A DNA stretch of 64,000 nucleotides, taken from contig NZ_AWFI01000019.1 in the NCBI RefSeq assembly GCF_000682775.1, forward strand, positions 1 through 64,000, given 5' to 3'. The notes below the pieces were generated by a model. It was not told the DNA's origin. It worked only from the letters and a program-made list of their open reading frames with translations, and made no database searches. The position numbers and the translations under genes were made by a program. The DNA comes from Hyphomonas sp. L-53-1-40 (lineage in GTDB: Bacteria; Pseudomonadota; Alphaproteobacteria; Caulobacterales; Hyphomonadaceae). Every line of letters begins with the position of its first letter. The stretch's first letter is position 1. This document shows, piece by piece, positions 1-64,000 of the stretch.

Positions 1-247
1 GGCGGCCTCGTCACACCAGCGATCATCGCCGGTGACGTTACAAAGCGCGGTGTATAATTGCGCGCGCAGCTCGGCCCGCCGGGCCTCCAGCGCGCGGCGA
101 TCCTGCGGGGTCACATCCTCGATGCTGGTCTCGGCCTCGGCCAGCACCTGCGTGATTTCCTCGAACGCTTTTGCCAGATGCGCGAAAACCGGATCAATGG
201 ATGCCAGTTCGAAGATTTCCGGCACGGCGGTCGGGGGAATGAGCCAT
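1..247 (-). CDS. Partial gene, unknown function, possible start-proximal frameshift
   Basis: This is the 5' part of a gene that runs off the left edge. The strong reading frame gives an acidic, helical protein around PEIFELASIDPVFAHLAK, followed by a Glu/Ala/Arg-rich stretch. I do not recognise the family. The best start is the ATG at 247, which has a GGGGGA Shine-Dalgarno (256-260) eight bases upstream. That ATG is out of frame with the body, and removing one base from the C5 run (233-237 on the + strand) joins them as MAHSPTAVPEIF. Without that change, only a GTG at 225 or a TTG at 279 is in frame, and neither has a ribosome site. Either the homopolymer was misread or the gene is frameshifted. 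Confidence 0.4.
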
Positions 248-359
248 GTGAGTGTCCCCCAGTTATGCTCAAAATACAAACGATTGCATTTTGTATAGCA
301 TCTCTGGGTTGAAATGTCTTCCCTTATTTCAGATATTTGTGCAGGGCGCTCTGCGCGCC

Positions 360-488
360 CTACAAATCGCCTTCGGACTTGCCCGATTGCTTCCACAACC
401 AGGCTGTCAGGCCCGCGCCGATCAGCAACAGGCTGGCAAACCCGACCAAGGCGGCAATCGCCAATGCATCTACACTCAGATTACCCAT
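360..488 (-). CDS. Small single-pass membrane protein, 42 aa
   Basis: This short gene begins ATG GGT AAT CTG and ends TAG. AGGAGG lies about seven bases before the ATG, which is the strongest ribosome site in this part of the window. The product has a short polar N-terminus, one hydrophobic helix (roughly residues 8-32, rich in Ala, Leu, Ile and Gly), then a Trp-Leu-Trp-Lys interface and a charged tail ending SEGDL. It lies 22 bases downstream of the YdcH-like gene, so co-transcription is likely. The layout resembles small assembly peptides such as CcoS, but there are no cytochrome oxidase genes nearby and I do not assign that function. Confidence 0.7.
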   Translation of the reverse strand: MGNLSVDALAIAALVGFASLLLIGAGLTAWLWKQSGKSEGDL

Positions 489-510
489 GCCCGGTCCTCC
501 TGACGGCTTT

Positions 511-753
511 TCAGGCCGGGGCGTTCAGGATGGCGCTGATCTCGTCTTTCAGGGCCATCCGGTGCTTGCGCAGCTGCGTCTGGAAGACATCGCTGGCGGG
601 CTCGACATTTGTCTCGATACGGTGAATCTGGCGGTTCACTGCGTGATATTCGTCGGCCAGCCGGGCGAAATGACCGTCCGCTTCCTTCAGTGCATGAATG
701 CGGTCTGTCGCGTCCGGGAATTCCTCGGCGAGTTCGTGCGGTGTGTGGGACAT
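511..753 (-). CDS. YdcH/DUF465 family small coiled-coil protein
   Basis: An 80-aa protein of almost pure amphipathic helix. It has the DUF465 layout: an N-terminal segment with LAEEFPDATDRIHALKEADGHF, a middle heptad region (LADEYHAVNRQIHRIE) and a C-terminal segment in which LRKHRMALKDEISAIL matches the family's 'KK.RL.LKDEI' end. The cellular role of the family is poorly defined. It lies about 100 bases downstream of ruvB and just upstream of the 42-aa membrane peptide, on the same strand. Confidence 0.75.
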   Translation of the reverse strand: MSHTPHELAEEFPDATDRIHALKEADGHFARLADEYHAVNRQIHRIETNVEPASDVFQTQLRKHRMALKDEISAILNAPA

Positions 754-850
754 ATTGGGTCGCTCCCTGATAAGATGTGTCTGGCACTATCAGGACACGG
801 CGCGCGGCCACGCGGAATCGGGGAAACTACGTATCCTTGCGGGCAGGGGG

Positions 851-1879
851 CTATTTCTCGCCGAACAGGCCGGATTGCTGACCGCCCGGATTCGGCAGGC
901 CGAGGCGTTCATAGGCCAGCGGCGCTGCGACCCGGCCGCGCGGCGTGCGCGCGACATAGCCCTTCTGCATCAGGTAAGGCTCGATCACGTCCTCCACCGC
1001 GTCCCGCGCCTCCGACAGGGCCGCCGCCAGCGTTTCCACGCCGACCGGCCCCCCGGCATAGGTTTTTACCAGTGCATGGAGGTAGCGCCGATCCAGCGCA
1101 TCAAGGCCATCGGAGTCGATTTCCAGTCGTTTCAGCGCGCTTCTGGCGGAATCCTGAGTGATCGTGCCGCCATCTGCCTCGGCAAAGTCGCGCACTCGGC
1201 GCAACAGGCGCAGCGCGATGCGCGGCGTGCCCCGCGCGCGGCTGGCGATCTCGATTGCGCCATCTTCCGTGATCGGCGCAGTCAGCTTGCGGGCCGCCGC
1301 CATGACGATCCGGGCCAGCTCTTCCGGCTCATAGAATTCAAGGCGCAGCGGTATGCCGAACCGGTCGCGCAGCGGCGTGGCGAGCAGGCCGGCCCGGGTC
1401 GTCGCGCCGACCAGGGTAAAGGGGGAAAGATCCAGCCGCACAGACCGCGCCGAGGGCCCTTCGCCAATAACGATATCGAGGGCGTAATCCTCCATCGCCG
1501 GATAGAGGATTTCCTCCACGACCGGAGGCAGGCGGTGAATCTCGTCAATGAAGAGGACGTCATTGGGTTCGAGATTGGTCAGGATCGCCGCGAGGTCACC
1601 GGCCTTGGCAATGACCGGGCCAGAGGTCGCGCGGAAGCCGACGCCCATTTCGCGGGCGAGAATTTGCGCCAGCGTCGTCTTGCCAAGCCCCGGCGGGCCG
1701 AACAGCAGGACATGGTCCAGCGCCTCTTCGCGCTTGCGGGCTGCCTCGACATAGACTTTGAGATTGGATTTGGCCTTGCGCTGGCCGACATAATCATCAA
1801 ACGCTTGCGGGCGCAGCGCGCGGTCCAGCGCGTCGCCGCCCTGGGCATTGGGATCAGAGAGTTCGCCCTCGCGGCTCAT
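851..1879 (-). CDS. ruvB: Holliday junction branch migration ATPase RuvB
   Basis: The 342-aa AAA+ motor of the RuvAB complex drives branch migration of Holliday junctions in recombination repair. The Walker A motif GPPGLGKT is at residues 61-68, Walker B (LFIDEIH) near 109-115, and the sensor/arginine-finger segment GATTRAG follows. The C-terminal winged-helix DNA-binding domain ends with [15 protein letters not shown] and AYERLGL, and the length is normal. The start overlaps the ruvA stop by four bases, so translation is coupled. It is the last gene of the ruvC-ruvA-ruvB unit. Confidence 0.97.
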
Positions 1880-2477
1880 CGTGCCAACTCCTTGAGCGCC
1901 GCCTTGATCAGAGTACTGACATCGTCATCGCCGGCATCTTTCGCAGCGCTGGCCACGGCGCGGGCGGCATCCGATTGGGCATAGCCGAGGTTTGCAAGCG
2001 CCGAGATTGCCTCGCTTCGCACGCCGGTCGGGGCGGCGACGGGCGCACTGGCAAGGCTAGCGACCTGGGCGGTTTCGAACTTGCCAAACCGGCCCATCGG
2101 CGGCGGCTTGCCTCGGCCAGTTTCTTGCCAACGCCTTTTGCGCGTGTCAGGACCGAAGCATCGCCGAGCGCAATCGCGTCCATCAGTTCTGCCGGTGTGA
2201 TTGCGTCAAGGATGGCCATTGCGGCCTTGCCGGCCACACCATGCACATCCTGAAGACGAACGAACCAGGCGCGTTCCTCGTCAGAGCCGAACGCGTAGAG
2301 TATGATCGCCGCTTCGTTGACCTTGGTCTCGACATGCAGGACGCTGGTCTCGCCGACATGCACCCTGGACAAGAGCCGCGTGCCGGCCATGCAAACATAG
2401 CCGACGCCATTGACGTCAATCAGGATGTTGTCCGTGCCGAGCGCGGCAACGGTTCCGGTCAGCCTGCCAATGATCAT
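1876..2477 (-). pseudogene. ruvA: Holliday junction DNA-binding protein RuvA, frame-broken
   Basis: RuvA tetramers bind four-way junctions and load RuvB. From ATG 2477 the N-terminal OB domain (MIIGRLTGTVAAL...) and the first helix-hairpin-helix are intact up to GVGKKLAE. The reading frame then changes near 2112-2117 and runs into Arg/Pro-rich nonsense. The C-terminal, RuvB-contacting domain continues in another frame (GRFGKFETAQ... to KALKELAR-like end at 1876). Compared with the family, the helix 'ERIxTELxGK' after KKLA is missing. The gap must be 1 mod 3 and is about 22 bases. As read, the product would lack half of HhH2 and all of domain III. The flanking genes look intact, so a sequencing or assembly gap is as likely as a real mutation. 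Confidence 0.85.
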
Positions 2478-2977
2478 GCGGCGCCTCGTTTCAATTCCAG
2501 CGGCAAATGGTGCGCGGTACAGATTGCGCAGGCGAGCGCATCAGCCGAGTCCGATTTCATGTCTCCGGCGCGGGGCAGGAGGCGTTTAACCATGAAGGCC
2601 ACTTGGTCCTTGTCCGCTGTGCCTGTCCCGACAATGGCCAGCTTGATCTTGCGTGGGGCGAATTCGGCGACAGGAATACCGGCCATGGAGAGCGCCGCCA
2701 TGGCCGCGCCGCGCGCCTGGCCGAGTTTCAGCGCCGAGCGGGGATTGGCATTGACCAGCGTTTCTTCAACGCCTGAGGCATGTGGTCCGTAATGCCGGGC
2801 CAGTTCTCCGACCGCCTCGAAGATGCCGCCGAGCCGTTCCGACATGGCGAGACTGGTGTCTACCGAGATCACGCCATGCGCAATATGAACCAGCCGGGCG
2901 CCGGTCTGCTCGATGACACCCCAGCCAGTATGGCGGAGGCCGGGGTCGATGCCGAGAATGCGAATCGTGGCTGTCAT
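2474..2977 (-). CDS. ruvC: Holliday junction resolvase RuvC
   Basis: A 167-aa RNase H-fold endonuclease that cuts Holliday junctions in pairs. The N-terminus RILGIDPGLRHTGWG carries the first catalytic Asp. VEETLVNANPRSALKLGQARGA holds the second acidic residue and the DNA-contact loop, and the SDSADALACAICTAHH end supplies the last catalytic acids. I chose the ATG at 2977 because the family begins just before this strand; an upstream ATG at 3013 would add 12 unconserved residues. The stop overlaps the ruvA start (ATGA), as is usual in an operon. Confidence 0.95.
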   Translation of the reverse strand: MTATIRILGIDPGLRHTGWGVIEQTGARLVHIAHGVISVDTSLAMSERLGGIFEAVGELARHYGPHASGVEETLVNANPRSALKLGQARGAAMAALSMAGIPVAEFAPRKIKLAIVGTGTADKDQVAFMVKRLLPRAGDMKSDSADALACAICTAHHLPLELKRGAA

Positions 2978-3055
2978 GCCGCCCATCCTATCAGCGGGAT
3001 GGGTTAATGACACCTTGCATTTTCTCTATTTGTTCACATCGACTGCAGCGAGACC

Positions 3056-3685
3056 CTATTCGGTTTCCCGTGGCACCAGTACCGAGTCGATGATGTGTAC
3101 AATCCCATTGCCGCCCTCAACATCGGTTTCGAGAATGCTGGCCTGGTTAATCATCAGTTTGCCGCCGCCCATGTCGCGGACCGAAAGGTCGAGGCCGTTC
3201 AGGCTTGCTGTTGGCACGCCTTCATCGGCGGGGGGCACGTTGGAGGCGCGCACGGATCCTTCGACGATATGGTATTCCAGCACGCGGACGAGCTTGTCGG
3301 CATTGTCTGGTTTCAGATAGTCTTCCAACTGGCCAGTGGGCAGGGCATCGAACGCGTCATTGGTCGGCGCGAAGATGGTGTATGGGCCACCGGTAGCGAG
3401 GGTTTCGTCAAGGCTTGCGGCTTCAATGGCACCATAGAGTGTCGACAGGCGCGGATCAGCGGCGATCGTGTCCAGCACGTTCGGTCCGGAGGTGACCAAC
3501 TGGTCGCGATCCATTGTGTCAGCATAGATTTCATCTTCGCCCGCATCCGGGGAAGGGGTAATGTCGACATCATCCGCATAGGGCTGCACGGGATCTTGCG
3601 GTGGTGTGCGCGTGTCCGAAGTCTCGCCGGAACAGGCAGCCAAGAATAGTGCGGCCGCAACGGAAATGAGTAAGTGGCGTTTCAT
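3056..3685 (-). CDS. Fasciclin-domain lipoprotein
   Basis: A 209-aa exported lipoprotein. The signal peptide ends in the lipobox LFLAAC (Cys18). A Pro/Asp-rich linker follows to about residue 65. One FAS1 domain then runs from NVLDTIAADPRLSTL through the family motif YTIFAPTNDAFDALP to the second conserved block GIVHIIDSVLVP. FAS1 domains mediate adhesion or protein-protein contacts; the ligand is unknown here. AAAGGATCC precedes the ATG. The gene is on its own, downstream of a small orphan gene. Confidence 0.88.
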   Translation of the reverse strand: MKRHLLISVAAALFLAACSGETSDTRTPPQDPVQPYADDVDITPSPDAGEDEIYADTMDRDQLVTSGPNVLDTIAADPRLSTLYGAIEAASLDETLATGGPYTIFAPTNDAFDALPTGQLEDYLKPDNADKLVRVLEYHIVEGSVRASNVPPADEGVPTASLNGLDLSVRDMGGGKLMINQASILETDVEGGNGIVHIIDSVLVPRETE

Positions 3686-3772
3686 GAGCGGGGATCCTTT
3701 CCTCCGGCAGGCAATGATCAGGTAACGTGCGCCTTCGTTTTTGGTTCAGCGCCAAAGAGCAAAATTTATCTC

Positions 3773-3991
3773 TCAATGGGCGCTATCTGTGGTGGGACGA
3801 GGGCGACCCATTGTCCAATTCACGACGCCGCGTACGGAGGGGTTCGGCGCGCACCAGATTTCGCCGGTGGCGGTGATTACGGTCACCCAGATGAGGTTGT
3901 GCTCCTGGCCATAGTCGATAACGCCAATGGCGAAGCCATCGCCCCGGTCCGTGACGGTCAATGGGATAGGCGGATTGAGCTGGGTGAACAT
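3773..3991 (-). CDS. Conserved-looking 72-aa protein, unknown function
   Basis: A small soluble protein beginning MFTQLNPPIPLTVTDRGDGF with a compact beta-rich core (AIGVIDYGQEHNLIWVTVI then GEIWCAPNPSVRGVVN). The pattern of a Pro-rich start, IDYG, HLIWV-like and W-x-x-NP-x-VR suggests a conserved family, which I recall only as uncharacterised. There is no signal peptide. It lies between the JmjC-domain gene and the fasciclin lipoprotein on the same strand, with about 85 bases on each side. Confidence 0.6.
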   Translation of the reverse strand: MFTQLNPPIPLTVTDRGDGFAIGVIDYGQEHNLIWVTVITATGEIWCAPNPSVRGVVNWTMGRPRPTTDSAH

Positions 3992-4075
3992 GTCCTGTGG
4001 CTTTCTTTGGAAGAGAGCCGGTAGAACGCCGGATATTGAAGAAGGTTGCGCCGGTATCTACCTGCGACACGAAAT

Positions 4076-5404
4076 TTACGTTGGCTGTGCCATTTGCGGT
4101 GTATCGCTTTTCGCGATTATTCCGTTTCGGAACAATGTCTGCAGGTGGGCGATGATCTCCGCTTGGGGCGGTACATCGGTGCCATGTGCGGCGGTGATGA
4201 TGTCAGGGATGGAAAACCCCGCCGGTTCAGAAGACAGGCGACGAAGGATGGGCGCAAAGTTTGAGGGGAAGTCCAGCAGACCATTGTCGCAGGGCAGGTT
4301 CACCCGGCCGCCGGATACGACGAAGCGCAACGGCGGCATCACAACCCGAAATCGATCCGTTGCCGACGCGGCTGGCAGGGGCAATACTGGATCGGGTTGC
4401 CATCCGGTATAGGGCCCTTGCGTCAGTGAAGTCAGCCAGGGAGCGCTCATCGCTTTCGGCTCAGCCAGTGTTTCGCCCACCAGGGTTTGAAACTCGGCAA
4501 GGCGACTGCGCATATAGTCTGACACAGGGTCCGGAAGAGCCCCGTGAGCGTCGTCCAATGTGACGGGAGGTCCTCCGCGCCAGCTGTCCTGAGAGGCCGC
4601 GAACTCCTGGAGCAGGGGGACCAATTGCTCGAACAGGTTTCGGGGAGCGAAATAGAGGTTTAGCGCGAGCGAATATCCGATGCCGCGCGCCGCATGCCAC
4701 GCCCCCGCTGGCAGGCACAGAAGGTCGCCGGGGTTCAGCTCGACTTCCTGAAACGCCATATTGTCCGGCAGGGTCCCGACATCAATGTCGGCGGGCTCGG
4801 CGCGGCCGTCGAAATAGGTCGCATTGTTATCGGGCCAGCGTTTGGCGGCCTCGGTGGAATATATCCAGCGTTTCTTTCCCGCGATCTGAAGCGTCGTGGC
4901 CACGCGCCGGTCATAGTGCATGGGCAATCCGGCGCCGTCGGGTGAGGCGTAACAATTGACCCCGACTGTGCCGGTAAAGCTGAGGCGCGCGCGGATCGCC
5001 TGGGCCCAGCGGGCCAGGAAGGGATCAGCCATGTGAATATTGGTAATACAGATCGTGGCGCCTGATTTCAGCAGATCGCTGGCCTCACCCAGTTGCGCTG
5101 AAAACATGGGCTTGCGGCTGCCAGTTTTTTCCCCGCCCGCGAATGAAGCTGTCAGGTTGAAGCGGGGATCTTCGATATGCTGCCCTCGTGCGAGAGCGAG
5201 CCTCAGTCTCTCCATACTGAAAATATGGTCAAACTTCCCGGCATGTCCTTTCACGTGCAAGGACTCGCGCGCGAAATAGCGATCCACAAAGTCTTCGCAC
5301 GATACCGGGCTTAACAATTCTGCCAGTTCGTGACCGGTCAGGGCGGCGGGCGCATCTGGGCTGGCCGGCCTGGCTGGATCGCGCAGCGAGCTGAAATCTG
5401 TCAT
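4076..5404 (-). CDS. JmjC/cupin-domain 2-oxoglutarate oxygenase-like protein
   Basis: A 442-aa soluble protein of the cupin_4/JmjC class, whose characterised members hydroxylate ribosomal protein residues (RoxA-type). An N-terminal helical part (about 24-80) precedes the jelly-roll. The iron triad is visible as His163-x-Asp165 (PMHYDRR) and distal His237 (LPAGAWHAARG). NPGDLLCLPAG is the usual turn before the distal His. The roughly 190 residues after the barrel are typical of the dimerisation and winged-helix regions of this class. Substrate and residue specificity cannot be read from the sequence. The gene appears to be monocistronic. Confidence 0.82.
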   Translation of the reverse strand: MTDFSSLRDPARPASPDAPAALTGHELAELLSPVSCEDFVDRYFARESLHVKGHAGKFDHIFSMERLRLALARGQHIEDPRFNLTASFAGGEKTGSRKPMFSAQLGEASDLLKSGATICITNIHMADPFLARWAQAIRARLSFTGTVGVNCYASPDGAGLPMHYDRRVATTLQIAGKKRWIYSTEAAKRWPDNNATYFDGRAEPADIDVGTLPDNMAFQEVELNPGDLLCLPAGAWHAARGIGYSLALNLYFAPRNLFEQLVPLLQEFAASQDSWRGGPPVTLDDAHGALPDPVSDYMRSRLAEFQTLVGETLAEPKAMSAPWLTSLTQGPYTGWQPDPVLPLPAASATDRFRVVMPPLRFVVSGGRVNLPCDNGLLDFPSNFAPILRRLSSEPAGFSIPDIITAAHGTDVPPQAEIIAHLQTLFRNGIIAKSDTPQMAQPT

Positions 5405-5522
5405 TCGGTCGGACCTCCCCGGTCTCGGGCGCTTTTTGCATTGCCCTGAGACCTAGGCAGATAATCCCAATCCGGCGATGGGACAAGCATTGCGGGGAAG
5501 AGTTTGCGTGACAGACGCCGAC

Positions 5523-5554
5523 AAAAAAATGGCAGACCGCTTCCGCGGTCTGCC
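5523..5554 (-). terminator. Rho-independent terminator
   Basis: A perfect 10-bp stem (5531-5540 with 5545-5554) closes a four-base loop. On the minus strand a run of seven T follows (5523-5529). It lies about 60 bases downstream of the 98-aa acidic membrane protein and upstream of the JmjC gene, so it separates the two units. Confidence 0.88.
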
Positions 5555-5613
5555 ATGGGATCAGCATTGCTCGCCCGGATAACCGGGCGGGGAGTGCATT
5601 CACGCCGAGGCGA

Positions 5614-5910
5614 TTATTGTTCCGGAGTTTCTTCCGGTTCTTCAACGTCCACGGTTGGAACTTCGACTTCTTCTTCGACCATCACAACTTCAGGCACGAG
5701 CACCGTTTCGGTTTCTGTGCCGACATTCACTTCGCCCGTATCGACATCATATTCGGGGATCTTGCCAGCTTCGGCGTCAATGGCGACATCCACATCCGGC
5801 AGCTTGCCGGGCTCTGTCTGGTCGACATCGATCAGTGTGGAGCCGAGCCATACTACCCCAACGAGGGCGACAACAGCGACGGCGATTCCGATAACTTTTC
5901 CTGTACTCAT
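5614..5910 (-). CDS. Membrane-anchored acidic protein, 98 aa
   Basis: One N-terminal transmembrane helix (about residues 5-28, GKVIGIAVAVVALVGVVWLG) is followed by a strongly acidic extracytoplasmic tail. The tail is rich in Val-Asp, Val-Glu and Pro (for example PEVVMVEEEVEVPTVDVEEPEE). There are almost no basic residues after the anchor. The function is unknown; such tails may bind cations or basic envelope partners, but that is inference. An AGGAAG ribosome site precedes ATG 5910, and a strong terminator follows the gene. Confidence 0.72.
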   Translation of the reverse strand: MSTGKVIGIAVAVVALVGVVWLGSTLIDVDQTEPGKLPDVDVAIDAEAGKIPEYDVDTGEVNVGTETETVLVPEVVMVEEEVEVPTVDVEEPEETPEQ

Positions 5911-6070
5911 GTTCTGGGTCTTCCTTCTTGTGCTTTGTTGCGCAGTTCAGCGCGCTTGCAAACATAACGGGGCTGTAATCGAATGGTTCCGGCCAGCACA
6001 CGCTCCAGCACGGGCGGCCGGAGCGGCGGGGCCGTCCGGGTGTCTGGGCTGAATTACGGAGAAAGCCGGC

Positions 6071-6451
6071 TCAGGGCGGGGCGCGGGCCGGGCGGAACTG
6101 GCTGATCGGCGCATGGCCGAACTGGTCCCGAACTGGTCCATAAAGTGTCCATAAGATGTACAGACTGGTCCGGACAAATGCGGACGGTACATCGAGGCCG
6201 CAGGGCAGGTCGCTTGCCAGCGATGGGCTCTGCCAGCGCGGCACACGCGGCGGGGTATAGGTGTAGGCATTGTCCGGCGTCGGCGCATCGCCGATATAGC
6301 GGATGACCACATTGCCGTATTTGTCGACCGTGACGAAGACGCGCCGCCCGGTGCGTTTGCGCCAGGCCGTGAGCCGCACAAGGTTCCACCACAGCCACGG
6401 CCAGCAGAAGGCCCAGACATGGGCAAAGAAGGGGCGATAGGCCGGGTCCAT
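6071..6451 (-). CDS. Hypothetical Trp-rich protein with possible membrane segment
   Basis: A protein of about 126 aa starting MDPAYRPFF. An aromatic hydrophobic stretch (HVWAFCWPWLWWNLVRL) could insert in a membrane. A small beta unit follows (RRVFVTVDKYGNVVIRYIGDAP), then a Pro/Tyr-rich segment. I favour ATG 6451 because upstream extension to a GTG at 6553 would put the start beside a strong hairpin. No family was recognised. It could be a lineage-specific gene; the overlapping Arg-rich frame on the same strand is a shadow. Confidence 0.45.
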   Translation of the reverse strand: MDPAYRPFFAHVWAFCWPWLWWNLVRLTAWRKRTGRRVFVTVDKYGNVVIRYIGDAPTPDNAYTYTPPRVPRWQSPSLASDLPCGLDVPSAFVRTSLYILWTLYGPVRDQFGHAPISQFRPARAPP

Positions 6452-6557
6452 GTGGGGAAGTGTGGCATGGTGGGGCAGCCTGTCGGATATCTTGCCTGCG
6501 TCGTCCTGCCCGATGGCGAAGTCATCCGGGGACCCATCTCCTGAATTCGCCACCGCA

Positions 6558-6588
6558 GCGCGCGGCGCTTTGTGCAGCGCCTGCGCGC
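6558..6588. repeat. Strong GC-rich inverted repeat
   Basis: GCGCGC plus GGCGCT (6558-6569) pairs with AGCGCC, one bulged T, and GCGCGC (6576-6588) around a six-base loop. There is no T-run on either side. It lies in the 280-base interval between the 126-aa gene and slyX, which otherwise shows nothing recognisable. It may be a weak terminator of slyX or a structured leader. Confidence 0.5.
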
Positions 6589-6734
6589 CTCACGGCACAG
6601 GTCGCGCCCGCCGCGGCATTCAGAGTTGGACCCCCAGACCGCTATCGCGGCCGGGGGTGACGCATGAGGAGAGCGCGGAATGTATCCAGTAGACTCGCAA
6701 TCGCCAGGGCCGATGCGTCGCTAGGAATGCGCCT

Positions 6735-6959
6735 CTAATAATGAGGCGGCGGCCGGTCTACGGGGGCAGCGTCGCCGGGTGACCGCTCGCTGTCGGCGAC
6801 GCGCTCGGCGAGGCGCGCGACCTGTCGCTCCAGCCGCTCGATCAGCTTCCATTGCGCCGTGATGGTCGCGTTCAAATCCTCAATCGTCTGGTCCTGATGG
6901 ACCACACGCATTTCAAGCTCGTCGAGGCGGGCGGAGTTCGGTGAAGGGCTGTCTGTCAT
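6735..6959 (-). CDS. slyX: SlyX family protein
   Basis: A 74-aa coiled-coil protein. After a short variable start it shows the SlyX pattern: LDELEMRVVHQDQTIEDLN, then the TAQWKLIERLERQVARLAERV heptads, and the hallmark C-terminus PVDRPPPHY. The biochemical role is unresolved across bacteria. ATG 6959 was preferred over 6971 because it fits the family start; neither has a clear ribosome site. It marks the core-genome edge before the AT-richer AIPR insert. Confidence 0.85.
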   Translation of the reverse strand: MTDSPSPNSARLDELEMRVVHQDQTIEDLNATITAQWKLIERLERQVARLAERVADSERSPGDAAPVDRPPPHY

Positions 6960-7016
6960 GAGCGAGGGCATAGCGGCGGGGGTGGGGGGGCAATGCTCTG
7001 CATCACATTGCTAAAG

Positions 7017-8699
7017 TCATTTCGGCTTCGCGATGGCCTCCAATAGCTTTCGACCCTTTGCGATTTGATCGTTTCCTCCAAGGTCTTCGTAAAGTTGAAG
7101 AACCAACTCCATGGATTTTATCAGCGCACCGTCCGTCACCTTCGCGACATCGAGGTCTGTGAGAAACTTTTTTCGGCTTTTCGTGCCCCTTTGGGATTCG
7201 ACGTAGTGATGAAGTACGTAGAATCGCACATTATTGATCGTGCGCCGCGAATTCTCCCCGGTCACTTTGAGTCTAAGAATGTTTTCAACCTTCTTAGAGA
7301 GCACGGCACAATTAAAATAGATTTCGGGCGGAAGAGCCGACGAAAAAATGTCGTTATAGGTATCATCGCTATTTATCAGATTCGAGGGCCTTGCACGGGC
7401 GTCGTTGGGCTTCCCAAGAAGTGCTGACATCACAGCCTGAGCCAAGTAGACTATGCTGACAATATTCTTGCTCGGCTTGCCTTCATTTTTCCACTTATTC
7501 TTCTTCCGATCATAGTACCATTTGCGGGATGAAAAGTAGTCTTCGATGTCTCGGTGAATAAGATCGGAACTTCGTAAAGACGCGGCGGGCAAAGAGTTTT
7601 GACTATTCGTCGCGCGAATAATCCTGTCTCGCGCGTCATCTTCATCCTCGTCGATAATCCTTACCAAGACATCCCGATCATCGTTGGACATTTCCTCATC
7701 GGACATTCCCGAAAAATGATTGAAAAGTTCCGTCGATGTTTGAAGTCCGTTGACGATTTGCGGATCCGTAATTTTTATCTTGTCGCTTTCCTGTGTGGCC
7801 TTGGGAGTAAGTATCGTCACGCCATTGTTCAGGTGCCAAAAATCAGGAGTGTGAACACCTCTCAACGTCTCTCGGATTGCTTTGTTTACGGCGGTATTAC
7901 CTTGATGGTCTCTTACGTTTGATTCGAAGATTTCCCGAGTTAGTTCATCAGACGACGAAATGAATTGGTACATATCTCGAATCTTGGCGAGACAGACATA
8001 GCTGCCATCGGTCGCTAGGTGCTTCGAAAACTTTAAAACTCGGACTTGAGACGGAACTTTGTGGAACAATGAGTTTAGATCGGCAGCGGTTACAAAGTGA
8101 AATTCGAATCCCGCATTATCATACAGATCAGTCACGACTTTCTGTAGGGCAGGAACCTTCTTCTGCGTGTTGTTTTGAACTTCCGTTCCTTTGCTAACGT
8201 ACCAAAATCGGAATTCCACTTGAATATGTTTCGTAAGATTTTTTTCGAACACTTCATGAAAGATCTCGGCTTTCGCAAGCACGTCCGTCGAGTAACGTTC
8301 AAAATCCGTAGACGGTCCATTTCCGATGTCAAACAACTCGGGAAAGTTGGCGATGAAGTTGTCTATGCAGGCCTCCTTAAAGCCCTTGGCAGTTTTGGAT
8401 TGAATCAAATCGATTTCCAAAGTCGGCGACTTCGAGGATGAATCAAATGTGCTATCTTCGCCTACATTTTTGTTGTCGAGCGAGAGATATATACTGTCGA
8501 ATCCTCCGTCATGCTCTCCATCTGTTATCCCGGCCTCCAATTCGTCAAAGTCCAATCCGCTGTCCTTCATGATCTGTTCTGCCACGAACATTTCAAAGTA
8601 CGCGCCCGGATCTAAATCTTCTGGAAATCGGTTGCGATTCTCCGCTAGTATTGCTTCCAGAATCTTCTGTTCAGGTTTCAAAGGCCGTTTAGTCGTCAT
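7017..8699 (-). CDS. AIPR-family abortive phage infection protein
   Basis: A 560-aa protein of the AIPR family (abortive infection phage resistance). The N-terminal part has a nuclease-like segment (LDFDELEAGITDGEHDGGFDSIYL, then a Lys-containing LIQSKTAKGFKE strand) reminiscent of restriction-endonuclease-fold Asp...Gln-x-Lys sites. The signature block is FWHLNNGVTIL followed by ITDPQIVNGLQTSTELF, and then ATNSQNSLPAASLRSSD. AIPR proteins are linked to phage exclusion; the trigger and target here are unknown. Codon use and base composition are AT-richer than in slyX and thiC on either side, consistent with transfer. The start codon overlaps the stop of a 37-aa ORF (GGATGACG), so translation may be coupled. 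Confidence 0.82.
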   Translation of the reverse strand: MTTKRPLKPEQKILEAILAENRNRFPEDLDPGAYFEMFVAEQIMKDSGLDFDELEAGITDGEHDGGFDSIYLSLDNKNVGEDSTFDSSSKSPTLEIDLIQSKTAKGFKEACIDNFIANFPELFDIGNGPSTDFERYSTDVLAKAEIFHEVFEKNLTKHIQVEFRFWYVSKGTEVQNNTQKKVPALQKVVTDLYDNAGFEFHFVTAADLNSLFHKVPSQVRVLKFSKHLATDGSYVCLAKIRDMYQFISSSDELTREIFESNVRDHQGNTAVNKAIRETLRGVHTPDFWHLNNGVTILTPKATQESDKIKITDPQIVNGLQTSTELFNHFSGMSDEEMSNDDRDVLVRIIDEDEDDARDRIIRATNSQNSLPAASLRSSDLIHRDIEDYFSSRKWYYDRKKNKWKNEGKPSKNIVSIVYLAQAVMSALLGKPNDARARPSNLINSDDTYNDIFSSALPPEIYFNCAVLSKKVENILRLKVTGENSRRTINNVRFYVLHHYVESQRGTKSRKKFLTDLDVAKVTDGALIKSMELVLQLYEDLGGNDQIAKGRKLLEAIAKPK

Positions 8700-8809
8700 C
8701 CTAAGTTTCCCCCTCTGTTTACGTGCAATTTCCAGCCCATTGCCTCATATTCGCGGCTGTTCGCCTCTGTGGCCCGTTCTTTGATTTCGAGACGGTTGTT
8801 CTCTGACAT
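8696..8809 (-). pseudogene. 37-aa ORF resembling the ThiC C-terminus (possible thiC 3' remnant)
   Basis: Starting at ATG 8809, the peptide begins MSENNRLEIKERATEA and continues SREYEAMGWKLHV. The true ThiC in this window ends [16 protein letters not shown]...[15 protein letters not shown], so the two share order and spacing apart from a short gap, and the DNA also aligns. The stop TGA overlaps the AIPR start. It may be a displaced or diverged thiC 3' end left by insertion of foreign DNA, or a leader ORF coupled to the AIPR gene. I favour the remnant. Confidence 0.55.
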
Positions 8810-8826
8810 GCTGGTGGATGTTATTG

Positions 8827-9159
8827 CTAGCCAATTTTCTCCCAGCCCAACATTTTCTTCCTGTAGGTGAGATCAAGTGGCACCTCCTTCATGTCGCTAT
8901 AGTCGTGCGCGACCATTGTGAGGCGATAAAGTTTGATCGAGGCTACGCGCCTCAACAGCGTCAACGAACTGTGCGTTTTCTCACCGGGATCTATATCATC
9001 GACAGCGATCATTTCTGACGATGTTGTTCCGTCCATGAACAGGACTTTCGCATCAACCGATGCACCGTAGATCGGTTTAGAGCCTGTGTTCTGAAAAAGC
9101 AGGTCCCAAGAGTTAGGCCGATGCTGTTTCTTAAACTTTACAATGTCGACTGCAATCAC
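8827..9159 (-). CDS. Unknown 110-aa protein in AT-richer insert
   Basis: A 110-aa protein starting MIAVDIVKFKKQHRPNSWDL. It is predicted beta-rich (LLFQNTGSKPIYGASVDAKVLFMDGTT resembles an Ig-like or C2-like sandwich core), with DIDPGEKTHSSLTLL and a basic C-terminal end. No signal peptide or membrane helix was seen and I do not recognise a family. It lies between thiC and the ThiC-like remnant, so it belongs to the inserted segment. Confidence 0.5.
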   Translation of the reverse strand: MIAVDIVKFKKQHRPNSWDLLFQNTGSKPIYGASVDAKVLFMDGTTSSEMIAVDDIDPGEKTHSSLTLLRRVASIKLYRLTMVAHDYSDMKEVPLDLTYRKKMLGWEKIG

Positions 9160-9198
9160 TTCGTATCCCCCACCGTTGGAATCTCCGGTAGAAACTAA

Positions 9199-9224
9199 GG
9201 GGCTGACGAGGCGCTGTCAGCCCC
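9199..9224 (-). terminator. Candidate terminator after thiC
   Basis: Arms GGGGCTGAC (9199-9207) and GTCAGCCCC (9216-9224) form a 9-bp perfect stem with an eight-base loop, 17 bases beyond the thiC stop. Only a weak T-rich stretch (TTAGTTTC) follows on the minus strand. Confidence 0.55.
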
Positions 9225-9240
9225 CAAATTCTTTGGATGG

Positions 9241-11190
<1,950 letters not shown>

Positions 11191-11197
11191 CTATGCC

Positions 11198-11350
11198 ATT
11201 CCGTCCCTACGCCGGCGCAAACCGGATCAGGTTCAAAGGGTGCTGGAGCGGTGTTCTTTTGAACGGTCAGCGCGGGCGGAAAACGGTTCCCACTTTTCCT
11301 CGCTGACTTCAGCTCCATCTCAGCGCTTACCAGACGCGCCCCTCGGATGG
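11198..11350 (-). promoter_or_regulatory. TPP riboswitch (THI element)
   Basis: On the minus strand the leader of thiC has the conserved pieces in order: GGGGCGC (near 11342-11336), CTGAGA (11323-11318), then ACCCTTTGAACCTGATCCGG and GCGTAGGGA toward 11200. A long central arm of about 70 bases lies between them. It should shut off thiC expression when TPP binds. Confidence 0.93.
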
Positions 11351-11406
11351 CCGGGAGAATAGGCGCGTTGCGGAAGGAAGGAAAGGGGGCAGCTGGCGAG
11401 AAAAGA

Positions 11407-11456
11407 TAGGTGTTTGCCTAAGTGTCTTGACAAGGCTCCGCTCCATCGCAATAGAT
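11407..11456 (+). promoter_or_regulatory. Promoter and possible operator of the ArsR-family gene
   Basis: TTGACA at 11427-11432 is followed after 17 bases by AATAGAT at about 11450, a plausible housekeeping promoter. A short palindrome TAGG-N6-CCTA (11407-11420) lies just upstream and could be an operator for the downstream ArsR-family repressor. Confidence 0.5.
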
Positions 11457-11462
11457 AGGCGT

Positions 11463-11816
11463 ATGGCTAACTATTCTGCTTCCGATTCCGCCACCCTCGA
11501 CCGTGCCTTCCACGCCCTCGGCGATGCGACCCGGCGCGGCGTGATTGCTCAGCTCAGCCTCGGCGAAGCGAGCATTGCCGAATTGGCCGAGCCCTATGAT
11601 ATGGCCCTGCCGAGCTTCCTGCAGCATGTCCGCGTGCTGGAAAAAGCCGGGCTCGTATCCAGCCGCAAGGAAGGCCGGGTCCGGCACTGCCGACTGGAAG
11701 CGGCGCGGCTGGCAGAGTTGAAATCCTGGATCACGCAATATCAGCAGGCCTGGGCGGCGCGCCTCGACCGGCTGGATACTTTCCTGAACGCGACTGACCC
11801 CAAGAAGGACACCTGA
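11463..11816 (+). CDS. ArsR-family winged-helix regulator
   Basis: A 117-aa repressor-type protein. The helix-turn-helix spans LGDATRRGVIAQLSLGEASIAELAEP through LPSFLQHVRVLEKAGLV, followed by the wing SSRKEGRVRHCRLE. The metal-binding Cys of classic ArsR/SmtB is absent, so the signal is not metal of the usual kind. It is one base away from an SRPBCC-domain gene, a very common two-gene arrangement in Alphaproteobacteria. I chose ATG 11463 because an upstream frame start adds 12 unconserved residues. Confidence 0.88.
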   Translation: MANYSASDSATLDRAFHALGDATRRGVIAQLSLGEASIAELAEPYDMALPSFLQHVRVLEKAGLVSSRKEGRVRHCRLEAARLAELKSWITQYQQAWAARLDRLDTFLNATDPKKDT

Positions 11817-11817
11817 C

Positions 11818-12279
11818 ATGACCCATCAGACCGTACAGCACGGCACCGCCACAATGGAGAAGCGGCTTTCGGCCTCGCTGACCCGCGTCTTTGCGGCCTG
11901 GGCCGATCCGGAGCAGCGCAAGGCCTGGAACTCGCCCTCTGCCGAGATCGATATGCGCATCGATGCGGCCGACTTTTCCGTGGGCGGAGAGGATGTGACA
12001 ACCTGCCTGGCCGGTGGCGAGGCCATCGCCATTGTGCGCGGGCGCTATCATGACATCGTGCCGGACAAGCGCATCGTCTATACCGAGATCATCGCCTCCA
12101 TGGAGGCAACCGAAGGGGCCTGCCTTGTCTCGGCGGAGTTCCTGCCGGACGGGGAAGGGACGCGCCTGGTCATGACGTTGCAGACCGTGGCGCTGGACGG
12201 ATCGGCCCTTCTGGAAGAGGCGCAGGCGGGTTGGGGCAGCGCCCTGATACGGCTGGAGGAATTGCTACAGGCAGGCTGA
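11818..12279 (+). CDS. SRPBCC/AHSA1-domain protein
   Basis: A 153-aa START-like fold protein. It has the AHSA1 pattern: SASLTRVFAAWADPEQRKAWN near the N-terminus, GRYHDIVPDKRIVYTEII in the middle, and a C-terminal helix with LLEEAQAGWGSALIRLEELL. Such proteins bind hydrophobic ligands or act as Hsp90-activator-like folds. Here it is paired and probably co-translated with the ArsR-family gene just before it. Confidence 0.85.
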   Translation: MTHQTVQHGTATMEKRLSASLTRVFAAWADPEQRKAWNSPSAEIDMRIDAADFSVGGEDVTTCLAGGEAIAIVRGRYHDIVPDKRIVYTEIIASMEATEGACLVSAEFLPDGEGTRLVMTLQTVALDGSALLEEAQAGWGSALIRLEELLQAG

Positions 12280-12345
12280 GGCTCATCCGCTTGAGATATT
12301 CAGCCGCAATTGGAGCAATCGGGAAAAGCCTGTAAGCAGGCGGGC

Positions 12346-13401
12346 ATGATCAAATTTCCGGAAATCCTGTTATCGGGGGCGGCGGCTCTTGCGCTGGCCC
12401 TAATGCCGCTCTCCGCATGCGCGCAGGCTGATCCCGTGATGGCCGAATCGGCGCCGGACCTGACCGGCCTGTCCTATGACAAGCGGCTTACCGATTACGA
12501 TTATGCGTTCGACGATGTGCGCATGTTCAGCCTGCACAGTCAGGGGCAGGCGCTGGAAATGGCGTATATCTATCGTCCTGGAGAGCCCGGCATGCCGGTT
12601 GTCACCCTGATGCATGGCAAGAATTTCAATGCGGATTACTGGAAGACCACGTCCGACCATTTGCAGGGTCTAGGGTTTGGCGTCCTGATTCCTGATCAAA
12701 TCGGGTTCGGAAAGTCGTCCCGGCCAGAGTCCTATCAGTATTCTTTCGCGGCATTGGCCTCGCACACACATGCCCTCATGGACTCGCTCGGGATAGAGAC
12801 ATCGATTGTTATGGGACACTCGATGGGCGGTATGCTGGCGAGCCGATTCGCGCTCATGTATCCAGATACCGTAGACCGTTTGATCCTGCTGAACCCGATA
12901 GGGCTGGAGAACTACCTCGAATATGCTCAGTACAAGGACACAGAATTCTTCTACGCGCAGGAATTGTCCAAGACAGCCGAAAGCATCGCAGCCTATCAAA
13001 AGAAAAACTACTATGACGGGGCGTGGAATGCGAATTATGAGGCGCTGACACATCACCTGATTGGACAGGCTCAGGGCCCGGACTCGAAGGCTGTAGCGTG
13101 GGTGAATGCGCTGACCTATGACATGATCTTCACCCAGCCCGTCGTAACCGATTTCCCCAATCTTGATGTGCCAACGAGCCTGATCCTGGGCACACGGGAC
13201 CGCACCGGGCCGGGCCGGGGTTGGATGCGCGAAGATGCGTCTTACGAACTCGGGCGGTATGATCAGTTGGGGAAACGCACGGTTGCCCTGATTCCGCAGG
13301 CGGATCTGATCGAGCTCGAGGGCCTCGGGCACTCGCCCCATATCGAGGCCTTCGACCGCTTCGTGATTGCGCTTGATCAAGCGTTGGCCAAAGCTGAGTA
13401 A
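12346..13401 (+). CDS. Exported alpha/beta hydrolase
   Basis: A 351-aa enzyme with an N-terminal signal and a lipobox-like LSAC. The alpha/beta hydrolase core shows the oxyanion segment LMHGKNFNADYW, the strand LIPDQIGFGKSS, the nucleophile elbow GHSMGG (Ser), a late acid near LGTRDRTGPGRG and the catalytic His in GLGHSPHIE. The substrate is unknown; family relatives include haloperoxidase and haloalkane-dehalogenase-like esterases. ATG 12346 starts the signal peptide directly; an upstream start at 12310 would add 12 residues ahead of it. Confidence 0.85.
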   Translation: MIKFPEILLSGAAALALALMPLSACAQADPVMAESAPDLTGLSYDKRLTDYDYAFDDVRMFSLHSQGQALEMAYIYRPGEPGMPVVTLMHGKNFNADYWKTTSDHLQGLGFGVLIPDQIGFGKSSRPESYQYSFAALASHTHALMDSLGIETSIVMGHSMGGMLASRFALMYPDTVDRLILLNPIGLENYLEYAQYKDTEFFYAQELSKTAESIAAYQKKNYYDGAWNANYEALTHHLIGQAQGPDSKAVAWVNALTYDMIFTQPVVTDFPNLDVPTSLILGTRDRTGPGRGWMREDASYELGRYDQLGKRTVALIPQADLIELEGLGHSPHIEAFDRFVIALDQALAKAE

Positions 13402-13512
13402 GGCCCAACTGCAAAAACTGTTCTTTGATTAACGCTGCTGGCCGCTTTGTTAACCTTATGGCGACGTCGAATCGCGATGATTGCGCAAACCCCGACCCCG
13501 GAGATGTGCTTC

Positions 13513-14316
13513 ATGGCCTTTACTGCAACATTCGGCGGCGCCGAAGAGACCAAGGCAAAACCGAAATACAAGACCTTCAAGGTGGACCTCTGGGCGACCG
13601 ATCTGAACCCGACCGAAATCGGGATCATGAAACAGACCCAGCATGAGGCCGCGTCTGACCAGTTCACCAAGGACATGGAGATCTTTGGCCAGATCAAGGA
13701 TGGTCGCGAGCGGACGGGCATTCTCGCCTATCGCAAGGAAATGTGGAAAACCGGGGAAGGCATGAAGCGCCGGCTGGTGCTGAAATTGTTTTCCGAAGGC
13801 ATGCACTGGCGCGGGACGGCAGAATTGTTGATGGGCCGGTCATTGCAACTGAGCATTGGGGCGAAGGGCACACCGGTGCCGTCCTATTCAGTCAATATCA
13901 GCCGCCATGACCAGATTATCCAGTTGGAACGGTCGGCGCAGAAGTGGCCGCTTTTCCCGGAGAAGTTCTCCTTCTTTATCGACACGACGCAAGGCCCGCG
14001 CTTCTATCGCCTGCGCCGCAACGTCATAGGCATCGGTGCAGACTATAGTCTGTATGATGATCGGGGTCGCAAGATCGGCAAGCTGGATCACCGGATCATC
14101 AATCTGGGCGGATCATGGATCGTTAAAGTGGATGCGGCGGAAAGCTATGCCAAGCTGGAGGCCGTGTTGCAGATGTTCTGTGCCCTGCTGAAATTCAACG
14201 GCGCCGCCCGTCGGCATGTCGCGAAAGAGGTTGAGCAGCTGCATCTCGGGCGGGCCGTGCGTCAACTCGACACGCAGGAGCGCAATCTCTACCTGAACCC
14301 GCGCCGTCGGCGCTGA
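13513..14316 (+). CDS. Protein with LURP-one/tubby-like C-terminal region
   Basis: A protein of about 267 aa starting MAFTATFGGAEETK, with GGAG nine bases upstream. The N-terminal third is charged. The middle to C-terminal part has the repeated strand pattern seen in LURP-one-related/tubby-like proteins: FYRLRRNVIGIGADYSLYD followed by DRGRKIGKLDHRI and GGSWIVKVD. In other organisms such folds are phospholipid scramblase-like or membrane-binding, but the bacterial role is unknown. It ends with a basic Arg-rich tail. The fold call rests on pattern recognition only. Confidence 0.6.
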   Translation: MAFTATFGGAEETKAKPKYKTFKVDLWATDLNPTEIGIMKQTQHEAASDQFTKDMEIFGQIKDGRERTGILAYRKEMWKTGEGMKRRLVLKLFSEGMHWRGTAELLMGRSLQLSIGAKGTPVPSYSVNISRHDQIIQLERSAQKWPLFPEKFSFFIDTTQGPRFYRLRRNVIGIGADYSLYDDRGRKIGKLDHRIINLGGSWIVKVDAAESYAKLEAVLQMFCALLKFNGAARRHVAKEVEQLHLGRAVRQLDTQERNLYLNPRRRR

Positions 14317-14320
14317 TTGG

Positions 14321-15031
14321 TCAGGCTGCAGGCCGCTTCAGTTCGATCCACAATTGCTCCGACTGAGCCAGCAGCTGGCCGTCGCGCGTAAACAGTGCGG
14401 TGGCAGCGCCATGCTTGCGGCCGTCATCATAGAGAGACCAGCCAGCCACAATGAGATCGTCGCCGGGGGCGGGGCGTGCATGCACCTGCGCGGTGATGCG
14501 GGCCAGCACCATCGGATTGTCCTGAAAGCCAATCGCAAATGCGCCCGGACAGTCGAGCGCGGCCCATAGTATTTCCGGGCGCACCAGGCCGTCTTCGCCG
14601 GCAAGGCTTTCATCCGGCGTCCAGACATCTGTCACCCCGTCATAGCCATTCGGCTTGCCGGTGAAGAGGCAGAGGCCATCGTCGGTGCGCTCTGGTCCGC
14701 AGACATAGCAGCGGGGAAACGCGTGGGTCTCGACAGGGGGGAAACTGTCCGGGCCTGTCTGTGCTGTCTCGAAGCTTGGCGCAGCGGGGGGAGGGGCAAG
14801 CGGTGCGGCAGGTTGCGCGGTCATGACCAACTGGTCTCCATGCCGGACTTCGTATCCGTCATTTGTTGGGACAACCTCCATCGCGATGTCGAGTGGGGGT
14901 GGCGCGCGCAGGGAAACTTCTGCCGGACCATCAATCTGGCTTGCGGCGAGACCTGCCGAGATGCCTCCATTGGCCGAGCCCGGGGGGCCGTTGAACATGG
15001 CAGGCACGAGGATGGTGAGCGGTGTGGACAT
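14321..15031 (-). CDS. Hotdog-fold acyl-CoA thioesterase-like protein
   Basis: A 236-aa protein starting MSTPLTILVPAMFNGPPGSANGG, with AGGAG eight bases before ATG 15031. A first half resembles a hotdog unit. The sequence RCYVCGPERTDDGLCLFTG, DVWTPDESLAG and WAALDCPGAFAIG follows the pattern of PaaI-like thioesterases (Asp in a GALD-like helix). The catalytic assignment is tentative. It is followed convergently by the LURP-one-like gene. Confidence 0.65.
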   Translation of the reverse strand: MSTPLTILVPAMFNGPPGSANGGISAGLAASQIDGPAEVSLRAPPPLDIAMEVVPTNDGYEVRHGDQLVMTAQPAAPLAPPPAAPSFETAQTGPDSFPPVETHAFPRCYVCGPERTDDGLCLFTGKPNGYDGVTDVWTPDESLAGEDGLVRPEILWAALDCPGAFAIGFQDNPMVLARITAQVHARPAPGDDLIVAGWSLYDDGRKHGAATALFTRDGQLLAQSEQLWIELKRPAA

Positions 15032-15103
15032 GGGCAACTCCTGTCCTGCGCGCATGCCGATAGCGGCGAGTGAGGTCAATGCGACATGCAGGCAGGATGC
15101 GCG

Positions 15104-15466
15104 CTAGTCGAGCAGACCGAGTTCGCGTTGCTTTTTCTTGCTGAGGGCATTGGCGATCAGGCGAAAGGATTCGGCGACATAGTCCTTGAGGTCGTCATCC
15201 GACAGGGTTTCGTCCGAGAAACGCTGGATCCATTTCATGCCACGTGAAGCAAGGTAAGGCGCGCCCTGGCAGCCGGGCTGGTCTTTCAGGATATGAAAGC
15301 TGATCGGGCGGACCTTGAACGTACAGGCGGCGAGCTGGTCGCCGTCCGGTGTGCCCATGGCGAAGACCTTGCCGCCAATCTTCCAGACATGGGAGCCACC
15401 CCATTGGACCACATGCGTTGTCTGGCCGAGGCCTGCACAATAGGAATTGTAATCTTCCAGTGTCAC
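15104..15466 (-). CDS. MmcQ/YjbR family protein
   Basis: A 120-aa protein with the CyaY-like fold typical of YjbR. Visible blocks are VVQWGGSHVWKIGGKVFA, the segment TFKVRPISFHIL and MKWIQRFSDETLSDDDLKDYV with a C-terminal helix containing basic residues. DNA binding has been proposed for the family. The start overlaps the stop of the upstream ArsC-like gene by four bases. Confidence 0.85.
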   Translation of the reverse strand: MTLEDYNSYCAGLGQTTHVVQWGGSHVWKIGGKVFAMGTPDGDQLAACTFKVRPISFHILKDQPGCQGAPYLASRGMKWIQRFSDETLSDDDLKDYVAESFRLIANALSKKKQRELGLLD

Positions 15467-15819
15467 CGCGCGAGCGCCTGCTGCGTGCCGCTGTCCCAGC
15501 CTACGAGGATTTCCGCACCGGTATCGATGACCGGACGTTTGATCAGCGTGGGATTCGCCTTCAGCAGGGCTGCGGCGCCTTGGCCCAGCGCGCCTGACTT
15601 CTCAGCCTCTGACAAGGTGCGCCATGTGGTCGAACGGCGATTGACGAGTTTTTCCGCGCCGACGGCCTTCAGCCAGGCTGGCAGGAGCCGGTCAAGGTCG
15701 GCGTCTTCGCGAATGTCGACAAAAGCGCTCTCCCGGTCCGAGGCATCAAGTTCTTTCAGGGCTTTCTTGCAGGAATCGCAATTCTTCAATCCGTACAGCG
15801 TAACCGGGCCAGCCGACAT
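15463..15819 (-). CDS. ArsC/Spx/YffB-like thioredoxin-fold protein
   Basis: A 118-aa protein. The N-terminal strand VTLYGLKNCDSCKKALKEL carries CxxC (Cys14 and Cys17). The C-terminal segment LLKANPTLIKRPVI is the family signature that closes the active-site loop. It could be a glutathione-dependent reductase of the YffB type or an arsenate-reductase-like protein. The ars genes lie about 37 kb away, so the context does not support a dedicated arsenic role. AGGAG precedes ATG 15819. Confidence 0.85.
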   Translation of the reverse strand: MSAGPVTLYGLKNCDSCKKALKELDASDRESAFVDIREDADLDRLLPAWLKAVGAEKLVNRRSTTWRTLSEAEKSGALGQGAAALLKANPTLIKRPVIDTGAEILVGWDSGTQQALAR

Positions 15820-15852
15820 GGGGGTCTCCTCTAAGTGTGGTGCCTCAAAGGG

Positions 15853-16233
15853 CTAGAACGCACCGATGGCAAACACAACCAGGCCAAGCGCGAGCGCAAC
15901 AATGCCAAATCCGCGCAAATGATCATCATCCGGCATCATCCAGTGTGCCAATGCCCAGAGTGGTTTGGGCCATGCCACCAGGAGGAGACCTTCGACGAGC
16001 GCCCCTGCGATGATCAGGGTTGCGATGCCATCGGTTGCGGTGGAGAAACTGTTCTGGACTGACAAGGTTCCCCCCGCCGCAAAGATCATGACCGCGCCGC
16101 ACAGAAAGCCGATCGCCGGGCTGTCTTCCAATTCGTCGATCAGACGGGCCATGCGGTCAGGGCTGGCCAACAGGCCGGCACCACACGCCATGAAGTAGAG
16201 GCCGAAGACGAGCAGGATTGTATGGGCGAGCAT
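15853..16233 (-). CDS. Four-helix inner membrane protein, unknown
   Basis: A 126-aa protein with four probable transmembrane helices at about residues 3-22, 41-58, 69-88 and 106-124. Short polar loops such as SPDRMARLIDELEDSP and PDDDHLRGFG separate them. It resembles small uncharacterised membrane proteins that follow redox or stress genes. It is upstream of and co-directional with the ArsC-like and YjbR genes. Confidence 0.6.
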   Translation of the reverse strand: MLAHTILLVFGLYFMACGAGLLASPDRMARLIDELEDSPAIGFLCGAVMIFAAGGTLSVQNSFSTATDGIATLIIAGALVEGLLLVAWPKPLWALAHWMMPDDDHLRGFGIVALALGLVVFAIGAF

Positions 16234-16284
16234 GACGGGCTCCTCTGGATACGCTGATCAGCATATCATGCCGGGCGGGGTTGG

Positions 16285-17040
16285 TCAGTCCGTATCGGAG
16301 GGGCGGACCACGCCGACAATCGGGCCCATATCGAGACCGGTCTCGTTGCGGCCGATCTCGGGCGCGTAGAGCTTTGAGACATATCCATCCAGAAAGAGGG
16401 CGTTGGGCGTGTTCAGCTTGTCGCGAAACAAGCTGGCAAAACTGTGGAAGTTCACGGGCACATCACTGATGGCGAAATAGAGCGTTGCGCCATCAGCGGT
16501 GACGCCCACGCCATTGCGACGTTTCCGGCTGGGGCCGTCCGCGTTGAATCTCGGATGCAATGCGCCGTCGATCACCAGCATGGGGCCGGACTGTGTCGCA
16601 AAGCGCGCGTCCGGTGCCTCGGCCTCAAAGGCGAGGCTTTCTGTGACATGGGGGGTGCCGTCTTGATCCACCCAGAATACCCCGTTGGGAAGCAGGCCGA
16701 AATTGCCCGGCCCCTCACGCGTCACGAGCGAGGCGACTTTCTCGCCCTGTTCGACATAAAGCCCGACCGGGCGACGGTCCTGATGATACATGCCGGCGTT
16801 CATGGCAAACTCAAGCGTCTGGCCGTGATCGGCGAGATGGGCGGCCAGCCGGTCGAACTGACCGAAGGGCGCACCATCGGGGTGAGTGAGCCAGAGGTTT
16901 ACCGATGTGGGCGTCTCAAAGGAGCACACCGTATAAGGTTGGCCGAGATGCTTTACCGGGGCGCAGGGCGACGGCGTTTCCGCCTGAGCGCAAGCTTGCA
17001 TCAGAACCGTGCAGACAAGAATGGCAAACCAGAGACGCAT
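16285..17040 (-). CDS. Phosphodiester glycosidase family (DUF2233) secreted protein
   Basis: A 251-aa protein with an N-terminal signal peptide ending near ACAQA. The NAGPA-like phosphodiester glycosidase fold shows FAMNAGMYHQDRRPVGLYVEQGE, GNFGLLPNGVFW, ATQSGPMLVIDG, SRKRRNGVGVTADGA and NALFLDGYVSKLYAP. Family members cleave sugar phosphodiesters or act in envelope glycan metabolism; the substrate is unknown here. The gene is divergent from the padR gene. Confidence 0.85.
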   Translation of the reverse strand: MRLWFAILVCTVLMQACAQAETPSPCAPVKHLGQPYTVCSFETPTSVNLWLTHPDGAPFGQFDRLAAHLADHGQTLEFAMNAGMYHQDRRPVGLYVEQGEKVASLVTREGPGNFGLLPNGVFWVDQDGTPHVTESLAFEAEAPDARFATQSGPMLVIDGALHPRFNADGPSRKRRNGVGVTADGATLYFAISDVPVNFHSFASLFRDKLNTPNALFLDGYVSKLYAPEIGRNETGLDMGPIVGVVRPSDTD

Positions 17041-17110
17041 GCCGACAAATTAGCGGCTGGCTGGATCAAGCGCCATGCACAAATTCCACGAGACTGGGGA
17101 TCGGTATATT

Positions 17111-17174
17111 TTCGATATATCGAACCTTGAAATTTAGATATATCGAAATTATCTGAGGTTTAGATATATCGAAA
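17111..17174 (+). promoter_or_regulatory. Three operator-like repeats upstream of padR
   Basis: A core GATATATC occurs three times: within the perfect palindrome TTCGATATATCGAA (17111-17124), and within TTTAGATATATCGAAA at 17133-17148 and again at 17159-17174. The centres are 23 and 26 bases apart. The last copy ends ten bases before the padR start, so bound repressor would block initiation. Autoregulation by the PadR protein is the likely use. Confidence 0.8.
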
Positions 17175-17183
17175 GGACTTCAA

Positions 17184-17777
17184 ATGACGTATCGAAATAG
17201 AAACATGAAACATCGTCGTGGCGCAGGTTGCGGCACACGAGAAAATGGACCCATGCATGGAGGTCGACGCGGTATGAGACATGGTAGAGCGGATGGTCAT
17301 CGCGGCGGACGCCGTCGGCCCCTGAATCATGGCGATCTACGCCTGTTGATCCTGGAGCTTGTCTCGGAGGAAGCCCGCCACGGCTATGACTTGATCCGTG
17401 AGATCGAGAGCCGGACGGGCGGGGCATATGTCCCCAGTCCCGGCGTGATCTATCCTGCGCTGGAGGCCCTCCTGGACCTCGGCCTGGTCGAGGCGGAAAT
17501 GGATGGTCAGCGCCGGACGTTTCGCCTGACGAAGGATGGCAGCAAAGAGCGCGAAGATTCAGCCGCGACAATCGAGGCGATCGAGGCCCGTCTCGCCGAC
17601 CTTCAGGAGAGCGATCGACCCGAAGATCCGCAGGATGTGCGCGGGGCCATGCATCGACTACGCCACGCCGTGCGAGATGCGGCCCGGTCGGCGTCGAATA
17701 ATGGCGAGACGCGCAAGGCGATCGCGGATATCCTGACGGATGCCCAAGAGCGGATCGCCGGGCTGAAAGGCGCCTAG
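17184..17777 (+). CDS. PadR-family transcriptional regulator with His/Arg/Gly-rich N-terminus
   Basis: A 197-aa regulator. The winged helix spans about residues 48-118 (NHGDLRLLILELVSEEARHG, then GVIYPALEALLDLGLVEAE and the wing DGQRRTFRLTKDG), followed by a helical dimerisation tail. Residues 10-45 are unusually rich in Gly, His, Met and Arg (MHGGRRGMRHGRADGH), which could bind metal or nucleic acid. AAAGGAC precedes the ATG. Three operator-like repeats lie immediately upstream. No efflux or permease partner is adjacent, so the target is either itself or genes elsewhere. Confidence 0.9.
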   Translation: MTYRNRNMKHRRGAGCGTRENGPMHGGRRGMRHGRADGHRGGRRRPLNHGDLRLLILELVSEEARHGYDLIREIESRTGGAYVPSPGVIYPALEALLDLGLVEAEMDGQRRTFRLTKDGSKEREDSAATIEAIEARLADLQESDRPEDPQDVRGAMHRLRHAVRDAARSASNNGETRKAIADILTDAQERIAGLKGA

Positions 17778-17800
17778 CCGGTTTGACCGGGTTCACGGCG

Positions 17801-17829
17801 GAGAAGGGGAGGCGATGCCTCTCCTTTTC
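17801..17829. terminator. Bidirectional terminator between padR and rlmN
   Basis: A 13-bp stem (17801-17813 with 17817-17829, two wobble pairs) has a three-base loop and T-rich 3' arm on the plus strand. It sits between two convergent genes and touches the rlmN stop. Confidence 0.6.
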
Positions 17830-18989
17830 TATTCAGCAGCGGCTTCCAGCGCTTCGCGGCGCTTTTCAGCGGCGGACTTCTTGACGCTCTCGGAGCGCAA
17901 TTGTCCGCAGGCGGCGAGAATGTCGCGTCCGCGCGGTGTGCGGATCGGGGACGCATAGCCCGCCTGGTTCAGCACTTCGGCGAATTCCTCGATTGTGTCC
18001 CAGTCGGAGCATTCATAAGGGCTGCCCGGCCAGGGGTTGAACGGTATGAGGTTGATCTTTGCCGGCACGCCTCTCAGAAGGCGGACGAGGTCGCGCGCTT
18101 CAGCAAGGCTGTCATTGACGCCCTTCAGCATGACATATTCAAACGTCACCCGGCGGGAATTGCCCAGGCCGGGATAGGCGCGGATCGCCTCGAACAGTTC
18201 CTTCAGATTGTACTTGCGATTGATGGGAACAATCTCATTACGCAGATCATCATTCGTCGCGTGCAGTGAGATGGCGAGCATGGCATTTGTGCGTTCGCCA
18301 AGCTCGACGATCTTCGGCGCGACACCCGCCGTGGAAACGGTGATGCGGCGCCGGCCAATTGCTATGCCATCGCCGTCACTGATCGTGTCGATCGCTTCGG
18401 CGACATTGTCCAGATTGTAGAGCGGTTCGCCCATGCCCATGAAAACAATATTCGTCAGGCGTCGGTCTTCTTCGTCACTCGGCCAGCCATCCAGCGCGTC
18501 CCGCGCGATCAATACCTGCGAGACGATTTCCTGTGCGGTCAAGTTGCGGACGAGCTTTTGTGTGCCGGTATGGCAGAAGGTGCAGTTCAGAGTGCAGCCG
18601 ACCTGGCTGGACACGCAGAGTGCACCCGCCTTGCCGACATCGGGAATATAGACGCTCTCGCCTTCGATGCCGGGGCCGAAGCGGGCCAGCCATTTCTGCG
18701 TGCCATCGCGAGAGACCTGGTGATCTGCAATCTCGGGCCGGGTGAGGATGAATTTCTCGCCCAGCTCCGCGCGCAGGTCCTTGGCGACATCGGTCATGCC
18801 GTCAAATTCCTGAACACCGAAATGGTGCATCCAGCGGCGCAACTGTTTTGCGCGCATGCCAGCTTTCTTCGGCTCCAGACCAAGCGCTTCCATCTCTGTT
18901 TTCAGAGCAGGAAGGGACAGGCCCGCCAATGAGCGGGGGGCAGGGAATGCAGCGTCGCCGCGCCGGGTGAGGTCAAGTTCGATTTTCAT
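17829..18989 (-). CDS. rlmN: Dual-specificity rRNA/tRNA adenine-C2 methyltransferase RlmN
   Basis: A 386-aa radical SAM enzyme that methylates A2503 of 23S rRNA and A37 of some tRNAs. The cluster motif CxxxCxxC is Cys132, Cys136 and Cys139 (GCTLNCTFC). SAM and GEPLYN motifs follow ([14 protein letters not shown]), as does SLHATND. The methyl-carrying Cys is in the C-terminal [12 protein letters not shown]. Length is normal and the start MKIELDLT fits. It appears monocistronic. Confidence 0.97.
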
Positions 18990-19164
18990 GATGCGGCGCC
19001 TATAACACGCTGAAGCGGTTGAAGGAATTGCTGGCTGCAGGCCTCACATTACGGGGAGTTAATGAGGATAGCCATTGTTTTGTCATCGATGGAACGGAAA
19101 GACTGACCCACGCGTTAATAAGCGTGCCCAATTCCGGGCTGTCCTTTCCAAAGGAGCTGATGAC

Positions 19165-19809
19165 ATGAAACGCCTTTCCTATGCGCTGCTTGCGCTTCCC
19201 CTGATTGCCCTTCCAGCCTGTGAAACCGGGCCGAGCCAACGGGTTCTGACCGGCGCTGGCGTCGGGGCCATTCTTGGCGCTGGTGCAGGTACGCTTGCAG
19301 GTGGCGACGATGGCCGCAACGCTGCAATTGGCGCAGCCGTGGGCGCAATTGCTGGCGCCGCAGCCGGTGACTATATGGACAAACAGGAGCGCCGCCTGCG
19401 CGAGCAAACCGCTGGCACGGGCATTGGTGTTGAGCGCCAGGGCGATCAGATCGCGTTGACCATGCCGTCCAACATCACTTTCTCCGTGAACAGTGCCACG
19501 ATCCAGCCGAACTTCTATAGCGCGCTGAACGATGTCAGCCTGACGCTGGTCGACTATCCATCGACCGCCGTGGATATCATTGGTCATGCCAGCTCTGACG
19601 GCCCGGACGACTACAATATGGACCTGTCCCGTCGCCGTGCAGAATCGGTCCGTTCCTACCTCGTGAACCAGGGTGTCACGCCTGTTCGCCTTGCGGCTGT
19701 TGGTATGGGTGAGACCCAGCCAATCGCGGACAATGCGACTGCTGAGGGCCGCGCCGCCAACCGCCGCGTAGAAATCATCCTGACGCCGATCACGCAGGAA
19801 AGCTACTAA
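19165..19809 (+). CDS. OmpA-family lipoprotein with glycine zipper
   Basis: A 214-aa outer-membrane lipoprotein. The signal peptide ends in ALPAC (lipobox). A glycine-zipper region ([18 protein letters not shown], then [21 protein letters not shown]) is followed by a short coil and an OmpA C-terminal peptidoglycan-binding domain: [42 protein letters not shown] and the end [14 protein letters not shown] is eight bases before ATG 19165; an in-frame upstream start would add 30 residues ahead of the signal peptide. Confidence 0.93.
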
Positions 19810-20462
19810 GCTGAAATTGCAGACCTCATCGCTTCGATGGGGTCTGCATACCGTTTTTCCATGGCGGCGAGCAATTGAGCGTTTGCCGTGGAAGGATGGC
19901 CCGAATTGGCAGGCGGTGCAGGATCATATTCCACTGCCAGCTGAATTCCTTCGGCCACGTTCTGGCCCGAAATTTCCATGACAATCTGAAGCGCGAAATC
20001 GATGCCGGCGGTAACGCCCCCACCGGTATAGGTGGTGCCGTCCCGAACGCAGCGCGCTTCGGTGGGCACAGCGCCGACCAGCGGCAACAGATGGTGATAG
20101 GCCCAATGGGTGGTCGCCTTTTTGCCGTTTAGCAGGCCTGCTGCACCGAGTATGAAAGCGCCCGTGCAGACGGACGTCACATGGGTTGCTGCCGCGCCGG
20201 CCTTGCGAACGAAATCCATCGTTTCCCCGTCAGCGAGCGCATCGACCACGCCAAATCCGCCCGGCACGAGGATCATGTCGAGATCAGGCGCATCTGCGAA
20301 TGTGCCGGTCGGCTGGAGGCCAAGGCCGCAATCGCTCGGCACAGGATCAGGGGATTTTGCGAGAATATGGGTTTCCCCGCCGGGCATACGGTGGAGTATC
20401 TGGAGAGGGCCGGTGAAATCGAGTTGAGTCACATTCGGGAAAAGGACAAAGCCGATATTCAT
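19806..20462 (-). CDS. DJ-1/PfpI family protein (isonitrile hydratase-like)
   Basis: A 218-aa class I glutamine-amidotransferase-like protein. The start [23 protein letters not shown] is typical of the InhA/GATase1_AraC-N group. The nucleophile elbow TSVCTGAF has Cys99, and ATTHWAYH follows with the usual His/Trp segment. [12 protein letters not shown] closes the domain. An upstream in-frame extension to 20648 has no family support. It ends convergently against the OmpA gene and diverges from the acyltransferase gene. Confidence 0.87.
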
Positions 20463-20624
20463 GATGCACTCCGATTCCAGCCCCAGATTGCCGGTGCGGT
20501 ATTGATAGCAGTCGCCACACGTCGTAGCGAGTCCGGCGGCATGATGCCGGTCGATATTTGCACGACTTTCCTGATGGCAGCACCTATACAAGCGTACAAC
20601 ACCGAGCGCGAAGAGGATCGGAAC

Positions 20625-21260
20625 ATGCAGGACTCCGTTCCGACCCATAATCCGCGAGGCCGTTTCGGTCAGTCAGCGCCTTATCGGGGCCTCTTCTCCG
20701 AAGGCATTCGCGGGCTCTCTTGGATGTTTCTGAAAGCGACGGGCTGGCATGTCGCCACAGACTGGCCGGATGTCTCCAAATCCGTGATCATCGCCGCGCC
20801 TCACACCTCCAATTATGACGGGCTGGTCATGCTCGCCATTGCGGGCTGGTACCGACAAAAGCTCAGTTGGATGGGCAAGGCTTCGCTCGTGCGGGGGCCG
20901 TTTGGGGGCTTGCTTAGGCGAGCGGGCTGCGTGCCGGTTGAGCGGTCAAAGTCCAAGGATGTTGTGTCGCTGATGAAGGAGGCGTTCGACGCGGCGGATA
21001 CGCTCCACCTCGCGATCGCGCCTGAAGGGACGCGCAATGCCAATCCGGTCTGGAAAACTGGGTTCTGGCATATCGCCCAATCCGCCAATGTGCCCTTGTT
21101 CAGCGCCGTGCTTGATTTTGGAACCAGGGAAATGCGGCTGGAGGGACCGATCATGCCTGGCGGCGATATTGCGACCGATATGGACGTGATCATTTCGCAT
21201 TATCGCGATGCGAAAGGTCGCCATCCTGAGCGTTTCCATCTACCGGATCTGGCGTCTTAG
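20625..21260 (+). CDS. 1-acylglycerol-3-phosphate acyltransferase-like (PlsC family)
   Basis: A 211-aa glycerolipid acyltransferase. Motif I is PHTSNYD (HX4D), motif II is the [20 protein letters not shown] area, and motif III is APEGTRN. This short form resembles the lysophospholipid acyltransferases outside the main PlsC group. ATG 20625 follows GAGGATCG; the long upstream extension in frame is noise over the divergent promoter region. It overlaps convergently with the IalB-family gene by four bases. Confidence 0.88.
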
Positions 21261-21772
21261 CGGCAGATTGCCGAGGCCTTGTCGATGGCCGCTGCCGAGC
21301 CGCTCAGCGAGAAATGATAGGCCACTTGCGTGTTGCGCTGGGAGACGGCCTCAATCCGGAGTTCTGCCCCCTTGCGAAGGGCTGAAACAATCCGGGAATC
21401 GTCGGAATCATCTGCGAACGCTTCACGCCCGACACCAAACATGGCCCAGGACGACCGTCCCACGCTGGCCTTCGGCGCCAGGTCTTCCCGCAAGTCAAAG
21501 CCGACTTTCAAGCTCGGTTGGTTGCGCGCGCGACCGGATTTCCAATTGGTGACATAGAACCACACATCGCCATGATCGGCCGCGCGTGGGGCCTTGTCGG
21601 TGGCCTGTGTGGCCGCGTAGCAGATGGTTTCTCCATTGGCCGTGTCGGTAAAGACCGACCAATCCTTGTATCGGCCGATCGCCGAAGGGCTGGCAGAGGC
21701 CATGGGCACGGCAAGCGCAGCCACAAGGGTCAGCACGGTCAGAGTTTTCCGGCTCAATCTCAGTGTTTGCAT
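21257..21772 (-). CDS. Invasion-associated locus B (IalB) family protein
   Basis: A 171-aa exported protein with a signal peptide ending near MASASP. The IalB pattern is visible in YKDWSVFTDTANGETICYAAT, DVWFYVTNWKSGRARNQPSLKVGF, and the Cys pair near residues 51 and 170. Family members are periplasmic proteins of Alphaproteobacteria with undefined biochemistry. It has its own unit, divergent from the ECF sigma gene. Confidence 0.85.
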   Translation of the reverse strand: MQTLRLSRKTLTVLTLVAALAVPMASASPSAIGRYKDWSVFTDTANGETICYAATQATDKAPRAADHGDVWFYVTNWKSGRARNQPSLKVGFDLREDLAPKASVGRSSWAMFGVGREAFADDSDDSRIVSALRKGAELRIEAVSQRNTQVAYHFSLSGSAAAIDKASAICR

Positions 21773-21950
21773 ATTCTATACATTCCCATTTGCGCGGAGC
21801 ATTCCCAGCATCATAAAGACAACAGGGTTAAGGCTAAACTACGGCATGTCAGCTGCCTCTGCAGATCACGCCAGCTTGTTCGTTCAGGCGGTTGCGTTCC
21901 ATGTGAGCCGCCACGATAGTGTCTGGAACATGTAAACTGAGAGTTCTTGT

Positions 21951-22547
21951 GTGAACGACACTGTAACAACGACGATTTCCCCGGATGTGCGACAGCGTCA
22001 TGCAGACTGCATGGCCCTGATTGCCTCCGACAAGTGTCGGGCCTCTTTTTCGGAATTATTCGACTTCTACGCCCCGCGGGTGAAGAGTTACATGTTGCGG
22101 TTGGGCGCAAGCGCGCTGGAGGCCGAAGATCTGGCGCAAGACGTCATGGTGACTGTCTGGCGCAAGGCGGGCATGTACGACCGCAAGCAGGCGTCGGTCT
22201 CGACCTGGATTTTCCGCGTCGCACGCAATCGGCGCATCGACAAATTCCGCCGGGCCAGTCGGCCCGACCTCGATGCGGATGAACCCATGCTTCGGCCACC
22301 GGATATAGAGCAGCCGGATGCGGCGCTGGATCGGGTTCAGATCGAGGAGACAGTTCGGGCCGAGTTGGTGAAGCTGCCCCCCGAACAGCTCGAATTGCTG
22401 CAGGCTGCCTTTTATGAAGGCTTGTCGCATTCCGAAATCGCCACAAAATTCAACTTGCCCCTGGGAACGGTGAAGTCACGAATCCGGCTGGCTTTCGGCC
22501 GCCTGCGTGGCCAATTGGAACCGGAGGGCGGAGATGCCGACACGTAG
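21951..22547 (+). CDS. ECF RNA polymerase sigma factor (RpoE/ChrR type)
   Basis: A 198-aa group IV sigma factor starting at GTG 21951. Sigma-2 covers FSELFDFYAPRVKSYMLRLG, EAEDLAQDVMVTVWRKA and ASVSTWIFRVARNRRIDKFRR. Sigma-4 covers LVKLPPEQLELLQAAFYEGLSHSEIA and LPLGTVKSRIRLAFGRLR. The next gene, three bases downstream, is a ChrR-like anti-sigma, which matches the ECF11 arrangement that responds to singlet oxygen in Rhodobacter. Whether the signal is the same here is doubtful, because the partner lacks zinc ligands. Confidence 0.93.
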   Translation: MNDTVTTTISPDVRQRHADCMALIASDKCRASFSELFDFYAPRVKSYMLRLGASALEAEDLAQDVMVTVWRKAGMYDRKQASVSTWIFRVARNRRIDKFRRASRPDLDADEPMLRPPDIEQPDAALDRVQIEETVRAELVKLPPEQLELLQAAFYEGLSHSEIATKFNLPLGTVKSRIRLAFGRLRGQLEPEGGDADT

Positions 22548-22550
22548 TGA

Positions 22551-23225
22551 ATGGAACATGACATGATGCAGCAGCCAGCTACTTCATCCTATAGCGAGCT
22601 CTATTCGGCCTATGCGGCGGGTCAGCTTGATCCGGCATTTGCGTTGCTACTCGAGACCCAGAGCATGTTGCGGCGTGATGTGCGTGGCGCGCTTGCCGCA
22701 AGTGAAGCGGTGTCCGGCTTCATGCTGGAAACAGCAGAGCCCGTTCAGATGTCAGCCGGAGCAGGGGTTCGCGCACTTGAGCTGATTGATGCGCTCGAAA
22801 GCGAGGATAGCGCGGCCGCTGCGGATTTACCGGCAGACGCCGAGTTGGCGCGTTTGCCCATGCCCTTGCGAGACACGGCGCTGGAGGCATTTGATGCTGC
22901 CGGGTGGCAGGCGAACGCGCCGGGCATCCGACGGATGAAACTTGATGTCGGCAGTGAACTCGAGATCGAGCTTTACCGTATACAGCCCAATGCCAAAGTG
23001 CCCCGGCATTCGCATGGCGGTACGGAGTTCACGCTCGTGGTGGCAGGCGGATTTTCGGATGAGACCGGCAGTTACGGTCCCGGCGACCTGGCGGTCAAGG
23101 GGCCGGACGACACGCACCAACCCGTCGGTGATCCGGGCGAAGTTTGTTTCGCCCTTGCAGTGCGGGATGCGGGACTACAGTTCACGGGGATCATGGGTGT
23201 GATCCAGCGTGTGCTTGGGCGCTGA
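22551..23225 (+). CDS. ChrR-like anti-sigma factor with cupin domain, zinc site missing
   Basis: A 224-aa protein. The N-terminal helical part aligns with the ChrR anti-sigma domain (SELYSAYAAGQLDPAFALLLETQ). The positions that hold His and two Cys in ChrR (THLxLCxxC) read ETQSMLRRDV, so the zinc-binding site is lost. The C-terminal cupin keeps its metal ligands in PRHSHGGTEFTLV and DDTHQP. It overlaps translationally with the sigma gene and should form a regulatory pair, but its signal sensing may rely on the cupin alone. Confidence 0.85.
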   Translation: MEHDMMQQPATSSYSELYSAYAAGQLDPAFALLLETQSMLRRDVRGALAASEAVSGFMLETAEPVQMSAGAGVRALELIDALESEDSAAAADLPADAELARLPMPLRDTALEAFDAAGWQANAPGIRRMKLDVGSELEIELYRIQPNAKVPRHSHGGTEFTLVVAGGFSDETGSYGPGDLAVKGPDDTHQPVGDPGEVCFALAVRDAGLQFTGIMGVIQRVLGR

Positions 23226-23750
23226 CTATTTGCGGTCGCGACCGGGAACATATGTTCCGCTGAGGCCATCCCCGCCAGTGCCGCCAGGCATGATCGGGCG
23301 CGGAGCATAGCCGCCCATTGATAGATGGCGATCATACATGACGAGCGCGCCGGCAAGGCTGACATTGATGCAGAATTTCGTCGGGATTTTCACGACATGG
23401 TCGCAGCGCGCGAGGATGTCGGGTGACAAGTCGCCTTTTTCGGGGCCCAGCATATAGGCCGCCTGCGGAGGATGCCGGAAGGTGGGCAGCATTACCGCAT
23501 CATCCGTCAGCTCGATGCCGACCATCTGGCACCCTCGGGGCAACTGCATTTCGTCAACATTGTCCCATTGATAGTAGGGCACTTGTCCGGCTGTTTTAGA
23601 CGTGTCGGCCTGATAGGCAGCCCGCAGACGATGTTCGGCATTGATGGAAAACACAAAGCTTGCCCCGAAGGCATTCGCTGTACGCATCAGCGCGCCAAGG
23701 TTCATGGGTTTCGAGATGCGTTCAGAGCCGATCGCAAAATAACCGCGCAT
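23226..23750 (-). CDS. TrmH/SpoU family RNA methyltransferase
   Basis: A 174-aa SPOUT enzyme. Blocks are ISKPMNLGALMRTANAFGASFVF (motif 1, with the catalytic Asn-Arg area), AAYMLGPEKGDLSP (motif 2) and IPTKFCINVSLAGALVMYDR (motif 3, with Asn and the knot). The RNA target cannot be told from the sequence. ATG 23750 was chosen because MRGYFAIGSERISKPMN fits the family start; an upstream ATG at 23771 overlaps the previous gene. It is followed convergently by the anti-sigma gene. Confidence 0.9.
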   Translation of the reverse strand: MRGYFAIGSERISKPMNLGALMRTANAFGASFVFSINAEHRLRAAYQADTSKTAGQVPYYQWDNVDEMQLPRGCQMVGIELTDDAVMLPTFRHPPQAAYMLGPEKGDLSPDILARCDHVVKIPTKFCINVSLAGALVMYDRHLSMGGYAPRPIMPGGTGGDGLSGTYVPGRDRK

Positions 23751-23751
23751 A

Positions 23752-24072
23752 TCAGAAAGCCTCCAGCCCAAACCTGAGGATCACGAGCAGGCCGATAATC
23801 ACAGGCAGTGTGTAAACCGAAACGCGCCGCGCAAGGCGCAAGTGCCCGAGTTGGCTCGGATAGGTTTGGTTGAGATGAGTTGCGATTTCCGTGTGCGAGA
23901 CGCGCCGGCCGGCATCAGCGACGCCTTCGCGGTACTCGATGTCTGAGGGGAGTCCGCCAAATTTTTCCGTCAGGGCGCGGCGCAACGCTACCGAAATCAT
24001 CCAGCGCATCTGCAGGGCGAGCATCAGGGCGAACACGGCCAAACCCAACACTATGAAAAGAAGAATATTCAT
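23752..24072 (-). CDS. Small membrane protein, two helices
   Basis: A 106-aa protein with an N-terminal transmembrane helix (about residues 3-25), a basic cytoplasmic middle (LRRALTEKFGGLPSDIEYREG, then YPSQLGHLRLARRV) and a second helix at about 86-104. No family was recognised. It lies between, and overlaps by one base with, the isoaspartyl peptidase gene, and is next to the SpoU gene, suggesting one operon. Confidence 0.6.
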   Translation of the reverse strand: MNILLFIVLGLAVFALMLALQMRWMISVALRRALTEKFGGLPSDIEYREGVADAGRRVSHTEIATHLNQTYPSQLGHLRLARRVSVYTLPVIIGLLVILRFGLEAF

Positions 24073-24944
24073 CAGCCGAACGTGCCCACTTCAAATCGTC
24101 CATTTGAATCCGCCATGGCGCGTTTCAGGCCAGACGAATTCCAGAGCGCCGATATGTCTCCCTCGGCGGACACGGCGATCATGCCGCCTTGCCCTCCCAG
24201 CATGCGCACATCATCCAATGCCCCTTGGACGGCAGCTTCCAGTCCGGCTCCAGCATAGCGGATGCGCGCCGAGACGTCTGCGGCTGCGGCTGCGCGAATG
24301 AAATATTCACCCAGTCCGGTGCACGACACGGCGCAACGTTCATCTGCCCATGTGCCCGCGCCGGGCAGGGGAGTGTCGCCCAGCCGGCCGGGCGTTTTGC
24401 CGCGAATTCCGGCCGTAGAGGTCGCAGCTGACAGGTCACCATAGATATCGAGCGCAACTGCCCCCACGGTTCCGGTCGGGTTGATCATGTCCTGTGTCGT
24501 CAATTCATCGACGGGGTCATAGTAAGCGTCCGGATCGTCGATCACGGCCAATCCCGAATTGGCCAACAGCTTTCGGGCGCCGTCTGCAATCAGCAAAACA
24601 TTGGGGGTCTGTTCCATGACCGCGCGCGCGCACGAGACCGGATTGCGGTATCCCTGCAGAGCGCCGACAGCTCCTGCTGTGCGGTTGCGACCGTCCATGA
24701 TTGCGGCGTCCAGCTCATACGCGCCGTCGAGGTTTGGTGCAGCGCCCTTTCCGGCAAGATACAGGCCGGACTCTTCAAGTCCCTGAACCATCACTTCGAC
24801 GACGTCCAGAGCTGCCTCGCCGTCCCGCAAGCGTTCGGCGCCATTCTGCAGCAGGGTCGCCAAATGGGCTTCCTGCAGGGAATAGTCTTTCCCCGGGATC
24901 GGCCCGGCGCCACCATGCAGGGCCAGGGCCCATTTCTTTGCCAT
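24072..24944 (-). CDS. Isoaspartyl peptidase/L-asparaginase (Ntn hydrolase, T2 family)
   Basis: A 290-aa self-processing enzyme that removes isoaspartyl residues or hydrolyses asparagine. HGGAG is near the N-terminus. The autocleavage site precedes the nucleophilic Thr in [34 protein letters not shown] follows, which holds the substrate-binding Arg and Asp-Thr. The length is at the short end for the family. It heads a probable three-gene unit with the small membrane protein and the SpoU methyltransferase. Confidence 0.92.
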
Positions 24945-25043
24945 TTGACTGCTACCTCTCCGCTACGTCAGGCTTGGACTTTTATCGGGCACACCGCTAC
25001 CGTCTGACAGCAGAAACAACAAGATGGGAAGGAAGTCGCAGCC

Positions 25044-26010
25044 ATGAAAGCAGTGCTCTCCAAAGAAGTAGGCGGACCGGACAGTCTGGTCATCGAAGAT
25101 GCCCCGATGCCGGAATGCGGCAAAGGTCAGGTGCTGATAGAAGTGAAGGCGTGTGGGGTGAATTTCCCAGACTCGCTGATCATCCAGGACATGTACCAGT
25201 TCAAGCCACCGCGCCCATTCTCACCTGGCGGCGAAATCGCCGGTTTCGTCAAGGAAGTGGGCGAAGGCGTTTCCCATGTGAAAGTGGGTGACCGCGTTCT
25301 GGCCTCGATCGGGAATGGCGGCATGGCGGAATATGCCGTCGCCGCCCAGCATGCTGTGATGCCGATCCCGGAAGGCATGCCGTTTGAAGAAGCGGCCGCG
25401 TTCCTGATGACGTACGGCACCAGCTATTATGCTCTCAAGGACCGGGCTGACCCGAAGCCGGGTGAAAAACTGCTCGTTCTGGGTGCGGCTGGGGGGGGGC
25501 AAGGCGATGGGCCTTGAAGTGATCGCGGCCTGCTCGACACAGGAAAAGGTGGATTTCTGCCTCTCAAAAGGCGCCGATAAAGGCCTCGTCTATGCGCGTG
25601 AGCTTGATCGGGACGCTCAGAAAGCGTTCTCCAACGACATCAAGGAGGTGTCCGGCGGCGGTGTGGACATTATTTATGATGGTGTCGGCGGCAATTATGC
25701 TGAACCCTCCGTGCGGGCCATGAACTGGGAAGGGCGTTTTCTCGTGATCGGCTTTCCTGCCGGTATCCCGAAGCTGCCGCTCAACCTGACCCTGCTGAAA
25801 AGTTGCGACATTCGCGGCGTGTTCTGGGGCGCAGCAGTGGCGCGTGACCCGAAGGCCCACCAGCAGAATGTCGCCGAGTTGTTCAAGCTGTATGGTGAAG
25901 GCAAGATACGCCCGCACATCTCCAATACGTATCCGCTGGAAAAGTCAGCTGATGCCATTCAGGAGCTGATGGACCGAAAAGCGCAAGGCAAAGTGGTCGT
26001 GGTCGTCTAG
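25044..26010 (+). pseudogene. NADPH:quinone oxidoreductase (MDR superfamily), frame-broken
   Basis: A zinc-independent medium-chain oxidoreductase. Residues 1-149 read normally: GROES-like N-domain MKAVLSKEVGGPDSLVIED, then VNFPDSLIIQDMYQF and GGEIAGFV. The frame breaks in a run of nine G (25491-25499) after VLGAA. The correct frame resumes as KAMGLEVIAACST and runs to VVVVV-like end at 26010. Relative to the family, the nucleotide-binding turn GGVGxAAVQLG has lost VGxAAVQL; the gap is about 23 bases (2 mod 3). As read, the cofactor-binding turn is destroyed. AGGAAG precedes ATG 25044. Confidence 0.88.
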
Positions 26011-26085
26011 TCCCAAAACGGTACAACTGTCGGGACACTGCTATAAATAGGGGAGTTTTCACTGCAATTGCTGTAATGCAATCGT

Positions 26086-26394
26086 ATGGAAATTGAATCT
26101 GTTCAGAAGCTTCGAGCTGCAGGAAGAGACAAGCGATGCGACTTTCGTCGGCGCACTCTTCGGCGTGCACGGGTTATCGTCAACAACTCGAACAGCTCTT
26201 TCGACGCCGTCATTCGCGACCTATCCATGTCGGGCGCGCGGGTGAAATTACCCAGCTTGTGGGCCGTGCCGGACGCGTTCGAGCTTCAGATCCTGACATC
26301 GCTCGGCGCGGTCGAGATGATTGTGCCCTGCGAGAAGAGATGGCAGGTCGGCGACACGCTGGGTGCCCGCTTTGTGTCTGTCGAGAATCGTTAA
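26086..26394 (+). CDS. PilZ-domain protein
   Basis: A 102-aa single-domain protein. The c-di-GMP motif is present as R-x-x-x-R (RTLRRAR, about residue 23) and D-x-S-x-x-G (DLSMSGAR, about 45). A beta-barrel follows (AFELQILTSLGAVEMIVPCE) and closes with GDTLGARFV. It likely binds c-di-GMP and acts by docking on another protein. A paralogue lies 103 bases downstream, about half identical. Confidence 0.85.
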   Translation: MEIESVQKLRAAGRDKRCDFRRRTLRRARVIVNNSNSSFDAVIRDLSMSGARVKLPSLWAVPDAFELQILTSLGAVEMIVPCEKRWQVGDTLGARFVSVENR

Positions 26395-26496
26395 GCGAGG
26401 ATCCCGTCCGGCATAAAGAGGTATACAACGCTTGCGTTCCGAGCGCTCAATGGCAGTCCGCAGTGAACCAAACCGGCCGGGGCGCATATATGTCGT

Positions 26497-26805
26497 ATGG
26501 CAGATAACCCTGAGAATCACACCCAAGATACCAAACAGGAAAATCGATCAGGCCGCCGCATGCGGACGCTCCGGCGCGGCCGAATTGTCACCAATCGGCG
26601 GTCTAGCTCGTTCGATGTGACGGTGCGCGACTTGTCGGGCACCGGCGCCAAGCTGAAACTGCTGGAAGTCTGGGCTGTTCCAACCGAATTCGAGCTTCAA
26701 GTGCTGACCCCGTCTGGAGACGTCGAACTGGCCGCCCACTGTAGGAAGATGTGGCAAACCGGCGTGCTGGTGGGAGCGAAGTTCGTGCGCCCGCCACGCC
26801 CTTAG
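26497..26805 (+). CDS. PilZ-domain protein, paralogue
   Basis: A 102-aa protein with the same layout as the previous gene: RTLRRGR, DLSGTGAK, WAVPTEFELQVLTPSGDVEL and VGAKFV. The first basic motif is kept and the second reads DLSGTG, so c-di-GMP binding is plausible. It arose by tandem duplication with its neighbour. A bidirectional terminator follows. Confidence 0.85.
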   Translation: MADNPENHTQDTKQENRSGRRMRTLRRGRIVTNRRSSSFDVTVRDLSGTGAKLKLLEVWAVPTEFELQVLTPSGDVELAAHCRKMWQTGVLVGAKFVRPPRP

Positions 26806-26824
26806 TTTCTCGGGACCCGAGACG

Positions 26825-26850
26825 AAAAAACCCCCGCGGGTTTGTTTTTA
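26825..26850. terminator. Bidirectional terminator
   Basis: AAACCC and GGGTTT form a 6-bp stem (26828-26833 with 26838-26843) followed by GTTTTT on the plus strand and preceded by a run of A, which is a T-run on the minus strand. It separates the PilZ gene from convergent dnaK. Confidence 0.85.
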
Positions 26851-26869
26851 TTTCAGGCTTTGGACCCGA

Positions 26870-28783
26870 TCAGGCTGACTTCTGGTCGCCGTCGACTTCC
26901 TCGAAGTCGGCATCCACGACATCGTCGCCGTCCGCGGCCGCATCAGCCGCGGCATCTGCCGTAGCCGCCTCATCCTGCTGGCTGGCATAGATCGCTTCGC
27001 CGAGCTTCATTGCGGCTGTCATCAGAGCCTGATGTTTGGCCTGAATGTCGGCGATGTTGTCGCCCTCACGGGCTTCTTTCAACTCGTCGGACGCCGTCTT
27101 GATCTCGGCTTTCACCTCGTCAGACACCTTGTCGCCATGCTCCTCGACCTGCTTTTCGGTCTGGTGCACCAGCGCTTCGGCCTGGTTCTTGGCTTCGACG
27201 AGTTCGCGGCGTGCCTTGTCCTCGCCCGCATTGGCTTCGGCGTCGGCCATCATGTTCTTGATGTCCTCGTCCGTCAGGCCCCCGTCCGCCTGGATGGTGA
27301 TCTGCTGCTCTTTGCCTGTGGCCTTGTCCTTGGCGGACACGGACACGATGCCGTTGGCGTCGATGTCAAAGGTCACTTCGATCTGAGGCAAGCCGCGCGG
27401 TGCCGGCGGGATACCTTCGAGATTGAACTGGCCGAGCATCTTGTTGTCGACGGCCATTTCGCGCTCGCCCTGGAAGACCTTGATCGTCACGGCAGGCTGA
27501 TTGTCATCAGCCGTCGAGAACACCTGGGACTTCTTGGTCGGGATCGTCGTGTTGCGGTCGATCAGGCGTGTGAACACGCCGCCCAGTGTTTCAATACCGA
27601 GCGAGAGTGGTGTCACGTCAAGCAGGACCACGTCTTTCACGTCGCCTTGCAGAACGCCGCCCTGGATCGCTGCACCGATGGCAACAACTTCATCCGGGTT
27701 CACGCCCTTGTGCGGCTCGCGGCCGAAGAATTTCTTCACGGCTTCCTGAACCGCCGGCATGCGGGTCATGCCGCCCACGAGAACGACTTCGTCGATGTCG
27801 GAAGGAGACTTGCCAGCATCTGCGAGCGCTTTCTTGCACGGTTCGATGGTGCGCTTGACGAGGTCTTCGACAAGGCTTTCGAACTTGGCGCGCGTCAGCT
27901 TGATATTGAGGTGCTTGGGGCCGGTCGCATCGGCTGTGATGAAGGGAAGGTTCACTTCATACTGGCTGGCAGAGGAAAGCTCTTTCTTGGCTTTCTCAGC
28001 TTCTTCCTTCAGTCGCTGAAGGGCAAGCTTGTCGGCTTTCAGGTCAATGCCCTGATCCTTCTTGAACTCTTCTGCAAGGAAGTCGACGATCCGGAGGTCG
28101 AAGTCTTCACCGCCGAGGAACGTGTCACCATTGGTGGACAGCACTTCAAAAACGCCATCGCCGATCTCGAGCAGGGAGACGTCGAACGTACCACCGCCAA
28201 GGTCATATACGGCGATCGTCTTGGACTGTTCGTCCTTGTCGAGGCCGTAGGCGAGGGCCGCAGCGGTTGGCTCGTTGATGATCCGCAGGACTTCAAGACC
28301 CGCGATCTTGCCGGCGTCTTTGGTTGCCTGGCGTTGCGCGTCATTGAAGTAGGCAGGAACAGTGATGACCGCTTGGGTCACTTCGCTGCCGAGATAGGCT
28401 TCAGCCGTTTCCTTCATTTTCGTCAGGATGAAAGCGGACACTTCCTGTGGTGCGTAATCCTTGTCACGACCTTTGACCCACGCGTCGCCTGCCGGGCCTT
28501 TGACGATTTCGAACGGAGAAATCTCCTTGTCCTTCTGCGCGGTCGGGTCGTCGAACTGGCGACCGATCAGACGCTTGATGGCGTAGAAGGTGAAATCCGG
28601 GTTGGTGACAGCCTGGCGCCGGGCCGGCATGCCGATCAGGCGTTCGCCGCCTTCAGTGAAGGCCACAACGGACGGGGTTGTGCGCTGGCCTTCTGCGTTT
28701 TCAATGACCTTTGCCTGTCCGCCTTCCATGACGGCGACGCAGGAGTTGGTGGTTCCAAGGTCAATACCAATGATTTTGCTCAT
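26870..28783 (-). CDS. dnaK: Chaperone DnaK (Hsp70)
   Basis: The 637-aa ATP-dependent chaperone. The nucleotide-binding domain shows [53 protein letters not shown] and [10 protein letters not shown]. The substrate-binding domain begins near [14 protein letters not shown], and the lid ends [14 protein letters not shown], the usual C-terminal signature. GAGAG precedes the ATG. A sigma-32-like promoter lies about 145 bases upstream. dnaJ is not adjacent, at least not in the interval visible here. Confidence 0.98.
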
Positions 28784-28926
28784 GTTGCATCTCTCTTTTT
28801 ATCAAGCCGCCACGGGCCGTGTTCTGTTGCGGTCTGCTCAGCAGCCCCGGACAGCCAGTGGCTCTTTCCAAGGGTTCAAATGAGGCGGCGGAAACGGTTT
28901 TGATCCGTGCGCCGGTTCGTCTTGCG

Positions 28927-28954
28927 ATATGGGAAGGGTTTAGCGCGTCTCAAG
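28927..28954 (-). promoter_or_regulatory. Sigma-32-type heat-shock promoter for dnaK
   Basis: On the minus strand CTTGAGA (28954-28948) is followed after 14 bases by CCCATAT (28933-28927). This matches the RpoH consensus CTTGAAA-N-CCCCATNT in order and spacing. No CIRCE inverted repeat was found upstream of dnaK. The predicted leader is about 140 bases and otherwise empty. Confidence 0.65.
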
Positions 28955-29087
28955 GGGGGAACAATACGTAGCTGTACAGGATTTCGGTGCATTGCTGCTA
29001 TAGGTCGGCCCTATAGCAACCCCAACAGCAATTTATTTGATAATGGTTCGCAGTCTCACTATGTCAGTTGGTGTGAAAGGAAATATC

Positions 29088-29300
29088 ATGCCGCGCCAAC
29101 TCATCAAGACACTCACATACAGCCTGATGCACTTTACGGTCGCTATTGCCGTGGCGTTTGCCCTGACGCGTAACTGGCATGCGGCGCTGGCCATCGGAAT
29201 GATTGAACCGGCCGTGCAGACCCTCGCCTACACGTTTCATGAGCGCCTGTGGGAGCGCCTGCCCGGCCGTGGGCGCACCGCGCCCGAGCCGCTGGGCTGA
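29088..29300 (+). CDS. DUF2061 membrane protein
   Basis: A 70-aa protein starting MPRQLIKTLTYSLMHFTVAI, with AAGGAAA upstream. The family pattern is a helix with FTVAIAVAFALTRNWHAALAIG, then the EPAVQTLAYTFHERLWERL end. Two short membrane helices are likely. Function is unknown in the family. ATG 29088 was chosen over an upstream in-frame ATG at 29037 because of the ribosome site. Confidence 0.85.
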   Translation: MPRQLIKTLTYSLMHFTVAIAVAFALTRNWHAALAIGMIEPAVQTLAYTFHERLWERLPGRGRTAPEPLG

Positions 29301-29376
29301 ATTATCCCGGAACTTCTGGACGTTTGGGTATCCTGCCGGGCATAGTGCCAAAAAAGCAGAAGCCGGGGAGGCTCAG

Positions 29377-30213
29377 ATGATCCGCACCTTCGTTCCAATC
29401 TTTTCCATCTGTCTATTGGCGGCCTGCACGTCAGAGCCCGTCAACAAGGCGCTCTCTGTGGCGAGCATTGAGCAGGCCTGGATTGCGGAAGGCTTTGAAA
29501 GTCCAGAAGGTGTCGCTGCTGCGCCGGATGGCGGATACTTCATTTCGAACGTGGTCGGAGAGGGGACTGACAGGGATGGGAATGGCTACATTTCTCATCT
29601 TGCAGCCGACGGCAGTATCACGACGCGCTACTGGACAGCGAAACTGGACGCGCCCAAGGGCATGGCCGTGCTGGACGGGACTCTACATGCCGCCGACATT
29701 GATAGCGTGGTGATGTTCAACGTCGAAGACGGCGAGCGACTGGACTCGGTCCGCATTGAGGGCGCCAAATTTCTCAATGATGCGACCGACTGGAACGGCG
29801 CGATCTATGTGTCGGATTCCGGCGATGCGGCGATCTACCGGATATCAGACGGTACAGCTGAGCTTTGGCTGCAGGATGAGCGGCTGGCGGGCGTGAATGG
29901 CCTGTTGGGCGATGGCGACCGGATGCTGGTCTCTACCATGACAACCGGCAGCTTGTTCAGCGTGACCGCAGAGGGCGAATTGACCGAGATTGCCGCCGGC
30001 ATGGAAAATGCCGACGGGATCGGGCTCGTGCCGGGCGGCGGCTATCTCGTCTCGTCCTGGCCCGGCCAGATCCACTATGTCGGCGAGGATGGCGCGGTCG
30101 CCACCCTGTTTGATGAACCGGTCTCTCAGAATGACCTGACGGTGATCGGCGATACGGTCATCGTGCCGAACTGGCGGCAGAACACCGTTACGACGTGGAA
30201 GGTGGGGCGTTGA
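29377..30213 (+). CDS. SMP-30/gluconolactonase-like beta-propeller lipoprotein
   Basis: A 278-aa exported protein. The signal peptide ends in the lipobox LLAAC (SICLLAAC). A six-bladed-propeller-like repeat pattern follows: FESPEGVAAAPDGGYFISNVVG, PKGMAVLDGTLHAADID, FLNDATDWNGAIYVSDSG, ADGIGLVPGGGYLVSSWPG. Such proteins are lactonase-like or sensor domains; no lactonase residues can be assigned with certainty. AGGCTCAG precedes ATG 29377. It ends convergently at grpE. Confidence 0.75.
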   Translation: MIRTFVPIFSICLLAACTSEPVNKALSVASIEQAWIAEGFESPEGVAAAPDGGYFISNVVGEGTDRDGNGYISHLAADGSITTRYWTAKLDAPKGMAVLDGTLHAADIDSVVMFNVEDGERLDSVRIEGAKFLNDATDWNGAIYVSDSGDAAIYRISDGTAELWLQDERLAGVNGLLGDGDRMLVSTMTTGSLFSVTAEGELTEIAAGMENADGIGLVPGGGYLVSSWPGQIHYVGEDGAVATLFDEPVSQNDLTVIGDTVIVPNWRQNTVTTWKVGR

Positions 30214-30828
30214 TCAGTTCGCCGCGCCTGCGCTGACCGCGACCATGGCGGCGCGCAAGGTGCGCTCGCCGATCTTCCAGCCGGGCTGGAAGCAGGAGGC
30301 GATGGTGCCGTTTGGCTGGTCAGACGGAATGTTTGCAACGGCCTGATGCAGGTTCGGATCGAATGTGTCGCCGGGCAGGGCGGCAATCACCGTAACGCCA
30401 TGACGGGCGAGGGCTGTGTGCAGCTCCTTCTCCGTCATCTCGATGCCTTCGAACAGGTTCCGGCCAGCTTCTGACAGGGCGGCGCGATCTTCATCAGTCA
30501 GGGCGGCGAGGGCGCGGGAGAGGTTATCCGAAACGCTGAGCAGGTCGCCGGCAAATTTCTCGATGGCGTAGACGCGCGCGTCGGACACCTGACGCTCAGC
30601 GCGCTTGCGCGTATTGTCGAGGTCGGCCAGCGTTCGCAGCAATTGCTCGCGCAGCTCTTCTTTCTCGATCTCAAGTTGCTGCACAGGATCCACGTCCGCT
30701 TGCGCTTCGGGTGCGTCTTCCTGCTTGGGCGCAGACTTCAGGATATCGTCCGCAGCCGCTTTGAGGTCAGCCTTGGAAGTATTGGAATCAATTTCAGCGG
30801 TTTCGCCGGGTTTGGTTTCGTCGCTCAT
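30214..30828 (-). CDS. grpE: Nucleotide exchange factor GrpE
   Basis: A 204-aa co-chaperone that releases ADP from DnaK. An acidic, low-complexity N-terminus leads to the long dimeric helix (VQQLEIEKEELREQLLRTLADLDNTRKRAERQ) and the beta-wing with the signature FDPNLHQAVANIPSDQPNGTIA and GWKIGERTLRAAMV. It overlaps the hrcA stop by four bases, so hrcA-grpE is one operon. Confidence 0.96.
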   Translation of the reverse strand: MSDETKPGETAEIDSNTSKADLKAAADDILKSAPKQEDAPEAQADVDPVQQLEIEKEELREQLLRTLADLDNTRKRAERQVSDARVYAIEKFAGDLLSVSDNLSRALAALTDEDRAALSEAGRNLFEGIEMTEKELHTALARHGVTVIAALPGDTFDPNLHQAVANIPSDQPNGTIASCFQPGWKIGERTLRAAMVAVSAGAAN

Positions 30829-31916
30829 CCTTGCGTATCCTTTTTGCGGCGTGTGGAGAGGAGTTCCCCGACCACTTTCGCCGTATAATCGACCATAGGT
30901 ATGACGCGGGCATAGTTCAGCCGGGTGGGGCCGATCACGCCCAGTGCGCCAATAACCTGTTTTCCGCCTCCCATATAGGGAGCCACAATCACACTTGAAC
31001 CCGATAGCGGGAAAAGCTGGTTCTCCGCACCAATGAACAGCCGCACACCGTCCGCTTCTCGGGTTGTGTCGAGGATATCGAGCAAGCTTTGCTGGCGTTC
31101 AAGCTCGTTGAACAGCTGGCGTACCCGGTCGAGATCTTCTGCGGCCTGTGCGTCTTCGAGCAGATTGGCACGGCCTCTCACGATCAGGGAGCGTCCCCGT
31201 CCGGGAGCATCACCGCTCCATTGCGCCAGTCCCTGTTCCACCAGCGAGGATGCGGCCTGATCCAGCGCGGCGCGATGCGAGCGCAATTCCTGACGGATAT
31301 CGCTGGCGACTTCCGTCAGGGTGCGACCGCGCACGCGCGTTGAGAGATAATTACCCGCCTCGATCAGCGTCGTTGCCGGCAGCCCTTCGGGCACTTCAAC
31401 GATACGGTTCTCGACATCGCCATCCTCTGTGACGATGACGCAGAGCGCTTCGCGTCCGCCGAGCGGTACGAATTCGGCATGCCTGACCACGGCGTCGCGG
31501 GTTGGGGACGTGACCAGGCCTGCACCGCCGGTCAGGCCGGACAGGATATTCGACGCTTCGCCCATGACCGCTTCGATATTGGTGCCTGCCGACTTGAGGC
31601 GGTCATCAATCTCCATACGGTCGTCGCGGCTGGGCTCTCCGATTTCTAGGAAGCCATCGACGAATAGGCGCAGGCCGGTATGGGTTGGCGCGCGTCCGGC
31701 AGAGATGTGGGGCGATTCCAGCAGGCCGAGTTCAGTCAGATCCGCCATCACATTGCGGATGGAGGCAGGGGACAGGGCAATCCCGCTTTTCGACAAGGTA
31801 CGCGACCCAACGGGGTCGCCGGTCGAGAGATAGCCTTCGACAATTTCCCGGAAAATGTCGCGTGAACGCTGGTCAAGGCGCTGCAACAGGGATTGCGTGT
31901 CGAGTGGCTGGATCAT
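30825..31916 (-). CDS. hrcA: Heat-inducible transcription repressor HrcA
   Basis: A 363-aa repressor that binds CIRCE operators and needs GroEL for folding. The winged helix has IVEGYLSTGDPVGSRTLSK and SPASIRNVMADLTELGLLESPHISAGRAPT, and the C-terminal domain ends GVIGPTRLNYARVIPMVDYTA. The length is typical. No CIRCE was found in front of dnaK or hrcA in this window, so its operators (probably groESL) lie elsewhere. It is co-translated with grpE. Confidence 0.96.
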   Translation of the reverse strand: MIQPLDTQSLLQRLDQRSRDIFREIVEGYLSTGDPVGSRTLSKSGIALSPASIRNVMADLTELGLLESPHISAGRAPTHTGLRLFVDGFLEIGEPSRDDRMEIDDRLKSAGTNIEAVMGEASNILSGLTGGAGLVTSPTRDAVVRHAEFVPLGGREALCVIVTEDGDVENRIVEVPEGLPATTLIEAGNYLSTRVRGRTLTEVASDIRQELRSHRAALDQAASSLVEQGLAQWSGDAPGRGRSLIVRGRANLLEDAQAAEDLDRVRQLFNELERQQSLLDILDTTREADGVRLFIGAENQLFPLSGSSVIVAPYMGGGKQVIGALGVIGPTRLNYARVIPMVDYTAKVVGELLSTRRKKDTQG

Positions 31917-31981
31917 CCCTTATTGATTAGGCGCGTGCCGCGCTGCGTTCAACAGGTTTCATCCCGCCTGCTGAGCACCAA

Positions 31982-33652
31982 TCAGGAAAGGCCTTCGATT
32001 TGACCCAGGGGGTTGAGGTGCATGTTTTCCGCAGCAGGCTGGCGGGGGAGGCCTGGCATGGTAACAATGTCACCACAGATTCCCACGACGAACCCCGCAC
32101 CCGCAGACAGGCGCACGTCACGAAGCTTGAGAACATGGTCTTCGGGCGCGCCAATCAGTTTGGCATCGCTTGAAAAGCTGTAGGGCGTCTTCGCCATACA
32201 GACCGGGAAATGGCCGAAGCCTGCCTTTTCCCAACGTTCCAGCTGGTTGCGTACCGAAGGGGTCGTCTCGACATGGCTGGCACGATAGATGCGCCGGGCT
32301 ACGGTTTCGATCTTGTCAAAAAGAGGCATTTCCGGCGGATAGAGCGGTTCGAAATCTGCCGGTGTGTTTCGCGCAAGATTGGCAACTGTGTGCGCAAGGT
32401 GTTCGGCGCCATGCCCCCCTTCGGCCCAGTGCGTACAGACGGAGACGGGTACGTCCTGTTGGGCGCAATAGGCTTCAATTGCGGCGATTTCACCGGATGT
32501 GTCTGAGGTAAACCGGTTGATTGCCACAACGACTGGGACGTTGAACTGTTTCATGTTCTCGATATGGCGGCCAAGATTGGCAAGGCCTTTTTCGAGCGAG
32601 TCATAACTGACGGTGCCGGCGTCTTCCTTGGCGATGCCGCCATGCATCTTCAGCGCGCGAACGGTCGCGACGAGCACCGCAGCGCTGGGCGCGAGGCCAG
32701 CCTGGCGGCATTTGATATTGAAGAACTTCTCCGCGCCGAGATCTGCTCCGAAGCCAGCTTCTGTTACGACGAAATCTGCCATCTTGAGTGCGGCTTGCGT
32801 GGCGATCACAGAGCTGCAGCCATGCGCAATATTGGCAAACGGGCCGCCATGAATGAGTGCTGGGTTGCCCTCCAGGGTCTGGACCAGATTGGGCAGCATG
32901 GCGTCCTTCAGAAGGACCATCATGGCGCCGACCGCATTCATGTCTTTCGCCGTGACAGGCACGCGCCCCCGGCGATAGCCGATCACCATGCGCTCCAGCC
33001 GGGCCTGCAAGTCGTGGGCATCCTTTGCCAGGCAGAGGATTGCCATGATTTCGGATGCGACAGTGATGTCGAAGCCGGTTTCCATCGGTGTGCCATTCGG
33101 ACTGCCGCCGAGGCCCGTTACGACACTGCGCAGATTGCGGTCATTCATGTCCATGACGCGCCGCCATGTAATCCGTGTGGGATCGATGCCGCTCTCGCCG
33201 CCCCAATGAACATGATTGTCGATCATGGCCGCCAGCAAATTGTGGGCGGAGGTGATGGCATGAAAGTCGCCCGTGAAGTGGAGGTTGATGTCCTCCATCG
33301 GCACCACTTGTGCCTGGCCGCCGCCTGTCGCGCCGCCCTTCATCCCGAAACAGGGGCCGAGCGAAGGCTCGCGGAGGCAGAGCAGTGTCCGTTCGCCGAT
33401 CCGGTTCATCGCATCTGTCAGGCCGACACTTGTTGTGGTCTTGCCTTCGCCAGCAGGTGTCGGGTTGATAGCGGTGACCAGGATCAGCTTTCCATTCGGC
33501 TTTGACCTTAAAGCCGTTAGATGATCGGTCGCGATCTTCGCCTTGTCGTGGCCATAGGGGATAATATTTTCTGGGGCGATCTCGAGCGCTTCGGCCAATT
33601 CGTGAATAGGGCGCTTCTTGGCGCTTCTGGCGATCTCGATATCTGTCGGCAT
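31982..33652 (-). CDS. fhs: Formate--tetrahydrofolate ligase
   Basis: A 556-aa enzyme of one-carbon metabolism (10-formyl-THF synthesis). The P-loop is [17 protein letters not shown] near residue 65, and the family blocks [42 protein letters not shown] and [14 protein letters not shown] are intact. ATG 33652 begins [16 protein letters not shown]; an in-frame extension to 33712 is not conserved. It sits between hrcA and rph, which are usually neighbours in Alphaproteobacteria, so it has been placed there later. Confidence 0.97.
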
Positions 33653-33741
33653 GATTCCCCCGGCGGTTATGAACCTCTCTCCCGGTGTAGACAGGCGCGT
33701 CAAAACCCGCAATCAGGCAGGGCAGCAATGAGGAATTCAAA

Positions 33742-34446
33742 ATGAGCACGCTTATTCGTCCATCCGGACGCGCTTTTGACCAGCTTCGCGACGTGACGCT
33801 GGAGACCAATGTCACGCGCTATGCTGAAGGCTCATGCCTCGCCAAGTTCGGCAACACGCATGTCCTGTGCACCGCCAGTTGGGAAAAGAACGTCCCGCCT
33901 TGGATGAAAGGGCAGGGCAAGGGCTGGGTCACCGCTGAGTATGGCATGTTGCCGCGCGCAACACATACACGCGGTCGGCGGGCCGGTCGCACGCAGGAAA
34001 TTCAGCGCCTGATTGGTCGCTCCCTGCGTTCAGTGTGTGACTTGAAGGCGCTGGGCGAGAACCAGATCACCATAGATTGTGACGTGCTGCAGGCCGATGG
34101 CGGCACGCGCACGGCTTCGATCACCGGCGGATTTGTTGCCTTGGCCATGGCCTGTCGCTACCTGCGCGCCGAAGGCGTGATTTCTGCGGATCCAATCACA
34201 AAGCAGGCGGCCGCCATTTCTGTGGGCATCTACCAGGACCACCCGGTTCTGGATGTCGACTATCCGGAAGATTCACGCGGTGAAGCCGACATGAATGTCG
34301 TGATGAGTTCCGATGGTGGTTTTATCGAGGTGCAAGGCACCGGCGAAGAGCGCCCAATGACCCGTCCTGAGCTCGATGAAATGCTGAGACTCGCGGAAAA
34401 AGGCTGTATGGAACTGTTCGACGCGCAGAAGGCCGCGCTGGGCTAA
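33742..34446 (+). CDS. rph: Ribonuclease PH
   Basis: A 234-aa phosphorolytic 3'-5' exoribonuclease that trims tRNA 3' ends. [61 protein letters not shown] and the active-site [15 protein letters not shown] are all present. The length and start are normal. It overlaps convergently with the globin gene by four bases. The usual downstream neighbour rdgB is here separated by five genes on the other strand. Confidence 0.97.
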
Positions 34447-34883
34447 ATGCCGGGGCCGTTGCCCAGTTCGAACATGCCGAGTTGAAAGCTGCGGGCTATG
34501 CGATTGGCGCGTTCCATGAAGTAGTCCACCGTTTCCGGATTGTCCGACAGGTCTTCCAGCGTCAATCTGAACAGGGCGAGCCAGATATTGAAATGGGCGG
34601 GCGTGATGCCCGTCAATTTCATATGGGCCGGGAAAGGCTTGCCGGAATAGCGACCCGTGTTCATGGACACCGACGACCAGAAATCCTTCAACTTGGCGAG
34701 GTGGGATGGCCACTGGTCTCTGATCTCTTGCTCGAAAACCGGGCCCAGAAGGGGGTGGGCGCGGACGCGGGCATAGAAACGCTCGACAAGATCGGAAATG
34801 AACGCCTCGTCGATGCCGAGGCGCGTGGCGTTTTCCTGAATCTCGCGGCGACGATCATCAGCAGATCGGACTCTCATTGTCAT
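34443..34883 (-). CDS. Group III truncated hemoglobin
   Basis: A protein of about 146 aa. The TrHb group III pattern is [43 protein letters not shown] and [19 protein letters not shown], with a proximal His in the HFNIWL helix and no glycine pairs at the usual group I/II positions. It likely binds O2, NO or related ligands. The start is uncertain between ATG 34883, 34877 and 34895; none has a clear ribosome site. It overlaps rph at the end. Confidence 0.85.
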
Positions 34884-34950
34884 GCAACCGCACATGGGCG
34901 CCGAACTGTCCGGCGTCCATACGTAATTGCCGAAAACATGTGTCGGTGGA

Positions 34951-35448
34951 CTAATTGCCGGAAGCCGGCTTCCCATTTTGCCAGGTCACATCACGCCCAA
35001 ACAGCGGCACGGTCGACAGGCTCATCTTGGCAGAGCCGTCGACGATCTTGCGGCTGTAGGAGACGTACATCAGGCTGTCGGAATCGGCATCGTAAATCCG
35101 GCGGACGGCAAGTTGCTTGAAGACCAGGCTCTGGTTCTGGTCGAACACTTCCTCGCCGGACTTGTCCAGATCAATCCGACCGATGCGGATGGGGCCCGAC
35201 TGAAGGCATGATATCGAGGAATTGGACGGGTTTTCAAACCAGTTGCCCTTGCCAAGCCTGTCCCAGACGCCACGATCGAAATAAGAGAGATGGCAGACAA
35301 TGCCCTGAATATCGGGGTCCTGTAACTGCTTGATCTTGATCTCGTTGCCGAGCCAGTCATTCTTGAATTCGCCGACTTCCTTGTCGCCGCCACAAGCAGT
35401 AAGGGGCAGGATCAGGGCGAGCATCGCGTAGGCAATCTTGTGGGTCAT
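34951..35448 (-). CDS. creA: CreA-family lipoprotein
   Basis: A 165-aa exported protein with a signal peptide and lipobox LPLTAC. CreA family signatures are KNDWLGNEIKIKQLQDPDIQGIVCHLSYFD, NPSNSSISCLQ and LVFKQLAVRRIYDADSDSLMYVSYSRKI. The biochemical role is unknown. It follows the LRAT-like gene by 42 bases and shares its direction. Confidence 0.92.
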   Translation of the reverse strand: MTHKIAYAMLALILPLTACGGDKEVGEFKNDWLGNEIKIKQLQDPDIQGIVCHLSYFDRGVWDRLGKGNWFENPSNSSISCLQSGPIRIGRIDLDKSGEEVFDQNQSLVFKQLAVRRIYDADSDSLMYVSYSRKIVDGSAKMSLSTVPLFGRDVTWQNGKPASGN

Positions 35449-35457
35449 GCTGTAGCT

Positions 35458-35478
35458 ACGCCGAAAGGCCTTCGGCGT
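35458..35478 (-). repeat. Hairpin between LRAT-like gene and creA
   Basis: ACGCCGAA and TTCGGCGT pair perfectly over eight bases with a five-base loop. There is no T-run on the minus strand, so it could be a processing or attenuation element rather than a true terminator. Confidence 0.45.
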
Positions 35479-35490
35479 TCCTTGTCTGAG

Positions 35491-35877
35491 TCAGTAAGGA
35501 TTTCGCTTGCTGGATAGCATGTCGCCCAGCGCGCGGACAGTCGCCGCCCCAATCTGCATTGGCGTCGGCTTGCGGCGATGCGCATGACGGACAAGATGGC
35601 CGCAATTGGAGCCGAACAGATCATAGTCACGGCCAAGCTGGCGGCGGGCGCGGCCTTCCACGAGGTGGCCATCCAGCGAACTGTAGCGACGATGCAGGCG
35701 AATCTCACGACCGGTCGAAAACTGATCAGGACTTTGTTCGACGACACCATCATGCAGACGGGAATTGCTGATGATCGTACCGCGGGAGGTCACCACGCCA
35801 TAATGCGACAGGACCACTCCAAACCGGACCGAAACAACATCACCCGGTTCGAACGGCAGGAGGTGTAGACGCAGCAC
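35491..35877 (-). CDS. LRAT/NlpC-P60-like small protein
   Basis: A 128-aa protein. FEPGDVVSVRFG and SHYGVVTSRG supply the His, and FGSNCGHLVRHAH supplies the nucleophilic Cys followed by His, as in LRAT-type permuted NlpC/P60 folds. It could be an acyltransferase or peptidase; the substrate is unknown. It ends just before creA and abuts the XRE gene upstream by one base. Confidence 0.72.
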   Translation of the reverse strand: MLRLHLLPFEPGDVVSVRFGVVLSHYGVVTSRGTIISNSRLHDGVVEQSPDQFSTGREIRLHRRYSSLDGHLVEGRARRQLGRDYDLFGSNCGHLVRHAHRRKPTPMQIGAATVRALGDMLSSKRNPY

Positions 35878-36117
35878 TTATTCGGCTGCGACTTGTTCAT
35901 GGTCGGCAGAATCTTCGTCGTCGAAGACAAGCAAATCACCTGGCTGGCAATCCAGTTCCCGGCACAAGGCTTCCAGTGTGGAGAACCGCACTGCTTTGGC
36001 CTTGCCGGTTTTCAGGATCGAAAGATTGGCCAGCGTTACGCCAACGCGTTCTGATAGCTCCGTCAGAGACATGCGGCGATCTAGAAGCACTCGGTCGAGG
36101 GTTACGCGTATGGACAT
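35878..36117 (-). CDS. YozG-like XRE helix-turn-helix regulator
   Basis: A 79-aa Cro/CI-type protein. The HTH reads LDRRMSLTELSERVGVTLANLSILKTGKAKAVRF, followed by LEALCRELDCQPGDLL and an acidic tail. This short form is typically encoded beside DUF2975 membrane proteins, as it is here, and may control that operon. It lies 11 bases after the DUF2975 gene. Confidence 0.88.
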   Translation of the reverse strand: MSIRVTLDRVLLDRRMSLTELSERVGVTLANLSILKTGKAKAVRFSTLEALCRELDCQPGDLLVFDDEDSADHEQVAAE

Positions 36118-36128
36118 ATCCTGTGCTC

Positions 36129-36683
36129 CTAAATCGTCATTTTTTCTTCGTCGCGAAGGCGGGTGCCCTCACGGAAGACTTGGGACAGGATGAAGAGCGC
36201 CGCAACCGATGCCCATGCGATAAGGTCGAAAGACAATTGTATTTTTGCCCCTTCGGCTGTCAGTCCGATCACCAATGCGATCGCATACCGCATCAGTTGT
36301 GTCACCGCGATGGCGATGGCGATTCGCGTGAGCCGACCAGCATTATCCGGTACGAACGGGTCACCTGCAGACAGGGTTGCGAGGATCTTGCGCAATTCAA
36401 GACAGACAAAGACGACCGCAGCGACCACCACAACAGCGCCGAGCAGGCCTGCGCTGAGTTCGTGCACGCTGATATCATGGTCGTCGATCTTGATGCCGGC
36501 AATATTGATTGGATTGCCTGACAACATGGAAATCAATTCTATCCCGGCTGCGAGGATAACAATTGCGCCGATGAGGGCAGTCATCCACATGACAATCGTC
36601 ACCAGCACGGTCATGATGGCGGCCATGGAATTTCCCGCGTTTGTACTCATGCGTATCTTTTCACCTTCCGGCGTTGTTGACAT
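36129..36683 (-). CDS. DUF2975 membrane protein
   Basis: A 184-aa protein with four transmembrane helices (about 25-47, 77-100, 121-143 and 152-172). It has the DUF2975 traits ELRKILATLSAGDPFVPDNAGRLTRIA and SFDLIAWASVAALFILSQVFREGTRLRDEEK at the end. The start could also be the ATG at 36650. It is paired with the YozG-like regulator; the pair probably responds to a membrane or growth signal, which is inference. Confidence 0.88.
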   Translation of the reverse strand: MSTTPEGEKIRMSTNAGNSMAAIMTVLVTIVMWMTALIGAIVILAAGIELISMLSGNPINIAGIKIDDHDISVHELSAGLLGAVVVVAAVVFVCLELRKILATLSAGDPFVPDNAGRLTRIAIAIAVTQLMRYAIALVIGLTAEGAKIQLSFDLIAWASVAALFILSQVFREGTRLRDEEKMTI

Positions 36684-36774
36684 GGAGCCGTCCGACTTTA
36701 TCGCTAAAGGCGCAAGGCTTACCGAATAACGATATATACTTTAATGACAAAAGCAAGAATAGGGCCAATACAGA

Positions 36775-37392
36775 ATGGGTGAAATTAGCATGATTCGAAG
36801 GCTCTCGCCCGGACGGCTGGTCGCGGCGACCCATAATAAGGGCAAAGTATCCGAGCTGACGGATCTGTTCGCGCCTCTGGGCTTTGAGGTCGTCTCGGCG
36901 ATTGAGCTCGACTTGCCCGAACCGGAAGAAACCGAAGCGACGTTTGCCGGCAATGCAATCCTCAAGGCGCGGGCGGCGGCCGAGGCTACGGGTGCTCCGG
37001 CACTGTCCGACGATTCTGGCCTGTCTGTTACAGCTTTGGGCGGCGCGCCGGGCATTTATTCAGCCCGTTGGGCCGGCGAGCCGCGCGACTTTGGCAGGGC
37101 GATGGAGAAGGTTCAGCGCGAAATGGACGATATTGGTGCCACCGACCGTTCGGCGAAATTTGTCTGCGCGCTGGCCATTGTCTGGCCAGACGGTCATGCG
37201 GAGGTGTTTGAGGGCGAAGTCCATGGGGAGCTGACCTGGCCGCCACGCGGGGACAAGGGCTTCGGATACGATCCTGTTTTTGTCGCAGAAGGGGAATCGA
37301 TCACGTTTGGCGAAATGGAGCCCGCTTTGAAACACGCGATGAGCCACCGCGCACGGGCGGTCGAGAAGCTCAAAGCGGCGCTGCTATCGTGA
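36775..37392 (+). CDS. rdgB: XTP/dITP pyrophosphatase (RdgB/HAM1)
   Basis: A 205-aa house-cleaning enzyme that hydrolyses ITP, dITP and [52 protein letters not shown] and [10 protein letters not shown] carry substrate and Mg sites. The start may be ATG 36775 or 36790. The stop overlaps the hemW GTG start (GTGACG at 37389), so the two are coupled. Confidence 0.95.
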
Positions 37393-38561
37393 CGAGGGAA
37401 TCCGCTCAGTTCGGTCCACAATATGGATTTGGTGTCTACATCCACTGGCCGTACTGTGCGAAGATCTGCCCATACTGCGACTTCAATGTGTACGCAGCCA
37501 AGGGCCGCGACCCGGAACCCTTGTTGAAGGCAATCCGGAAAGATATCGCGATCCATCGTCCGCGCATGCCAGAGCATGGGGCGGCGGACAGTCTTTATCT
37601 TGGGGGAGGGACGCCGTCCTTGCTGGCCCCCGACGCCATTGCCGGGCTGGTCACTGCTGCCGGTGACAGTTTCGGCCTGAAACATGATGCTGAAATTACA
37701 ATTGAAGCCAATCCGAATGACATCATGCGCATGGACCTTGAGGGGCTGAAGGCGGCAGGTATCAACCGGCTTTCCATCGGCATACAATCTCTTCGGGATC
37801 ATGCATTGGCTTTTTTGGGCCGTGATCATGATAGCGATGTCGCGCGCGCAGCCTTGAAGCGGGCCATGAAGATATTCCCGAATGTCTCAATCGACCTGAT
37901 CTATGCCCGACCCGGCCAGTCAGAGGATGAGTGGCAGGCGGAGCTTGCAGATGTTCTGGAGTATGGTGCACCCCATATATCCCTGTACGAACTGACGATC
38001 GAGGAGCGTACGGCCTTCGGGAAGGCGGCGGCTCGCGGCCAGATGACTCCGATGGGCGATGATGACCAGGCCGATTTGTATGAGTTGACGCAAGATGTGC
38101 TTTCTGCAGCCGGTTTGCCTGCGTACGAGATCTCCAATCATGCCATGTCGGAAAAATACCAGTCTCGTCACAACAACATCTACTGGAATGGCGGTGACTG
38201 GATGGGTGTGGGTCCTGGTGCGCATGGTCGGCTCAGCGTAGGTGGCAACCGCTATGCCTCAGAGGCTGAGCGTCAGCCGGCTGCCTATATCGCAAATGTG
38301 CAAGCTCTTGCGTCGGGCTGGTCCGAAGCGTCCAAGCTGTATCCGCTCGACAATGCGAGAGAGTTGTTGGCCATGGGATTGCGACCATCATCCGGGATAG
38401 ACCGGACAAGGATCGAAAGCGTTTCAGACCGGACGCTCTCGCAGGCCAAGATCGACGTGTTCGTCGAAGAAGGCTGGATGGTGCAAGATGGACCACGGCT
38501 CGCCCTTACCGCGCGTGGACGGCTTCTCGCAGATGCCCTGACTGCTGAGCTGTCTCCCTGA
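37389..38561 (+). CDS. hemW: Radical SAM heme chaperone HemW
   Basis: A 390-aa protein formerly annotated as coproporphyrinogen dehydrogenase. The radical SAM motif is Cys23, Cys27 and Cys30 (YCAKICPYC). [11 protein letters not shown] and TIEANPND are typical, along with [16 protein letters not shown]. It lacks the extra substrate residues of HemN and is likely a heme-transfer protein. It starts at GTG 37389, overlapping rdgB by four bases. Confidence 0.95.
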
Positions 38562-39152
38562 TCACGGCGCAGGTGGGAAACGTCCCATGTGTTCCTCCCA
38601 ATGGCGGCGGCAAAGCGACAGGTAGGTCGCCTTGGCGATGCTGACCTGTTCGCCTTCGGTAAGCGCTTTTCCATCCGGACCAAGTCGCACAACCATCGTG
38701 GCCTTCCGGCCGCACTCGCAGATTGTGCGGATCTCGCGCAGCGAGTCGGCAATCGCCAGCAGCGCGGCGGACCCCTCGAACAGTTCTCCCTGGAAATCGG
38801 TTCGCAGGCCATAAGCCAGCACAGGTACATTCAGGTGGTCCGCCACACGCGCGAGCTGCCAAGCTTGCGCCTTGGTCAGGAATTGCGCCTCATCGACGAA
38901 TATCGCGCTCATTTTGTGGCCGGCCATCGCATTGCCGATCAGCGCATACAAATCCGTGTCCGCCGTATAGAGAATCGCATCCGCGCCGATGCCAATCCGG
39001 GACGATATGTGCCCCTCCTCATCATCCTTGTAGAGCGCGGATGTGAGGAGAAGAACCTCCATACCGCGTTCGCGATAGTTATAGGCCGCCTGCAACAGGA
39101 TCGTGGACTTGCCCGCATTCATTGCGGCATAGGAAAAATAGAGCTTGGCCAT
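38562..39152 (-). CDS. tdk: Thymidine kinase
   Basis: A 196-aa type II thymidine kinase. P-loop YAAMNAGKST at the start, DEAQFL as Walker B, and four zinc-binding cysteines (CECGRKA... CRRHW) in the lid region. It phosphorylates thymidine in the salvage pathway. The stop is adjacent to and convergent with the end of hemW. Confidence 0.96.
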   Translation of the reverse strand: MAKLYFSYAAMNAGKSTILLQAAYNYRERGMEVLLLTSALYKDDEEGHISSRIGIGADAILYTADTDLYALIGNAMAGHKMSAIFVDEAQFLTKAQAWQLARVADHLNVPVLAYGLRTDFQGELFEGSAALLAIADSLREIRTICECGRKATMVVRLGPDGKALTEGEQVSIAKATYLSLCRRHWEEHMGRFPPAP

Positions 39153-39157
39153 GGAGC

Positions 39158-40975
39158 CTAATCCAGACGCTTCGCAGCGCCTTCCCGGCGCGGATCGGCG
39201 CCGCCTTCCAGGCCATCCTCCCTCACAATAATGACATGAAGGCCGGAGTTTTCGCCTTCACGTTCTTCCACATCATATCCCATTTCACGCAGGGCTTCGG
39301 CGGCTTCCATGCCGCCTGGAACATCGATTTCCACACCTACCGTATCGCCGCGCGCGATAATGTTTGGCAGTTCGATAGCTTCCTGAGCTGACTTGCCCCA
39401 CTCAAGAACCCCAACAAGCGTTTTCGAGACATAGGCGACGATGGAATTGCCGCCGGGTGATCCGGTGACCATGAACAGGTCACCATCCGGATCGAAGACG
39501 ATTGTTGGAGACATCGAACTGCGAGGCCGTTTCAATGGGCCGGGTGCGTTCGCGACGGGCTTGGTACCTTTTGTCGGTTCGCGGGAGAAATCTGTCAGCT
39601 CATTATTCAACATGAAGCCGTGAACCATAAGGGAGGAGCCGAAAGCTGCTTCGACCGTTGCGGTCATCGACACGGCGTTGCCATCTGCATCCACGATCGA
39701 AATGTGCGTGGTGCCGGGCGCGTGCTCGGTGACGTCTTCTCCCCAGAGCGGGCGGATTGGGTCTCGTCCAAGTGCAATGCCGGGATCACCCGGGAAGGTG
39801 GTTGCATCCGGTGCGAAGGCTTCCTTTGCGCGGACACGCAGATAGGCCGGATTGATCAGGTCTTTTGAGGGCACCGGGACGAAATCGGCATCGGCGACAT
39901 AATGGTCGCGGTCCGCATAGGCGAGGCGCTGGGCGTCGACGAAGGCTTTCAGATAGCCTTCTTCGGTCATGCTCATCTCGTCGGTTGGCTCCAGCAGATC
40001 ATAGAGTCCCATGATCATGCTCTGGGTCACGCCCCCGGAAGAGGGGGGTGGTGCCGAGCAGATGCGATAGTGATCTGCCCGATCACCGCAAAGGGCTGGC
40101 CTGACTTTGACGGAATAGGTCGAAAGATCTTCGAGGCTCATATCGCCCGGAACAGCATCCCCGTTGACCGCGTCCACGATGGCTTGTGCAATGTCGCCTT
40201 CGTAGAAAGCGGCTGGTCCGGAATCCGCGATGGCAGACAATGTCGCGGCATAGTCCGGATTGGTACGGATGAATCCCACGGGCAGCGGCTCTCCACCCGG
40301 ATAGAAGTACTCGGATGAGGCAGGCAGATCGTCGAGCCGTACTGCGCCGCGCAGGCGCGGATTGGCCAGCAGGCCGGCAAGGCGTGGTGAGACTTCGAAC
40401 CCATCTTCAGCCAGTTTGATGGCTGGTTGGAACAAGGCGTCCCATTCGAGTTTGCCAGCCGCTTCGTGAGAAGTCTTGTAGAGCGCAATCTGGCCGGGCA
40501 CGCCAACGGCCTTGCCGGACTGCCAGGCTTCAAGGAACCCAAGCGGCTTGCCATCCTTCATGAAATGGTCCGGTGTCGTGGATGCGGGGGCAACTTCGCG
40601 TCCATCAAAAACGGTTATCTCGTCCTTGGCGCGATCATAGTAGACCATGAAGGCACCACCGCCGATGCCGGAGCTTTGAGGTTCGACCAATCCAAGCACT
40701 GAGTGCACGGCGATGGCCGCATCAATCGCCGATCCGCCCTGACGCAACATTTCGAGACCCGCCTCGACCGCGCGAGGGTCCGCTGCGGCGACCATGGCGC
40801 CTTTCGTCCAGGCGTTCGTGGCTGGGGCTTCAGCCGCAGTGACACCTTCTTCTACGGACTGGGCGGCAGCCTCAGCAGCGCGGCTCGCTTCTTCGGTCGC
40901 GTTGAACGGTCTATCGTCGCCCGGCGCACAGGCGGAGAGTCCAATACAGGCGAGGAGAATCGGCAAACGGCTCAT
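39158..40975 (-). CDS. ggt: Gamma-glutamyltransferase
   Basis: A 605-aa Ntn hydrolase, exported as a lipoprotein-type precursor (lipobox LSAC near residue 16). The self-processing nucleophilic Thr is in APGTTHISIVDADGNAVS. The N-terminal part shows IDAAIAVHSVLGLVEPQSSGIGGG and AYADRDHYVADADF, and the C-terminal part shows LFMVTGSPGGNSIV. It cleaves gamma-glutamyl amides such as glutathione in the periplasm. It overlaps no other gene and ends close to tdk. Confidence 0.95.
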   Translation of the reverse strand: MSRLPILLACIGLSACAPGDDRPFNATEEASRAAEAAAQSVEEGVTAAEAPATNAWTKGAMVAAADPRAVEAGLEMLRQGGSAIDAAIAVHSVLGLVEPQSSGIGGGAFMVYYDRAKDEITVFDGREVAPASTTPDHFMKDGKPLGFLEAWQSGKAVGVPGQIALYKTSHEAAGKLEWDALFQPAIKLAEDGFEVSPRLAGLLANPRLRGAVRLDDLPASSEYFYPGGEPLPVGFIRTNPDYAATLSAIADSGPAAFYEGDIAQAIVDAVNGDAVPGDMSLEDLSTYSVKVRPALCGDRADHYRICSAPPPSSGGVTQSMIMGLYDLLEPTDEMSMTEEGYLKAFVDAQRLAYADRDHYVADADFVPVPSKDLINPAYLRVRAKEAFAPDATTFPGDPGIALGRDPIRPLWGEDVTEHAPGTTHISIVDADGNAVSMTATVEAAFGSSLMVHGFMLNNELTDFSREPTKGTKPVANAPGPLKRPRSSMSPTIVFDPDGDLFMVTGSPGGNSIVAYVSKTLVGVLEWGKSAQEAIELPNIIARGDTVGVEIDVPGGMEAAEALREMGYDVEEREGENSGLHVIIVREDGLEGGADPRREGAAKRLD

Positions 40976-41055
40976 AAAGTGCCCCTTCAGCTTGGCGTGT
41001 GTTGCAGCAGACCTTATGAAACATGCCTCACAAGGGAAAGACAGGGCCGCAGCTT

Positions 41056-42036
41056 ATGGCAAAACCAGGCGCAAGAAATACCATTACGGACGTGCCCGGC
41101 ATAAAGGTTGGGCAGGCTGAGGATGCCAGTGTCCGTTCAGGTGTCAGCGTGATCGTGCCGGATGCACCTGCGATCGCGGCGGTGGCAGTGTCCGGCGGAG
41201 GGCCCGGCACGCGAGAAACCGACCTTCTATCGGCGGGCATGCTGGTCGATGGCATCGACGCGGTCTGTCTCTCCGGCGGCAGCGCATTCGGTCTCGCAGC
41301 GGCAGACGGCGTGGCGTCAGGACTGAAGCAGGAGGGGCGCGGTTTCGCGCTCGTGCCGTTAACGAGCGTGCCGCGAACGCCGATTGTGCCAGCGGCGATC
41401 CTCTATGATCTTTCCAATGGTGGCGACAAGGACTGGGGCGAAGTTTCTCCTTATGCGGCCCTCGGCCTGGCGGCGTATCGTTCGCGTGGCACAGAGCTGG
41501 TGCTTGGTCAGGCCGGGGCGGCCTATGGTGCGCGGGCGGGAGCGTTTGCAGGCGGGACCGGTTCTGCCAGTATCGTGACGCATGACGGTATAACCGTTGG
41601 CGCGCTGGCCGGGGTAAACTGTTTCGGATCAGTCTTCATGCCCGGCACAGAAGCGTTCTGGTCGTGGCCCTTTGAGATTGATGGGGAATTCGGGGGCCAG
41701 CGTCCACCCGGAGATTATGTCGCCGATGCAGAGGATTGGGGCGCTGCGAAGTCCAACCCGGCGCTCGGCCAGAACACGACCATCGCTTGCATCGCCACGG
41801 ATGTGATTCTGACAGCGAGTGAAGCGAAGCGGGTGGCGCAGATGGCGCTGTCCGGCTTCTCTCGAGCCATCCGGCCAGTCTTTGCGCCGTTTGATGGAGA
41901 TGCCTTGTTCGTAATGTCGTCAGGCCAGATTGCCTCGCAGGAGAAGCGTGCCATACTCATTGCGAGGATCGGAGAATTGGCCGCCTCCACACTCGCCCGG
42001 GCCATTGCACGGGGGGTGTACGAAGCCAATCGCTGA
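41056..42036 (+). CDS. P1-family peptidase (DmpA/ornithine-acetyltransferase fold)
   Basis: A protein of about 326 aa. It has the DmpA family N-terminus RNTITDVPGIKVGQAED and the self-processing region GALAGVNCFGS, where the residue before the nucleophile is Asn-Cys rather than the usual Ser. Members include beta-peptidyl and L-aminopeptidases. The ATG at 41056 is preferred over 41023 because the family starts near KPGARN; ribosome sites are weak for both. Its stop overlaps the next start. Confidence 0.85.
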   Translation: MAKPGARNTITDVPGIKVGQAEDASVRSGVSVIVPDAPAIAAVAVSGGGPGTRETDLLSAGMLVDGIDAVCLSGGSAFGLAAADGVASGLKQEGRGFALVPLTSVPRTPIVPAAILYDLSNGGDKDWGEVSPYAALGLAAYRSRGTELVLGQAGAAYGARAGAFAGGTGSASIVTHDGITVGALAGVNCFGSVFMPGTEAFWSWPFEIDGEFGGQRPPGDYVADAEDWGAAKSNPALGQNTTIACIATDVILTASEAKRVAQMALSGFSRAIRPVFAPFDGDALFVMSSGQIASQEKRAILIARIGELAASTLARAIARGVYEANR

Positions 42037-42050
42037 TGAGGGACAGGCGT

Positions 42051-43004
42051 ATGCAGCGCGGGTGGAAGATCGGAATTGGAGCAGGATTGCTGGCGCTGGC
42101 CACGGCCTGTGTTGTGGGTGGTCAGGAAGCAGATCCTGCGGATTGGCCCGGCATGGCGTCGCTGCAGGCCCTGCAAGGACGGTCCGTGTTCCACGAATGC
42201 GGCGCAACCATGATCTCTCCGGAATGGGCGATAACGGCGGGACATTGTGTTGAAGGAATTCGCGTCGAGAGCAACGGGCGTGCAGTCCAGTATTTTCCAG
42301 ATGCAACCGGTCGCACGATGGAGCGGTTTGGGCCAGTCGGGCTGGCGATAGGTCGCGGCTCGTTGATGGATGTGCCATCAAGCGCACTGTTTCCGGTCTC
42401 CAGGATCGTTGTTCATCCGGACTATGATTCCGGCAATCCCGAGCGAGGACATGATCTGGCCTTGTTGCGTATCGAAGGCCGCTGGGAAGGTGAAGTAGCG
42501 TCGCTTGATGGATTGACGGCGACAGCCATTGATATGACGGGGTCCTATGCCGACACGCTCGTGGCAGGATATGGCAAGGTTGGCGAAACCGCTCGCAGCG
42601 AAGCTGGAACCAGTCGGACGGGTCGCCATGTCACCGCGCCGAGCCTGATTTTGCAGGAGGGCTATGTGCCCTTGGTCGATGCGCAGACATGCCAGAAGCA
42701 AACCGCCGCACGCATTTCCGAGTATGGGTTGCAGGACGAACTGACTGGTGTGGCGGTAGATCCCCAGACGCAGATCTGCGCGGGCGCAGGAGGCGTGGAT
42801 TCGTGTCAGGGCGATAGCGGCGGACCACTCATGCTGCGCAGTTATGAGCATGGCCCGGTCCAGATAGGCGTGGTGAGCTGGGGACTGGGATGTGCCCGGC
42901 CGGACAGTCCGGGAATCTATATGCGGGTCAGCGCATATTCGGGTTGGATCAGCGCTGTAACGGGGATTGCACCTGCCGGTGATGCCGCCACTGCAGAGGA
43001 ATGA
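42051..43004 (+). CDS. Secreted trypsin-like serine protease
   Basis: A 317-aa S1 protease. A signal peptide with LALATACVVGG leads to the mature domain. The triad is His in ISPEWAITAGHC, Asp in GHDLALLRI, and Ser in SCQGDSGGPLM. CGATM and SWGLGCARPDSPGIYMRVSAYSGWI complete the chymotrypsin fold with a late disulfide. Cleavage target unknown. ATG 42051 follows GAGGGAC; another ATG at 42036 would overlap the P1 peptidase stop. Confidence 0.92.
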   Translation: MQRGWKIGIGAGLLALATACVVGGQEADPADWPGMASLQALQGRSVFHECGATMISPEWAITAGHCVEGIRVESNGRAVQYFPDATGRTMERFGPVGLAIGRGSLMDVPSSALFPVSRIVVHPDYDSGNPERGHDLALLRIEGRWEGEVASLDGLTATAIDMTGSYADTLVAGYGKVGETARSEAGTSRTGRHVTAPSLILQEGYVPLVDAQTCQKQTAARISEYGLQDELTGVAVDPQTQICAGAGGVDSCQGDSGGPLMLRSYEHGPVQIGVVSWGLGCARPDSPGIYMRVSAYSGWISAVTGIAPAGDAATAEE

Positions 43005-43072
43005 CAGTTGCGTGGCAAACAGGCTTGCATCCCCCGATTCCTCACTGTATGTGTCCGCCTTCCAAACGGCAG

Positions 43073-43149
43073 GCACCCGTAGCTCAGCTGGATAGAGCAC
43101 CAGACTACGAATCTGGGGGTCGGGCGTTCGAATCGCTCCGGGTGTGCCA
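43073..43149 (+). tRNA. tRNA-Arg (anticodon ACG)
   Basis: The full cloverleaf is visible. The acceptor stem is GCACCCG with CGGGTGT and encodes CCA at 43147-43149. The D-arm is GCTC/GAGC, the anticodon stem is CCAGA/TCTGG around CTACGAA (anticodon ACG), and the T-arm is GGGCG-TTCGAAT-CGCTC. It reads arginine CGN codons after A34 deamination. Because it lies in plain core sequence with no integrase, it is not an attachment site here. Confidence 0.96.
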
Positions 43150-43170
43150 TTTTCCTTCCTTGAACATTTG

Positions 43171-43192
43171 AACCGAGCCCCTTTCGGTTTTT
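43171..43192 (+). terminator. Terminator after tRNA-Arg
   Basis: AACCGA and TCGGTT form a 6-bp stem with a seven-base loop, followed by a run of T. It follows the tRNA by about 22 bases. Confidence 0.65.
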
Positions 43193-43268
43193 CCGGGGGG
43201 ATTGGGTTGACCCTGTTCGCGCGCGTGTTGAACACTGTTGCGACAAGCAACTAAGTGTGGGGACTCTT

Positions 43269-44558
43269 ATGCGTTCGTTTTGTGTCGCGGCTGGAATGGC
43301 CGTGCTCGCCACTGCCTTGCCGACGGCGAGTGCGCAGGACATTCCAATGGCCGGATGGACGGTCAAGGTTTCCCCCAACAGTATCTATCTGACACGACCG
43401 GACCTGCCGGGAATCAATGTTGGCATCGTCAGCGATGTGCGGCCAAACCTGACGCATGAGGAAAAGTTTGAATATGTGAAGGGTTTTTTCGCCGGGCGGG
43501 CCGATTGCCCATCCTTGGCGAATGCCGAGACAAAAACCTCGTTCGCAGGCTTCTCCGCGCGCAGCGGGGGACCGGTCGCCAGATGCACCCTTCTCTCGAT
43601 GGGGCATTGGGAAGCGGGGGGATTGCAAAGCGCGCTGATTCTTGATGAGGCCGTCAAGGAGGACAAGATACTGGGTGGCGTGCCGTCCGGGCCATCGACG
43701 ATGAGTATTTCCGTGCTGTCCAATAAAATCATGCAGGAGGTCATAGAGTACCTGATGGGCCGCGCTCAGGTTTCCGAAGCCGGCATGACGGGCGACCAGG
43801 TGCGGGCCGCCATGAGCGCTCAGGGGCTGGGAAAGCGTGTATCGCCGGATCGCAAGCCGGTTGGCATGGTGCGCATGATCGACAGCGGCGGCTTCGACGC
43901 GGTCAGCTTTGCGGGCAAGGACGAAACCCAGACTTTGGTGCTCTTCCCGAAGCGATCGCAGGACTTTGCTGCAAGCGCGATCACCTGCACCAACTGGGAT
44001 GCGGCGCTATTTGACCCTTATGAGGTCGAGTCACCGTGGAAGGTCATGCTCGGATGCGAGCGGTATTTCTGGCGCGGATCTGCGGATGATTTGGACATGA
44101 AGAGTCTTTCAAGAAGCTCGGACTGGACGGGCGCTTCCTTCGAGCGGGGGCGTTTCACTTACCGAAAGGCCGAAACCTATCGGAAGTTTGCAAAAGGGGA
44201 GTTGTTGGACCTGCGGATCGGTATTGGCCGGGCGCGCTTCGATGAGGTTTTAACCGGGAACCTTCCCCTGTCCGAGCTTCAGCCGCGGGACATCCTTTTC
44301 CTGCCGGATGGACGGTTTATGGCCGGGCATGTGCGCGCGTCATCTCTTCCCGGTGGCGGCACAGAAGGGCCCGTTGCGGGGCAATACTATTTCGATGGCC
44401 ATGTCGTGACCCTGCTGCTGGACACAGGCGAGGTGGTTTACGGCCATGCTGGCTGGTTTCCGGGTGAAGGGGCAACGGGGCAGGACCACAGGGCCGTCGT
44501 GAATATCAATGGCTGGGTGTATACAAGTTATTGCCGAGACATCTGGAAGAACTGTTGA
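43269..44558 (+). CDS. Secreted protein of unknown function, 429 aa
   Basis: A protein with an N-terminal signal peptide (MRSFCVAAGMAVLATALPTASAQ). The mature part is soluble and mixed alpha/beta, with scattered Cys residues (for example near CPSLAN, RCTLL, CTNW and CRDIWKNC at the end) that suggest disulfides. No known catalytic motif stands out. I chose ATG 43269 rather than an upstream GTG because it starts the signal peptide. It is probably monocistronic; its 3' end is convergent with a BCCT transporter gene. Confidence 0.75.
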   Translation: MRSFCVAAGMAVLATALPTASAQDIPMAGWTVKVSPNSIYLTRPDLPGINVGIVSDVRPNLTHEEKFEYVKGFFAGRADCPSLANAETKTSFAGFSARSGGPVARCTLLSMGHWEAGGLQSALILDEAVKEDKILGGVPSGPSTMSISVLSNKIMQEVIEYLMGRAQVSEAGMTGDQVRAAMSAQGLGKRVSPDRKPVGMVRMIDSGGFDAVSFAGKDETQTLVLFPKRSQDFAASAITCTNWDAALFDPYEVESPWKVMLGCERYFWRGSADDLDMKSLSRSSDWTGASFERGRFTYRKAETYRKFAKGELLDLRIGIGRARFDEVLTGNLPLSELQPRDILFLPDGRFMAGHVRASSLPGGGTEGPVAGQYYFDGHVVTLLLDTGEVVYGHAGWFPGEGATGQDHRAVVNINGWVYTSYCRDIWKNC

Positions 44559-44573
44559 GTGCAGGGCGGGCTG

Positions 44574-46208
<1,635 letters not shown>

Positions 46209-46460
46209 GCCGGGCTTGTGCCGCAAATACGTCGATTATCAAAGCATTGTTCTGAGGAAACTGTCCGCGCCATCGTGAAGAGTGAGGGTTTGATGCAACA
46301 GTTTGCATAAGATTCCCGTAGTTACCCGACGAATAGCTGGGCGAAACCTTTCTATCATCGAAATAAAAATGTACTTCGGAACCATCGAGCAGCCATGTGT
46401 ACCGAGCCGCGCCGCTTATTCTGGCGCGCCATGGCTGGAGACGACCCAAAGGGAACACAC

Positions 46461-49031
46461 ATGAATAGACTCAAGTACGGGGCCTCGCTGATTGCGATGG
46501 CTGGACTGGTCGCGCCGATTGCATTGGCGCAGGACGCTCCAGCGGAACCATCGAGCGCGAAACGGCTTCAAACAGTGACCATCACGGCGACCAAGCGCTC
46601 TGAAAGCGCGCAGGACGTGCCCGTCGCAGTCACGGCGCTCGGCGAGCAACAGCTCAGAGAGCTCGGCGTCAAGAATTTCTCGGACTATCTTGTCCAGCTG
46701 CCTGGCGTTACGGCAGGTGGTTCCGGCCCCGGCCAGAATACCATCTATATTCGTGGTCTCGCATCCACTACGCCAAACCTGACGGTTGCCGGCGTCGCTG
46801 GTCTCGCACCCAATGTCAGCTTTTATCTCGACGAGCAGCCGCTGGCCCAACCGGGCCGGAATTTGGACGTATATGCGGCGGATATAGAGCGCGTGGAGGT
46901 CTTGTCCGGACCGCAGGGCACGCTGTTCGGGTCAAGCTCGCAGGCTGGTACGGTCCGCATGATTACCAACAAGCCGTCCTTCAGCGGCTTTGACGCCGGC
47001 TTCAATGCGTCCACCTCGTTCACTGATGGCGGTGAGATGAGCAACAGTGTCGAGGCCATGATCAACGTGCCCGTCAATGACAAGTTGGCGCTGCGCGGGG
47101 TCATCTATAATGACACTCAAGGCGGATATATTGACAATGTCGGTGGCACTCTGTCCGTGCGTGACTCCGCCCGGTTTCGCTCCGAAGGCACTGTGCGCGC
47201 CAATGGCGTGCCGGTCAGCGCTCAGCGCGAGGGCTTCCAGGCAGGCGCTGATTTGTCTGGCGTCAATTTTGTTGACGCGAACAACAGCAATATTGTCGAG
47301 AATGACATCAATGATGTGACGTATCAGGGCTTCCGGCTGAGCGGCATGTACCAGATCAATGAAGACTGGGACCTGCTGATCACGCATGCTCAACAGCAGA
47401 TTGAATCGGATGGCGTGTTTGCCGCCGATCCAGATCTCGATGATTACGACATCGTTCGCTTCACGCCGGAAAATATTGAGGACAAGTTCCACAATACGTC
47501 CTGGACACTCGACGGCCGTATCGGCGCGCTTGAAGCGCTGTACACCGGTGCGTACACGGATCGCACAACCGATCAGACGGTTGACTATTCCGACTACCTG
47601 TTTGTTGGCCAGTACCTGCCATACTATATCTGTGACTACTCGGTCACCTATCCGGCGGGTGCGCCGACGGGCAATTGCTACGCGCCGAACCTGTTCGTGA
47701 ACTCACACAGTGAGACGAAAGTGCAGACGCATGAGCTGCGCTTCAATACGCCGAGCGAGAATCGCTGGCGCGCCACCTTCGGCGCCTTCTACAGCGATCT
47801 GGAGCTGGCTGAGCGTAATGACTTCGTCTATCCGGGCTCAACGCAGGTGGCCTATACGGATGGATCGATCGGCTTTGCCCCGAACTATCCGCTGACGCAA
47901 ACGGACGTAACAGGCGAAATCGGCAGTGCGTCCCCTGGCTACTACAGCGTTGCCGGCCCGTTCCCGGAAGGCGTTATCTTCCGAAACGATATTCTGCGCA
48001 CCGATCAGCAGATGGGCCTCTTCGGCGAGACCACCTTCGACATCTCTGACCAGTTCGCCATCACGGCTGGCGCACGATACTATGACGTCGAAGTCGACCT
48101 TGAAGGAAGTGCCAACTCGTCGTTCTTCAACCTGTTCGCAGATACTGACCAGCAAGTGTTCGGTACGAACATTTCGGCCATTTATGGTCCGAATGGACCG
48201 GCTGGCGCGCCGGACAAGGCTTCGACCGATGGCATGATCTACAAGCTGACCGGGGAATGGACGCCTACCGAAGATGTCATGTTCTACGCGACATATTCTG
48301 AAGGGTTCCGCGCTGGCTTGCTCAACCGTCCGGGCGGCGCGTCTGGCCCCGGTGGCTATACCGTGCCGTACGCAGTCGATACCGATGAAGTGAAGAATTA
48401 CGAACTGGGTTGGAAAACCGAGCTGTTCGATAATTCCCTGCGCTTCAACGGCTCGGCCTTCTTCGTCGATATTGAAGGCCTGCAGACAACGATCTTCGAT
48501 CCGTCGATCGTGAACCTGTTCTTCTCCGACAATGCCGCGAATGCTGAAATCCAGGGGCTTGAGGGTGACTTCACTTGGGCGCCAGCCTCAGTAGACGGCC
48601 TGACGATTGCGGGTGCGTTCTCGCTGCTCGACACCGAGATCACCGAAGTGCTCGTGCCGACAGATGATGTTGTGGAAGGCTCTGACCTTGCCTTTGCGCC
48701 AGCCTATCAGGGCAATCTGCGTGTCCGGTATGAGTGGGACCTCGAGCAGGAGGTGGCTGGTCAGCGCCTTACAGCGCACGTCATGCCACAGATCGTGTTC
48801 TCGGATGACTCCGTCAGCGATGTCATCGAAATCAATAAGATGGATCTTGATGGCTATGTTACGCTCGGCGCGACATTGGGTGTCACGGCTGACAATTGGG
48901 GCGCTGAACTGTTCGCGTCGAATTTGACGAACGAGTATGCTGAACTCAGCGGCAGCTTCGTCTACGACCGCGAGCGCATCACGCCGATGCGTCCCCGCAC
49001 GATCGGTATTCGCGTCTCCTACGACTACTAG
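46461..49031 (+). CDS. TonB-dependent outer membrane receptor
   Basis: An 856-aa receptor with a signal peptide (IALAQ) and a TonB-box-like stretch before the plug (TVTITATKRSESAQDVPVAVTAL). The plug contains NFSDYLVQLPGVTAGG and IERVEVLSGPQGTLFGSSSQAGTVRMITNKP. A 22-strand barrel ends GIRVSYDY. AAAGGGAA precedes ATG 46461. A strong terminator follows, then a TPR-sulfotransferase gene. This receptor-sulfotransferase pairing recurs in Caulobacterales and Sphingomonadales, but the ligand is unknown. Confidence 0.93.
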   Translation: MNRLKYGASLIAMAGLVAPIALAQDAPAEPSSAKRLQTVTITATKRSESAQDVPVAVTALGEQQLRELGVKNFSDYLVQLPGVTAGGSGPGQNTIYIRGLASTTPNLTVAGVAGLAPNVSFYLDEQPLAQPGRNLDVYAADIERVEVLSGPQGTLFGSSSQAGTVRMITNKPSFSGFDAGFNASTSFTDGGEMSNSVEAMINVPVNDKLALRGVIYNDTQGGYIDNVGGTLSVRDSARFRSEGTVRANGVPVSAQREGFQAGADLSGVNFVDANNSNIVENDINDVTYQGFRLSGMYQINEDWDLLITHAQQQIESDGVFAADPDLDDYDIVRFTPENIEDKFHNTSWTLDGRIGALEALYTGAYTDRTTDQTVDYSDYLFVGQYLPYYICDYSVTYPAGAPTGNCYAPNLFVNSHSETKVQTHELRFNTPSENRWRATFGAFYSDLELAERNDFVYPGSTQVAYTDGSIGFAPNYPLTQTDVTGEIGSASPGYYSVAGPFPEGVIFRNDILRTDQQMGLFGETTFDISDQFAITAGARYYDVEVDLEGSANSSFFNLFADTDQQVFGTNISAIYGPNGPAGAPDKASTDGMIYKLTGEWTPTEDVMFYATYSEGFRAGLLNRPGGASGPGGYTVPYAVDTDEVKNYELGWKTELFDNSLRFNGSAFFVDIEGLQTTIFDPSIVNLFFSDNAANAEIQGLEGDFTWAPASVDGLTIAGAFSLLDTEITEVLVPTDDVVEGSDLAFAPAYQGNLRVRYEWDLEQEVAGQRLTAHVMPQIVFSDDSVSDVIEINKMDLDGYVTLGATLGVTADNWGAELFASNLTNEYAELSGSFVYDRERITPMRPRTIGIRVSYDY

Positions 49032-49055
49032 GACATACGTCTACTTGATACTGAA

Positions 49056-49090
49056 GCAGCGCCCTGACAGGTTCAGGGCGCTGCTTTTAT
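49056..49090 (+). terminator. Rho-independent terminator after the TonB receptor
   Basis: A perfect 12-bp stem (49056-49067 with 49073-49084) around CAGGT is followed by TTTTATTT. It lies 25 bases after the receptor stop. Confidence 0.9.
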
Positions 49091-49114
49091 TTGACGGGAG
49101 CTTCAGCCACCACG

Positions 49115-51106
49115 ATGACCGCTATCGCTGATTCGGACCTCGCCCTGCGGGACGCGCAAAAAGCCATACAGTCTGGCGATTTTGCGGCCGCCCGACAGAT
49201 CACCGATGCGCTTCTTGCTGGTGAGCCGACTCATAAGGATGCGCTCTACATGGCGGCAGTCTGCGCGCGCTATGACGGACGCAGCGCGGACGCGCTCGCG
49301 CATCTGGACGCGTTGAAGTCGGTCTCACCGGATTTCGGCCGCGCTTATCAGGAAGAGGGGCATCTCAAGCGCAAGCTGGGAGATTTGTCCGGAGCGATTG
49401 GCGCCTATGAGCGCGCGACTCGCTACAATCCTGCTCTGGTCGCCAGCTGGTCGGCGCTTGCCGATCTGCACCTTCAGGCAGGACATGCCAACGCGGCGAC
49501 CAATGCGCGCGCGCAGGCAGATCGCGTGCGTGCGCTTCCGCGTGAGCTGCAGGCGGTGACGAATCATATTCATGAAGGTCGCGTCTTCCGGGCAGAGGAA
49601 ATCGCCAGAGCCTTTCTCCAGAAGCACCCGACCCATGTCGAAGGGATGCGCTTGCTGGCGGATATTGGTTCGCGCCTTGGTGTTCAGGAAGATGCGGAAT
49701 TCCTCCTGGAAAGTGCCGTCGAACTCGATACGGACAATGTGCAGTTGCGACTCGACTACATCCAGGCGCTACGCAAACGGCAGAAGTTCGCAGACGCGCT
49801 GGAGCAGGCCAGAGTTTTGATGGCGCGCGATCCGGACAATCCGTTATTCCAATCGCATTTCGCAATCGAGAGTATGCAGGCGGGTGATTATGAAACCGCG
49901 CTGGACCATTTTGAACGGGTGTTGCAGAAAATTCCCGGTGATCCTGCGACGCTTGTCTCGCGGGGACATGCGCTCAAAACTTATGGTCGAACGGAAGAGG
50001 CGATCAGTTCGTACAAGGCGGCAACCAATGTGGCGCCGGGGCAGGGGGATGCCTGGTACGGTCTCGCAAATCTCAAGACCTACACATTTGGCGACGAGGA
50101 ACTCGCCCGCATGCAAACCCAGTTTGCTGCGCTTGATATTGACCATATGTCTCGCATTCATATCGCATTCGCGCTTGGCAAGGCCCATGAGGATCGTGGC
50201 GATCATGACGCTGCATTCCTCGCCTACGCGCAGGGCAATGCGCTCAAGCATCAGACGGTGCGCTACACGACCGAACAAATGCATGCTGAATTTGATGCGC
50301 AAAAAGCAATCTGCACGGCCGGTCTGTTCGAAGCCCAGGGCGGAAAGGGGTGCTCCGCGCCTGACCCGATCTTCATTCTCGGCCTGCCGCGCGCGGGCTC
50401 TACTTTGATCGAGCAGATTCTCGCCTCGCACCCCGACGTGGACGGAACGCTTGAGCTTCCCAATATCCTGTCACTTGCTCATCGCCTGCGGGGGCGCAAG
50501 CAGCTGACAGACCGTGAGCGCTACCCGCGTATACTGCACGAACTTCCGGCCGATGAGCTGTCTGCGCTCGGCGAGGAGTATATTGAGACGACACGCATCC
50601 ATCGTCAGGGAGCGGCTTTCTTCACTGACAAGATGCCGAACAATTTCCGACATATCGGCCTGATTCATCTGATCCTGCCCAATGCCAAGATCATCGATGC
50701 GCGGCGCGACCCAATGGATTGTTGCTGGTCGGGCTTCAAGCAACTCTTCGCGGAAGGTCAGGAGTTCACCTACAGCCTGGGTGATATCGGAAACTACTAT
50801 CGCGGCTACGTTGATTTGATGGCGCATTGGGACAGCGTGCTTCCGGAAGGGCGAATCCTGCGCGTTCAGCACGAGGATGTTCTGGAAGACCTGGAAGGGC
50901 AGGTGCGGCGAATTCTCGACTATTGCGGCTTGCCCTTCGATCAGGCCTGTGTGGATTTTCACAAGACTGACCGGGCCGTGCGCACGGCCAGCTCCGAGCA
51001 GGTTCGTCGTCCGATCAATAAAAGCGGGGTTGAGCAGTGGCGCCCTTATGAGGCACACCTTGATCCACTGAAAGCCGCGCTGGGACCCGACCTCGCGCCC
51101 CAATAG
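49115..51106 (+). CDS. TPR-repeat sulfotransferase
   Basis: A protein of about 663 aa. The N-terminal two thirds are tetratricopeptide repeats (for example RDAQKAIQSGDFAAARQITDALL, AYERATRYNPALVASWSALADLHLQAG and ALDHFERVLQKIPGD). The C-terminal third is a PAPS-dependent sulfotransferase: the 5'-phosphosulfate loop IFILGLPRAGSTLIEQIL, and the 3'-phosphate segment IDARRDPMDCCWSGFKQ. Acceptor unknown; candidates are peptide tyrosines or glycans. There is no signal peptide. The nearby receptor, MarR-type gene and DUF6607 lipoprotein suggest one functional cluster. Confidence 0.9.
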   Translation: MTAIADSDLALRDAQKAIQSGDFAAARQITDALLAGEPTHKDALYMAAVCARYDGRSADALAHLDALKSVSPDFGRAYQEEGHLKRKLGDLSGAIGAYERATRYNPALVASWSALADLHLQAGHANAATNARAQADRVRALPRELQAVTNHIHEGRVFRAEEIARAFLQKHPTHVEGMRLLADIGSRLGVQEDAEFLLESAVELDTDNVQLRLDYIQALRKRQKFADALEQARVLMARDPDNPLFQSHFAIESMQAGDYETALDHFERVLQKIPGDPATLVSRGHALKTYGRTEEAISSYKAATNVAPGQGDAWYGLANLKTYTFGDEELARMQTQFAALDIDHMSRIHIAFALGKAHEDRGDHDAAFLAYAQGNALKHQTVRYTTEQMHAEFDAQKAICTAGLFEAQGGKGCSAPDPIFILGLPRAGSTLIEQILASHPDVDGTLELPNILSLAHRLRGRKQLTDRERYPRILHELPADELSALGEEYIETTRIHRQGAAFFTDKMPNNFRHIGLIHLILPNAKIIDARRDPMDCCWSGFKQLFAEGQEFTYSLGDIGNYYRGYVDLMAHWDSVLPEGRILRVQHEDVLEDLEGQVRRILDYCGLPFDQACVDFHKTDRAVRTASSEQVRRPINKSGVEQWRPYEAHLDPLKAALGPDLAPQ

Positions 51107-51116
51107 GAGTCGCCAG

Positions 51117-51567
51117 GTGAGCACACGGTCCGATGATGCCTTGATCGCGCTGCGTAAAATACAGCGCATGACAGAACTGGCGTCCAAGCGGCTGGCTCAG
51201 ACGGCGGGCCTGACTCCGTCGCAAATGACGGTCTTGCGCATGCTCAATGAACAGGGCGAGATCTCCGCAGGCCGGGTGGCAGAGGCAACACAGCTGAAGC
51301 ATGCCACCATCACCAGCCTTGTCGACAAGCTGGAGGCACGCGGCTTGATCGCGCGTCGGGCGCGTTTGGCTGAACCTGCTGCCTGCGGGTAAAGAGGCTC
51401 TGTCGGTTGCGCCCGACCCGCTGCACGAAACATTCGCTGCCGGATTCGACAAACTCCCTGACTGGCAACAATCCATGCTGGTAGCTGCTCTTGAGCGCGC
51501 GGCTGGCCTGCTTGATGCCGAAGAGCTCGACGCTGCGCCCTTTTTGGACGTCGGAGAACTGGGATAA
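51117..51567 (+). pseudogene. MarR-family regulator, frame-broken
   Basis: GTG 51117 has TAGGAG seven bases before it. The winged helix is present in frame: QTAGLTPSQMTVLRMLNEQG and KHATITSLVDKLEARGLIARR. The frame then changes at about 51358-51364. The rest continues in another frame (VWLNLLPAGKEAL through LLDAEELDAAPF) to a TAA at 51567. The missing piece is the wing 'xxETDRR', about 20 bases (2 mod 3). GCGCGT flanks the junction twice, so slippage or an assembly collapse is possible. As written, the protein would end just after the recognition helix. Confidence 0.85.
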
Positions 51568-51662
51568 GCGTCACACGCAAGTTTGCGATTGCAAATCATT
51601 TTCACCAATGCTAGGTCGCGCTCTTACCCGCATCGGGCAGATGACGTGAATGAGGGCACCCT

Positions 51663-52721
51663 ATGATTGCGACGAATCGGATCGTACTTTCCATTTCCGT
51701 ACTGGCAGGCGTATTGCTTGCTGCGTGTACGACGCTGCCGGCGCGGTCTGATATTTCCAATGTGATATCGCATCCTGCGGCGACCGATTTGAGGGATCCT
51801 CTGTTCCAGGCAGATCGTGAAGCTATCCTGGCGATGGCGGGAAACTACAAGGTGAAGTTCGACTTCAACGAAACCGTCGCCTTCGACGATGACTATTTTC
51901 TGAAGCCTCGCAAAGTGTCTGGTGGGGATGAAGTGGTCCTCGTTGTCGAGGATCGCGGAAACTTCATCAGCCTACAGCATATTCTGGTCGTAGGCGGCGA
52001 GCACAAGATGGCGATCAAGCACTGGCGTCAGGACTGGCAGTATGAGCCTGAGCGTGTGCTGATATTCATTGGCGGAAATGCCTGGGAGTGGCGTGACGTT
52101 CCAGCATCCGAGCGAGGCGGTACTTGGTCTCAGACGGTCTACCAAGTCGATGATGCGCCGCGATACGGGGCTGTTGCGACATGGTCGCATGAGAATGGGA
52201 TTGCCACATGGCAGCCGCCACATGAATGGCGCCCGCTACCGCGGCGCGACATGACCACGCGCGATGATTACCATGCCATCCATGCGATGAACCGACACGT
52301 CGTTACAGATTGGGGTTGGGTGCATGAGCAGGACAATGGAAAGCTCGTTCTGAGCGGTAGTCAGCCACACATGCTGGCGCGTGAAACCGGCCTGAACACA
52401 TATCGCCGAGATAGCGACTTCGAGACCGAGATTGCAACGGATTACTGGAGCGGCACCGCAGACTTCTGGGCTGGCGTTCGCGGAGAATGGGACAGGATTG
52501 CCAATCAGAACGAGGCATTTGCCGTCACGATCAAGGGCGAGACCGAAGCGCTCTATATGCCTCTGCTGACCCTCGCCGGTGAAGTGGCGGATGGCAGCAA
52601 GGGGAACGAAGAGGCGGTGCTGGAGGCCAGACAGCTGATCGAAAATTTCACAACCAGCGACATTGGCGCATTGGCTGACCGGCTGCGTCCTGCGGACATG
52701 GATACAGCCGAAACAGACTGA
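51663..52721 (+). CDS. DUF6607-family lipoprotein
   Basis: A 352-aa exported lipoprotein (lipobox GVLLAAC). The mature part has FQADREAILAMAGNYKVKFDFNETVAF, RQDWQYEPERVLIFIGGNAWEW, TWSQTVYQVDDAPRYGA and the Trp-rich DWGWVHEQDNGKLVL, the pattern I know from DUF6607. Function unknown; the family is often near TonB receptors in marine bacteria. It follows the broken marR gene by 95 bases on the same strand. Confidence 0.8.
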   Translation: MIATNRIVLSISVLAGVLLAACTTLPARSDISNVISHPAATDLRDPLFQADREAILAMAGNYKVKFDFNETVAFDDDYFLKPRKVSGGDEVVLVVEDRGNFISLQHILVVGGEHKMAIKHWRQDWQYEPERVLIFIGGNAWEWRDVPASERGGTWSQTVYQVDDAPRYGAVATWSHENGIATWQPPHEWRPLPRRDMTTRDDYHAIHAMNRHVVTDWGWVHEQDNGKLVLSGSQPHMLARETGLNTYRRDSDFETEIATDYWSGTADFWAGVRGEWDRIANQNEAFAVTIKGETEALYMPLLTLAGEVADGSKGNEEAVLEARQLIENFTTSDIGALADRLRPADMDTAETD

Positions 52722-52747
52722 GTTCGTCTATGGTTTGAATGCCGCGA

Positions 52748-53467
52748 TCAGATCTTTTTCTGATTGACTCGTTCGGACAGTTTGGCGGGGCTTTCCTTGC
52801 GTTCTGAATAGCGGTCAACAAGATGGTCTGCACGGTCCCGGGTCAGGAGCGTGAACTTCACGAGTTCTTCCATCACATCGACAATTCGGTCGTAATATGG
52901 CGAGGGGGTCATGCGGCCGCGTTCGTCGAATTCCAGGAATGCTTTGGCGACAGACGATTGGTTTGGAATGGTGATGAGCCGCATCCAGCGTCCCAGAATG
53001 CGTAGCTGATTGACGGCGTTGAAACTCTGCGACCCGCCACAGACCTGCATGACGGCCAGTGTCTTTCCCTGGGTAGGGCGGACGCCGCCGAGAGAGAGGG
53101 GAATCCAGTCGATCTGGGTTTTCATGACTCCCGACATTGCACCGTGCCGCTCCGGTGAACACCAGACCATTCCTTCCGACCATACGACGAGGTCTCGCAA
53201 TTCCTGTACTTTTGGGTGGGAGTCCTCCGCCCCATCGGCGAGCGGGAGACCATCGGGATCGAACATGCGCGTCTCGCAGCCGAGCTTTTCCAGAATGCGA
53301 GCGGCTTCCTCATTTGCCAGGCGGGAATAGCTCCGCTCCCGTAAAGAACCATGCAGAAGCAGGATACGTGGCTTGTGTGTGCTGAGCGCAGGAGTCAGGA
53401 GGGCGTCTGGGTCGGTCTCGCGAAAACTGTCTTCGTGAAGGGCAGGAAGGTCATTCGTGGAGGTCAT
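52748..53467 (-). CDS. arsH: ArsH, NADPH-dependent FMN reductase of arsenic resistance
   Basis: A 239-aa flavoprotein that oxidises organoarsenicals or otherwise supports arsenic resistance. The FMN-phosphate loop is [20 protein letters not shown], with EMSGVM-like segment ([18 protein letters not shown]) and [26 protein letters not shown] at the end. ATG 53467 starts [10 protein letters not shown]; an upstream start at 53518 is unlikely. It is downstream of acr3 with a gap of about 95 bases, so one operon is likely. Confidence 0.93.
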
Positions 53468-53560
53468 CTGTGTGTTGGTCTTTCTCGGGCAGATCAGTTG
53501 ATTGCTCCACTCATGCAAACCTGTTCGCGTTCAGAATTGAGGCTTTGCGTGAGAGCTCTC

Positions 53561-54583
53561 TCAAGTTTCCGGGAACGCATTGCGGGTGCGATTGGCGAAG
53601 GCTACCAGCGACAGCATGACCGGCACCTCGACCAGCACGCCGACAACTGTGGCGAGCGCCGCTCCGGAATTCAGCCCGAACAGGCTGATCGCCACCGCGA
53701 CGGCCAGTTCGAAGAAGTTGGACGTGCCGATCATGGCGCAGGGCGCGGCGACCTTGTGTGGCACTTTCCATGCCCAGGCGGCCGCGTAGGCGAGTGCAAA
53801 AATACCATAGGACTGAATGAGAATTGGTACGGCAATGAGCGCAATGACCATCGGTTTCGCCAGGATCGTTTCGCTCTGGAATCCGAACAAGAGTGTAACG
53901 GTGGCTAGGAGGCCGATCACCGACAGGGGTTTGATACGGCGCGTGAAGGCGGTCACCAATTCCTCACCCCCGCGCTTCTTAAGGGCATTGCGAGCCAGAA
54001 TCCCCGCCATCAGGGGAACGACCACATAGAGCGCAACCGACAGGAGCAGCGTCTCCCACGGCACGGCGATATCCGTGACTCCCAGCAAGAAAGCGACAAT
54101 CGGTGCGAAGGCAAACACCATGACCGCATCATTCACACTGACCTGAACCAGTGTGTAATTCGGGTCGCCACGTGTCAGATGTGACCAGACAAATACCATC
54201 GCCGTGCAGGGGGCAGCGCCCAAAAGGATGAGGCCGGCAATATAGCCTTCCGCGTCTCCGGGGGGGATGAACGGCGCGAAGACATGGCGGAAAAAAAGAA
54301 CGCCGAGGGCCGCCATCGTGAAGGGCTTGATAAGCCAGTTCACAACCAGTGTGATGATCAGCCCCTTCGGTTTCTCACCGACGCGGCGCATGGCGGAAAA
54401 ATCCACGCCGATCATCATGGGCCAGACCATGGCCCAGATGAGCAGGGCGACAGCGAAATTCACATTTGCATATCCGAAACGGGCAAGTGCTTCGAACGCG
54501 CCAGGCACGATCTGCCCCAGGCCAATCCCAATCGCAATGGCGAGTGATACCCAGATAGAGAGGTATCTTTCGAATAGTCCCAT
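53561..54583 (-). CDS. acr3: Arsenite efflux transporter Acr3
   Basis: A 340-aa inner membrane protein with ten helices. [32 protein letters not shown] contains the conserved Cys, and [20 protein letters not shown] is the second family block. It exports As(III). ATG 54583 begins [11 protein letters not shown]; an in-frame upstream start at 54649 is unlikely. No arsR or arsC flanks the pair, which is unusual for an ars operon. Confidence 0.93.
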
Positions 54584-54651
54584 GAGTATGCCCCCGCGTC
54601 TTGCCCTGTCGGCGTTCCGGTATGGGCAAGTTAGTACGGCATACGACATTG

Positions 54652-54672
54652 TTCAATAATTCATCGAATATC
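54652..54672 (-). promoter_or_regulatory. ArsR-like operator in front of acr3
   Basis: The imperfect inverted repeat TTCAATAATTCATCGAA (plus strand) matches the sites bound by ArsR proteins (ATTCG/TTCAA half-sites). It lies about 70 bases upstream of acr3. No arsR gene is visible nearby, so a distant ArsR would have to bind. Confidence 0.5.
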
Positions 54673-54758
54673 TTTTTCTTGCTCCGCAGGAGTGCATTTG
54701 TGCGGGGGCTTCACGTCAAACGCTGTTTTGAGGCGGCGCATTTTCCGGGACTGAAAAC

Positions 54759-54803
54759 GGGGAATGGCGCACCGGAGAGGGTGAAAGTGGGCACTGCTAT
54801 GTG
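54759..54803 (+). repeat. Imperfect direct repeat, copy 1
   Basis: These 45 bases match 56161-56205 at 34 of 45 positions, beginning GGGGAATG in both. The rest of the 345-base interval between acr3 and the DUF2971 gene holds only the acr3 promoter. Copy 1 carries no recognisable coding signal. Confidence 0.55.
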
Positions 54804-54930
54804 CTTGTAATAGTCAGAAAGGTTGACTTTAAAGAAGATGGCGCCTGCTTCTGACTAAGACTAACTATCCGACAACCGCTTAATCCACCTTGGATAACCA
54901 AAATAATCTGATGCTTAGGGCCTGCAATTG

Positions 54931-55818
54931 ATGCACGGATTTCTGACAGACCCCGACGAATATCTTTATCACTACACGCGAGCAGAAGTTGCGGCTGATC
55001 ATATTTTGCCAGATAAGACGCTTCGTTTTTCTCCTCTTTCAAACCTGAATGATCCGCGTGATGCGGGCACTCGGCTGTTCAGTATCAGAAGTGGAGCGAT
55101 CACACCCGAATACGATCACGCCGATGTGCATGCACGATTAAATTCTGAAATTGTCCGTCCCTGCGTCATCGCAAGCTTCACTATCGATTCCCCGGCTGCG
55201 GTCATGCGGCGGCGGCCAGACGGTAGTGAGCCCAATCCAATTTTGGCGCTCCATGAACGTGGATTCGCGCGTCCCCGTATGTGGGCTCAGTACGCCGAAA
55301 ATCATACAGGCGTTTGCATAGTGCTTCGGCGCAACGCCTTGGAAGATGCGGTAATGGCGTTGGCGAGAGCAACTGCGGCTATCGTCGTAAAAGGGCCAGT
55401 GACTTACCAAAACGCCGGTCTTCCGTCCCTTGGTCCCACAGATCCTTTCGCTATCTCGAAAGACAATTTCAATCGACAGGGATTCAGCCAAGCGGCGGAC
55501 CGTCATTTCGACACGCATTGGCGCGGTTTATTCTTCGAGAAGAATGCTGATTGGGAGAGTGAACGTGAGTACCGAATACTAGTACGAAACGAAGTCGAGC
55601 ACGATGCCGCGCTATTTGTCTCAATAGAAGCGGCTTTGGTGGGGGTGGTCTACGGCGAAAAGATAGCGCGGGGACATTTGGCCACTATTGCGCGTAATCT
55701 TCTCGACACAGATATTCAACTGGCAGAAGCGCGTTGGCAAAACGGAATTCCACAAATCACTCCAGATAATCCGAGAGCACTCTTGCAGAGAATGAATGTC
55801 CTCGACAATGGAGGCTAA
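54931..55818 (+). CDS. DUF2971 family protein
   Basis: A 295-aa soluble protein. The family start LTDPDEYLYHYTRAEVAADHILPDKTLRFSPLSNLNDPRD is clear, with RMWAQYAENHTGVCIVL in the middle and EKNADWESEREYRILV further on. DUF2971 proteins are often in defence or mobile regions and resemble ADP-ribosyltransferase-like folds, but no activity can be claimed. ATG 54931 follows a TTG that is unlikely to be used. It starts the accessory region. Confidence 0.85.
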   Translation: MHGFLTDPDEYLYHYTRAEVAADHILPDKTLRFSPLSNLNDPRDAGTRLFSIRSGAITPEYDHADVHARLNSEIVRPCVIASFTIDSPAAVMRRRPDGSEPNPILALHERGFARPRMWAQYAENHTGVCIVLRRNALEDAVMALARATAAIVVKGPVTYQNAGLPSLGPTDPFAISKDNFNRQGFSQAADRHFDTHWRGLFFEKNADWESEREYRILVRNEVEHDAALFVSIEAALVGVVYGEKIARGHLATIARNLLDTDIQLAEARWQNGIPQITPDNPRALLQRMNVLDNGG

Positions 55819-55939
55819 GGACGAACTGATTTGTTCTACTAATTTCCGGCATCTTCCCCTTGTCGATGCAATCGATCTTGTTCATATTTTGTTCTATACG
55901 CTTGAAGCGTTGCTGGCATTGCATCGAAGGAACATAAAG

Positions 55940-56146
55940 ATGATGACACATACCGTCAGTTGCCCGCGTTGCGGATTTGAAGTTGTACTATCAACTAAGG
56001 GAAGAACAGTGACTGCGGTTGACTTCATGCTGCAGAACGCCGTGTGCATCTATCCCGATCTAATGACGGAAATTGCTTGTCCACATTTGCAAGAGGAAAT
56101 GGCCCGTCCTAAGCGCGGAAGCAATCTGGCGCGAAGACCAGCTTAG
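55940..56146 (+). CDS. Small zinc-ribbon-like protein, 68 aa
   Basis: AAGGA lies nine bases before ATG 55940. The product begins MMTHTVSCPRCGFEVVLST. The CPRCGFE knuckle is followed by two further Cys residues (NAVCIYP and IACPHLQ), which could complete a zinc site. It ends in a basic tail. Function unknown. It lies between DUF2971 and the GIY-YIG gene on the same strand. Confidence 0.6.
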   Translation: MMTHTVSCPRCGFEVVLSTKGRTVTAVDFMLQNAVCIYPDLMTEIACPHLQEEMARPKRGSNLARRPA

Positions 56147-56160
56147 TTACTCGCCACATT

Positions 56161-56205
56161 GGGGAATGACGTACCGGTGAAGGTGAAGATGGGAACGCCT
56201 ATCTC
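56161..56205 (+). repeat. Imperfect direct repeat, copy 2
   Basis: This is the partner of 54759-54803 (34 of 45 matches, same orientation). The two copies flank the segment containing the DUF2971 and zinc-ribbon genes. Copy 2 lies in a short open frame (VKVKMGTPISMSLND) that ends within about 130 bases. Confidence 0.55.
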
Positions 56206-56294
56206 AATGTCGTTGAATGATTTACGCGCTGACATATCAGAATCTAGGTACATTGACGAAAACAAGAACGTCGCTCCAGCAATTGGAACCTCAA

Positions 56295-56852
56295 ATGGAA
56301 GCTGGTGAAATCGTCACGCGGCTGCTGGCCGGTAGGGTTATTTCACCCTTGCAGGCACAGCCGCCCTCGTCGCCAGGATTTTATGCTTGGTGGTGCCGCA
56401 GCGATAGACTTAAAGATGCCGATCTGCAGATTCCGCTAGAGGAAAGGCCTCCTGTGCAGTCCGGCTGGTCACTACTTTACGTCGGCATCTCGCCTAACAA
56501 CCCAAACAGCCGACGAAACATCGCGGTCCGTCTGGCTAAGGATCATACTGGGGGGAGTATTGGCAGTTCCACTTTCCGGCAGAGTGTTGCAGCTCTATTG
56601 ATGGAGCGTTTGACGCTTCAGCCCCTTAAGGGGGGTGATCGATCCCGGCTTGTTTCGGAAGAACCGCTATCACGATGGATTGAAGCATCCTGCGGAGTGA
56701 CGTTCGCTTTGGCGGAACGACCTTGGAAGACGGAAGCAGATGTCATCAGATTCCTCAACCCTCCACTCAACATCAGCAAAGGAACTCATCCATTTCGGCA
56801 GGACGTGAGAGATCGCCGAACAATGCTAAGACAGGCTTGCGGAGTTGCATGA
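56295..56852 (+). CDS. GIY-YIG nuclease superfamily protein
   Basis: A protein of about 185 aa starting MEAGEIVTRLLAGRV. The GIY equivalent is PGFYAWWC (residues about 28-33) and the YIG equivalent is LLYVGIS (about 61-66). RRNIAVRLAKDHTGG and STFRQSVAALL follow as in other members, and LPLNIS-like FLNPPLNISKGTHPF closes. The catalytic Arg and Glu can be placed only loosely. It could be a restriction, homing or defence nuclease. An upstream in-frame start at 56217 lies over the direct repeat and is less likely. Confidence 0.75.
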   Translation: MEAGEIVTRLLAGRVISPLQAQPPSSPGFYAWWCRSDRLKDADLQIPLEERPPVQSGWSLLYVGISPNNPNSRRNIAVRLAKDHTGGSIGSSTFRQSVAALLMERLTLQPLKGGDRSRLVSEEPLSRWIEASCGVTFALAERPWKTEADVIRFLNPPLNISKGTHPFRQDVRDRRTMLRQACGVA

Positions 56853-57169
56853 TAATTTAGGCCCTCGCACAAACGCTGCTTCCGTGTAGCCAATCGCGTC
56901 AGGTGAATTTCTAGGGGGGGTGATCGCCTACTACGCGAAGTGGCGCGCCCATTGGGAATCGAAACGCGTGGAAGCATGGAAAGTACGCATCTCGGGCTAA
57001 AGGTATTCGAGCGCTTATTCCCGTCGCATCGCTATAGGAGTTGCTTATTGTAGTCGCCATGCAGCCCTAAGAGGGTTTATCCATTTTTAAGTCTGTATAC
57101 GGTAGAATGTTTCGTATTTGAATAATTGATAAGATGCTTGGCAGCCAAGTTTGAGAAGACGCGGGTGAA
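56853..57169. other. Intergenic stretch without recognised gene
   Basis: This 317-base interval separates the GIY-YIG gene from the convergent HNH gene. It is AT-richer than the core and holds no open frame with a family match, no tRNA and no convincing terminator. Confidence 0.5.
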
Positions 57170-58222
57170 TTAGTCGGGAGCGGCTATCCCAAAAGCAGAA
57201 TTGAGCTTGAGTGCACTTTTGAACGCCTCGAGTTTGACTTTATCGGTTGCAGCAAATGTTGGTTGGATCTGTATGGTCTTTCCGACAAACGGCTTGAGTG
57301 TTGTATCCCATCCTCCGAGCAAATTCTTTTCCGCTAGGACGGAAACTGCGTCTGGGTTAGTCTGAACGACTAAATCAGCATCGATTATCATAACTCTACT
57401 ATCGAAAAGCGCGTGATGGTTCTTGCACAGAGCTAATCCGTTCCAATCATCATCCGATCCTTTGGGATGGTGGACAGGAATGATGTGAGCCGCGTCCAAT
57501 ATGGATAGCTGAACTCCACAAATCGCGCATTTATTCCCGTAGAGCGCCAACACATTCTTTCGAAATTTTGGGTGACGATGGAGTCGGGTTCCTTGTATTT
57601 CTACACGCTTTCGCTCGACATCTTCCAGCGTGATGACTTCGCCCGGCTTTGGTGTGAGCACCTGTTCCAATTCCGGTGATTTCAACAGAATGAACTTAGC
57701 TCGATCCTCGCCAACGACTCCGGCAGTATCAGCTTCGATGGATGTACGTATGAATTTATCGAGGTTATTTGGGTGGATGGCTGCTCTGACTTCGACCGCA
57801 CCACCATGTAGTTTTCGAGTGTCAATTTCCCATCCAGATATGGTTGCGGCTTCAATCATACTGCCTTTGAACTGCAGGTTTTTACTATAGGCGCAATCTT
57901 GATGGTACTGAACCTCCCAGAATGTGAATATGCCAAATAGCGGACTAAATCCGCACACAAACGTTGGAATATTTGCCAAATCGAAATGTTGCGGGCTCCC
58001 GCCACCACATCCTGGAATAATGATCTGGATCTTGTACTCATCCGGAGGCCGGCCGGTGGCTGAAGCGTCCGGTGTTGTGGTCCAGAGATACAGCCGGACC
58101 TTAGGGCCATCACCTAGCGTAAATTCAACGGGTTTGGGCGCGGTTTCACTAGGCTCAAACATCGCGGAGGGAAGCGCTGATTTGAGCGTAGCGAGAAGGC
58201 GTTCTGATGTCATAGCAACCAT
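57170..58222 (-). CDS. HNH-type restriction endonuclease
   Basis: A 350-aa protein. The C-terminal HNH site is CAIC (Cys232, Cys235), AAHIIP (His246), WNGLALCKNHH (Asn261, Cys266, His269, His270) and LFD at about 272-274. The N-terminal 200 residues are predicted beta-rich and would recognise DNA or a modified base; they match no family I know. It lies 79 bases downstream of the large methyltransferase gene on the same strand, so the two probably form a restriction-modification unit. The start may be ATG 58222 or 58213. Confidence 0.85.
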   Translation of the reverse strand: MVAMTSERLLATLKSALPSAMFEPSETAPKPVEFTLGDGPKVRLYLWTTTPDASATGRPPDEYKIQIIIPGCGGGSPQHFDLANIPTFVCGFSPLFGIFTFWEVQYHQDCAYSKNLQFKGSMIEAATISGWEIDTRKLHGGAVEVRAAIHPNNLDKFIRTSIEADTAGVVGEDRAKFILLKSPELEQVLTPKPGEVITLEDVERKRVEIQGTRLHRHPKFRKNVLALYGNKCAICGVQLSILDAAHIIPVHHPKGSDDDWNGLALCKNHHALFDSRVMIIDADLVVQTNPDAVSVLAEKNLLGGWDTTLKPFVGKTIQIQPTFAATDKVKLEAFKSALKLNSAFGIAAPD

Positions 58223-58301
58223 TGCGTTAGTCGCAGTGATTCTCTTGGGTGCGTCAATTTTCTTTCTTAGCGCGATTTCTTATCAGCGCAGAAGGTGGAT
58301 G

Positions 58302-61300
58302 TTACTTGGCCACTCCCATTTCGACTTGTATGGCGTTCCACAGATCTTTCACCTCCGCATAACTGTATGCCACTGCGGGATTGGATGATGCTACCCGACG
58401 CATCACTTCCGCGTAGATGCCCTGGAGCCCTTTGTTTGCGATTTCCGGCTGGTCCGCGATTTCTTTGACGGCCGCTTCCAAGTCGAAACTCCTTGCTTTC
58501 AATGCCTTCCTTTTGGCATTTTTAGTCTTGGCTTTGCGCAAATTGAAAATGACATCAAAATGCGCGACGTCCTCCATGCCGGAGCGTCCCTTGTATCCCT
58601 TATGGCTTTGTTGGGCCCGATCGAGCGAAGAGGCTTCGTGAAATTGGAACCCGGCTTCTTCTGCGGCTTGGTGAATGGCCTCCCAGACATTTGGATCCGT
58701 GTTGTTGAAGACAACGGTTGCCCAACCGCCAGGCTTCAAGACCCGAAACGCCTCCTGCATTGAGGCCAACATCAACGACTTGTAGTCCGCGATTGATTTG
58801 CCGCCTCGATCAACGCCAAGTGACTTATTGACGACAGCTTCCAAAGCTGGATCCGTTAAGTTGCCCAGCCATGACTCCCAAATAAAATTGCAATCAGAGT
58901 AGAAGATGTTCGATCCGAATGGCGGATCCGTGAACACATAGTCGATCGAATTGTCTTCAATTCCGTTCAGAGATGAAGCACTCCCGGTTATTATAGTCGG
59001 GGCTTCAATTTCTTCTGGCTTAAACGCGCGATAGTAACGTTGAAGTTGACCAATCTTGTTCCGCATTACATCGAGTACGTTTGCTTCTGAAGACAATTGA
59101 GGCACATACAATGTGCCGGTTAGTGGTCTTTGACCACCACGAGCGTTGAAGCGACGCATTTTGGTGCCGTGCCAGGCAGTGTTCGTAAATGCGAACGCAA
59201 GTACCCGCTTCAAGCGGTCGTCAGTCTCCTTTAGAATGGCACGCCATATAATGGCGAGAGCTTTGAGGTTGCGGGGCGTGTAGAAGTCTTTCAGGTCGTT
59301 AATGCCACGCAGGTGGAGCGCGCATCGTATGTGCATCTCTCGATCAGAGGCTAAGCTGGTAGTAGGGTACCAAGCGTCTATTTCATCAAAGTGTGTGGAA
59401 GTTGCTTGGGCAATGTCGAATGCAGTCGGGGCACGCTGCTGCAGGGGGCCGCTCGGACTAGCATAGCAAACCCATGAAGGCTCTGACCCCAGATCTACCA
59501 ACGCGGACCTTTTGATCTCAACAGCGCAATCTGGACAATTCAACGTGGTGCCTATTTTTCCGGTTTTCTTGTCAATTGCATCCCACAAAAGAAATTGACG
59601 TTCGCAATGTGGGCACTGATGTTTGCTGCTCCACATCATCCAACGAAGCACCGCTGGCTTTCCATCATCCGATTCCGTGGCGTAGAGGCTGTCCAAATCC
59701 TCCTTTACCTCTGCCTCCAGTCGATTGAACGCTGCTTTCAATGCAGTTGGGTCACACGGGCGAGTATGGTTCCAGGCCAAATGTGCTGCAGCAGGAGACA
59801 GGTCATTCAAGATTGCTCGTCTTCCCGCCAGTGCACACGCGACACCCGTCATTCCTGAACCGGAAAACAAATCAAGCACTACGTCTCCGGGCTTCGAATA
59901 GTGCTCAAGAAATGGAGTTATCGCTTCGGGGGGCACCTTAGTGTGATAGCTATGGGCAGTGTAATAGGTGCTATTCTTCTTCCCTTTTGTGGAAAGTGGC
60001 CCTATTGATTTAGATGGTGCGGTCGGGTTCGAAGTTTTGGGATAGGCTTCAGGACAGCCCAAGTACCCTGCTAAAAAGTCGGAGTCACTTTCACCTTCTT
60101 GCGCAGCAAGATACGTCCATTTGCCATTCTCTCTTTTGGCTCCAAGTTTAATCAGCGCACTCTCGATACTCGGCATTGTTATGCCGATTACGGACAAATC
60201 CCTTTCCAAGAGATTGCGAATTACTCGGGAATAAACCTCGTCCAGCGGTAGGCCCTCAGGGTGGGTGGGGGCCTCAAAAGCGGACCGAGTCAGATCCTCT
60301 ATATCGCCATCCTTTAAAGCAGCGGGCAGTGCAACTTGAGTCAGCTTGCTCTTCTTTTCTAGACACATAACCAGATCAAGGGTGGTAACCCGTTCTTTTC
60401 CGCTGACGCCCTTGACTCCTTTGATGGATGGCTGGCCCTTGTTCAGAATGTGCGCACTTTGAATATTATACCCGGCCGCTTGCACCGACTCGCGAAGAAC
60501 TTCCCAGACCTTGTCGTTCGAGTTTGAGAACGCCAACACAGCCATACCGCTAGGCTTCAAAACTCTAGCAGTTTGTTCAAAAGAACGCTGCATAAGTTCG
60601 CCATAATCTGCCAGTGACTTGCCGCCTGAGCTTGTGCTTCTGTGCTTGTTTACGACCATCTCGGCCGATTGATCGGTGAGTTGGCCCAGCCAAGCCTCCC
60701 AAAGCAGAGAAGCATCTGCATAGAATATGTTCGACCCAAAAGGCGGGTCCATGAAAACCATGTCTACCGTGCCATCCGCCACGCAACCAATATCGTCTGC
60801 CGACCTTTGAAACACGTCAGCATATACGCCACCTGGTTGAAATGACTTGTAGTACCGCAGAGCGTCGGCGGCTTTGCGTTTAAATAGGCTCCATACGTTC
60901 CATTCATATCGAAGGGACGAAATGTACAGCGTTCCAGTCATCACATTTGTAGGGCGTTTCGCGTTCCACTGGTACCGCTTCGATGCTCGATTTACGCAAG
61001 CTGTAAATGCAAACATCAACGCTTCTCGGGCGCGCTCACTTTCGATCGATAGAATCGTATGTCGGAGAGCAGCAAGTGCATGTAGGTTCCGAGAAGTGAA
61101 GAAAGCAGTTACGCTGTTGACCCCCATTTTTTGGTGGCCCGCTCGCCACATTTCCCTTTCGCTAGTAAATTTAACGTCCGGTACCCAATAGGGAATAGGT
61201 GTCTGATTTGATGCGGAAATTAGATCCAGTTCGGCTTTGGTGGTTTCATGAGATTGAATATTTCTCCCTGAGGCCGACGTATGAGTCACAACGGGCTTTT

Positions 61301-62321
61301 CACCAATCCAATTCAGAGAAGATTTTTCATGCTTGGACGAACATCGTGGGCATTCGATCTCTCGTCCGATTCGATTTTTTTCTCGCTGTACAACGTCCCA
61401 GAACAAGATCTCTCGCTTGCACGAAGGGCACAAGAACACATCACTCCACGTCGTATACTCGATAGTTCTTGTGTCTCCAGGTACTCGATAGAGCCACTCC
61501 ATTGTGGGTCCAATGCGTTCCGCCACGAGTTGAAGGTTGCGCTCCAGGTCTTCCGGCGGGCAAGGAGTGGTATAATTTTTTGAAATGTGCACAGCAGCTG
61601 GAGACAAATCTGAAAGAAGCGCGTTCCTCCCAACCGAAAGCGCAGCAACACCTGTCATACCCGAGCCGCAAAAAGGGTCGTAAACAAGCTCCCCCTTGTG
61701 AGTGAATGCTTCGATAAAAGGAGTGATTGCTTCAGGCGGGACCTTTGTGTGGTAACTGTGAGCTCTGTAGGCAGAAGAGGTTTTTGCAACAGTAATTTTT
61801 TCGGGTAGGCTTCGTGCTTTCTTGGGTCGGTCACGCGTCGGCAAGTACACCTTAGCAGGCGCCTGCGGGAGGCAGACTATTTGGTCTTCGGCGGTTCGGC
61901 GCACCATCGCGATGGCAGACGCGGTATTGTTTTCAATGTAATGTTCGACATCAGTCGGCAGTCTCCTTGTCTCCAAACAAAGTAGGTCTGTGGGCATCAT
62001 CAAAATCTGCGACAGGCCATCAATTTGTTCGTGTGTTGGCTGCCTCTTGCCGCTTTCGATCAAGCTCACGAGCGATTTTGTGACGCCAAGTTTCGTGGCT
62101 AAATCCGATTGACTCAGGCCCAGATTTTCTCGGCGACTTTGAATTGAAAGAAAACTATTGAACGTCAATTTGAGTTCCGATCCGAATCGATTTTTTCTTG
62201 ATTTGTTCTTTTGGATAGGGTGTTTACAAGAAACGTCAACGGGGAAAGTCATGTTTCGCTCGAGACCTTGGTCAATAAGCATATCGAACGGCGGAACCGC
62301 CTGAGCGTTGAGATTTCTCAA
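58302..62321 (-). CDS. XRE-fused tandem DNA methyltransferase (two modules)
   Basis: A 1339-aa protein. Residues 54-112 are an XRE helix-turn-helix (LGLSQSDLATKLGVTKSLVSLIESGKRQ), like a restriction controller. Two methyltransferase modules follow. In module 1 the SAM motif is YDPFCGSGMTG at 214-224 and the catalytic DPPF at 525-528. In module 2 they are LDLFSGSGMTG at 816-826 and DPPF at 1132-1135. Each module has SYHTKVPPEAITPF ahead of the SAM motif and a zinc-ribbon-like set (Cys298/301/324/327 and Cys903/906/929/932) between. A linker (about 690-740) joins the modules. They are N6-adenine or N4-cytosine type by the DPPF motif. The start may be ATG 62321 or 62252. Each half may methylate one strand of an asymmetric site. 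Confidence 0.9.
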   Translation of the reverse strand: MRNLNAQAVPPFDMLIDQGLERNMTFPVDVSCKHPIQKNKSRKNRFGSELKLTFNSFLSIQSRRENLGLSQSDLATKLGVTKSLVSLIESGKRQPTHEQIDGLSQILMMPTDLLCLETRRLPTDVEHYIENNTASAIAMVRRTAEDQIVCLPQAPAKVYLPTRDRPKKARSLPEKITVAKTSSAYRAHSYHTKVPPEAITPFIEAFTHKGELVYDPFCGSGMTGVAALSVGRNALLSDLSPAAVHISKNYTTPCPPEDLERNLQLVAERIGPTMEWLYRVPGDTRTIEYTTWSDVFLCPSCKREILFWDVVQREKNRIGREIECPRCSSKHEKSSLNWIGEKPVVTHTSASGRNIQSHETTKAELDLISASNQTPIPYWVPDVKFTSEREMWRAGHQKMGVNSVTAFFTSRNLHALAALRHTILSIESERAREALMFAFTACVNRASKRYQWNAKRPTNVMTGTLYISSLRYEWNVWSLFKRKAADALRYYKSFQPGGVYADVFQRSADDIGCVADGTVDMVFMDPPFGSNIFYADASLLWEAWLGQLTDQSAEMVVNKHRSTSSGGKSLADYGELMQRSFEQTARVLKPSGMAVLAFSNSNDKVWEVLRESVQAAGYNIQSAHILNKGQPSIKGVKGVSGKERVTTLDLVMCLEKKSKLTQVALPAALKDGDIEDLTRSAFEAPTHPEGLPLDEVYSRVIRNLLERDLSVIGITMPSIESALIKLGAKRENGKWTYLAAQEGESDSDFLAGYLGCPEAYPKTSNPTAPSKSIGPLSTKGKKNSTYYTAHSYHTKVPPEAITPFLEHYSKPGDVVLDLFSGSGMTGVACALAGRRAILNDLSPAAAHLAWNHTRPCDPTALKAAFNRLEAEVKEDLDSLYATESDDGKPAVLRWMMWSSKHQCPHCERQFLLWDAIDKKTGKIGTTLNCPDCAVEIKRSALVDLGSEPSWVCYASPSGPLQQRAPTAFDIAQATSTHFDEIDAWYPTTSLASDREMHIRCALHLRGINDLKDFYTPRNLKALAIIWRAILKETDDRLKRVLAFAFTNTAWHGTKMRRFNARGGQRPLTGTLYVPQLSSEANVLDVMRNKIGQLQRYYRAFKPEEIEAPTIITGSASSLNGIEDNSIDYVFTDPPFGSNIFYSDCNFIWESWLGNLTDPALEAVVNKSLGVDRGGKSIADYKSLMLASMQEAFRVLKPGGWATVVFNNTDPNVWEAIHQAAEEAGFQFHEASSLDRAQQSHKGYKGRSGMEDVAHFDVIFNLRKAKTKNAKRKALKARSFDLEAAVKEIADQPEIANKGLQGIYAEVMRRVASSNPAVAYSYAEVKDLWNAIQVEMGVAK

Positions 62322-62343
62322 GGTTCAGCCACCTGGCTGAGCG

Positions 62344-62496
62344 AATGTTGATCGGTCCTATTTGGGCGGGCTCGAACGCGTTGCGAAGGTGCTGGATGTG
62401 CCTCTTCGCGATCTTTTCGCGGAGTACGATCCAGAGGTGGGCGAGATTGAGGGATTGCCGCCGGACGGAAGCCCAGCGAAACCTGATTACAGCTAG
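62344..62496 (+). pseudogene. Truncated XRE-regulator remnant
   Basis: In frame the sequence reads NVDRSYLGGLERVAKVLDVPLRDLFAEYD and ends PAKPDYS. A complete XRE protein would have about 12 more residues between GGLE and RVAK (the 'RGxRNPxxxxL' segment) and a normal N-terminus. A stop lies just upstream in this frame. So this is the end of a regulator gene, internally deleted and cut off, lying head-to-head with the methyltransferase gene. Confidence 0.7.
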
Positions 62497-62560
62497 GGCC
62501 GCTTGCCCGCTTCAAGGTGAGCAGAACCACAACTTCCTTGAATCGCACCCCGAAATAAAT

Positions 62561-62585
62561 AGAATACGAATTCTTATTTTATATT
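62561..62585 (+). promoter_or_regulatory. Inverted repeat and -10 element before tetR
   Basis: AGAAT-N4-ATTCT (62561-62574) is a candidate TetR-type operator. TATATT at 62580-62585 is a likely -10 element. GAGGTCGAG at 62589-62597 is the ribosome site of the gene. Confidence 0.6.
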
Positions 62586-62597
62586 AATGAGGTCGAG

Positions 62598-63350
62598 ATG
62601 GTGCCTCCGTTCAAGAAATCGAATGGCCGAGGCCGAAAGCGCATTGTTGCCAGTCTGGCTGAGTCAAAGACACTTGCCCTCTACCGGGAAGGGCGTGCGC
62701 TTCTGTCTCGGAATGACTTGGACCAGGTGTCGATCTCCCAGGTGTCGAAGGCTGCGGGAATATCCGTTGGAGCCTTCTACGTCCGGTTCAGGGATAAGGA
62801 CGCATTCTTAGATTTTGTGATCGCAAACACGTTTGCAGAGGCCAGATCTGTTTTCCAAGAACAAGCTGACGTTCTCTATGCACCCAATTTGTCAGATGTG
62901 CTTATCCGGCATTTCTCTGATCCTGAGTTTAATGGTATAGTTCGCACAGCCGTCAAACTCGGCTTTTTGGCAGAACGGCACCGCACGCCGTTTGATGAAT
63001 ACCGGGCATATGTCTCTCAGCATCTCGCGGGGTTGTTGCTAGAAGATGCGAAAAAGGGAGAGCGTCGGCAAAGGATTGCCGCTATCGATTCAGCATTGGC
63101 AGTTCTTACGTACGCTGCGTTGTTCCCAGATTCGGAAATTGATTTTGGAGAAATCGAAATTCAGCAAGTCATCATAGATTTGTTGTCGGGAAAGTCAGGC
63201 AACGTAACACCGCTTCCGGTAAAAAGGAGTTCCACAACTAAACCCAAGAACAAACCCTCCAAATCTCCGCGCGATCCGGAAAGTCTTCGCAAACCAAATT
63301 CCGATAAGGTGAAGTCAAAGGGATCGAGTAACGGATTAAAGAAAATCTGA
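62598..63350 (+). CDS. TetR-family regulator with charged C-terminal tail
   Basis: A 250-aa protein. The helix-turn-helix is ALYREGRALLSRNDLDQVSISQVSKAAGISVGAFYVRFRDKDAFLDFV, normal for TetR. Ligand-binding helices follow to about residue 190. The last 50 residues are Lys/Ser/Pro-rich (VKRSSTTKPKNKPSKSPRDP), which is unusual for the family and may be disordered. The operator-like repeat upstream suggests autoregulation. It may control the downstream gene. Confidence 0.85.
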   Translation: MVPPFKKSNGRGRKRIVASLAESKTLALYREGRALLSRNDLDQVSISQVSKAAGISVGAFYVRFRDKDAFLDFVIANTFAEARSVFQEQADVLYAPNLSDVLIRHFSDPEFNGIVRTAVKLGFLAERHRTPFDEYRAYVSQHLAGLLLEDAKKGERRQRIAAIDSALAVLTYAALFPDSEIDFGEIEIQQVIIDLLSGKSGNVTPLPVKRSSTTKPKNKPSKSPRDPESLRKPNSDKVKSKGSSNGLKKI

Positions 63351-63376
63351 TCCCGCAAAGTTTGTTGGGATCGGTT

Positions 63377-64000
63377 ATGTCTAACGATGTTTCAGACAAT
63401 ATAGCGCCACTCGATCCAGAAACCGTTCTGCCAGATGCCGTTCTGGATGACATTGCAGAGCAATTAGGTCTTCAACCGTTTTCAGATAACGTTCGTAAGG
63501 ATCTGAGAAGTACGGTTCGGCGTTATTCCTTCTACCAGCGTATTTTCGGTTCTCACGAAGCAAACCGAAAAGCGGCTACCGCTGATTACAAGTCTTTCAA
63601 GGAAACTGTTTCGGAATTTTGTGCGTTCCTGGAACAACAGGACCAGGACAACCTTGCTTCGGATCTCCACTTTGCAGCCCTTCACAGGAATGCGCCTCTA
63701 CCGGAGACGAACTTTCCTGAGATTGCGGATTTTGAGAAAACAAACGGAACGCCGTATCTCTTAGAGCTCAAGCGGCTTTTATCTTTGTTAGAGTACGCAA
63801 CAGATTTAGGACTCGAAAAATCCGCTGTTCCCAGAGGCCGTAAACCCAATCATACCTTAGAGAGTTTAGTGCGGCGGTTAGCTTATGTGTGGGAAGAGCT
63901 ATTAGATCAGAAGTTCACTATCGATTATCACAAGGGAAGCGGACTAACGCCTGCCTTTGAGTTTGTTCGATTAGTCTTAGAGAGAATAATTCCTGACATT
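63377..64000 (+). CDS. Unrecognised gene, cut by the right edge
   Basis: ATG 63377 lies 26 bases after the tetR stop and opens 208 codons to the end of the window. The product begins MSNDVSDNIAPLDPETVLPD, is largely helical, and contains LRSTVRRYSFYQRIFGSHEANRK and RGRKPNHTLESLVRRLAYVWEELLDQ. The last segment resembles proteins encoded beside integrases in mobile elements, but I cannot name a family. AT-richer than the core. Confidence 0.6.
   Translation, partial: MSNDVSDNIAPLDPETVLPDAVLDDIAEQLGLQPFSDNVRKDLRSTVRRYSFYQRIFGSHEANRKAATADYKSFKETVSEFCAFLEQQDQDNLASDLHFAALHRNAPLPETNFPEIADFEKTNGTPYLLELKRLLSLLEYATDLGLEKSAVPRGRKPNHTLESLVRRLAYVWEELLDQKFTIDYHKGSGLTPAFEFVRLVLERIIPDI

Follow-up and report, generated by a model that had tools for sequence, protein, structure and literature searches.

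Within a stretch of 64,000 nucleotides from Hyphomonas sp. L-53-1-40 (NZ_AWFI01000019.1, positions 1–64,000; hereafter the window, in whose coordinates positions are given), a double DNA methylase with a fused HTH domain, P0001 (58302–62321, minus strand), is followed by P0002 (57170–58222, minus strand), a nuclease that combines an MTaX1 and an HNH_2 domain according to Pfam. The parts belong to known families whose combination has been little described, and on balance we favor the interpretation that they form a mobile restriction-modification-like module, in which the methylase pair would mark DNA, the MTaX1-HNH protein would cut unmarked DNA and the HTH would exert control. The original prediction of a restriction-modification system with a fused controller was a fair description of the methylase-nuclease module, although an incomplete one, as it left out both MTaX1 and the kinship with BREX type-3 systems.

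The reading frame listed for P0001 encodes 1339 amino acids and starts with TTG. Given the ATG codons at 62282 and 62252, one of which is probably the true start, the protein may be about 1316–1326 amino acids long. As had been predicted, a single chain combines an HTH with two methylase modules, each having its own DPPF motif and cysteine set. The XRE-type HTH occupies residues 60–107 (62001–62144, minus strand; HTH_3, E = 1.2e-9), and N6_N4_Mtase is matched in three stretches (E = 6.2e-42). From motifs and Pfam matches, approximate borders can be drawn for a first unit, M1 (residues about 165–660; 60342–61829, minus strand), and a second, M2 (residues about 770–1265; 58527–60014, minus strand). 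Both units separately contain an HSYHTKVPP block, a motif I (DPFCGSG at residue 215 in M1, DLFSGSG at 817 in M2), CxxC pairs (298 and 324; 903 and 929) and DPPF (525; 1132). These motifs are intact in both halves, which are 39% identical to each other. Alpha-class adenine methylases have the same order of motif I, insert and DPPF.

The fusion of HTH, M1 and M2 is not new as such, contrary to the expectation that it would be unusual among known systems. A single PADLOC profile, PDLC03312 ('MTase_II', Type II methyltransferase), resembles P0001 from end to end, with residues 55–1332 aligning to profile positions 60–1336 of 1344 at 1649 bits, HTH included; it also matches the relatives P0006 and P0007. 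However, PDLC03312 is a label for one protein, and no library entry names the MTaX1 partner or the BREX type-3 kinship. In a literature search of open-licence papers, we found no description of the tandem HTH-M1-M2 layout. The strength of the profile match, the Pfam domains and the existence of fused relatives 55% and 48% identical to P0001 rule out that P0001, P0002 and the neighboring P0003 are chance reading frames, and confirm the three predicted genes as real.

The second-best PADLOC model for P0001 is the BREX type-3 methylase PglXI (E = 2.4e-207). Each half is about 30% identical to the BREX type-3 PglXI/BrxXI methylases, which by sequence comparison are its closest kin, and not the ordinary Type II pairs to which the halves had been likened. 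A four-cysteine insert between motif I and DPPF, a feature of the PglXI/BrxXI type, is found in both M1 and M2. The available portion of a 2026 survey (PMC12839542) describes for BrxXI an insert of ~250 residues that separates strands 2 and 3 and carries a four-cysteine motif; searches with this insert are stated there to yield no homologues outside BREX, yet the insert is also reported in related DUF499 systems. PglXI/BrxXI and the DUF1156 methylases of BREX-related systems share the motif order I, insert, IV with the halves of P0001. Unlike PglXI/BrxXI, P0001 has two units per chain and an N-terminal XRE HTH, and lies on an element without BREX genes. Judged by length or scanned family, PglZ, a BrxC-type ATPase and a helicase are all missing among the reading frames of the element (those of 239 and 116 amino acids lay outside the scan), on which grounds a BREX system was rejected.

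Fused relatives are encoded in Qipengyuania aestuarii (P0006, locus L002; 55% identical), in genome G403 (P0007, locus L012; 48%) and on a viral contig (L023; 48% in the best segment), where the gene runs off the contig end. On actinobacterial plasmids (L005 and its near copy L006), HTH, M1 and M2 are encoded separately by three neighboring genes, with the small separate HTH frame of L005 overlapping M1 by 4 bp. All five HTH-M1-M2 loci thus possess an HTH, fused in four and as a separate gene in L005. We calculated a tree from the halves of the four fused proteins and one split pair, a lone phage half (L026) and BREX-3 methylases. The five M1 rows form one clade (support 100/98) and the five M2 rows together with the phage half another (95/96), with the BREX-3 methylases outside both. 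Since M1 and M2 halves separate in this way across four fused proteins and a split pair, both units have been kept and, on the sequence evidence, represent two old, conserved lineages. The two-unit layout may predate the fusion, or the split seen on actinobacterial plasmids may be secondary; the tree is compatible with either. The phage half itself (L026:7899–10019) is an M2-like half-methylase with no MTaX1 seen nearby, possibly an anti-restriction methylase.

The HTH-M1-M2 family is rare. Counting the genome of origin in each case, the host family yielded one matching genome out of 105, the class two out of 385 and the phylum one out of 398; among 27 genomes from the order to which G403 belongs, G403 itself was the sole match. 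A scan of genome contigs with one protein returned one locus, a yield limited by the scan method, one scan of viral contigs gave no confirmed relative, and P0001 had no match in the phage collection.

P0002 begins 79 bp past the P0001 stop. Its HNH_2 domain (residues 232–281; 57380–57529, minus strand; E = 9.8e-12) contains an intact motif, CAIC ... DAAHI ... NGLALCKNHH. The adjacent HNH gene had thus been predicted correctly, but the domain that precedes its nuclease part had been overlooked: residues 41–158 (57749–58102, minus strand) match the Pfam family MTaX1, 'Methylase-associated X1' (PF20296, E = 2.6e-13), with the same span found in the genome search, and a score of 50.9 bits against a Pfam gathering cut-off of 25 places the protein in this family. 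The phage collection contained one match to P0002, over the HNH part alone.

To characterize the MTaX1 part, we used AlphaFold models of P0002 (pLDDT 68, pTM 0.64) and its relative P0022 (pLDDT 69, pTM 0.49), both made from the same six alignment rows. The top fold matches of the MTaX1 part in both models are I-Ssp6803I, the SPARDA effector chain, Hjc and RecU, all of which we take to have the PD-(D/E)XK fold. For I-Ssp6803I, the two models gave Z-scores of 7.8 (rmsd 4.1, 136 aligned) and 7.5 (rmsd 3.7, 126 aligned), and for the SPARDA chain (9qbp) 7.4 and 6.7, values under 8 that may reflect a common arrangement. Foldseek ranked the SPARDA chain best, with E-values of 2.4e-3 and 2.7e-4. In an alignment of 19 MTaX1 rows, inspected by eye with a subjective placement of the motif, the (D/E)xK signature before the second helix is complete in one row; the first-position acid is present in one (P0015) and the last-position lysine in seven. 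If the PD-(D/E)XK-like fold is right, most MTaX1 copies would thus be readers rather than cutters.

Comparison of the double-methylase loci identifies MTaX1 as the constant partner of the methylase. Among those with readable flanks, Pfam detects MTaX1 in four of four (Hyphomonas, L002, L005 and L012), and an HNH domain adjoins the methylase in two (Hyphomonas and L012); on this sequence evidence, HNH is not a constant partner, and the conservation of an HNH gene beside the methylase, on which the prediction had been staked, holds by half. In L012, the MTaX1-HNH gene lies upstream of the methylase, at 403 bp, and its MTaX1 is of another subtype than the Hyphomonas one, for which reasons the methylase-nuclease pairing probably formed more than once. 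In L002, MTaX1 is fused to HTH_17 and followed by PbeA-like and PbeC-like genes; a small frame there was read as DndE-like and matches no library. In L005, MTaX1 stands alone; the next genes encode an AAA_5 ATPase and a 668-residue protein without family match. A fragment beside L012, without Pfam match, looks by eye like the tail end of the ABC protein from L002.

The linkage is also evident from the side of MTaX1. Among the matches listed, 17 of the 18 further loci found in this way (L009–L012, L018–L020, L033, L051–L056 and L059–L061) have a DNA methylase no more than 5 kb from MTaX1, the sole failure being L057, with a dcm gene at 5.4 kb. The linked methylases are of N6A type, N4C type (SPPF) and C5 type. 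L060 was taken as MTaX1 from its 75% identity to P0010. Kept out of the count were the Hyphomonas window and L002, L005 and L006, found via the methylase; L058, where Pfam finds no MTaX1; L062, on the same contig as L033; L034, L063 and L064, HNH-side or other matches; H78, H79 and H103, the same records as H41, H42 and H43; and H81, H83 and most of 36 records with matches over the HNH part only. For comparison, two of eight HNH_2 plasmid loci without MTaX1 had a DNA methylase at that distance or closer, these controls being few and picked by hand from 33 remaining records (Fisher p = 0.0008; 0.004 or 0.02 when one or both of the doubtful methylases among the controls are included). Methylases were called by annotation or motif, in the controls by annotation and then a motif script, which found one; the dcm of control L069 was called by annotation alone, and the methyltransferases of L068 and L070 were not counted as DNA methylases. 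In the phylum sample, MTaX1 occurred only in the genome of origin (1 of 398).

MTaX1 has been seen beside methylases before, in MTaX1-containing restriction-modification and CxC-ABC-ATPase systems (NAR 2024, PMC10853773), as far as the accessible text of that paper goes. Locus L002 resembles the latter, in that its double methylase is followed by MTaX1, PbeA-like and PbeC-like genes; in the same portion of the paper, MTaX1 is associated with cytosine methylases, and a double PglXI-like methylase with HTH is not mentioned. The MTaX1-HNH protein need not be the main cutter, since L010 and L018 have another REase gene beside the MTaX1-HNH gene and methylase. On a Hymenobacter plasmid, MTaX1 is fused to the N-terminal domain of GmrSD (L057:7001–8566), and haloarchaeal plasmids (L051, L052, L055, L059 and L053) share a recurring cassette in which a Dam-like methylase and a large DNA methyltransferase accompany MTaX1, itself fused to an AAA_5 ATPase or close to one.

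In the module that we favor, each methylase half would methylate host DNA, probably at N6-adenine. The simplest arrangement would have one half act on each strand of an asymmetric site, two sites being the other option. MTaX1 would recognize DNA, and HNH would cut unless the host mark is present. In Type II restriction-modification, a methylase gene and a nuclease gene would be expected to stay linked among relatives; across the four readable loci, the Hyphomonas one included, this linkage concerns MTaX1 in all and HNH in two. Type IIS pairs such as M.FokI offer a partial precedent, in which two adenine methylase units are fused and each serves one strand of an asymmetric site. The likeness lies in the two fused units; the M.FokI system is not known to include an HTH or MTaX1, and its nuclease is FokI rather than HNH.

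A wider reading, a plug-in immunity layout not described before, is offered tentatively, as one that may well prove wrong. A methylase pair of BREX-3 lineage, under its fused HTH, would write a self mark outside BREX, and a degenerate PD-(D/E)XK-like MTaX1 would read that mark. The killing part would be exchangeable and, with the same reserve, could be HNH, GmrSD, an AAA_5/McrB-like ATPase or the PbeA/PbeC helicase-ABC pair; MTaX1 would conceivably serve as a general self-mark sensor for N6A, N4C and C5 marks alike. The interest of the locus lies in a methylase pair of BREX-3 type outside BREX and in the proposal that MTaX1 is a sensor that stays constant as effectors are exchanged. Should MTaX1 respond to a missing mark whatever its effector, one small domain would explain self/foreign discrimination in many methylase-linked defences. 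The locus also presents methylases of BREX type-3 kind outside BREX, in a set of just two genes, few enough for laboratory rebuilding, which would be the first simple route to learning what such methylases mark.

The strongest rival makes P0002 a modification-dependent, Type IV-like nuclease directed against foreign modifications, with the double methylase a separate or loosely coupled marker. Profile comparison of P0002 yields four solved HNH relatives with E-values below 0.02, TagI (6.2e-11), VcaM4I (1.9e-5), McrA (8.5e-5) and ScoMcrA (0.019), all of them modification-dependent or McrA-type enzymes, and the HNH part of the P0022 model resembles TagI (Z 10.3) and VcaM4I (Z 8.5). GmrSD and AAA_5 ATPases are effectors of the modification-dependent kind as well, and MTaX1 is fused to the former in L057 and to the latter in L051, L052 and L055. 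Yet the HNH resemblance is restricted to the catalytic domain, a nuclease triggered by the mark of its own partner would kill the host, and linkage to three kinds of methylase in 17 of 18 loci is easier to understand if the mark matters to MTaX1. We therefore regard this rival as unlikely, though it deserves to be taken seriously.

Control by the HTH, the third component of the favored module, fits its presence in all five loci, whether within the methylase chain or encoded separately immediately ahead of M1. We infer that the HTH regulates its own methylase gene; it would bind near its own promoter and so set the level of the methylase, perhaps also of the nuclease. A candidate operator lies just upstream of both ATG starts (62301–62328), a weak palindrome consisting of a 13-nt inverted repeat with a 2-nt spacer and 85% complementarity; an equally good repeat occurred in 8 of 300 shuffles, a weak signal with thresholds set afterwards. 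A regulatory DNA-binding region on a methylase is known from M.SsoII, whose N-terminal region regulates transcription according to the accessible part of PMC3978073, and in this respect P0001 would be similar. M.SsoII is a single C5 methylase, however, whereas P0001 has two N6-type units. A frame without start (62347–62496, plus strand), located between the methylase and TetR genes, looks by eye like the C-terminal portion of a further XRE-type repressor.

The methylase and nuclease genes lie on an 11.2-kb integrative element at a tRNA-Arg gene. A serine integrase gene (contig 64393–66006) ends inside tRNA-Arg(CCG) (65977–66053), and its product would insert the module-bearing element there. 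A repeat search located a left att-like repeat (54761–54780) and its right copy, outside the window at contig position 65973, at the 3' end of the tRNA gene. The element has a G+C content of 51.0%, against 59.0% for window positions 1–54700. A relative (G037, L048) has the empty site, with orf352, arsH, tRNA-Arg and TraB together and the element absent. Such a setting, together with the rare and scattered presence of the genes (1/105, 2/385 and 1/398 genomes, own included), would suit a selfish pair that maintains the element by killing cells that lose it, with phage defence secondary; defence genes are often found on such elements, however, and such a role is compatible with the favored module, so that we consider this explanation on its own improbable. 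Least probable of all is a solitary methylase with an epigenetic or anti-restriction role among unrelated island genes: it can point to the fused L023 beside phage tail genes at a viral contig end and to the lone half of L026 in a phage contig, but MTaX1 is present in all four readable loci, and the L023 contig ends inside the gene, leaving its downstream side unreadable.

The element encodes a DUF2971 protein, a frame of 116 amino acids, a GIY-YIG protein, MTaX1-HNH, the methylase, TetR, a frame of 239 amino acids and a recombinase. P0003 (56217–56852, plus strand; GIY_YIG_2, E = 8.9e-20) is convergent with P0002 at a stop-to-stop distance of 317 bp, as predicted, but begins before the position 56295 given for it; it matched nothing in the other loci fetched, only its own, and on that basis was rejected as a part of the system. 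A third, poorer att-like repeat at 56163 suggests that two cassettes, a DUF2971 part and a part from GIY-YIG to integrase, accreted at one tRNA. The DUF2971 protein (54928–55818, plus strand; Pfam E = 7.7e-9) matches PADLOC candidate-defence models PDC-S31 (E = 4e-15). Another relative (G052, L050) carries a different insertion at the same tRNA-Arg(CCG), which contains a partial tRNA copy of 50 bp as well as, by eye, a tyrosine-integrase-like gene.
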